A DNA stretch of 27,498 nucleotides from the IMG/VR virus record IMGVR_UViG_3300032293_001716, positions 1-27,498 of that record; one strand, given 5' to 3'. Below the pieces are notes generated by a model that saw nothing but the letters and a program-made list of their open reading frames with translations, was not told where the DNA came from and made no database searches. Positions within the stretch are counted from its first letter, which is position 1, and each line of letters begins with the position of its first letter. The DNA comes from a virus. Positions 1-27,498 of this stretch are shown here, in pieces. A program made the translations under genes and the position numbers.

Positions 1-720
1 GGCGTGCGCCTCGGCGTCGGGAATGGACGTCGCCGAGACGATCCCCGGCCCGTGAGCGTGCGCCTCGATCAACCGAACGCACACGTCGTCGCAGTCGTCG
101 AGGCCCTCCCCGTCGAAGTTGATCGGCAAGAAGGGCACGAGCACACCGTCCCGAAGCGCCTGCCGGTACCCGTACCGGAACACGACCTCGTCGAAGAGCC
201 CGAGCGCCTCCCGCTCGTCGGAACGGTAAGGCGTCGCCGTGAAGCCCACGACCCGGAGCGGTGCGAGCACGGCGATCGCCGCCTTGAGCTCCTTGGCTTC
301 GCTGTTGTGCGCCTCGTCGATGACGAGCATCGAGCACGCCCGGCCGGCCGCTTCGAGCGTGGCGGCAAGCCGCGGGAGGCTGGCCCCACAACAGACGATC
401 ACGAGCCGGTCCGAGTCCTTGCGGTTCGCGAAGAACTCCCCGACCAGCCCCGCCCCGACGCGCCGCGCGATCGTCGCCGCGAGCTGCACAACGAGAGCTT
501 GCCGGGGTGCGACGACGACGACGACACGCCCGAGCCGCTCGGCCTTCGGGATCGCGAGGTTCACGATCTCGGCCTGTAGGATGCTCTTACCGCCGCCGGT
601 CACGACCCCAACGAGGCCGCGCCGGTTGGCTCGGATCGCGTCGACCACGAGCGGGAGCGCCTCGGCCTGCCACGCACGAGGCCGGACGGGCGCGCCTTCC
701 CACGGGGTGCGTTCAGTCAT
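1..720 (-). CDS. DEAH-box SF2 DNA helicase, partial (C-terminus beyond left edge)
   Basis: This is the N-terminal 240 residues of a superfamily 2 helicase; the frame is open to base 1, so the C-terminal part is missing. The motifs run in the right order: a Q-motif-like RAWQAEAL near residue 16, Walker A TGGGKS at 41-46, motif II DEAH at 135-138, and motif III FTATP at 160-164. The segment GIVSATSIPDAEA near residue 227 looks like the start of the second RecA-like domain. Enzymes of this kind translocate on or unwind DNA using ATP, and phage versions usually sit with replication or recombination genes. The ATG at 718-720 follows a GGGGTGG stretch and overlaps the previous gene by 8 bp, so it should be co-transcribed with the regulator at 1306-1557. 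The family call is firm. The exact role (replication, recombination or restriction-like) cannot be fixed without the rest. Confidence 0.9.
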   Translation of the reverse strand, partial: MTERTPWEGAPVRPRAWQAEALPLVVDAIRANRRGLVGVVTGGGKSILQAEIVNLAIPKAERLGRVVVVVAPRQALVVQLAATIARRVGAGLVGEFFANRKDSDRLVIVCCGASLPRLAATLEAAGRACSMLVIDEAHNSEAKELKAAIAVLAPLRVVGFTATPYRSDEREALGLFDEVVFRYGYRQALRDGVLVPFLPINFDGEGLDDCDDVCVRLIEAHAHGPGIVSATSIPDAEAHA

Positions 721-1309
721 GATCCACCCCAACCACGGAACGGGCGAGCTCCACGAGCCAATCCGCAAAGGCGGGAGGCGTGAGGTGGCGCTTGTGCGCA
801 CCCATGCGCTCAACCATCGGCCGAAGTTTTGGATCTCGCTTGCGTGCTTCGATTCCTCCACTCGCAGGCCGTGCCGTCGTTGGCCTTGGTGGCATCGGAG
901 GAACCGAAGCACCGACCACGTACAACCACGTCGGCTTGACCGCTTCGTGCCCCCAAAACCATTGCTCGATCGCGAGCGTGAACCCACCGTGGGCGTCGGG
1001 AAGTCCTCCGGGTGGCGGCATTCTGCACGCTTGCCATAGTCTGCTATCGGCCGGGTGTTCGAGCACACCGCCCCACGTCCGCACCTGCTCGACGGCAAGC
1101 GGCCCGAGCCACTCTTGAGCGAGCAAGGCCGCGCCGCACATATGGCGCAGCCGACCCCACGGGCCACACGGTGGATGCGCCACGACGGGCCACGGCCCGG
1201 CATACCGCGAGGCGTCGCGCGCCTCGTCCCACACGTCGACCCCGTGGATCGCCCGGTAGGGCCCTCGCTCCCCGTCGACGTACAACGCGGCGACCGTGCC
1301 CGTGCTCAC
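713..1309 (-). CDS. Phage protein with PPC motif, cytosine methyltransferase-like, function unproven
   Basis: The protein has 198 residues. Near residue 45 it has AHPPCGPWG, which resembles the catalytic Pro-Pro-Cys loop of C5-cytosine methyltransferases. Other motifs are GGVLEHP near 80, EQWFWGH near 115 and a C-terminal TPPAFADWLVELAR. It closely resembles a type of hypothetical protein often seen in phages and prophages. I see no clear N-terminal SAM-binding FxGxG motif, so it may be a degenerate or minimal methyltransferase, or unrelated to one. The GTG start overlaps the stop of the upstream regulator by 4 bp (GTGA), and the 3' end overlaps the helicase start by 8 bp, so expression is translationally coupled. 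The coding call is strong; the enzymatic call is weak. Confidence 0.8.
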   Translation of the reverse strand: MSTGTVAALYVDGERGPYRAIHGVDVWDEARDASRYAGPWPVVAHPPCGPWGRLRHMCGAALLAQEWLGPLAVEQVRTWGGVLEHPADSRLWQACRMPPPGGLPDAHGGFTLAIEQWFWGHEAVKPTWLYVVGASVPPMPPRPTTARPASGGIEARKRDPKLRPMVERMGAHKRHLTPPAFADWLVELARSVVGVDHD

Positions 1310-1557
1310 TCTTCGCCCCCGGTCACATTCTGGCCGGTGGCCGCGGTAGTCTCACCGGCAAGACGAAGCGCCCGATCCCGTTCCCACACGGTGGCGAACA
1401 CCGCGTCGAGGTACCGATCCAGATCGTGCGCCGAGACCTTCGTGCATCCCGTTTCCCAATGCCCGACCGTGGCGCGGGAGACCCCGAGCCGATCGGCCAC
1501 GTCCTGCTGCGTGTAGCTCGCCGCCGCACGAAGCCCCGCCAAGTAGTCGCCAACCAT
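1306..1557 (-). CDS. Cro/C1 (XRE)-type helix-turn-helix regulator
   Basis: An 83-residue DNA-binding protein with a typical XRE helix-turn-helix: YTQQDVADRLGVSRATVGHWE around residues 15-35, then a short helical tail. It has no peptidase or dimerisation domain like that of CI or LexA, so it is a small Cro-like or Clr-like regulator. The ATG at 1555-1557 follows a strong AGGGGG site five bases upstream. It is the first gene of the leftward unit and faces the early operon across an 86-bp intergenic region holding inverted repeats. Autoregulation and control of the rightward early promoter are therefore likely; that is inference. It could be the lytic/lysogenic switch protein or simply an early-gene timer. 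Confidence 0.88.
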   Translation of the reverse strand: MVGDYLAGLRAAASYTQQDVADRLGVSRATVGHWETGCTKVSAHDLDRYLDAVFATVWERDRALRLAGETTAATGQNVTGGEE

Positions 1558-1643
1558 CTGAACCCCCTATGCTCGTGAGGCTAGCTCTTTGTTATTGACA
1601 ACGCAAGCAACCCGAGCATAGAACGCACCCGAGAGAGGTGAGC
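1558..1643. promoter_or_regulatory. Divergent promoter/operator region with 9-bp inverted repeat
   Basis: This spacer lies between the leftward regulator gene and the rightward recombination operon. It holds a perfect inverted repeat, CTATGCTCG at 1567-1575 and CGAGCATAG at 1613-1621. Between the arms, TTGTTATTGACAA at 1589-1601 is a small palindrome with 4-bp arms. On the plus strand, TTGACA at 1595-1600 is followed after 18 bases by TAGAAC at 1619-1624, a reasonable -35/-10 pair whose -10 overlaps the right arm. Ribosome sites flank the region: AGGGGG for the leftward gene and GAGAGG for the rightward gene. The 9-bp arms are probably operator half-sites for the regulator at 1306-1557. Confidence 0.6.
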
Positions 1644-2300
1644 ATGAATGAACAGTCAAGCGAGCTCGGCCAGCTCGCCGCCGCGGTGGCCGCCGTCATG
1701 GGCAGCTACCGGGGCGTCGAGAAGTCGGGCGTGAACAGCTTCCACCGGTACAAGTACGCCAGCGACGCAGATCTCTTGTGGACCTTGAAGCCCGCCATGG
1801 CCACGAACGGCCTGGCCTTCGTCCTCGTCGACTGGGCGATCGTCCGCGAGAGCGAGGCCAAGACCAAGGGTGGCGGCGCGGAGCGCCTCGTGGACCTGGC
1901 CGTGACCTACCGTCTGATCCACAAGTCGGGCGAATACCTCACGATCAAGGCCCCCGGCTCGGGGCAAGACCCCGGCGATAAGGCGCTTTATAAGGCCATG
2001 ACGGGCGCGTTCAAGTATGCCCTTCGGCAGACGTTCGCCGTCCCGACCGGCGACGACCCCGAGCGTGACGAGGTCGCCCGCGTCGAGACGCTCCGCCCCG
2101 TGGCCTCGGGTGGCGCGTTCGACGTCGCCCCGATCCTCACCGCCTTCCAAGGCCTGAACCCCTCGTGGACCGGCGACCAGCTCGCCGAGCTCGTCGGCGT
2201 TTCCACCGTGGACGACCTCACCGCGGCCCACCGCGACAAGCTCAAGGCGTGCTTCAAGAACGCCCAAGCCGGAACCCTGAACCCTAGGAGCACCCCATGA
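1644..2300 (+). CDS. erf: Erf-family single-strand annealing recombinase
   Basis: A 218-residue ERF-family protein of normal length. The family signature is clear: FHRYKYASDADLL near residues 33-45, GSGQDPGDKALYKAMTGAFKY at about 105-125, and TFAVPTGDDPE at 130-140. ERF proteins bind and anneal complementary single strands and drive phage recombination, genome circularisation or concatemer formation with a partner exonuclease. I chose the ATG at 1644, five bases after GAGAGAGG, over an in-frame GTG at 1638 that lies inside that ribosome site. It opens the early operon and overlaps ssb by ATGA. With ssb and the YqaJ-type nuclease downstream it forms a self-contained recombination set. The C-terminal 70 residues are less conserved and may be an SSB- or partner-binding tail. 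Confidence 0.93.
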   Translation: MNEQSSELGQLAAAVAAVMGSYRGVEKSGVNSFHRYKYASDADLLWTLKPAMATNGLAFVLVDWAIVRESEAKTKGGGAERLVDLAVTYRLIHKSGEYLTIKAPGSGQDPGDKALYKAMTGAFKYALRQTFAVPTGDDPERDEVARVETLRPVASGGAFDVAPILTAFQGLNPSWTGDQLAELVGVSTVDDLTAAHRDKLKACFKNAQAGTLNPRSTP

Positions 2301-2704
2301 TCAACCGTGTCACTCTCGTCGGCAACCTCGGCCGCGACCCCGAGCCCCGCATCACGAACAACGGCGCGACCGTTGTGAACCTCGCGATCGCCACCTCCGA
2401 GCGCGTCAAGGACGGCGCGGGGAACTGGGTCGATCACACCGAATGGCACCGCGTGACCTGCTTCGGCACGGTCGCCGAGAGCGCCGCCAAGTTCCTCACG
2501 AAGGGCCGGCAAGTCTACGTGGAAGGCAAGCTCCGCACGTCCAAGTTTACCGCCAAGGACGGGACCGAGAAGCATTCGACCGAGGTGATCGCCGATGTGC
2601 TCAAGTTCCTCGGCGGCGTCGCCGACCGTGCGCCCGCCCCGAGTTCCACCCGCCCCGAGCCCTCCAACCGTCGCCCGGCCCCGTCCGACGACGTGCCCTT
2701 CTGA
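2297..2704 (+). CDS. ssb: Single-stranded DNA-binding protein
   Basis: A 135-residue SSB with an OB-fold running from MINRVTLVGNLGRDPE at the N-terminus through WHRVTCFG near residue 50 to YVEGKLRTSKF near 75 and the closing strand near residue 100. A low-complexity Pro/Ser/Arg linker follows, and the protein ends in the acidic tip DDVPF. That tip is the conserved hook by which bacterial-type SSBs recruit helicases, nucleases and recombinases. It coats single-stranded DNA made during replication and by the neighbouring exonuclease. Its ATG overlaps the Erf stop (ATGA), so the annealing protein and SSB are co-translated, which fits a joint role in strand annealing. Confidence 0.96.
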   Translation: MINRVTLVGNLGRDPEPRITNNGATVVNLAIATSERVKDGAGNWVDHTEWHRVTCFGTVAESAAKFLTKGRQVYVEGKLRTSKFTAKDGTEKHSTEVIADVLKFLGGVADRAPAPSSTRPEPSNRRPAPSDDVPF

Positions 2705-2712
2705 GGTCAGCC

Positions 2713-3048
2713 ATGAACGATCTGAACCATCCCCTCGTCGGGCCGGACCAAGAGACGATCCGGATCGTGAACGACCGCCGGTCGCTCCTCATGCGCTGTC
2801 GTGACGCGCGCCTTGAGCTCCCGCTTCGCGGCGAACAGTTCTCGGCCGGTTGCGGGATCTGCGTGGTGTTCACCGGCGTCGACAAGTCGATCGTGGAGGT
2901 CTACCAAGACGCCCGCGGGTACTTCTCGATCCGGTGGGAGTCCAAGAAGGTCGGCCTGCTCATGGAGCGGTCTACCGTGACCCACCACGACCTCGAAGCC
3001 GTGATCGGCGCGGCCATGGCCCTCGGCCTCGTTGTGAGGTGCCCGTGA
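2713..3048 (+). CDS. Hypothetical protein between ssb and exonuclease
   Basis: A 111-residue soluble protein that I do not recognise. It is predicted to mix strands and helices, with two cysteines in AGCGICVVF near the middle (plus a third near residue 29) and the segment YFSIRWESKKVGLL in the second half. It starts at the ATG at 2713, eight bases after the ssb stop, with GAGG just upstream. Its end overlaps the exonuclease start by GTGA. The position between ssb and a recombination nuclease suggests an accessory role in DNA metabolism, but no motif shows one. Confidence 0.8.
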   Translation: MNDLNHPLVGPDQETIRIVNDRRSLLMRCRDARLELPLRGEQFSAGCGICVVFTGVDKSIVEVYQDARGYFSIRWESKKVGLLMERSTVTHHDLEAVIGAAMALGLVVRCP

Positions 3049-4058
3049 GCACGCTCCAACAGTTCGAGAGCCGGGATGCGTGGCTTGCGGCCCGCCTCGC
3101 TGGCGACAAGATCACGGCGTCTCAGGTGCCCATGATCCTCGGCGTGAGCCCCTACGGGGGCGCGTTCGACGTGTGGGCACAACACCGGGAGCCCGACGTG
3201 TTCGACGGTCCGAGCGGCCCCCAGCTCCAAGCCGGTCTCGACGACGAACCCCGCGCCCTTGCCGAGTACGCCCGGCTCCAAGGCGTGATCGTGGAGCACA
3301 AGCGGGACGCGATGTTCGTGCATCCGAACGGGTGGGCTAGCGCCTCGCCCGACGCCCTCGTGGGGCACCTCGGAGGCGTCGAGGTGAAGCACTTCGACCA
3401 CCCGACGTGGTCGGAATGGTCCGCCTCGGGGGCCGTGTGGGCCGGCGACGAGCCGTACCCGATCCCCGAGTTCGTGGCCGTCCAAGCGTTGTGGTCGATC
3501 TACTGCTCCGGCCGGGCTTGGTGGGATGTTGTCGCCGTGCTGCCTTCGGGTCGCCGGTACCCCGACACTCGGATCTTTACGATCATGCGCCACGACCCGA
3601 CGATCAACGCGATCGTGGAGAAGGTCACGGCCTGGCGTGATCGGCACCTCGTCGGCGGGGAGCGCCCGCCCTACGACACGGGAGCCCAGCACTTCGAGGT
3701 CGTGGCGAAGCGCAACCCGCGTCCGGCTTCCGACGACGTCGTGGACGCGGACGAAGAAGCCGCCGGGATGCTCTCCCGGTATGCGGAGCTCGTCGCCGCC
3801 TCGAAGTGGGCCGACGCGGAGATCGACACGCTCAAGGGCAAGCTCGCCGAGCTGATCGGGGAGCGCAAGGGTCTCCGCGGCCCGGCCGGTTCGGTGTCGT
3901 GGGGTACGCCCACGGTGCGGAGCTCGTTGTCGTTGTCCCGCGTCGAGTCCGAAGCGCCCGACCTGCTTGAGCTGCTCAAGGCTCGCAACCTGGTCACGAC
4001 CGCCGAGACGGCCCGGCCGTGGCGCTTCACCGCGAAGAAGCCGAAGGTGGCCCCATGA
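3045..4058 (+). CDS. YqaJ-type (lambda Exo-like) recombination exonuclease
   Basis: A 337-residue PD-(D/E)xK nuclease of the YqaJ viral recombinase family. Visible family features are ITASQVPMILGVSPYGGAFDVW at about 23-44 with the Ser/Ala and G-SPY core, a helix with Glu68 (LDDEPRALAEY), and active-site residues Asp103 in SPDAL plus Glu113 and Lys115 in GVEVK. The enzyme would resect double-stranded ends to give single strands for Erf. Residues after about 230 are helical and likely coiled coil, an extension beyond the nuclease core. The GTG at 3045 is five bases after a GAGG and overlaps the upstream stop by GTGA. The same frame extends upstream with no comparable start, so the shorter form is preferred. 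Confidence 0.9.
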   Translation: MSTLQQFESRDAWLAARLAGDKITASQVPMILGVSPYGGAFDVWAQHREPDVFDGPSGPQLQAGLDDEPRALAEYARLQGVIVEHKRDAMFVHPNGWASASPDALVGHLGGVEVKHFDHPTWSEWSASGAVWAGDEPYPIPEFVAVQALWSIYCSGRAWWDVVAVLPSGRRYPDTRIFTIMRHDPTINAIVEKVTAWRDRHLVGGERPPYDTGAQHFEVVAKRNPRPASDDVVDADEEAAGMLSRYAELVAASKWADAEIDTLKGKLAELIGERKGLRGPAGSVSWGTPTVRSSLSLSRVESEAPDLLELLKARNLVTTAETARPWRFTAKKPKVAP

Positions 4059-4384
4059 AGCCCCAACGGTACGAAGCCGTCATCGGCTACGACATGGACG
4101 AGGACTGCGTAACTTGGGGCTATGGCGAGTCGTGCATCCAAGCCCTGGTGGATGCGTGCGAGCGGTTCGCGGTGGAACAGCACGAATGGATCGAGTCCGG
4201 CGAGTACGAGGCGATCTGCTACCTTGACCCGCTGCAACGCGACGAAAGCGGGAACGGTGTCATTTATGACTGGTCGGGCCGGTGGCGTTGCACCGTCACG
4301 ATCACGATCATGGACGGCGAGATTCGGTGGACGATCGGAGCCCGCCACACCTTCCGACGCCGTTCCCACGAGGTGACGCCATGA
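4055..4384 (+). CDS. Hypothetical acidic early protein
   Basis: A 109-residue protein that I do not recognise. It is acidic in the first two thirds (YDMDEDC, HEWIESGEYE), has several Trp and Tyr residues, and looks strand-rich towards the end (RWRCTVTITIMDGEIRW). The ATG overlaps the exonuclease stop by ATGA and its own stop overlaps the next gene the same way, so it is a coupled member of the early operon. It shows no membrane segment and no zinc motif. An inhibitor or adaptor role is possible but not shown. Confidence 0.78.
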   Translation: MKPQRYEAVIGYDMDEDCVTWGYGESCIQALVDACERFAVEQHEWIESGEYEAICYLDPLQRDESGNGVIYDWSGRWRCTVTITIMDGEIRWTIGARHTFRRRSHEVTP

Positions 4385-4737
4385 CCCGCGACGAAGAACA
4401 CATCGTCTACCGTCGTCGGGTGCTTCCGTCGGGCCGGTGCAAGTACGAGAAGGTCGGGCGGTACTGGGATGCCGAGGTCGTTCCGTTCGGATCGCACTTG
4501 GTCACGGTCGCCCCCGGTTGCCGTACCACGACGTACCGGATCGAACCGGCCCGCGCCGAGGTGTTGGCCGTTTGTGCGGAGCATCGCGCCGAGCTTGAAC
4601 GTGCGCTCCTGGCCCGGATCATGGCCTCGCCGTGGGCACCGGCTGATTTGGTGAGCGTCCTGTTCGACAAGCTCGGCGAAGAGTTGACGCGCAAGAAGGC
4701 CGAAGCCCTCGCCGCCACCTTGGACGCCGCGCCATGA
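4381..4737 (+). CDS. Hypothetical phage early protein
   Basis: A 118-residue soluble protein. The first half is strand-rich and basic (IVYRRRVLPSGRCKYEKVGRYWD, then GSHLVTVAPGCRTTTYRIEP). The second half is helical (RAEVLAVCAEHRAELERALLARI and a closing helix near residue 95). The first half resembles a type of hypothetical protein common in phage early regions, with a V-G-x-Y pattern followed by G-xH-L-V-x-V-x-P-G, but no function is known to me. It is joined to both neighbours by ATGA overlaps. Confidence 0.8.
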   Translation: MTRDEEHIVYRRRVLPSGRCKYEKVGRYWDAEVVPFGSHLVTVAPGCRTTTYRIEPARAEVLAVCAEHRAELERALLARIMASPWAPADLVSVLFDKLGEELTRKKAEALAATLDAAP

Positions 4738-5636
4738 CCGAACCCAAGCGCACGCCACACCGGCAAATCCAAGCCGCTCTCCGGATCGGCTACCGCGTCG
4801 CCGCGAACCTGTCGGCGGCCGGGTATCAGCTCGGCGACCCAATACCCGAGGCGTTCGCCCGTGACGTCGAGCTCTCACAGCTCGGCCGGCTTCACGGCGT
4901 GCTTCCCATGACAATCGAGCGGTGGATCTCGCTCGGGTGGGATCCGTCCAGCCCGTTCGGCCTCCGCGACCCGCACGACCCGAACAAGCCGCTCACGGGT
5001 GCGAACCCGCAAGTCGCCCGCGAGATCCAACGCGCCGCAACCGCGGCCGCATGGGCTCGGCAGAAGGCGCGACGCGCCGAAGAACGCGCCCGTGAGAGCG
5101 CCGAGCAAGCGGCCCGGCTCGTGCCATGCCGAACCATCGAAGGCTTGCGGGAGGCCGTCCTAGACGCTTCTGAGACGCCCGCCCATCACTTCGAGCTCAC
5201 CAACGCGGCCGTGTCCGCGGTTCGGGTCGGCCAGATCGATCACTTCATCGAAACGATTGAGCGCCGCGCCGCCGAGCGTGAGAAGCGCCGCGCCGTCGAG
5301 CTCGCCGAGCTTGACCGTCGACGTGCGCTTGAGGCCGCCAAGCTCGCCGCGTCCGCGGAACGGATCGCCGCCGCGTTCTCGGCCCTCCCCGTGCCGCCAC
5401 CGGTCCCGCCTCCCGAGCGAGCCAAGAAGCAAGTCACGACGGCTCGCCAGTTCGAGATCGACCGCCTCGTGCTCGACGCCCTCCAAGGTGCGATCATGCC
5501 CCTCTCCGCGATCACGCTCGGGCGTCGCCTCAAGATCCCGCCCGTGGACGTGGTCGACGCGATCATGCGCCTCGGGAAGCGCCTCGAACGGGTCGGCACG
5601 AGCTCCAACGGGGCCACCTACCGGGTGCGACCATGA
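4734..5636 (+). CDS. Double helix-turn-helix protein with coiled-coil middle, possible replication/DNA-binding protein
   Basis: A 300-residue protein with recognisable architecture but no certain family. An N-terminal helix-turn-helix-like segment lies near residues 46-68 (LGRLHGVLPMTIERWISLGW). Long Ala/Arg/Glu-rich helices, probably coiled coil, span about 98-130 and 168-215. A Pro-rich hinge follows at 219-227. A C-terminal winged-helix-like domain covers about 238-298, with an ITLGRRLKIPPVDVVDAIMRL helix pair and a closing strand ending in YRV. Two DNA-binding ends joined by a coiled coil suggest a dimer that bridges DNA, as in replication initiation or organisation proteins; this is inference. 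It is coupled by ATGA overlaps on both sides. Confidence 0.82.
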   Translation: MTEPKRTPHRQIQAALRIGYRVAANLSAAGYQLGDPIPEAFARDVELSQLGRLHGVLPMTIERWISLGWDPSSPFGLRDPHDPNKPLTGANPQVAREIQRAATAAAWARQKARRAEERARESAEQAARLVPCRTIEGLREAVLDASETPAHHFELTNAAVSAVRVGQIDHFIETIERRAAEREKRRAVELAELDRRRALEAAKLAASAERIAAAFSALPVPPPVPPPERAKKQVTTARQFEIDRLVLDALQGAIMPLSAITLGRRLKIPPVDVVDAIMRLGKRLERVGTSSNGATYRVRP

Positions 5637-5812
5637 ACCCCGAGGCCGTCCACGCTTGGCTCGTGCGGATCGAGCGCCGCGCCCACCTTGACGAGATCGT
5701 GCAGACGTTCGAGCTCCCGAGGTGGCGCGCGTTGTTGTGGCTTCGTTCTCGGCCCGACCTGTTCCAAGAAGCCCTCGGACAAGCTTGGATCGGGCTGCGC
5801 TCGCGAAACTGA
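5633..5812 (+). CDS. Small hypothetical protein, 59 residues
   Basis: A small gene starting at an ATG that overlaps the stop of the double-HTH gene (ATGA). The product is 59 residues, helical and Arg/Trp-rich (WLVRIERRAHLDEIV, then LPRWRALLWLRSRPDLF). It has no membrane span or cysteines. The 4-bp coupling, the same as in its neighbours, is the main evidence that it is real. It closes the first part of the early operon; a 91-bp gap with hairpins follows. Confidence 0.68.
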   Translation: MNPEAVHAWLVRIERRAHLDEIVQTFELPRWRALLWLRSRPDLFQEALGQAWIGLRSRN

Positions 5813-5903
5813 CCCGGAGGTATCTTCTCCTCGGGGTTGGCCTGAATGGTCGCACCTGCTACTTATGCAGCACCGGCAACCAACGCCGGGCCACGGAGGA
5901 ACC
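5813..5903 (+). promoter_or_regulatory. Early-operon internal gap with two hairpins
   Basis: This 91-bp gap interrupts an otherwise gapless operon. It holds a GC-rich imperfect stem, CCCGGAGG at 5813-5820 pairing with CCTCGGG at 5829-5835 around one bulged base. A second, perfect 5-bp stem is CCGGC 5873-5877 with GCCGG 5885-5889. There is no U-tract, so intrinsic termination is not shown. I see no convincing -35/-10 pair. A strong GGAGG precedes the next gene. It may be an attenuator, an RNA-processing site or an internal promoter. Confidence 0.35.
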
Positions 5904-6122
5904 ATGAACCGCCCCAAGACGCTCCCGACCTTCGACGACCCGCCCGTGACCCAACGGGATCGGGACGTGAACAACCTCACCGTGATCCTCGTCGTGGCCG
6001 CGGCCTTCGCGTCCTACGCGATCGGCGCGATCGGCTTCTTCGGCCCGAAGCCGTGCCAGTACCAAGCCCTGACGCCCGCGTGCTTCGCGGCCCTCACCGA
6101 AGAGGTGCACCTTGTCCGGTGA
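5904..6122 (+). CDS. Small single-span membrane protein
   Basis: A 72-residue protein. The polar N-terminus of about 22 residues is followed by a hydrophobic span at about 25-46 (LTVILVVAAAFASYAIGAIGFF). The C-terminal part has two cysteines ten residues apart (CQYQALTPAC), which could form a disulfide if it lies in the periplasm. The ATG is five bases after GGAGG. Small early membrane proteins in phages often act in superinfection exclusion or membrane takeover, but nothing here proves that. Its end overlaps the next gene by 11 bp. Confidence 0.75.
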   Translation: MNRPKTLPTFDDPPVTQRDRDVNNLTVILVVAAAFASYAIGAIGFFGPKPCQYQALTPACFAALTEEVHLVR

Positions 6123-6456
6123 GCCGATCGCCCTGCGCCTCGCCGATGAAGCGCAGCGCCTCGGCCGTCCGGACCTCGCCGACCTCTTGCGCCTTCGCCA
6201 CGAGCTCGCCGTGTTGACCTATGGCGAGGCGCTGAGCCGCGACACCGAAGCCCTCGGCGCTCACTACGGTTGCGCGGTGGCGGACGTGATGATCGACCGG
6301 TCCGCGTTGTTCGAGCGGGACGGCGACGTGACCGCGACCGAGCACGACCTCGGCCGGGCGTTGCGCCTGGTCCCGATCGGGATCGAAGAAGCTCTCGAAG
6401 CCGCGGCCATGACCGAAATGGAGATCCGCCTTCGTGGGGGCCGCATTGAGCACTAG
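6112..6456 (+). CDS. Hypothetical early protein with TTG start
   Basis: A 114-residue, largely helical, acidic protein that I do not recognise. Features are LADEAQRLGRPDLADLLRLRHELAVL in the first 35 residues and a C-terminal amphipathic helix. It begins at TTG 6112, four bases after GAGGTG, which is a good ribosome site; no ATG or GTG is better placed. It overlaps the membrane-protein gene by 11 bp and the next gene by 11 bp if that gene also starts at TTG. Confidence 0.75.
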   Translation: MSGEPIALRLADEAQRLGRPDLADLLRLRHELAVLTYGEALSRDTEALGAHYGCAVADVMIDRSALFERDGDVTATEHDLGRALRLVPIGIEEALEAAAMTEMEIRLRGGRIEH

Positions 6457-6673
6457 GCCAACCACGACGGCCGCCGCTCTCGCTCGCGAGCTCGGTTGCT
6501 CTCGGCAAACGGTGTTCCGTCTCCAATCGGACGGGCTGCTCGAAGTCCAGTTCCCCACGGGTGCGCCTCCGCGCGCCTTGCTTCCTACCTATCAAGACGT
6601 CGCCCGCGTCGAGGCCGAAAGGCTCAAGGCCGAACGCGGCGTCCTCACCTACCAATACCGGAGAATGCGATGA
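6446..6673 (+). CDS. Small helix-turn-helix protein, excisionase/MerR-like fold
   Basis: A 75-residue DNA-binding protein. TAAALARELGCSRQTVFRLQSDGLL near residues 8-32 is a good helix-turn-helix of the kind seen in excisionases and MerR-like or small-terminase-like proteins. A basic helical tail follows. The start is uncertain: TTG 6446 follows GGGGG at good spacing and gives an 11-bp overlap like the preceding junction, but GTG 6434 is an in-frame alternative that adds four residues. The stop overlaps thyX by ATGA. It could regulate early genes or act as a directionality factor; no integrase is visible in this window. Confidence 0.75.
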   Translation: MSTRPTTTAAALARELGCSRQTVFRLQSDGLLEVQFPTGAPPRALLPTYQDVARVEAERLKAERGVLTYQYRRMR

Positions 6674-7503
6674 TCTTGGACAAGTTCCCCAACCCGATCC
6701 CCGTGCTCGACCACGGGTTCGTGTACCTCGTCGACGTCATGGGCGACGACCACGCGATCGTCCAAGCCGCGCGCGTCTCGTTTGACGGCAAGGGCCGGTC
6801 CGACGACCGCGCCTTGATCCGCTACCTCGTGCGCCACGGTCACACGTCGCCCCTTGAGCACGCCGTGATCAAGCTTGAGATCAAGCTCCCGATCTTCGTG
6901 GCTCGGCAGCTCGTGCGCCACCGCACCCAATCCATCAACGAAGTGTCCGCGAGGTACACGGAGCTCCCCGGCGAACGGTACATGCCGAGCCGCGACCAGC
7001 TCCGGGTGCAGTCGCCCGCCAACCGGCAAGGCCGCGGCGAGCTGCTTGACGACCTCGTCGCCGAGGAATGGACCCGGCAAGCCGTCGAGGCCGGGGGCCG
7101 CGCCGATGACCTTTACCGGAACGGGCTGGACGCTGGCCTTTCCCGCGAGATCGCCCGCACGGTGCTTCCCGTGTCGACGTACACGCGGTGGGTCACGACG
7201 ATCAACGCACACAACCTGCTCCACCTGCTTCGGTTGCGGCTCGACGAACACGCCCAATGGGAGGTCCGAGAGTACGCCAAGGCGATCGCCCAGATCGTCG
7301 CCCAATGGATCCCGCTGACGTGGGAAGCGTTCACGGACTACCGGATCAACGGGTACCACTTGAGCGCCCAAGAGCTCGTCGCGATCGTGGACGTGCTCGG
7401 CACGGCCAAGCTTGACGAAGTGTGCGCCGAGCTGCTGAACACCGGCTCCACCCGCCGCGAGGTCGACGCCCTCCGCGCCGCGTTCCTTGAGGTGGCACAA
7501 TGA
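6670..7503 (+). CDS. thyX: Flavin-dependent thymidylate synthase ThyX
   Basis: A 277-residue ThyX, which makes dTMP from dUMP using methylenetetrahydrofolate, FAD and NADPH. The diagnostic RHR-x7-S motif is intact at residues 83-93 ([11 protein letters not shown]), followed by [13 protein letters not shown]. Other ThyX features are the early VQAARVSF near 31 and the helix [19 protein letters not shown] near 155-175, which holds substrate-binding Arg residues. The ATG overlaps the HTH gene stop by ATGA; longer in-frame starts would run into that gene. Phages carry thyX to raise thymidine supply during replication. The motif completeness argues for an active enzyme. A longer C-terminal tail (after about 230) is present. 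Confidence 0.97.
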
Positions 7504-7970
7504 CGCTCCAACCCATCCCGGACCACCTCCCGCCCTGGCAAGCACCACACATCGCGTGGCTCGCCTGCCATGGTCATCCGACGCGCTACACCGTGCCCGA
7601 GGGTACCGCGCCCGTGCGGGCCAACCTGCGCGGGGCCGACCTGATCGGGGCCGACCTGCACGGGGCCAACCTGCACGGGGCCGACCTGCGCTGGGCCAAC
7701 CTGCGCGGGGCCGACCTGACCGGGGCCTACCTGCACGGGGCCTACCTGCACGGGGCCACCGGCATCGCGGCTATCGGACCCGTGGGCAGACAGCGCCGCA
7801 TGATCTACGCCGTTGCCCACGACGACGGGCCGATGGTGCAGGCAGGGTGCTGGTGGGGCAGCGTCCCCGACATGATCGCACGCATCGAGGCCGACTACGA
7901 GGACGATACCGCCGCCCGTGACCGCTACGTTGCGGCGGTGCGGGCCATCGCCGCGTTGGTGATGCCATGA
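7500..7970 (+). CDS. Pentapeptide-repeat protein
   Basis: A 156-residue protein with nine consecutive pentapeptide units at residues 41-85 (pattern A-D/N/Y-L-x-x), which would form a short right-handed quadrilateral beta-helix. The N-terminal 40 residues and the C-terminal domain ([15 protein letters not shown], a GCWWGS motif, and helices) flank it. Some longer pentapeptide proteins mimic DNA and protect gyrase, but two to three coils is short for that, so the role is open. Its start overlaps thyX by ATGA and its end overlaps the next gene by ATGA. Confidence 0.9.
7620..7754 (+). repeat. Tandem 15-bp repeat encoding the pentapeptides
   Basis: Nine in-frame copies of a 15-bp unit (consensus GCC RAC CTG CRC GGG). 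They differ at few positions, so the DNA repeat is nearly as regular as the protein repeat. This suggests recent expansion by slippage or unequal recombination. Confidence 0.85.
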
Positions 7971-8170
7971 CCGCCCCGAGCATCGAAGCCGACCGCGACC
8001 GCGTGTTCTCCACCGTCGCGAACACGCCCGGCATGACAACGCTGGAGATCTCCAAGGCGCTCGGCATGAAGTGGCGCAACGCGCTCACCGATCTGCGCTA
8101 CCTCGAACGGCACGGCCGCGTCGAACGCTGGCACGACGGGGCCGCTTGCCGTTGGTTCCCGCCGTGGTGA
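7967..8170 (+). CDS. Small winged-helix DNA-binding protein
   Basis: A 67-residue protein with a winged-helix fold: helix [12 protein letters not shown], then [14 protein letters not shown] as the HTH entry, recognition helix [12 protein letters not shown], and a wing [13 protein letters not shown]. The layout resembles the MarR/ArsR-like mini domains common in phages. It is linked by ATGA to the pentapeptide gene and by GTGA to the next gene. It is probably a late-early regulator or a DNA-binding accessory; the target is unknown. Confidence 0.8.
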
Positions 8171-8352
8171 GCCGCCCCGTCCGACCCGCCGATCCCTCGG
8201 CGTGCTTCTGGTGTGGCTGGCCGGTTGCCGAGGTGGAGCTCGGCCCGCCCGTCCGCGTGTGCGATGACACGTGCGCCGCGGAGCTAGAAGCCTTCGTCGA
8301 GGCCGAAGAGCTCGAAGGGAAAGAGGCCGGCCCCGCCCGCCAAGGTGGTTAG
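8167..8352 (+). CDS. Small Cys-pair (zinc-ribbon-like) protein
   Basis: A 61-residue protein with ACFWCGW near residue 12 and VCDDTC near residue 30, giving CxxC and CxxxC pairs about 16 residues apart. That is consistent with a zinc ribbon. An acidic helix (AAELEAFVEAEELEGKEA) follows. The GTG at 8167 overlaps the previous stop (GTGA), though a GTG one codon earlier is possible. It is the last gene of the plus-strand operon. Such small zinc proteins in phages often bind host polymerase or nucleases; not shown here. Confidence 0.7.
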   Translation: MSRPVRPADPSACFWCGWPVAEVELGPPVRVCDDTCAAELEAFVEAEELEGKEAGPARQGG

Positions 8353-8359
8353 CCGGCCC

Positions 8360-8377
8360 CACCGGAAAATCCCGGTG
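8360..8377. terminator. Hairpin between convergent operons
   Basis: A perfect 6-bp stem, CACCGG 8360-8365 with CCGGTG 8372-8377, and a six-base A-rich loop. It sits between the end of the early operon (8352) and the end of the late operon (8386). The position fits a bidirectional terminator. There is no U-tract on either side, so efficiency is uncertain. Confidence 0.5.
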
Positions 8378-8385
8378 AGCGTGGA

Positions 8386-8853
8386 CTAACTCGCCGAGCT
8401 GTACCGCTTGCCGTCGTAGCGCAAAGCTTGACGGCACTTGGCCGCTGGACGCCACGGCTCGCCGAGCGAGAGGTGGATCCACGTCGGGTTTGCGGGGCTT
8501 GAGCCCTCCAGAATGACCTGGCCGAACGGAAGGCCGGAGCTCTTGCGGATCCAGTCGAACACGTCGACCAGCTCGACGCCCTCGACGTGGAAGTCGGCCG
8601 CCTGAAAGGTGAGGTGTTGGCTCGTCTCGGCCCCGCCCACGGCCGCGTTGAGCGTGCGACCACGGAACCCGGAATGGACCTTCACGGGCTTCCCGAAATG
8701 GTCGCGGACGGCTTGGAGCATCGCCGCAAGCGCCTTGCCCGCGTCGAGGAAGTCCACGGCCTCGGCCGCGTTCTTGGCCGCGAGCTCCTTGCGGCTCGTC
8801 GTCGTGAGCTCACCGAAGGTGAAGTTCTTCGCAAGCTTGTCCGTGCTCTTCAT
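8386..8853 (-). CDS. Endolysin, peptidase M15A family
   Basis: A 155-residue zinc peptidase of the M15 type that cuts peptide bridges of peptidoglycan to lyse the host. The core motifs are HSGFRGRTLNAAVGG near residues 60-74, SQH with His80, AADFH with Asp87, and WIHLS with His127; these are the expected zinc ligands. It is the length of a single catalytic domain, with no cell-wall-binding domain and no signal peptide, so it needs a holin for release. The ATG follows AGGTGG at good spacing. It is the last gene of the late operon and overlaps a small membrane-protein gene by 44 bp. Confidence 0.92.
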   Translation of the reverse strand: MKSTDKLAKNFTFGELTTTSRKELAAKNAAEAVDFLDAGKALAAMLQAVRDHFGKPVKVHSGFRGRTLNAAVGGAETSQHLTFQAADFHVEGVELVDVFDWIRKSSGLPFGQVILEGSSPANPTWIHLSLGEPWRPAAKCRQALRYDGKRYSSAS

Positions 8854-8941
8854 GGTTCACCACCTGGTCAAGAAGGGCCAGCCCGACCAGCACGAGCACG
8901 ATCGCGAGCGCGATCAGCTCTTGCCGTTCCTGCAAGGTCAA
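8810..8941 (-). CDS. 43-residue single-span membrane protein, candidate holin/antiholin
   Basis: A very short gene. It starts at TTG 8939-8941, whose last bases overlap the upstream stop (TTGA), and ends at TGA 8810-8812, inside the endolysin gene in another frame. The product has a short polar start (LTLQERQE), a strong hydrophobic span at about 9-24 (LIALAIVLVLVGLALL), and a charged tail with two His and one Cys. Placement directly before the endolysin and the clear membrane span suggest a lysis role. There is no strong ribosome site, so it would depend on coupling. A second in-frame TTG at 8935 is possible. Confidence 0.6.
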   Translation of the reverse strand: MTLQERQELIALAIVLVLVGLALLDQVVNHEEHGQACEELHLR

Positions 8942-9288
8942 CGAGCGAGCCGGGGAGGCGGATCGTCTACCTGCGTTTGGAGTCGCACCACGTCGATCTT
9001 GACCTGGTTCACGGTGCCCTCAAGCGTGTCGAGGCGATCGTCGATCTTCTCGATCTGACCCGCGAGCCCACCGTGTCCGTCGTGGCCGCTGATCTGGATC
9101 TCCAAGCGGCTCACCGCGTCCTGAAGCATGAACCAGATCGCGACGGCCGCGACGGCTCCAACCCCGCCCTTCTCGACGACGGCCGCGAGGATCGCCGCGT
9201 TCGGGCTAGCTGAAACGACCGCGGACGCGACCGCTTCGGAGGCTTCGGGAGGCTTGGCCGTGCTGGCCTGCGGGGTGCTTTGTGCCAT
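8938..9288 (-). CDS. Membrane-anchored coiled-coil protein, candidate holin
   Basis: A 116-residue protein. The N-terminus is Ala/Ser/Pro-rich, then one hydrophobic span lies at about 41-57 (GGVGAVAAVAIWFMLQD). A heptad-like coiled coil follows at about 78-107 (IEKIDDRLDTLEGTVNQVKIDVVRL) and the end is basic. I chose the ATG at 9286-9288, six bases after GAGGG; an upstream in-frame start lacks a better site. It lies two genes before the endolysin, which fits a holin or lysis-control role, but one span plus a coiled coil could equally be a spanin-like or structural protein. Confidence 0.75.
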   Translation of the reverse strand: MAQSTPQASTAKPPEASEAVASAVVSASPNAAILAAVVEKGGVGAVAAVAIWFMLQDAVSRLEIQISGHDGHGGLAGQIEKIDDRLDTLEGTVNQVKIDVVRLQTQVDDPPPRLAR

Positions 9289-9330
9289 GTTTCGCCCTCG
9301 GTCGGGATCTACCGCGCGCCGCATCGTCGT

Positions 9331-9810
9331 TCAAGCTTCGAGGTATTCCGCCACGATCTTCTCGACCCAAGCTTGCCCGGCATCGCCGCCCCACCCGAGC
9401 CAAGCTTGCCAGCCCTTCGAGTCGACGCCCCAACCTTCGCCCTCGGCATCGACGGCGTGCCGCCGGAAGTAGTCCCGCATCCGAAGGATCGTCTCCATCG
9501 ACACGGATCGGCCGTTCGCGAGGTCGCGAGCACGGGCCAGCCCAACCGCGGTCATGGCCCGGCGGCTTGGCGGCAAGCTCGCGCGGAGCACAAGGGCCGC
9601 TTGTGCCGCGTCACGCACCTCGGCCGGGGGCTTAAACGTCCGGCTCATGGCCGCGGCGATCCGCTGCTCAATGACACGGCCTTGCTCCTCGGCGTTGGCC
9701 TTTGCCCGCTCCTCGGAACCTGGCCGCTCGGGATCGAACGTGTATGCCCGGCCACGGTCGCCCCAACGGTAGGCCGGCTGGCCGTCTACCTCAACGCGCC
9801 GAACCGGCAT
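9331..9810 (-). CDS. Phage protein with recurrent GGDAG-motif domain, unknown function
   Basis: A 159-residue protein. The N-terminal part (AYRWGDRGRAYTF, then an Ala/Glu-rich helix with EEQGRVIEQ) and the main part (KPPAEVRDAA, VGLARARDLANGRSVSMETILRM, YFRRHAVD, WLGWGGDAGQAW) match a pattern I have often seen in phage proteins, sometimes fused to capsid-related or portal-related proteins. I know no proven function. It starts at ATG 9808-9810 after GAGGGGGAG; a longer frame upstream lacks coding character. It lies just upstream of the lysis genes and overlaps its upstream neighbour by 20 bp. Confidence 0.82.
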   Translation of the reverse strand: MPVRRVEVDGQPAYRWGDRGRAYTFDPERPGSEERAKANAEEQGRVIEQRIAAAMSRTFKPPAEVRDAAQAALVLRASLPPSRRAMTAVGLARARDLANGRSVSMETILRMRDYFRRHAVDAEGEGWGVDSKGWQAWLGWGGDAGQAWVEKIVAEYLEA

Positions 9811-10042
9811 CACTCCCCCTCGCGATGAAGTCGCGGAGCTCGCCCGCCCGAGCACGAAGCCGAGCGAGCTGCACTTGTGCGTGACGCACCTCGTAGGGCC
9901 GCACGAGGTAGGGCAACCGCGCCTCAATCGCGGCGATGCGCCCCACCACGTCGACAAGCTCTCTCGCGGGCTCACGTGGCGTTGTGAGCGCCGCCACGAG
10001 TTCGACCAGCCCAGCGACCAGCGCAGCCACCGGGCCGCTCAC
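9791..10042 (-). CDS. Small hypothetical late protein
   Basis: An 83-residue protein that I do not recognise. A mildly hydrophobic N-terminal helix (VAALVAGLVELVAAL, residues 5-19) is followed by a basic helical region (LVRPYEVRHAQVQLARLRARAGELRDFI). It starts at GTG 10040-10042, overlapping the upstream stop (GTGA). The amphipathic N-terminus might touch the membrane, but it is short for a true span. Its position before the lysis set leaves a lysis accessory role open. Confidence 0.72.
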   Translation of the reverse strand: MSGPVAALVAGLVELVAALTTPREPARELVDVVGRIAAIEARLPYLVRPYEVRHAQVQLARLRARAGELRDFIARGSDAGSAR

Positions 10043-10341
10043 AAGCCCGCCCAGCGCCGCGACACGACGACCAGCGCCGCCACGCCCCGCCCAATGTCCC
10101 GCGCCTCGTTGCCACGCACGCCCGGCACGTGCCCGAGCGTGTCCATGATGCCGAGCCGGAGCGCGTCGCCGTGTTCATCGCCCCAACCGGGACCGGCCAC
10201 AACGAGCTGTTGTGCGAGCTCCACGAGCTCCGCGGCCGCGCCCATGATCCACACGCCCCGAGCGTCCTTGACCAACACGGAGCCCGCCCGAAGCGCACCC
10301 GCCGCGCCCGTGAGCACCGCGGCGACCGTTTGGCCGCTCAT
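10039..10341 (-). CDS. Small hypothetical late protein
   Basis: A 100-residue Ala/Gly/Val-rich protein that I do not recognise, with helices (AAAELVELAQQLVVAG) and an end ending RRWAGL. It is flanked by coupled junctions: ATGA at its start and GTGA at its end. Its first 20 residues (MSG then Val/Ala-rich) resemble those of the next gene in composition only. There is no clear membrane span or motif. Confidence 0.72.
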   Translation of the reverse strand: MSGQTVAAVLTGAAGALRAGSVLVKDARGVWIMGAAAELVELAQQLVVAGPGWGDEHGDALRLGIMDTLGHVPGVRGNEARDIGRGVAALVVVSRRWAGL

Positions 10342-10529
10342 GCTTCGGCCTCGGCCTGGCCGCCCAACAACGAGGCCGCGAGCTCCTCGGCGTCCCGCAA
10401 CGTGGACGTCAAGAGACGCCCGACCGCGGGGAGGTCGTGGCCGAAGGTGCCCGCCACGTCGAGCAAGTCGTGGAGCGCGACCGCACGATCCTTGAGCTCA
10501 AGCATCCGAGCCGCGTTGTCTTGTTCCAT
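10338..10529 (-). CDS. Small helical late protein
   Basis: A 63-residue all-helical protein (MLELKDRAVALHDLLDVAG, then LLTSTLRDAEELAASLLGG) with an acidic Ala/Glu end. The ATG at 10527-10529 follows a good GGAGGG site. Its stop overlaps the next gene (ATGA). It follows the tail hub gene by 25 bases. It may be a small tail assembly factor; no family is recognised. Confidence 0.72.
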   Translation of the reverse strand: MEQDNAARMLELKDRAVALHDLLDVAGTFGHDLPAVGRLLTSTLRDAEELAASLLGGQAEAEA

Positions 10530-10554
10530 AAAGCCCTCCCGAGGCCGCGGTAAC

Positions 10555-12225
10555 TCACAAGATCAAGAGCCGCACGACGTCCACCGGGCCACCGTCGCGG
10601 GTGATGCCCGACACGAGCGCCACCTTCTCGGTGATCGCCTCGTCGGTGATCGTGATCACGACGACGTCGCCGATCGCGAGCTCGTCGGAAGCACCCAACC
10701 CGAACCGCGCCGCGGCGAACGCACACACGACCTCGCGACGGTCGACGGCCTTCTTGAGCATCATGTACCGAGCGACCCGATCCGCGACCGCGCGCCGATG
10801 AACCCAAGCCGTCTCAATCTCCAACGGGGCCGGGCCGTGGAGCTGCACACTCCGCGCGGCCTCAGCGTGCGTCTCCGAGGTCGCTACCACGAACCGGGGA
10901 GACCGGCCGCTCTTGCGGTTCGGGGCGTAGCGGACCGTGATCCCGTTCGCGATCTCCCCGCCCGACGTCCACGCGGGTCGGCTCATCGCGTCGAAGTCGC
11001 GCCCCTCCACGAGCTTCAACCGCGCGTCCGAGGCCGTCGCGTCAAGCCGGACCGGGGCAAGGGCCAGCCCGTACAACGACGGCACAAGCGCCACCGGGAG
11101 AAGCGGGAGGATGGATTGATCCAAGAGCGTCGCGACCTCCACCCGTGTCTCAAGCACCCCGTCGAACTGATAGCCCCGAAGGTGGCCGCGGAGCGCCTCG
11201 ATCGAGGCGTAGTCAACCGCGCCGGCCCCCTTGCCGAGCAAGAGTTGGAGCACGTCGACCGCGTCGCCCGAGAGCCCCGAGGCCGTCCCGTCCCACCGAA
11301 GATACCAATCCTTCTCGGCGGCTTCGGGGTGCGTCGACCAGTTGTTTTGCACGTTGGACGTACCCGTGACGTCGATCAGCATCACGGGCCGGCCGTTCGC
11401 GTCGAAGTCGTTGTAGACGTTCACCGTGTCGGTCGCCCAATCCTCGGTCGCGTTCTTCTTCGGCCCGTAGACGGTCGCCGTCCCTTCGACGCCGTGGTGC
11501 CCGGCCACGAGCAAGAGCTGTGCGTTGACGTCGACCACGTAAGCCCGCGTCGACGGCTTGTTCGTCTCACAACCTGGTTGACCGAACACCCACGGATAAA
11601 CCAAGCCCTCGCTCTTCTCGGCGAGCTGGACGAACGAGCCCTCGTATATGTAGTCGAAGCGCGGAACCCAAGGCACAAATGGGTTCCTTGGCCGTGTCAA
11701 CCCGTCGCGGAACTTCTCGTTGATCCGTTCCCACCGTTCCTCACTCGTGTAGTCGTTCACAAACACGATCTCAGGCGGCTCGGCTGGACCCCACAACCCC
11801 GCCGGGGTTGCTTCCGCGATCGCCTTTGCACGCCACGCCTCACGCTTCGCGTTGGTGGCCTCCACGTCGATCTTGCGGATCTGCACCTCGGCCCCGCTCG
11901 GCACCTCGGCCGTGCCGAACTGAGCCCCGACGCACTCGATCTGCGTGAGCTCACCGGCTCGGCCTGGAACCATGTCGGCGACCGCGCCCGCGAACACGAT
12001 CGTGGGGCCGATCCACACGCTCACCTTGGCCGTGGAATGATGCGCCCCCTCGGCCACGAGGTCGACGGCCGCGCCGAGATCGACCTCCAACGACAACCGG
12101 CGGGGCCGGTACCCGCCCGCGTCCGCGAGTAGCTCGGCCCGATCTTCGATCTGGACGATCGCGTTCACGTCCTGCCACACGTGGCCATCCCAAGCCACGA
12201 CCACCCGGATCGGTTGCGTAATCAC
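10555..12225 (-). CDS. Tail hub/tip-like minor tail protein
   Basis: A 556-residue structural protein. The N-terminal 100 residues are strand-rich (QPIRVVVAWDGHVWQDV, RPRRLSLEVDLG, VWIGPTIVFAGAVADM). This resembles the first domain of siphophage tail hub proteins, which form the closed ring at the tail tip. The C-terminal part has VADRVARYMMLKKAVDRREVV and ends with a strand-rich block (ELAIGDVVVITITDE, KVALVSGITRDGGPVDVV), a pattern common in hub proteins. The middle, about 130-400, is an unknown insertion. The GTG start overlaps the upstream stop (GTGA), five bases after GGAG. Position after tape measure and fibre genes supports a tail-tip role. Confidence 0.7.
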   Translation of the reverse strand: MITQPIRVVVAWDGHVWQDVNAIVQIEDRAELLADAGGYRPRRLSLEVDLGAAVDLVAEGAHHSTAKVSVWIGPTIVFAGAVADMVPGRAGELTQIECVGAQFGTAEVPSGAEVQIRKIDVEATNAKREAWRAKAIAEATPAGLWGPAEPPEIVFVNDYTSEERWERINEKFRDGLTRPRNPFVPWVPRFDYIYEGSFVQLAEKSEGLVYPWVFGQPGCETNKPSTRAYVVDVNAQLLLVAGHHGVEGTATVYGPKKNATEDWATDTVNVYNDFDANGRPVMLIDVTGTSNVQNNWSTHPEAAEKDWYLRWDGTASGLSGDAVDVLQLLLGKGAGAVDYASIEALRGHLRGYQFDGVLETRVEVATLLDQSILPLLPVALVPSLYGLALAPVRLDATASDARLKLVEGRDFDAMSRPAWTSGGEIANGITVRYAPNRKSGRSPRFVVATSETHAEAARSVQLHGPAPLEIETAWVHRRAVADRVARYMMLKKAVDRREVVCAFAAARFGLGASDELAIGDVVVITITDEAITEKVALVSGITRDGGPVDVVRLLIL

Positions 12226-15200
12226 GTGAGCTCCGTCAAGACGAGCGCCCCGAGCCGCACGACGTCGTCGCGTTGCTCTTCGCCCGTGCCGCCGTGCTCG
12301 ACGGTCCACAAGGCGTCAAGCGTCCCGACGACAACCCCGCCCGCACGCTTCGCCCCTCGGCTCGGCTGGCTCGTGCCCGCGGACACGTCGAGGCCGCGCG
12401 GGAAGTAGGCCACCGGCGTACCCGTCACGCTCCAGCGGTCCACGAGCGCCCGAAGCGTGCTCTCGGCCTCACCGCGGGAGTAGACGGGCGAGCTCCCGAC
12501 CACGATCACATCGGGGTCGTTCTCGGTGGGCTTGTCGCCCCGCACTTGCCACAAGCGATCGAGTGTGCTTTGCCAGCTCAAGGTAACGACCCGACGCATG
12601 GGGGCCGCTTGGCTGGACCGGCGACGACCGTTCGCGGCCTGGAACGACCTGGCCGATCCGACGTTCTCGATCTGCGTGTCCATCCCGTGGGGCAACCCAA
12701 GCACGACGGCCGGGCCGAAGAGCACCTTGAGGTCGGGATACCCGTTCGGCGTGTACGTGTACCCGGCCGGGCTCACCTTGATCCGGAAGCCCTTGGCGTA
12801 GCCGGTCCCGTTGTGAACGATGACCGAGCTGCGCGGGAACACCACACGCCACGAGCTCGTCGAGCTGGTTTCGGTGCCGTCGCCGTCGAACGTGATCGTG
12901 GCGAGCTTCGACGTCGCGGACGGCCACAACACGCCCGAGGTGTTGCCGGTGATGCGCCGCGCCCGGTTGCCCGAGTCGACGCAATAGCCACCCACGAGCT
13001 CGTCTTGCTCCACGAACGGTCCGGCCGTGACCGCGTAGCCCGTGACCGGCACGAGGGTATCCCCGCGCCGCCGGAAGCCCCCGACGAAGTTGGTGTCGAC
13101 GTTGGTTGCCCCGGTCCAGTTGGTGCCGTCGTGCCACTCGTAGGCGATCCGCGTCACGTCTCCGACGACGGCCAGCGCCCACAACGGAGGGATCGCAACG
13201 GCCTCGTCGTTGAACTTCCACGCGATGATCTCGGCGCTCGCCGTGTTGCTTGCCCACCGATCGGACGGGCTCGGGTAGTCCGTGGACCATGCCGCGAACT
13301 CCACCGGGGTAGGCGAGGCCGCGGACAACGCCCACGTGTCGCCCACACGGGCCGGGCCGTTGTAGCCCGCGACCCCGAAGCCGAGGTCGGAATAGAGCGG
13401 CCGGATGGAGACGGGCGCGCCGATGTTGAGGCCGTCGCGGTTCACGCTCTCGCCGTAGGCGTTGAAGGTCGCCCCGTATGCGGACGATCGCCGGTAGACG
13501 GAGAAGGCGTAGATCCGCGACGTCTGGACGCCACCCGCCCCGCTGATACCGATCTGACTCAGCGGCGAGAAGATACCTGAGCTGAGCGTCTCGTCGACCA
13601 CGTGGGTCCACTCGGTCGGATGGTCCAACGCCCAATCCCGATACCACACGGTCGCCTTGTTGCTGTCGGCCCACACGAAGATCTCGTGGGGGATCGTGGA
13701 GCTCGCGAACGTGACCGTGGCCGCCGTGGTGCCCGCCCCGACGTCGTGAACCGTGAAGCCGGTGGGCGTGATCGTGACCTTGATCGCGTACTGGTTCGTG
13801 TTGTCGTCGACCTGCACGAGCAAGTCGAGCGTGCCCGCGGTCACACGACACGCGAGCCGGGCCAGCGCCGGATACGGGGCACCCGAGAGAACCTTGGCCT
13901 GGTAGCTGCTTGCGCCCGAAGCAACGTCTACCTGGTAGTAGGCCGTGCTTCCGAACGCTTCGATGATCGATCCCGTCGTCGTCACGGTGAACGTGTCGTC
14001 GAGGTGATCGGTCGGAACCCACGCCACGTTCATCGCCACCCGCGCGCCGATCTCGCGCGTCGAGGCCGCACGCCGGGCCATGGGAAGGCCGGTCCATCCG
14101 CCGAGGTGCAGGCACGTGATCGAGTCCTCATAGGTCAGGAGATCCGTGTTCGCCCCGACGAAGATCAACGCCCGGTCACGCCACCAACAACCCGAGGCCG
14201 CGGTGATCGTCTTGCCGTCCCGCCACATCGCGGCCGGGCTCCACGTCAATCCCGCGTCCGTCGAGTAGTGCACGATCCCCGACCCGGTCGCCGTCGCCGG
14301 GGCGTCGCTCATGGAGTAAAGCCACGCGGTCTCGTCGTAGCCACGCACGAGCACGAGCCGATCCGTGTCGCCCGACGTGTAAACCGTGCCCTCCACCGTG
14401 ATCACGTCCGCGTCGCCGAGCGTCGAGTTTGCCGAGGCCACGGTACGAACTTGGAGGTCGCCCGTCGTGACGTCGCCATAGGCAAGGATAAACGCGCCCG
14501 CGATGTAGGCCAAGCTCGCCCGGTCCCGCACGTTGGAGATCGTGACGTTCAAGCCGGTGAAGGTGATCCCGTCGTTGCTCGACGCCTGGTAGAGCGTGTC
14601 GTTCTGCGTGACGATCGCCATGACCTGGCCGCCACCCGCGGCGACCTGCAAGAAGCTCGCGTAGTACCCGCCGACCTTCGGGATCGGGCTCTTGAGGAGG
14701 TCGCTTTGCGTGGTCGTGAACGCGGAGAAGTCGGCCAGCGTCGCCGAGGTCGCATCCTCCGATGCCTCGATCATGGCGATCTGAGTCGTCTCGAACTTGC
14801 TGTTGTGGTTCAGGAAGTAGATCCGCACGTACCCGTCGCCCGTCGCGACGACCTGCGGATGCCGGTAGAAGGCCTGCACGGAGCTATCCGAGGTCGCGGA
14901 CGTGAACCAAGCTCCCGAGGTGGACCGGACCCGGATCTTGATCGTGGACGTGCCCGAGCTGTAGTACTCGGCCACAAGCACCACGCGCCCGTCCGGGAGC
15001 GTCGCGGAGCTCATGGACCAAAGGCTTTGAGTCTCCGAGGTCGACCAGCTCACCGGCTCGATGTACCCGACCTCAGTAGGCGCATCCCACGAGGCGAAGT
15101 CGGCCGCGCCGCTCACACGCTGTTGAAACGTCGCCGAGCCGTCCGGATACCCGCCACGCTCGATCTTGACGTTGATCGCCGCGGTGTTGCTCGTCGGGGT

Positions 15201-15356
15201 GCCCGAGCCAACAAGACGCATCGCCGAGCCCGCGGAGGCCGTCGCCGGACCGGCGAACACGTCCCGCTCGGTTGCCGTCGTCTCGGCCGTCCAAAGCTCC
15301 GCGTCCGCGAAGGCCGCGAGGATCGGGTACTGCGTGCGCGTCTCGTAGCTCGGCAT
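12222..15356 (-). CDS. Large tail fibre/host-recognition protein with Asp-box (sialidase-like) repeats
   Basis: A 1044-residue beta-rich protein. A clear Asp box, STDAGLTW, sits near residue 365, and a variant, SSNDGITF, near residue 260. Both lie within about 100-380, which reads like a BNR/sialidase-type beta-propeller. Residues about 450-620 look like a lectin-type beta-sandwich, and the last 170 residues (RRVVTLSWQSTLDRLWQV onwards) look like a distal-tail-protein-type domain; both are inference. I chose the ATG at 15356, whose A is shared with the tape measure stop (TGATG); an ATG four codons upstream is possible. It directly follows the tape measure gene. It probably binds, and perhaps cleaves, a cell-surface glycan. 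Catalytic sialidase residues were not identified. Confidence 0.8.
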   Translation of the reverse strand: MPSYETRTQYPILAAFADAELWTAETTATERDVFAGPATASAGSAMRLVGSGTPTSNTAAINVKIERGGYPDGSATFQQRVSGAADFASWDAPTEVGYIEPVSWSTSETQSLWSMSSATLPDGRVVLVAEYYSSGTSTIKIRVRSTSGAWFTSATSDSSVQAFYRHPQVVATGDGYVRIYFLNHNSKFETTQIAMIEASEDATSATLADFSAFTTTQSDLLKSPIPKVGGYYASFLQVAAGGGQVMAIVTQNDTLYQASSNDGITFTGLNVTISNVRDRASLAYIAGAFILAYGDVTTGDLQVRTVASANSTLGDADVITVEGTVYTSGDTDRLVLVRGYDETAWLYSMSDAPATATGSGIVHYSTDAGLTWSPAAMWRDGKTITAASGCWWRDRALIFVGANTDLLTYEDSITCLHLGGWTGLPMARRAASTREIGARVAMNVAWVPTDHLDDTFTVTTTGSIIEAFGSTAYYQVDVASGASSYQAKVLSGAPYPALARLACRVTAGTLDLLVQVDDNTNQYAIKVTITPTGFTVHDVGAGTTAATVTFASSTIPHEIFVWADSNKATVWYRDWALDHPTEWTHVVDETLSSGIFSPLSQIGISGAGGVQTSRIYAFSVYRRSSAYGATFNAYGESVNRDGLNIGAPVSIRPLYSDLGFGVAGYNGPARVGDTWALSAASPTPVEFAAWSTDYPSPSDRWASNTASAEIIAWKFNDEAVAIPPLWALAVVGDVTRIAYEWHDGTNWTGATNVDTNFVGGFRRRGDTLVPVTGYAVTAGPFVEQDELVGGYCVDSGNRARRITGNTSGVLWPSATSKLATITFDGDGTETSSTSSWRVVFPRSSVIVHNGTGYAKGFRIKVSPAGYTYTPNGYPDLKVLFGPAVVLGLPHGMDTQIENVGSARSFQAANGRRRSSQAAPMRRVVTLSWQSTLDRLWQVRGDKPTENDPDVIVVGSSPVYSRGEAESTLRALVDRWSVTGTPVAYFPRGLDVSAGTSQPSRGAKRAGGVVVGTLDALWTVEHGGTGEEQRDDVVRLGALVLTELT

Positions 15357-17254
15357 CAGCTGGCCCATCCGAGGTAAGCGGTCCGGTTCATCGACCTCGC
15401 GATATCACGGGCGAGCGGGACGCGGACGGTCCGATCGGTGAGGTCCAAGAACACGTTGACCCGGCCGCCACCTTCGCCGCTCTCTCCGAGGCGTCGACGC
15501 ACCTGGTCCACGCCACCGTTCGCCGCGACCGTGGTAGCCGGCACCACGACCTCGCCGCGCCGAAGAAGCGCCGGCCCCTCGTCGGGCTGGACGGGCTGGA
15601 TCGCACCCGCGAAGCGCCCCGTGTGGAAGCTCGGCAGGGGTTGTGCCGCGACCGCCGCGGCCGAAGCCACCGCCGCCGCACCCGCCACGACGGCCAGCGC
15701 CGTACCCGCCGGAGGTGGCACGGTGAGCGCCGCCATGACCGCTTGCACGCCCTTGATCGCGACGTCGAAGATCGCCGCGGCCTTCTGAGCCACCGCAAGC
15801 TCACGGATCGCCTTGCGGCCTTCCTTGGTGTTCTCGTCGAACATGCCCGAGATCGTGTCGAGCGTTTGCCCAACGTACCCGGAGATCGAGGCCACGCCGT
15901 CCACTTGGCTCTTCTCGTAGGCAAGGCGCTGTTCCCGGTCCCGAACGTAAGCCTCGTGCGCGGCCTCGTCTTGAAGGCGTGCGATCTCGGCGATCCGCTT
16001 CTCTTCCAGATCGATCGCCTCTTGGAGCTGCGCGTTCGCAAGCTCGGTGTCGAACTTGGAGCTGATCCGGAACTCAATGTCGGGGAGGTCGTAAAGCTCC
16101 GCGGCGAGGTCTTGGAGCTCGGGAGCGACCTTGTTGAGGTACCCTTGTCGCTTGTCGAAGGCGTCGGAGAAGGCCTTGAACGCTTCGTCCTCGATCCGCT
16201 TCTGTTCGTCCGCGACGGCCTGCAGGGACTTGACCCAATCTGCCTCAAAATCCTTGAGGAACTCCTTCCGCTCTTGTGCTTCCTTGTCGGCCGCACGCTT
16301 CCGATCGTCGGCCCGCTTCTTGGCCGCCGCCTCCCGATCCTTCTCGGCCTGCTCTTGCTCCCGCTCGAACTCTTCGAACGAGCGTTGAAACTGATCCATC
16401 CCGGCCGTGATCTGCTCGGCCTCTTCGAGCCGCTTCTTCGCAACCTCCGCGCCTCGGGTTGCTTGGCCGTCCATCAGCTTGAACACGGCGTATTGCGTGA
16501 GCCCGCCCGCCCTGGTGATATCCACCCAAGTTGAGATCGCTTCGTCAACCCAATCGATCCCGGTCTTTGTCGCTTCCTTGAGGTTGTCGACGCTGTCTTG
16601 AGACTTCTTCTCGATGAAGTCGAGCGCCCGCCCAATGTTGTCGCTCAACGACACGTAGGTGTTGGACAGCTTCGTGATCAGCGGCGACACTCTCTCGGCA
16701 ATCATCACGGACTGATCTGCGAGAACCAGATCCATAGCTTCAAGCGCGTCGCGCGCATCGAAGATCGCCGTCTCGGTGCCGTTCAAGCTCGTCGTGTAGT
16801 CGTCCAAGTTTCGGACCACGTCGACCGTGACGGAGACTGCCTTGGAGAACACCGCCAACAACGCGCCGACCGAGATCACGACGGCCGCGACCTTCGGATC
16901 CATCATCCCGAAGGCATCGCCGATATCGCCGATCGGACCGGCCAGCCCGCCGAATGCGTCGCCTGTGAGCGCCGCGGCCTTGCCGAGCTTGGAGAAGCTC
17001 TTCTCCGCCGTCTCGCCGACGCCGTTGTAAGCGTCGCCCGCCTTCTTGGCCGCACGGGTCGAAGCCTCGGCCGCTTGCTTGGCCGCCGTCTCGGCTGCCT
17101 TGGCGGCCTTCTCGCTGGCCTTCGTGACGCGGCTTTCAAGAGCGAACGCGGCCTTGATCGCTTCTTGATCCGTGACCGGCCCAAGCTTCTTGACCTCGTC
17201 AACGTACCGTTGAAGATCCGCGATGATCCTAACTTCTGCGTTTTCACCGGCCAT
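15356..17254 (-). CDS. Tail tape measure protein
   Basis: A 632-residue tape measure protein, which sets tail length and is ejected with DNA. It has an Ala/Lys-rich coiled coil at about 40-75, a hydrophobic stretch at about 121-137 (VAAVVISVGALLAVF), and long charged coiled coils around 275-350. The C-terminal part is Ala/Val-rich and hydrophobic, then SFHTGRF and DEGPALLRRGEVVVPA, a typical tape measure ending. No muramidase or peptidase domain is seen. At the usual 0.15 nm per residue it predicts a tail near 95 nm. The ATG follows a strong GGGGGAG site. It overlaps the upstream small tail gene by 11 bp. Confidence 0.92.
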   Translation of the reverse strand: MAGENAEVRIIADLQRYVDEVKKLGPVTDQEAIKAAFALESRVTKASEKAAKAAETAAKQAAEASTRAAKKAGDAYNGVGETAEKSFSKLGKAAALTGDAFGGLAGPIGDIGDAFGMMDPKVAAVVISVGALLAVFSKAVSVTVDVVRNLDDYTTSLNGTETAIFDARDALEAMDLVLADQSVMIAERVSPLITKLSNTYVSLSDNIGRALDFIEKKSQDSVDNLKEATKTGIDWVDEAISTWVDITRAGGLTQYAVFKLMDGQATRGAEVAKKRLEEAEQITAGMDQFQRSFEEFEREQEQAEKDREAAAKKRADDRKRAADKEAQERKEFLKDFEADWVKSLQAVADEQKRIEDEAFKAFSDAFDKRQGYLNKVAPELQDLAAELYDLPDIEFRISSKFDTELANAQLQEAIDLEEKRIAEIARLQDEAAHEAYVRDREQRLAYEKSQVDGVASISGYVGQTLDTISGMFDENTKEGRKAIRELAVAQKAAAIFDVAIKGVQAVMAALTVPPPAGTALAVVAGAAAVASAAAVAAQPLPSFHTGRFAGAIQPVQPDEGPALLRRGEVVVPATTVAANGGVDQVRRRLGESGEGGGRVNVFLDLTDRTVRVPLARDIARSMNRTAYLGWAS

Positions 17255-17777
17255 TATTCTCCCCCACGACCCGCTTTGCGATCCGCTTCGACAAGTTCAT
17301 AGCCGGACGCCGGAACAACGTCGCCCAAGCACTCTTGCCCTCTTGACCGGACGGGGTGTTCGGGTCGTTCGCGCCCCACTTCACCACGTAGGTATACGGG
17401 GCGTCGCCCTTCAAAATCACGGTGAGAGCCCCGTTCGTTTCCGGGAACGTGACGTTGAGGCCGTTCTTGGAAAACCCCGTGTCCACGGGCCACTTGTCCA
17501 CCGCGTCGCGGACGAACGGCACGAGCTCGTCGGCCATGGCCCGAGCCACGCGATCAAGCCGCGACGACGTGACGTTCGCGAGCGCCGCGTTCAATGAGGC
17601 GTCGAAGCTCACCCAATCGCCCATGACCATGCGCCGCGTGAAGTCGGCGGGCTTGAGCTCTTGGCCTTCGGCAAGACCTCGAAGGGTGCGCTCCATGATC
17701 GCGAGCTCGCCGAGGATCCGCTTGCCCGCGGTCGCTCGGTTCCTCGCACGTGTCGCCTTGTCAAGTTGAGTTGCCAC
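17244..17777 (-). CDS. Small tail protein between chaperones and tape measure
   Basis: A 177-residue protein. A helical N-terminal half (ATRARNRATAGKRILGELAIMERTL) leads to a section resembling tail-completion proteins (ADELVPFVRDAVDKWPVDTGFSKNG, then strands, YTYVVKWG and a basic end). The P-V-D-T-G-x-S/L context recalls HK97 gp10-like tail proteins, but that is a weak similarity. The GTG start at 17775-17777 overlaps the frameshifted chaperone end by 17 bp. Position suggests a role in tail assembly or as an added tail component. Confidence 0.72.
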   Translation of the reverse strand: MATQLDKATRARNRATAGKRILGELAIMERTLRGLAEGQELKPADFTRRMVMGDWVSFDASLNAALANVTSSRLDRVARAMADELVPFVRDAVDKWPVDTGFSKNGLNVTFPETNGALTVILKGDAPYTYVVKWGANDPNTPSGQEGKSAWATLFRRPAMNLSKRIAKRVVGENNGR

Positions 17778-18326
17778 CGCGAGCCCCCTTCACCGCGTCG
17801 AGGATCTTCTTCCTCGAACGTTCCCGGCGATCCTTCTCGTCGATCAACCCGACCGCGAGAAGAGCCGCCAAGTCCTCGGCGGGGAGTCGGTGAGCCCACA
17901 ACGGCTCCTTGCCCATAGCCAGCGAGCGCCGGATCAAGGCGAGGTCGGTTGCTCCGTCTGGGCCGTCGAGTTTCCCGCAAGGTCGTCCGCCATGACGAAC
18001 GGAGCCATGCGCTCCGCGGCCAGCTCGGCGAGGCGTGCCGCTTCCTTGACCAACCCCACGAGCCCGTCCGAGTCCATGGGGAGGCCCTTCCCAAGAAGCC
18101 ACTCAAACACCGCGTCACCGAACACGAGCAAGTCGGGTCCGGCTTCTCGGTGAGCCGCGGCCACCTCGGAATGGTTTAGGAGGTGCAGGCCAACCAAGGC
18201 GGCCGCGCGGCTCACGGCACCGGTTCCGGTCGACGGCATGGCCGCCCACCGTTGCCAAGCGCCGAGAGCGCACGCACGCCCCCGAAGCATACCAACACCC
18301 GGAACGCTCACCTCGCATCCGAGCAT
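17761..18326 (-). CDS. Tail assembly chaperone, -1 frameshifted long form (GT-like)
   Basis: Joins codons 1-119 of the short chaperone (18326 to 17970) to a -1 frame (re-reading 17970, then to 17761), giving 188 residues. The added 69-residue part contains ATDLALIRRSLAMGKEPLWAHRLPAEDLAALLAVG and a basic end (KDRRERSRKKILDAVKG). It has no credible start or ribosome site of its own. The first codon after the slip is CTC, and the frame stays open to the TGA at 17761-17763. In lambda the GT form links the tape measure to tail tube subunits; the same role is expected here by gene order (tail tube, chaperones, tape measure). Confidence 0.85.
17934..18326 (-). CDS. Tail assembly chaperone, short form (G-like)
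   Basis: A 130-residue helical protein encoded upstream of the tape measure, in the position of lambda gpG. It would coat the tape measure while the tail tube polymerises. The ATG at 18324-18326 follows GGGAG. Helices include RAAALVGLHLLNHSEVAAAHRE and VGLVKEAARLAELAAERMA. Near its end the codons GCG-GGA-AAC hold the slippery heptamer that lets some ribosomes continue into the second frame. The unshifted product ends 11 codons later (STAQTEQPTSP), a polar tail. Confidence 0.88.
   Translation of the reverse strand: MLGCEVSVPGVGMLRGRACALGAWQRWAAMPSTGTGAVSRAAALVGLHLLNHSEVAAAHREAGPDLLVFGDAVFEWLLGKGLPMDSDGLVGLVKEAARLAELAAERMAPFVMADDLAGNSTAQTEQPTSP
17970..17976 (-). other. Programmed -1 ribosomal frameshift site GGGAAAC
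   Basis: On the minus strand, bases 17976 to 17970 read G-GGA-AAC, with GGA and AAC as zero-frame codons. This is a perfect X-XXY-YYZ heptamer; lambda uses GGGAAAG. It sits in the overlap of the two chaperone frames, 12 codons before the zero-frame stop. I found no clear downstream stem-loop, so the stimulator, if any, is not defined. Confidence 0.85.
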
Positions 18327-18340
18327 TTCAGACTCCCGTG
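18324..18340 (-). repeat. 17-bp junction repeat, copy A
   Basis: Minus strand CACGGGAGTCTGAAATG covers the end of the tail tube gene, the GGGAG ribosome site and the chaperone start codon. It matches copy B at 19283-19299 in 16 of 17 bases. The two copies bound a two-gene cassette. Confidence 0.75.
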
Positions 18341-18804
18341 GCCGTCAAGCCGTAGGCCATACCCGACACGGAGATAACGATCGCGTCGCCGCTCTCGTTG
18401 AGGCTCGCCGTGAGGTAGGCGTTCGTCAGATTGATCGTGGACGCAACCCCGCCGAGCGTGGTGCTGTAGACGATCGTGTAGGTCATGGGGCCGTCGCCGC
18501 CTGGGTTCGTCGTCGTGGCAGCGGACCAAGCGCCCGCCTTGAGCACCGCGTCGAAGATCGTGCGGGAGCTCGCGTTGCGGAGCTCGTTGCTCTTCACCGT
18601 GCCGGTGAACGAGAACGAGTGCGCGGCCTGGTCGCCGTGGACGTAGGCCACGAACCGCTTGCGATGCATGATCGCAACGGCCGGGGCTTCGTTGTGCTGG
18701 ATGGAGTCGAAGGTGAAGTCGCCGACGTCGGAGACGGTGAGCGAGGTGCCCACACCGTCGACGATCTGCACCGTGGCGTGCTCTTTCGTGAGGAAACCGG
18801 CCAT
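18328..18804 (-). CDS. Major tail (tube) protein
   Basis: A 158-residue beta-rich protein of tail-tube type: short N-terminal region, strands (VQIVDGVGTSLTVSDVGDFTF), the block FDAVLKAGAWSAATTT near residue 85, and GPMTYTIVYSTT near 105, ending in a strand (AIVISVSGMAYGLTATGV). Such proteins stack as hexameric rings to form the tube. It lies directly upstream of the chaperone pair in transcription order, the usual place. The ATG at 18802-18804 follows GGAAG. The call rests on gene order and pattern, not on a certain family motif. Confidence 0.75.
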   Translation of the reverse strand: MAGFLTKEHATVQIVDGVGTSLTVSDVGDFTFDSIQHNEAPAVAIMHRKRFVAYVHGDQAAHSFSFTGTVKSNELRNASSRTIFDAVLKAGAWSAATTTNPGGDGPMTYTIVYSTTLGGVASTINLTNAYLTASLNESGDAIVISVSGMAYGLTATGV

Positions 18805-18808
18805 GGGA

Positions 18809-19285
18809 TCACTTCCTGGCGAGGAGGTAAGCGGTAAAGGTCGCGGAGGCCGCGCCCGTGTTGGTGATCAACACGTTCTTGTCGGTGTTACTGACCGCGA
18901 TGCCCGGATCGCTACCAATCACGAGCGGACACTTCGCCGAGAAGGGAAGGGTGTAGTTGGACCCGAAGCCGGTGAAGGGATCCGTGGCGCCCTTGGTGAC
19001 GGAGCCGCGCCCGCCCGAACTCACGGTGCAGATCAACGTGTGAAACTCCACCATCGTCTCGACGGCCCCGAGAGCGTTGGTGAGGCTGTAGAGATCAAGC
19101 ACCTGCGTACCGGCCGCGGCGAGGGTGATTTCCAACCGGACCGCCCAGTTCGGCGCGCCGTCCGCAGCCCCACCAAACGCCCCGATCGTGAACCCGCCGT
19201 CGACGTTGAACTCGACGGGGAGCGAAGGATAGCCGGTGGACGCCCTGTTGAAGAACGTCCCGTTGATATTGATCTTGTGGCTCAT
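18809..19285 (-). CDS. Beta-rich structural protein next to tail tube
   Basis: A 158-residue protein, the same length as the tail tube protein but with no visible similarity. Strand-rich: LPVEFNVDGGFTIGAFGG, WAVRLEITLAAAGTQVLDLYSL, VSSGGRGSV, and a C-terminal strand region (VLITNTGAASATFTAYLLAR). The LDLYSLTNALG segment and C-terminal sandwich recall phage structural proteins of unknown place. I chose the ATG at 19283-19285 with GGGAG upstream; this junction is nearly identical to the one at 18324-18340. It could be a second tube-like, adaptor or decoration protein. Confidence 0.78.
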   Translation of the reverse strand: MSHKININGTFFNRASTGYPSLPVEFNVDGGFTIGAFGGAADGAPNWAVRLEITLAAAGTQVLDLYSLTNALGAVETMVEFHTLICTVSSGGRGSVTKGATDPFTGFGSNYTLPFSAKCPLVIGSDPGIAVSNTDKNVLITNTGAASATFTAYLLARK

Positions 19286-19299
19286 TTCAGGCTCCCGTG
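19283..19299 (-). repeat. 17-bp junction repeat, copy B
   Basis: Minus strand CACGGGAGCCTGAAATG covers the end of the tail terminator-like gene, the ribosome site and the ATG of the beta-rich structural gene. It differs from copy A (18324-18340) by one base. Confidence 0.75.
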
Positions 19300-19730
19300 T
19301 CGTGTACCGCTGCAACGCTCAAGCGGTACGTGTAGCGCGTCCCGGTGGCGTCGGAACCAACCGAGGCCACACTCTCCACCGCAAGGGGAACCTCTCCCGT
19401 CGCGACGTTCAAGGCGTCTCTCACGGCGTCTAGCACGTCCAACCCGGCGTCGGTGTCCGTCTCGCCGTCGATCGTGCTGATCCGCGCCTGCACCTGCACG
19501 AGCACGTCGAACGTCGTCCGCGACCGCTGCGTTCCGCGCCGCCGGTCCGGGTAGTCGCTGGAACGGTGCTCCACGACGAACGTGAGGTGGGCGCCGTCGA
19601 GGCCGGTGGCGTCCAGATCCATCGTCTTGAGGTGGCGCAAGGTCGTGACGCCCGCCCAATGCGCGGAGCTCGGGACGGTCACGCCCGCCACGAGGTCGCG
19701 GATCGCCTGGCGCAGCGTCGCGAGCTTCAT
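19287..19730 (-). CDS. Tail terminator-like protein
   Basis: A 147-residue protein with the plan of small tail-terminator or neck proteins: N-terminal helix (LATLRQAIRDLVAGV), then strands and a helix pair (FDVLVQVQARIST, TDAGLDVLDAVRDALNVA), and a strand-rich end with GTRYTYRLSVAAV. These cap the tail tube and join it to the head. The ATG at 19728-19730 overlaps the upstream stop (ATGA). Position between a connector-like gene and the tail tube region supports the call; the specific family is not certain. Confidence 0.68.
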   Translation of the reverse strand: MKLATLRQAIRDLVAGVTVPSSAHWAGVTTLRHLKTMDLDATGLDGAHLTFVVEHRSSDYPDRRRGTQRSRTTFDVLVQVQARISTIDGETDTDAGLDVLDAVRDALNVATGEVPLAVESVASVGSDATGTRYTYRLSVAAVHDTGA

Positions 19731-20506
19731 AGCACCCGCCCGCGGTACGTCAGTCGGCGACCGTACCAATCCGGCGGCGAGCTCCGCGCGATCGGACCAC
19801 CTGGCCCTTGGCGCTCGTCGGAGTCGGCCTTGCCGTCTTGATCGTCGTCCGCGAGGTACTGGATGGAGCCCCAAGCCCGATCCGCCTCGTTGTCGTAGTA
19901 CGTGGCCAGCTCGTTGTTGTTGTTGCCCGGCGTGGCCGACCCAACCATGAACGAGCGGAACACCGCGGCGAGCGCCCGGTTGCGCACGTATGCCGAGAGC
20001 GTCGACGGCTCCAAGATCCGGGCCGGCCATTGACCGGTGGCGTAGAGCTTGCCGAGCGTGTCCGTCCACACGCTGTCGATCTGAGCTTGGAGCGAGCCCG
20101 TACCCGAGCGCACGGACGCGCCGAGAGCCGGGTGGAGCTGCTCAAGGTCGGCTTGCGTGACGGGGCAAAACAGCGCCCGCCGAGCCAACCACGCGTCCTT
20201 GCGGGCGATCTGGACAACGCCACCGATCGTGAGCGTCCACTCTTCGATGTACCCCGGCCCGAAGCTCAGGGTGTCCGGAAGGTCGACGGCCGCGACGGTG
20301 GCGGTTGCAATCGAGCCGGCGATCGTGACCGCCGGGGAGGCGACCACGGCACCGGTCGGGCTCAAGAGCTGGAACGACCCCGACGACGGGGCCACGAGAG
20401 ACGCGCCGAGACGCGCCTCGATCTTCGTGGCGTGCGCCCGTCCACGCTCGTAAACCTCGGGGCAACGAACGCGGAAGGTAGCACCAATGTCGGTCGGGAT
20501 CGTCAT
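19727..20506 (-). CDS. Head-tail connector-region structural protein
   Basis: A 259-residue protein with an apparent Ig-like beta domain at about 30-100 (SGSFQLLSPTGAVVASPAVTIAG and a following strand pair), then a mainly helical half (VTQADLEQLHPALG, VWTDTLGKLYATGQWP, YVRNRALAAVFRSFMVG). The end is hydrophilic with a short acidic DDDQDGKADSDE run, possibly a metal-binding loop. The helical part resembles adaptor proteins. It precedes the tail terminator-like gene in transcription order, fitting a neck or connector role. The ATG at 20504-20506 has only a weak ribosome site. Confidence 0.68.
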   Translation of the reverse strand: MTIPTDIGATFRVRCPEVYERGRAHATKIEARLGASLVAPSSGSFQLLSPTGAVVASPAVTIAGSIATATVAAVDLPDTLSFGPGYIEEWTLTIGGVVQIARKDAWLARRALFCPVTQADLEQLHPALGASVRSGTGSLQAQIDSVWTDTLGKLYATGQWPARILEPSTLSAYVRNRALAAVFRSFMVGSATPGNNNNELATYYDNEADRAWGSIQYLADDDQDGKADSDERQGPGGPIARSSPPDWYGRRLTYRGRVL

Positions 20507-20510
20507 GGTG

Positions 20511-20864
20511 TCAGCTCAGGGTCACGATCTGCTTGTAGTTGAACAGCCACGCCCCGGCGAGCACCACGAGGTGCCCGATCCGGTTCTGCTCGATCGTGCC
20601 GAGCGAAGAGCCGGCCGCGTTCTTGACCGTGATGGTCTCGGCCGCGTCCGCCGCGTTCAGGATCGAGAGCTGCATACCGGCGAAGTTCGCGGGATCGGGG
20701 AGGGTCACGTCACGGGCCGCGCCGCCCGGATCGATCCGAAGCAGGTTGCCGTTGTACGTGGCGAAGTCCACGGACAAGTTGCCCGTGAGGGTGATCTGGT
20801 TCGGCTGGAGCACGTTGTGGAAAGCGCCCTCGCCCGGAGTACCGACGTTGCGAGCCATGTTCAT
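20511..20864 (-). CDS. Capsid decoration-like or head structural protein
   Basis: A 117-residue beta-rich protein. RIDPGGAARDVTLPDP near residue 45 and a closing WLFNYKQIVTLS resemble a recurrent small phage structural fold seen in decoration and carbohydrate-binding proteins. Two starts are possible: the ATG at 20862-20864, overlapping the upstream stop (ATGA), and the ATG two codons later, which is better spaced from AGGAG. It lies between capsid and connector genes, which fits a head protein. Confidence 0.7.
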   Translation of the reverse strand: MNMARNVGTPGEGAFHNVLQPNQITLTGNLSVDFATYNGNLLRIDPGGAARDVTLPDPANFAGMQLSILNAADAAETITVKNAAGSSLGTIEQNRIGHLVVLAGAWLFNYKQIVTLS

Positions 20865-21013
20865 TTCTCCTTGCGGTCACGTTCGACAAGCACTCGCTCG
20901 ACGTCGCGCCGCACACGTTCGGGGTTCACGACCGCGCCCTGCTCTCGCAGGGAACGCACGATCCGTTCGGTCGTCGCCGCGGCGAGCTCCGAACCTTGCT
21001 TCTTGCCACTCAT
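20861..21013 (-). CDS. Small basic protein, 50 residues
   Basis: A 50-residue charged helical protein (TERIVRSLREQGAVV, then PERVRRDVERVLVERD) ending in a basic-acidic tail. It is bracketed by ATGA overlaps on both sides (start at 21011-21013, stop at 20861-20863). Coupling and position between head genes support a real gene. The function is not recognised. Confidence 0.68.
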   Translation of the reverse strand: MSGKKQGSELAAATTERIVRSLREQGAVVNPERVRRDVERVLVERDRKEK

Positions 21014-21690
21014 GCGGCCCCCCGCTTGGCCTTCGGCTCTTCGGGGATCCACGGCTTGCGGGCTTCGTCGAACACGGTCAACGCCCGATCGGCCGCGGCG
21101 ATCTGAGAGTCCCGAACGTCCGCGGCGACGTCGGTGCGACCGCGCGCCCGCTCAAGAGCCGAGACGAGGTCACGCCGGGCCGCGAGGATGATCGAGTCAT
21201 GCGGGGCCGGGATAGCGCCCTCGGCCACGAGCTGCGCCCGCCAGCGGTTGCGCTCGGCACGGTCGATCCGAACCTTCGCCGAGGCCGCGGGGTTGGCCGG
21301 GGCTTCGACACGCTCGAACCGCTCACGGTAGTGCTGGCCGCTCGCACCGGTCCGCGGATCGCGGCACGGCTCGGAGACGACCACGCCCGGCGCTTTGACC
21401 TCGACGATCTTCGCCTTGTGCAGGAGCTCACGCGTGGCCGTGTAGGCCTCGCTTTGATCCTGACCTGGTTCGATCGTCGCGACGCCATTCACGCCGGGCG
21501 AGAGGATGAAGCGATCCACTTGCGGGAGCCACGTCGGACCGGGGAGCCCTTCGCTCTCAATGCGCCACGAACCGGGGTAGCCCGCGTGGTGCACGAGAAT
21601 GAACGGCGCGTTTGGCGCGATCGGGGCGTACGCTGGGCCGTCAAGGCCCGAGAAGGGAACGGCTTGGCCGCTCCCGCCTGGGATCGTCAT
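21010..21690 (-). CDS. Head-region structural protein, unknown
   Basis: A 226-residue protein directly downstream of the major capsid gene. The N-terminal half has strands and many Pro and Gly (AYAPIAPNAPFILVHHAGYPGS, TWLPQVDRFIL). The C-terminal half is helical and charged (RIDRAERNRWRAQLVAEGA, RRDLVSALERARGRTDV). It resembles hypothetical head-region proteins in other phages, but I cannot name the family. The ATG at 21688-21690 has a good GGAGG site. It may be a head-completion or capsid-associated protein. Confidence 0.72.
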   Translation of the reverse strand: MTIPGGSGQAVPFSGLDGPAYAPIAPNAPFILVHHAGYPGSWRIESEGLPGPTWLPQVDRFILSPGVNGVATIEPGQDQSEAYTATRELLHKAKIVEVKAPGVVVSEPCRDPRTGASGQHYRERFERVEAPANPAASAKVRIDRAERNRWRAQLVAEGAIPAPHDSIILAARRDLVSALERARGRTDVAADVRDSQIAAADRALTVFDEARKPWIPEEPKAKRGAA

Positions 21691-21708
21691 TCAACCTCCA
21701 AGGTTCGA

Positions 21709-22668
21709 TCAGTCGTTGATCGAGAGAACACGGAACTGCGGGAGAACCGCCGCGTTCACACGACCGACGCCCACGAAGGCGTTGGCGTCGACGCGGTTCA
21801 CGGTGGTCGCACCCGCGAAGCTCTTGGTGAGCAGCAAGCCCCACTCGGGGAGCGCCACGGGCTCGGCACCCATCGGCACCGGGACGCGGGACGTGTCGCC
21901 GGTCGCGAAGCCGAACACGCCCGGAGCGAACGCGAAGCCGACGTGGTCGCCGCCCGAGGCGTTGACGTCGACGCTCTTGAAGATCTGGATCCCCAAGAGC
22001 GAGCCGCCCATGCCGAGGCCCATAGCCGAGCCCAGCGCCTGCTGGCCTTCGGTGGGCTCGGGGAACTGGAAGCCCGTGTAGGAGCGCAGCGAGGTGCGAA
22101 GATCGGTGAGCTGCTCGGGGTGCAGGATCGCGATCGCCTGGCCCTCGTAGCCCTCAGTCTCCTCGAAGGCCGCGACCAGCGCAAACCAATCGTCGGTGTC
22201 GAGCGCCGCGCCCGAGGTGCCCTTGGCCGTGCTGATACCGGTCGCGGACGAGCACATCAGACGACGAAGGGTGCGGAGGTAGCTGTCGACGGTTGCGGAC
22301 GCCAGCGCCTCGATCGTGAGGCCGTCCTGCTGGACGATCGCACGCTGCGCGGCTTCCTCGTAGGCGAGGTGGTAGCGGCCGATCGTGATGTCGGAGTAGG
22401 TGCTCGTGAAGCCCGAAGCGGAGCCCGCGGCGACCTCGGTGGCCATGGCCGCCATGTACGTCGAGTAGCCGATCCCGCCGACCTGGCGGCGACGGAGGGT
22501 GTTGGAGCCCGAGCCGGCGACGTCGCCGACCTTCGGGAGCAGACCCGCGACGACGGGGTTGAGGCGCTCGGCGAGCTCCTGAAGAAGCACGGGCTGGAGG
22601 AACGCGGCGCTATAGCCCCAATCGGAGACGGTCTGAGCTTGCGTCGCGGGAGCGTTGATCGTGGTCAT
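21709..22668 (-). CDS. Major capsid protein (HK97-fold, inferred)
   Basis: A 319-residue protein in the capsid position, following the scaffold gene. Features suit an HK97-like shell protein: an N-terminal helix with FLQPVLLQELAERLNPVVAGLLPKVG, a strand-rich E-loop-like section around 45-100 (TLRRRQVGGIGYSTYM), a helical spine near 130-150 (SYLRTLRRLMCS), and a C-terminal region with ILHPEQLTDLRTSLR and VGRVNAAVLPQFRVL. There is no long N-terminal delta domain, which fits a separate scaffold. The ATG at 22666-22668 follows AAAGGG. A hairpin-bearing 123-bp gap precedes it, which may raise its expression. Confidence 0.85.
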   Translation of the reverse strand: MTTINAPATQAQTVSDWGYSAAFLQPVLLQELAERLNPVVAGLLPKVGDVAGSGSNTLRRRQVGGIGYSTYMAAMATEVAAGSASGFTSTYSDITIGRYHLAYEEAAQRAIVQQDGLTIEALASATVDSYLRTLRRLMCSSATGISTAKGTSGAALDTDDWFALVAAFEETEGYEGQAIAILHPEQLTDLRTSLRSYTGFQFPEPTEGQQALGSAMGLGMGGSLLGIQIFKSVDVNASGGDHVGFAFAPGVFGFATGDTSRVPVPMGAEPVALPEWGLLLTKSFAGATTVNRVDANAFVGVGRVNAAVLPQFRVLSIND

Positions 22669-22791
22669 GGTGTAGCCCTTTCAGCGTTGTCGTTCGCTGA
22701 CGCTACACTCTTCGACCCCGTCCAGGGTCACGGCAGGGAACCGCGCGTCGATGCTTAGGTGCTACATCGGACGCGCCGACCCGTCAAGGCC
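22669..22791 (-). promoter_or_regulatory. Leader of the major capsid gene with two hairpins
   Basis: The longest gap in the late operon. It holds GACCC 22714-22718 paired with GGGTC 22725-22729 (6-base loop), and TCAGCG 22681-22686 paired with CGCTGA 22695-22700 (8-base loop). There is no clear promoter or U-tract. It may stabilise or boost capsid mRNA, or hold a processing site or promoter. Confidence 0.4.
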
Positions 22792-23394
22792 TCAACGTCG
22801 CATCCCGTTGATCTGGTCCAAGATCGCCCGAGCTTCGGCGAGCTTGCCAGCCCGAACGAGTCGGCCGTGTTCCTGGGCCAGCGCCCCGACGTCGGGGGCT
22901 TTGCGGGGAGGTTCACCCGCCGGGCCGGTGGCCGTGGTCGACGTCGTCGCCGTGGCCGTCGCCGCGGACGGCTTGGAGACGAGCGCGGAAACGATCGGGT
23001 CGACGTCGCGCGCCGAGCCCAACCACGAGTCGAAGCCCGTCCGCGAGGCCTCGGGAGCTTCGGCCATTTCGCGACGCCAATGCTTCACGAGCGCCTCCGC
23101 GCGCGGATCGTCCACCGCCACGCCCACGGCACGAAGCCCGCGATCCTTCTCGACGTCGAGCGTGAGCGCCTCGAAGCGCCCGCGGTAGTCCTCGGCCGCC
23201 TTCTTGATCGGGTCCAGCTCCGCGGCCAGCGGTTCGAGCTGCGCCACCTTGGCCCGGAGCTCGGCGATCTCCGTCTGATAGGTCGCCGCCTGGCGCTCCC
23301 AAGCCTTCGCCCGTCGATGCAGCTCGCCCGAGTCCACGACGACCTCGGCACCCGGCGAGCTCGCGCCCGCCGCCTCCACTTGTTCACCGCTCAC
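22792..23394 (-). CDS. Capsid scaffold protein
   Basis: A 200-residue, highly charged helical protein between portal and capsid genes. A long coiled coil covers about 25-95 (RAKAWERQAATYQTEIAELRAKVAQLEPLAAEL). A low-complexity Ala/Thr linker lies near 145-158, and a C-terminal helix with basic ends follows (HGRLVRAGKLAEARAILDQINGM). This is the usual plan of scaffolds, with the C-terminal helix touching capsid protein. I chose GTG 23392-23394, five bases after GGAGG, over TTG 23406. I see no separate maturation protease next to it. Confidence 0.8.
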   Translation of the reverse strand: MSGEQVEAAGASSPGAEVVVDSGELHRRAKAWERQAATYQTEIAELRAKVAQLEPLAAELDPIKKAAEDYRGRFEALTLDVEKDRGLRAVGVAVDDPRAEALVKHWRREMAEAPEASRTGFDSWLGSARDVDPIVSALVSKPSAATATATTSTTATGPAGEPPRKAPDVGALAQEHGRLVRAGKLAEARAILDQINGMRR

Positions 23395-23407
23395 GAACAC
23401 CTCCAAG

Positions 23408-25465
23408 TCACTCGGTTACCGGCCCGCCCACAACCCAAGCGTCGCACGTGCGAGCCGCAGCACACTTGAAGTCGAAGGCTTCACACCACCCAAGACGCCC
23501 CGCCGCGACGACCTCGCCCGCGTCCGCGCCGATCCCCTTCTCGATGCAGGCCGTGAGCCGCGGCCCCACGTTGAAGAAGGCGCAGTTCCCGCAAACCATC
23601 GTCCGCACCTGGTCGACGGTGGAGCGCATCCGATCGGCCTTGCCCTGCCAGTAGTCGCCGGGCTCGTCGGGGTTGGCCGGGCCATAGGCCGCGACGTCGA
23701 TCGCCTTCTGGCGGTTCTTGAGGTTCGCGGCGACGTCCAGCGTTTCGATCGGACAACCCGCGTATTCGTCCGTGCCCTCGTCCTCAAGGTCGTCCTCGGG
23801 GCTGCCTTCCAGCTCCACGACGGGCTCCACGACGGGCTTGACAACGACGGGACCGGGAACCGGCTCGGTGCTCGGTGCCGTGCCGAGAAGCCGATCCGCG
23901 AGCTCGGGAGGCAAGCGGTAGAACTCCACGAGGATCGCCTTCGCACCCGCCGCGGGGATATCGCCCTTCGCGGCCTTCTCGACGATCGAGACGGTGGCGT
24001 CAATGACCTTGGCCTCGTTGTCGTCGATGCCCTCCCCGAAGTCGTGGCCGGGCTTCTCGCCCTCGGCGATCTCTTCTTCGGCCTCAAGCGCCGCCTCGTC
24101 GGCCGCGATGCGCTTGAGCTCCGCGATCGCTTGCGGCCTGGTCATGCCGGGGTTGCGACGCATCATCACGTCGACCTGCGAGGCGTACCCGTTCGACACG
24201 CTCCACTCGTCGCCCTCCCGCTCGTTGCGGAGCTCGTCGGGGCTGGCCTGGATCTCGTGGTAGACGATCCCCACCGTGGAGACGTCGAGCCCGAGCAAGG
24301 CCCCGACCTGCGCGATCGTGGCGAGGTCGCACGCTTGGCAGAGCGGGTTGCGGCGCTTTTGCTCGTCCCGCTTGGCCGCGTTGGTGAGGTGGATCGCCGA
24401 GCCGGACATAGGGTTGGCCGACACCCGCATGGCATCGGTCGGGGTGATCCCCATGCTCATCACGACGTGTTGGCTGTAGCTCTGCGCATACTGAGCCAAG
24501 GCCGGGAGGGTGTCGACCTCGCCGATCTCGGAGACGCTCGGCTGATACCCGTCCGCGGTCCGGTGGACGGTCACAAGGTCGCCGGGGTTCACCGCGAGCG
24601 CCCGCCCCGTCATGCCCGACGACGTCGCCGTGGAGCTGCCAATGTCGATCGTGCCGTCGAGGATCAGCGCGATCTTGCCCGTGCTGTTGAGCGCCGCCCG
24701 GTTCGCGGCCGTGCTCAACATCATCGTGTTGAGCGTGCCGATCGCCGCGCCGCGCCCCACCTTCCAGTTCCACAAGTCGCCCACGTCGCGGGAACGGTCG
24801 ATCGACCACGGGAGGAACGGCCGCCCCGAGGCGTCGATCCACGGGTAGACCCCGACCAGCTCGGGGGCGACCTCCGCGGTGATATCCGCTCCGAGCTCGC
24901 CGCCTTGACCCGCCACGACGACCCGGAACACGGGGGCCGCCGGGTCGCGCACATCCCATTCATCCCAAGCGAACAAGGCTTCCCCGCCCACGTACCGCGA
25001 GCGGAGCCACCGCATGACAACCGGCCGCGTGCCGTCCGAAGGGTGCGGCTCGGCCCACAAGTCGCAAGGCGGCACGACGTGAAACACGGGCTCGCCGTCC
25101 ACGATCGCCACGTGTTGAGCGCACGCCCCGAGGCAGTAGGCCAAGAACTCCCGCCACTGCGCCTTGGTCCAAAGCGACCGCGTCGCCGGGTCAAGCCGCC
25201 CCGAGGCGTCGCCCGTGATCGCGGGGATCTGGCCGTAGTGCCCCGGCGTGGACACCGAAAGGCCGATCTGCACGAGCGGGTTCATCGCCGTGTCGGGAGG
25301 TCCGAACCGAGCAAGGCGGATCTCGTCGAGGTGGAAGGCCATATGCCGTTCAACGAGCTCGTCGCAGTCCTCCACCGCGAGCATGAAGCGCCGAGTCGTG
25401 GAGCGCACCCGGTCTCGCTCCCAAGCCGGGAAAACCATTTCGGGGCTGATCAAGTTCGACCGCAT
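23408..25465 (-). CDS. Portal protein with C-terminal cysteine-rich domain
   Basis: A 685-residue protein directly downstream of the terminase large subunit. The N-terminal 430 residues have portal features: TAMNPLVQIGLSVS, the YCLGACAQHVAI stem-like stretch, LWNWKVGRGAAIGTLNTMMLS, DLVTVHRT, and a Met-rich wing helix (HVVMSMGITPTDAMRVS). The helical crown includes ELKRIAADEAALEAEEEIAEGE. Beyond this an acidic Pro/Val linker leads to a last domain of about 70 residues with six Cys (CGNCAFF, TACIEK, GWCEAF, KCAAARTC then DAW). The tail could bind zinc or an iron-sulfur cluster. It makes this portal longer than most. The ATG follows GAGGTGG. Confidence 0.85.
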   Translation of the reverse strand: MRSNLISPEMVFPAWERDRVRSTTRRFMLAVEDCDELVERHMAFHLDEIRLARFGPPDTAMNPLVQIGLSVSTPGHYGQIPAITGDASGRLDPATRSLWTKAQWREFLAYCLGACAQHVAIVDGEPVFHVVPPCDLWAEPHPSDGTRPVVMRWLRSRYVGGEALFAWDEWDVRDPAAPVFRVVVAGQGGELGADITAEVAPELVGVYPWIDASGRPFLPWSIDRSRDVGDLWNWKVGRGAAIGTLNTMMLSTAANRAALNSTGKIALILDGTIDIGSSTATSSGMTGRALAVNPGDLVTVHRTADGYQPSVSEIGEVDTLPALAQYAQSYSQHVVMSMGITPTDAMRVSANPMSGSAIHLTNAAKRDEQKRRNPLCQACDLATIAQVGALLGLDVSTVGIVYHEIQASPDELRNEREGDEWSVSNGYASQVDVMMRRNPGMTRPQAIAELKRIAADEAALEAEEEIAEGEKPGHDFGEGIDDNEAKVIDATVSIVEKAAKGDIPAAGAKAILVEFYRLPPELADRLLGTAPSTEPVPGPVVVKPVVEPVVELEGSPEDDLEDEGTDEYAGCPIETLDVAANLKNRQKAIDVAAYGPANPDEPGDYWQGKADRMRSTVDQVRTMVCGNCAFFNVGPRLTACIEKGIGADAGEVVAAGRLGWCEAFDFKCAAARTCDAWVVGGPVTE

Positions 25466-25473
25466 TCACCACC

Positions 25474-26940
25474 TCACGCCATAGTCGCACGCCGGAGCCC
25501 GGCCACGAAGGTGCTCTTGAGCTCGTGCTCCACCGCGTACCGGTGGGCATCCCATACATCCTTCTTCGGATACCGGCTATCCCCCTTGAACCCGAGAAGC
25601 GACGCGCGGAACTCGGCACACCGTGGATGCACGAGGCCGCGCCCCTCGGCGAAGATCGTGTTGAGCAAGTGCGCCCCGTGAGCAACCGAGCCCGTGCCCT
25701 TCTTCGGCCAATGGATGCGCTTCGCCCTCGGGTCCGCGGACGAGATCGCCGCCTTCTTCAAGAGGTGGATCCTCAACGTGCCGTTGTCCTTGGCCGTCAT
25801 GTTGCGGCCCATACCCGTCGAGCGGTCGCCGATCCAGTCGTCGACGTTCTCGTAGGTGAGGCCGTGCCTGGCGAGCATCTTGAGGATGTTGTCCGCGTCA
25901 ATGTCGGGCGTCGTCTGATCGGGCAAGGCCACCTCGTCAATATGCCACGTCCGGCACGTCGAGGTCCGGCGCTCGGGTTCGGCGTGAGCTGCTACCGCGA
26001 CCAGCGCCGCCCGCTGCTTGCCCGGCACGAGGCCGTGGTCGATCCCCACGATCAACCTGGCCGGCGGGAGGTACAACCGATCGCACGTCTCCACGATCTG
26101 CTTGAGCGTGAACTCTCGCACGTGCGAAGCGTCATCGAAGGCCGACACGTACCGTTCCGTCGACACGACCTCCCAAGCCGCGTCGCACCTCATGGCCGCG
26201 TGCCCGGCCGGGAGGCTCGCCCGAAACTTCTCGATCTGCTCTTGGCTCAAGAGCGGCCTGGCGTAGCCCTCGGGGTGCGCGTTCTTCGGCTCCATCGTCA
26301 CGTGGTGCTCGGAGAAGATCCCCTTCTCCACAAGCGAACGAAGCCAACCTTGATCCGGCATCCCCGGCACCGGGGTAAACGTGATCGTGAACCACCCGTG
26401 GTGGCGCAAGAGACGCGGTGCGAGCTCCGAATAGACGTTCTCGGGGCACGGCTCGTCGCAGTAGACCGCGTGAATCGTCGACCCGGCGAGCGCCTCGGGG
26501 CCCTGGTTGTAGGTGCGGAGACGAATCACGGAGCCCGCACCCGGTCCGGAGACAAAGCGGATCGCCGGGTACTTCACGCCCCGGAGGCCGCGGCCCCGCT
26601 CGAACCACACGTCGGGATCGAGCTCGTGCTTCGGAAGCACCTCCCAAAGCTTCTCAAGGATCGCACCTTCCTGCGCCATCTGCTCGATGCTCTCGGAGAT
26701 CAACGTGACGTTGATCGGGCCGGACCACGGCCGGGGCCGCACGTGCTCCCCTCGGATCAAGTCCACGATCTCGTCGCACACCGTTGTCGTCTTGCCGACC
26801 TGGTTGCACGCCCGCACGAGACGGAACGGGGCCGCGTCCGCGAGGTAGGCGGCCTGCCACGGCACTCGACACCGCCACCTCGTCGGGACGGTCCCGACCT
26901 CCGCGGCGAGGTCGAAGAGACGCGAGAGCGCCGAGCTCAA
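25474..26940 (-). CDS. terL: Terminase large subunit
   Basis: A 488-residue packaging motor. The ATPase domain has Walker A NQVGKTT at about 46-52, Walker B HAVYCDE with acidic residues near 162-163, and a TFTP motif near 187. The nuclease domain has VGIDHG with Asp near 301, DDWIGDRS with Asp near 372, and KKDVWDAHRY with Asp near 461-464. All these acidic residues fit the RNase H-like site that cuts the concatemer. It starts at TTG 26938-26940, sharing TTGA with the stop of the small subunit, so the pair is coupled. Order (small, large, portal) is standard. Confidence 0.93.
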   Translation of the reverse strand: MSSALSRLFDLAAEVGTVPTRWRCRVPWQAAYLADAAPFRLVRACNQVGKTTTVCDEIVDLIRGEHVRPRPWSGPINVTLISESIEQMAQEGAILEKLWEVLPKHELDPDVWFERGRGLRGVKYPAIRFVSGPGAGSVIRLRTYNQGPEALAGSTIHAVYCDEPCPENVYSELAPRLLRHHGWFTITFTPVPGMPDQGWLRSLVEKGIFSEHHVTMEPKNAHPEGYARPLLSQEQIEKFRASLPAGHAAMRCDAAWEVVSTERYVSAFDDASHVREFTLKQIVETCDRLYLPPARLIVGIDHGLVPGKQRAALVAVAAHAEPERRTSTCRTWHIDEVALPDQTTPDIDADNILKMLARHGLTYENVDDWIGDRSTGMGRNMTAKDNGTLRIHLLKKAAISSADPRAKRIHWPKKGTGSVAHGAHLLNTIFAEGRGLVHPRCAEFRASLLGFKGDSRYPKKDVWDAHRYAVEHELKSTFVAGLRRATMA

Positions 26941-27446
26941 GCGATCCCGCGTCGCCGGAACTCCCCAACCATCGCCACGGCCGCGGCCGGCGGAAGAGCG
27001 TTCGCGATCTGCCGCGCCTCGGCCACGATCTGCTCAACGCTCTTGCCCTGCCTCTTGGCGTCGCTCTCGACGGCCTTGCGCCACTCCATCCACGCCGTGA
27101 CGCGCGCCTTCACCGCGGCCACCCGTGCCGTGTCGCCGAGGTTCGGATCGTAGGCCATATGCTCGATCAACCTCGCTTGGCTCAAGAGCAGCTCCACCTC
27201 GGTGCACGTCTCGGGGTTGATCGGGGCCGCGCCGTCGACCTCGGCCGGGGCGTCGACCGGCGGGGCAAGCCGCACGACCTGGCCGCCACGCTTGCGCTCG
27301 CCGTCGAGGCGTCGGAGCCGGTTCGGGCTCACTCCGAGCTCCGCGCCGAGGTCTTGCCAGTTGAGCGCACCGCTCTCGCGGGCTCGGTCGATCGCGTCGA
27401 GGTGCTCACGATCCTCGTCGGGCGTGTAGTGTCGTCCCTTGCGCAC
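26937..27446 (-). CDS. Terminase small subunit (putative)
   Basis: A 169-residue protein preceding terL. A basic N-terminus (RKGRHYTPDED) and a helix-turn-helix (WQDLGAELGVSPNRLRRLDGE at about 30-50) would recognise the packaging site. A Pro/Ala linker is followed by long helices at about 85-165 (ELLLSQARLIEHMAYDPN, ARVAAVKARVTAWMEWRKAVES). That is the plan of small terminases: DNA-binding end, then an oligomerising helical core. The GTG at 27444-27446 follows GAGG. The call rests on gene order and layout. Confidence 0.78.
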   Translation of the reverse strand: MRKGRHYTPDEDREHLDAIDRARESGALNWQDLGAELGVSPNRLRRLDGERKRGGQVVRLAPPVDAPAEVDGAAPINPETCTEVELLLSQARLIEHMAYDPNLGDTARVAAVKARVTAWMEWRKAVESDAKRQGKSVEQIVAEARQIANALPPAAAVAMVGEFRRRGIA

Positions 27447-27498
27447 GGTAGAACCTCACTTTATCGCGTAGCGCGCGCGCAACAGCGAACGTAAAGAC
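27447..27498 (-). promoter_or_regulatory. Upstream region of small terminase, possible late promoter or packaging site
   Basis: The 52 bases upstream of the first late gene hold GAGG (ribosome site), GATAAA on the minus strand (27465-27460), and a 10-base alternating GC tract at 27471-27480. No well-spaced -35 is seen, and the window ends here. Such a site is where late promoters and cos or pac sites are often found, but none is proven. Confidence 0.35.

Follow-up and report, generated by a model that had tools for sequence, protein, structure and literature searches.

A conserved and very probably programmed -1 frameshift site in the tail-assembly chaperone gene of an uncultured phage lineage

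The question raised by this locus is whether two overlapping reading frames in the tail region of an uncultured phage are joined by the ribosome into one longer protein. The DNA under study, referred to as the window, is a 27.5-kb stretch from IMG/VR, and its zero-frame tail chaperone gene is called TCa, while relatives of the phage, taken from IMG/VR contigs and metagenomes, carry L numbers (L009, L126 and so on). The locus is very probably a programmed -1 frameshift in a tail-assembly chaperone gene, maintained as a conserved recoding site, the slippage itself being something that we infer from sequence. The features concerned are the following:

18328..18804, minus strand: putative tail-tube (major tail) protein gene, named from position and conservation
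17934..18326, minus strand: TCa, zero-frame, G-like tail chaperone gene, 130 aa, ATG start
17970..17976, minus strand: slippery heptamer GGGAAAC, phase G_GGA_AAC in the TCa frame
17761..17970, minus strand: -1 frame extension, T-like domain, 69 aa (codon usage; homology to the L126 extension)
17244..17777, minus strand: tail completion/neck gene (phrog_5 'tail completion or Neck1', E 7.8e-6)
15356..17254, minus strand: tape-measure protein gene, 632 aa (phrog_3336 tape measure, E 2.2e-10)

In the overlap of the two tail chaperone frames, GGGAAAC is found at 17976..17970 in phase G_GGA_AAC, as a preliminary description of this DNA had claimed, and the zero-frame TGA is the twelfth codon past AAC, with 11 sense codons between, so that the distance of 12 codons given there was also right. 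When a strict slip heptamer is defined as X_XXY_YYZ, where Y is A or T and Z is not G, this is the sole one in phase in the 15 minus-strand genes of the window that were checked, and one of three present on that strand in any phase. The word "canonical", applied to it in the same description, holds as regards the strict match in phase, but for such heptamers the label fits eukaryotic ribosomes best. The chance of a strict heptamer within the frame overlap was about 0.017 for random codons with this phage's usage, and 0.045 when the TCa codons were resampled synonymously. With chances of about 2–5%, GGGAAAC by itself goes only modestly beyond coincidence, and therefore further evidence was needed.

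Part of this evidence comes from the -1 frame, which contains no stop between 18102 and 17761, the end point originally proposed. A codon-usage score, trained on the other genes of the window phage, shows the zero frame giving way to the -1 frame at about 17970-17910, with preference for the -1 frame from about 17940, and this in turn to the frame of the neck gene, which starts with GTG and overlaps the end of the -1 frame; in the window and in the relative L126 alike, the extension ends inside the following gene. The predicted fusion comprises 119 + 69 = 188 aa, and its junction, Ala-Gly-Asn-Leu-Asp-Gly, had been correctly predicted from sequence. The accompanying statement that the -1 frame lacks a start of its own can be retained for GTG 18102 and ATG 17916, whose ribosome-binding sites are poor, but not for TTG 17901, which is preceded at short spacing by the Shine-Dalgarno-like AAGGAG. 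The conserved part of the window extension starts upstream of this TTG, and the extension of L126 has no ATG, GTG or TTG until residue 32.

Along the minus strand, terminase and portal are followed by (scaffold), capsid and connectors, and these by tube, chaperone, neck and tape measure. Family profiles identify TerL, the neck/tail-completion gene and the tape measure, and the capsid only marginally; the names portal, capsid and tube are probable assignments drawn from position and relatives. The tail-tube protein of the window matches no PHROGs or Pfam family, and is 30% identical to the proteins found at the same place in L013 and L014. The chaperone gene lies between the tube and tape-measure genes with one neck gene intervening; following the tube directly and preceding neck and tape measure, it has the placement expected of a tail chaperone. 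The ATG of TCa is found 1 nt past the tail-tube stop, with a Shine-Dalgarno-like GGGAG upstream of it, and the window does not have the G+C-rich, terminator-like hairpin followed by T's (GCGCCCCCC...GGGGGGCGTTT) which separates the tube and chaperone genes in L014 (about 5400-5450) and also in L013. On the plus strand the window encodes a ThyX thymidylate synthase (6496-7503), an Erf-like annealing protein (1638-2300), an SSB (2297-2704) and, at 7500-7970, a protein in whose translation pentapeptide-like repeats (ADLxGANL pattern) can be seen.

Since neither chaperone frame matches any Pfam or PHROG family, relatives were sought by means of the portal, tail-tube and terminase proteins. Searches seeded with single proteins (TCa, tube, terminase or capsid) returned no relatives, and the entry point was the C-terminal Cys-rich domain of the portal, aligned with that of phage DSL-LC01. 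This domain is fused to the portal C-terminus at 23411-23785 (minus strand) and has 367 related stretches in IMG/VR; similar stand-alone proteins are annotated as 'high potential iron-sulfur protein' in public phage records. The loci L009-L014 have terminase, portal and capsid in common with the window, and L013 and L014 extend into the chaperone gene. An alignment of tail-tube proteins then led to 38 loci and one of terminases to 80 loci, L126 included, and a scan seeded with the terminases of the window and L126 returned L126 alone. In public phage records, tblastn left the neck, the capsid and the relatives' chaperone with its extension unmatched, and gave distant partial matches for the terminase and, for the portal, matches only via its Cys-rich C-terminal domain; a scan of GTDB gave distant terminases only, in Hyphomicrobiales and Bradyrhizobium. 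The contigs of many relatives (L092, L094, L118, L178, L188, L190 and others) measure 27–31 kb, near the 27.5 kb of the window, which suggests that these phages form a lineage with genomes of about 30 kb that is missing from the public phage records searched.

The closest relative, L126, has a terminase 53% identical to that of the window, and its connector (48%), tube (38%) and neck (34%) proteins are also related to those of the window (all by tblastn; further comparisons gave 37% for the tube and 35% for the neck). In its chaperone gene (14842-15231, 129 aa), GGGAAAC stands at 15192-15198, phased as in the window, with 10 sense codons between heptamer and stop, compared with 11, and its -1 extension (15198-15422, 74 aa) aligns with the window extension. 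When the L126 extension was searched with phmmer against the 439 six-frame ORFs of the window, the -1 frame was the best match (E 9.5e-7) and the next had E 1.9; the reverse comparison, of the window extension with the L126 -1 frame by tblastn, gave E 2e-4. The zero-frame part is weakly conserved, TCa and the L126 chaperone giving no significant pairwise match; a profile of the relatives' TCa proteins ranks that of the window first of the 439 six-frame ORFs, with E 0.027 when L126 is left out of the profile and 0.003 when it is included, a rank that a search with L126 alone does not give it.

In 59 loci the extension profile also finds a reading frame that lies at -1 to that of the chaperone, and 57 of these loci have an assignable chaperone start and fall into 29 clusters at about 95% identity. 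In all of these 57 more distant loci a slip site lies just before the homologous -1 extension, and it reads GGGTTTT in 22 of the 29 clusters and a TTT-containing variant in the other seven, distributed by cluster as follows:

GACTTTT: two clusters
GGATTTT: two clusters
GGCTTTT: one cluster
GAGTTTT: one cluster
GGATTTC: one cluster

In 28 of the 29 clusters the slip-site Phe codon is TTT, compared with 19% TTT for Phe in the long ORFs of the same loci, a large contrast which, as the clusters share ancestry, is not to be read as an independent-sample probability. Moreover, in 17 clusters the -1 frame is devoid of ATG, GTG and TTG between the stop before it and residue 20 of the extension, so that ordinary separate initiation is ruled out in them, and in several clusters that preceding stop directly adjoins the heptamer (TGAGGGTTTT). 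The preliminary description had named beforehand, as grounds for refutation, a loss of conservation in related phages; what was found is that both frames, the slip site, its phase and the distance to the stop are kept. Its proposal of a conserved translational device of the lambda G/GT type is likewise supported by the GGGAAAC of L126, the 57 loci with mostly GGGTTTT, and the order of the tail genes.

These data bear on other ways in which the two frames could be accounted for. Phages often have small genes whose ends overlap, and the AAGGAG at short spacing before TTG 17901 would suit a separate small gene in the -1 frame, with its own start (at this TTG, for example, or at ATG 17916) and reinitiation after the TGA at 17934; nevertheless, the extension is conserved from its first post-slip residues, upstream of both candidate starts, the conservation of the slip codons extends to their synonymous sites, and start codons are missing before residue 32 in L126 and before residue 20 in 17 of the 29 other clusters, which makes this arrangement very improbable for the window. 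The reading in which GGGAAAC arose by coincidence and the -1 frame is untranslated draws on the odds within the overlap, on account of which sequence alone would not be decisive. The -1 frame, however, carries this phage's codon usage and is homologous to the -1 frames of the relatives, L126 having the same heptamer, and, with both frames conserved, chance is refuted in substance and retains hardly any probability.

A change of one base, whether a deletion or a sequencing error, can mimic a frame overlap by splitting one continuous gene, but L126 and 57 further loci, drawn from many metagenomes, show the same -1 relation, in every case at a site prone to slippage, so we give this practically no credence. 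Equally negligible is a shift made by the RNA polymerase instead of the ribosome: transcriptional slippage is also able to yield fusions, but generally needs longer homopolymer runs, and GGGAAAC offers only two runs of three, with a conservation of phase that fits tandem tRNA slippage.

Under programmed ribosomal frameshifting, most ribosomes would read 18326..17934 and make the 130-aa chaperone, while a minority, on decoding GGA and AAC, would slip back one base on G_GGA_AAC and go on in the -1 frame to 17761, yielding the 188-aa fusion. If lambda is a guide, the short form may coat the tape-measure protein and the extension may recruit tail-tube subunits; the occurrence of slippage, its efficiency and these protein partners we infer. 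As regards efficiency, neither a downstream RNA structure beyond chance (z about -0.2) nor a Shine-Dalgarno-like element upstream of the heptamer was found in the window. In L126 (15182-15261), the heptamer is preceded at 4 nt by AGGAGG and followed by a stable hairpin (z -3.9), possible stimulators that are absent from the window; across the relatives the picture is mixed (mean z -1.3), and none is put forward as conserved. In E. coli, AAG as second codon shifts more than AAC, as demonstrated for A_AAA_AAG versus A_AAA_AAC (PMC5009743). A low efficiency would thus be expected from AAC as the weaker A-site codon, as judged from E. coli.

In lambda, gpG and gpGT are made at about 30:1; G binds the tape measure, whereas T binds the tail protein (PMC5009743). 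The window gene resembles lambda G/GT (G_GGA_AAG) in its location between the tube and tape-measure genes, in its GGG-AAA slip site and in what is predicted for it, a -1 shift close to the end of the chaperone frame with a short and an extended product. It differs in the Z base, which is C, in the shorter extension (69 aa) and in the neck gene placed between chaperone and tape measure, and no sequence similarity between the two was detectable in the libraries searched. A structure model of the window TCa, with a middling pLDDT of 69.6, led to no useful fold match. That of the L092 TCa was confident (pLDDT 89.1); among viral proteins it matched best an uncharacterised one from a marine virus (E 4.1e-3) and, of those with a name, the tail protein GT of phage N15 (O64329; prob 0.89, E 0.099, a weak match and not significant alone). 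Since no match in the structural searches, PDB included, passes E 0.001, the likeness to N15 GT is supporting only. Matches of the TCa alignment to PDB profiles, mainly designed helical proteins and globins, were dismissed.

The C variant had been presented as occurring in an apparently unfamiliar phage; GGGAAAC is indeed present and the frames match no family, but the variant itself was already published, in the tail chaperones of Caulobacter phage Colossus (PMC3556154) and Burkholderia phage KL1 (PMC3483164), and as the G_GGA_AAC listed for that of haloarchaeal virus HCTV-1 (PMC5009743). Heptamer and kind of gene are identical in these three and in the window, a likeness taken from published descriptions only. 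GGGTTTT, the heptamer of the window's distant relatives where the window and L126 have GGGAAAC, is described for a gene of the same kind, the tape-measure chaperone of Burkholderia phage PhiE067 (PMC7266877), again likened by description. The mechanism and both heptamers are therefore already known, and the frameshift gene of the window is real but ordinary, very probably encoding a chaperone pair of the lambda G/GT type.

Somewhat new is the occurrence, in one homologous family, of both A-type and U-type sites and of variants in the P-site half. Slip sites are either U-type (G_GGU_UUU) or A-type (G_GGA_AAC) with the GGG half kept, and the members with GACTTTT, GAGTTTT, GGATTTT or GGCTTTT hold the A-site half only and preserve the extension; whether poor re-pairing in the P site suffices, as this would imply, we consider evenly balanced. 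The chaperone family would lend itself to experiments on the relative importance of the two heptamer halves, relatives with differing slip sites at the same position serving as test cases for the P-site and A-site re-pairing needs of bacterial ribosomes. In addition, current family libraries miss this frameshift gene, so that annotation tools would lose the extended tail chaperone in this uncultured lineage. The loci with a non-canonical P-site half (GACTTTT, GGATTTT, GGCTTTT or GAGTTTT) are L106, L120, L097, L099, L114, L122, L131 and L192, and in all of them TTTT is invariant.
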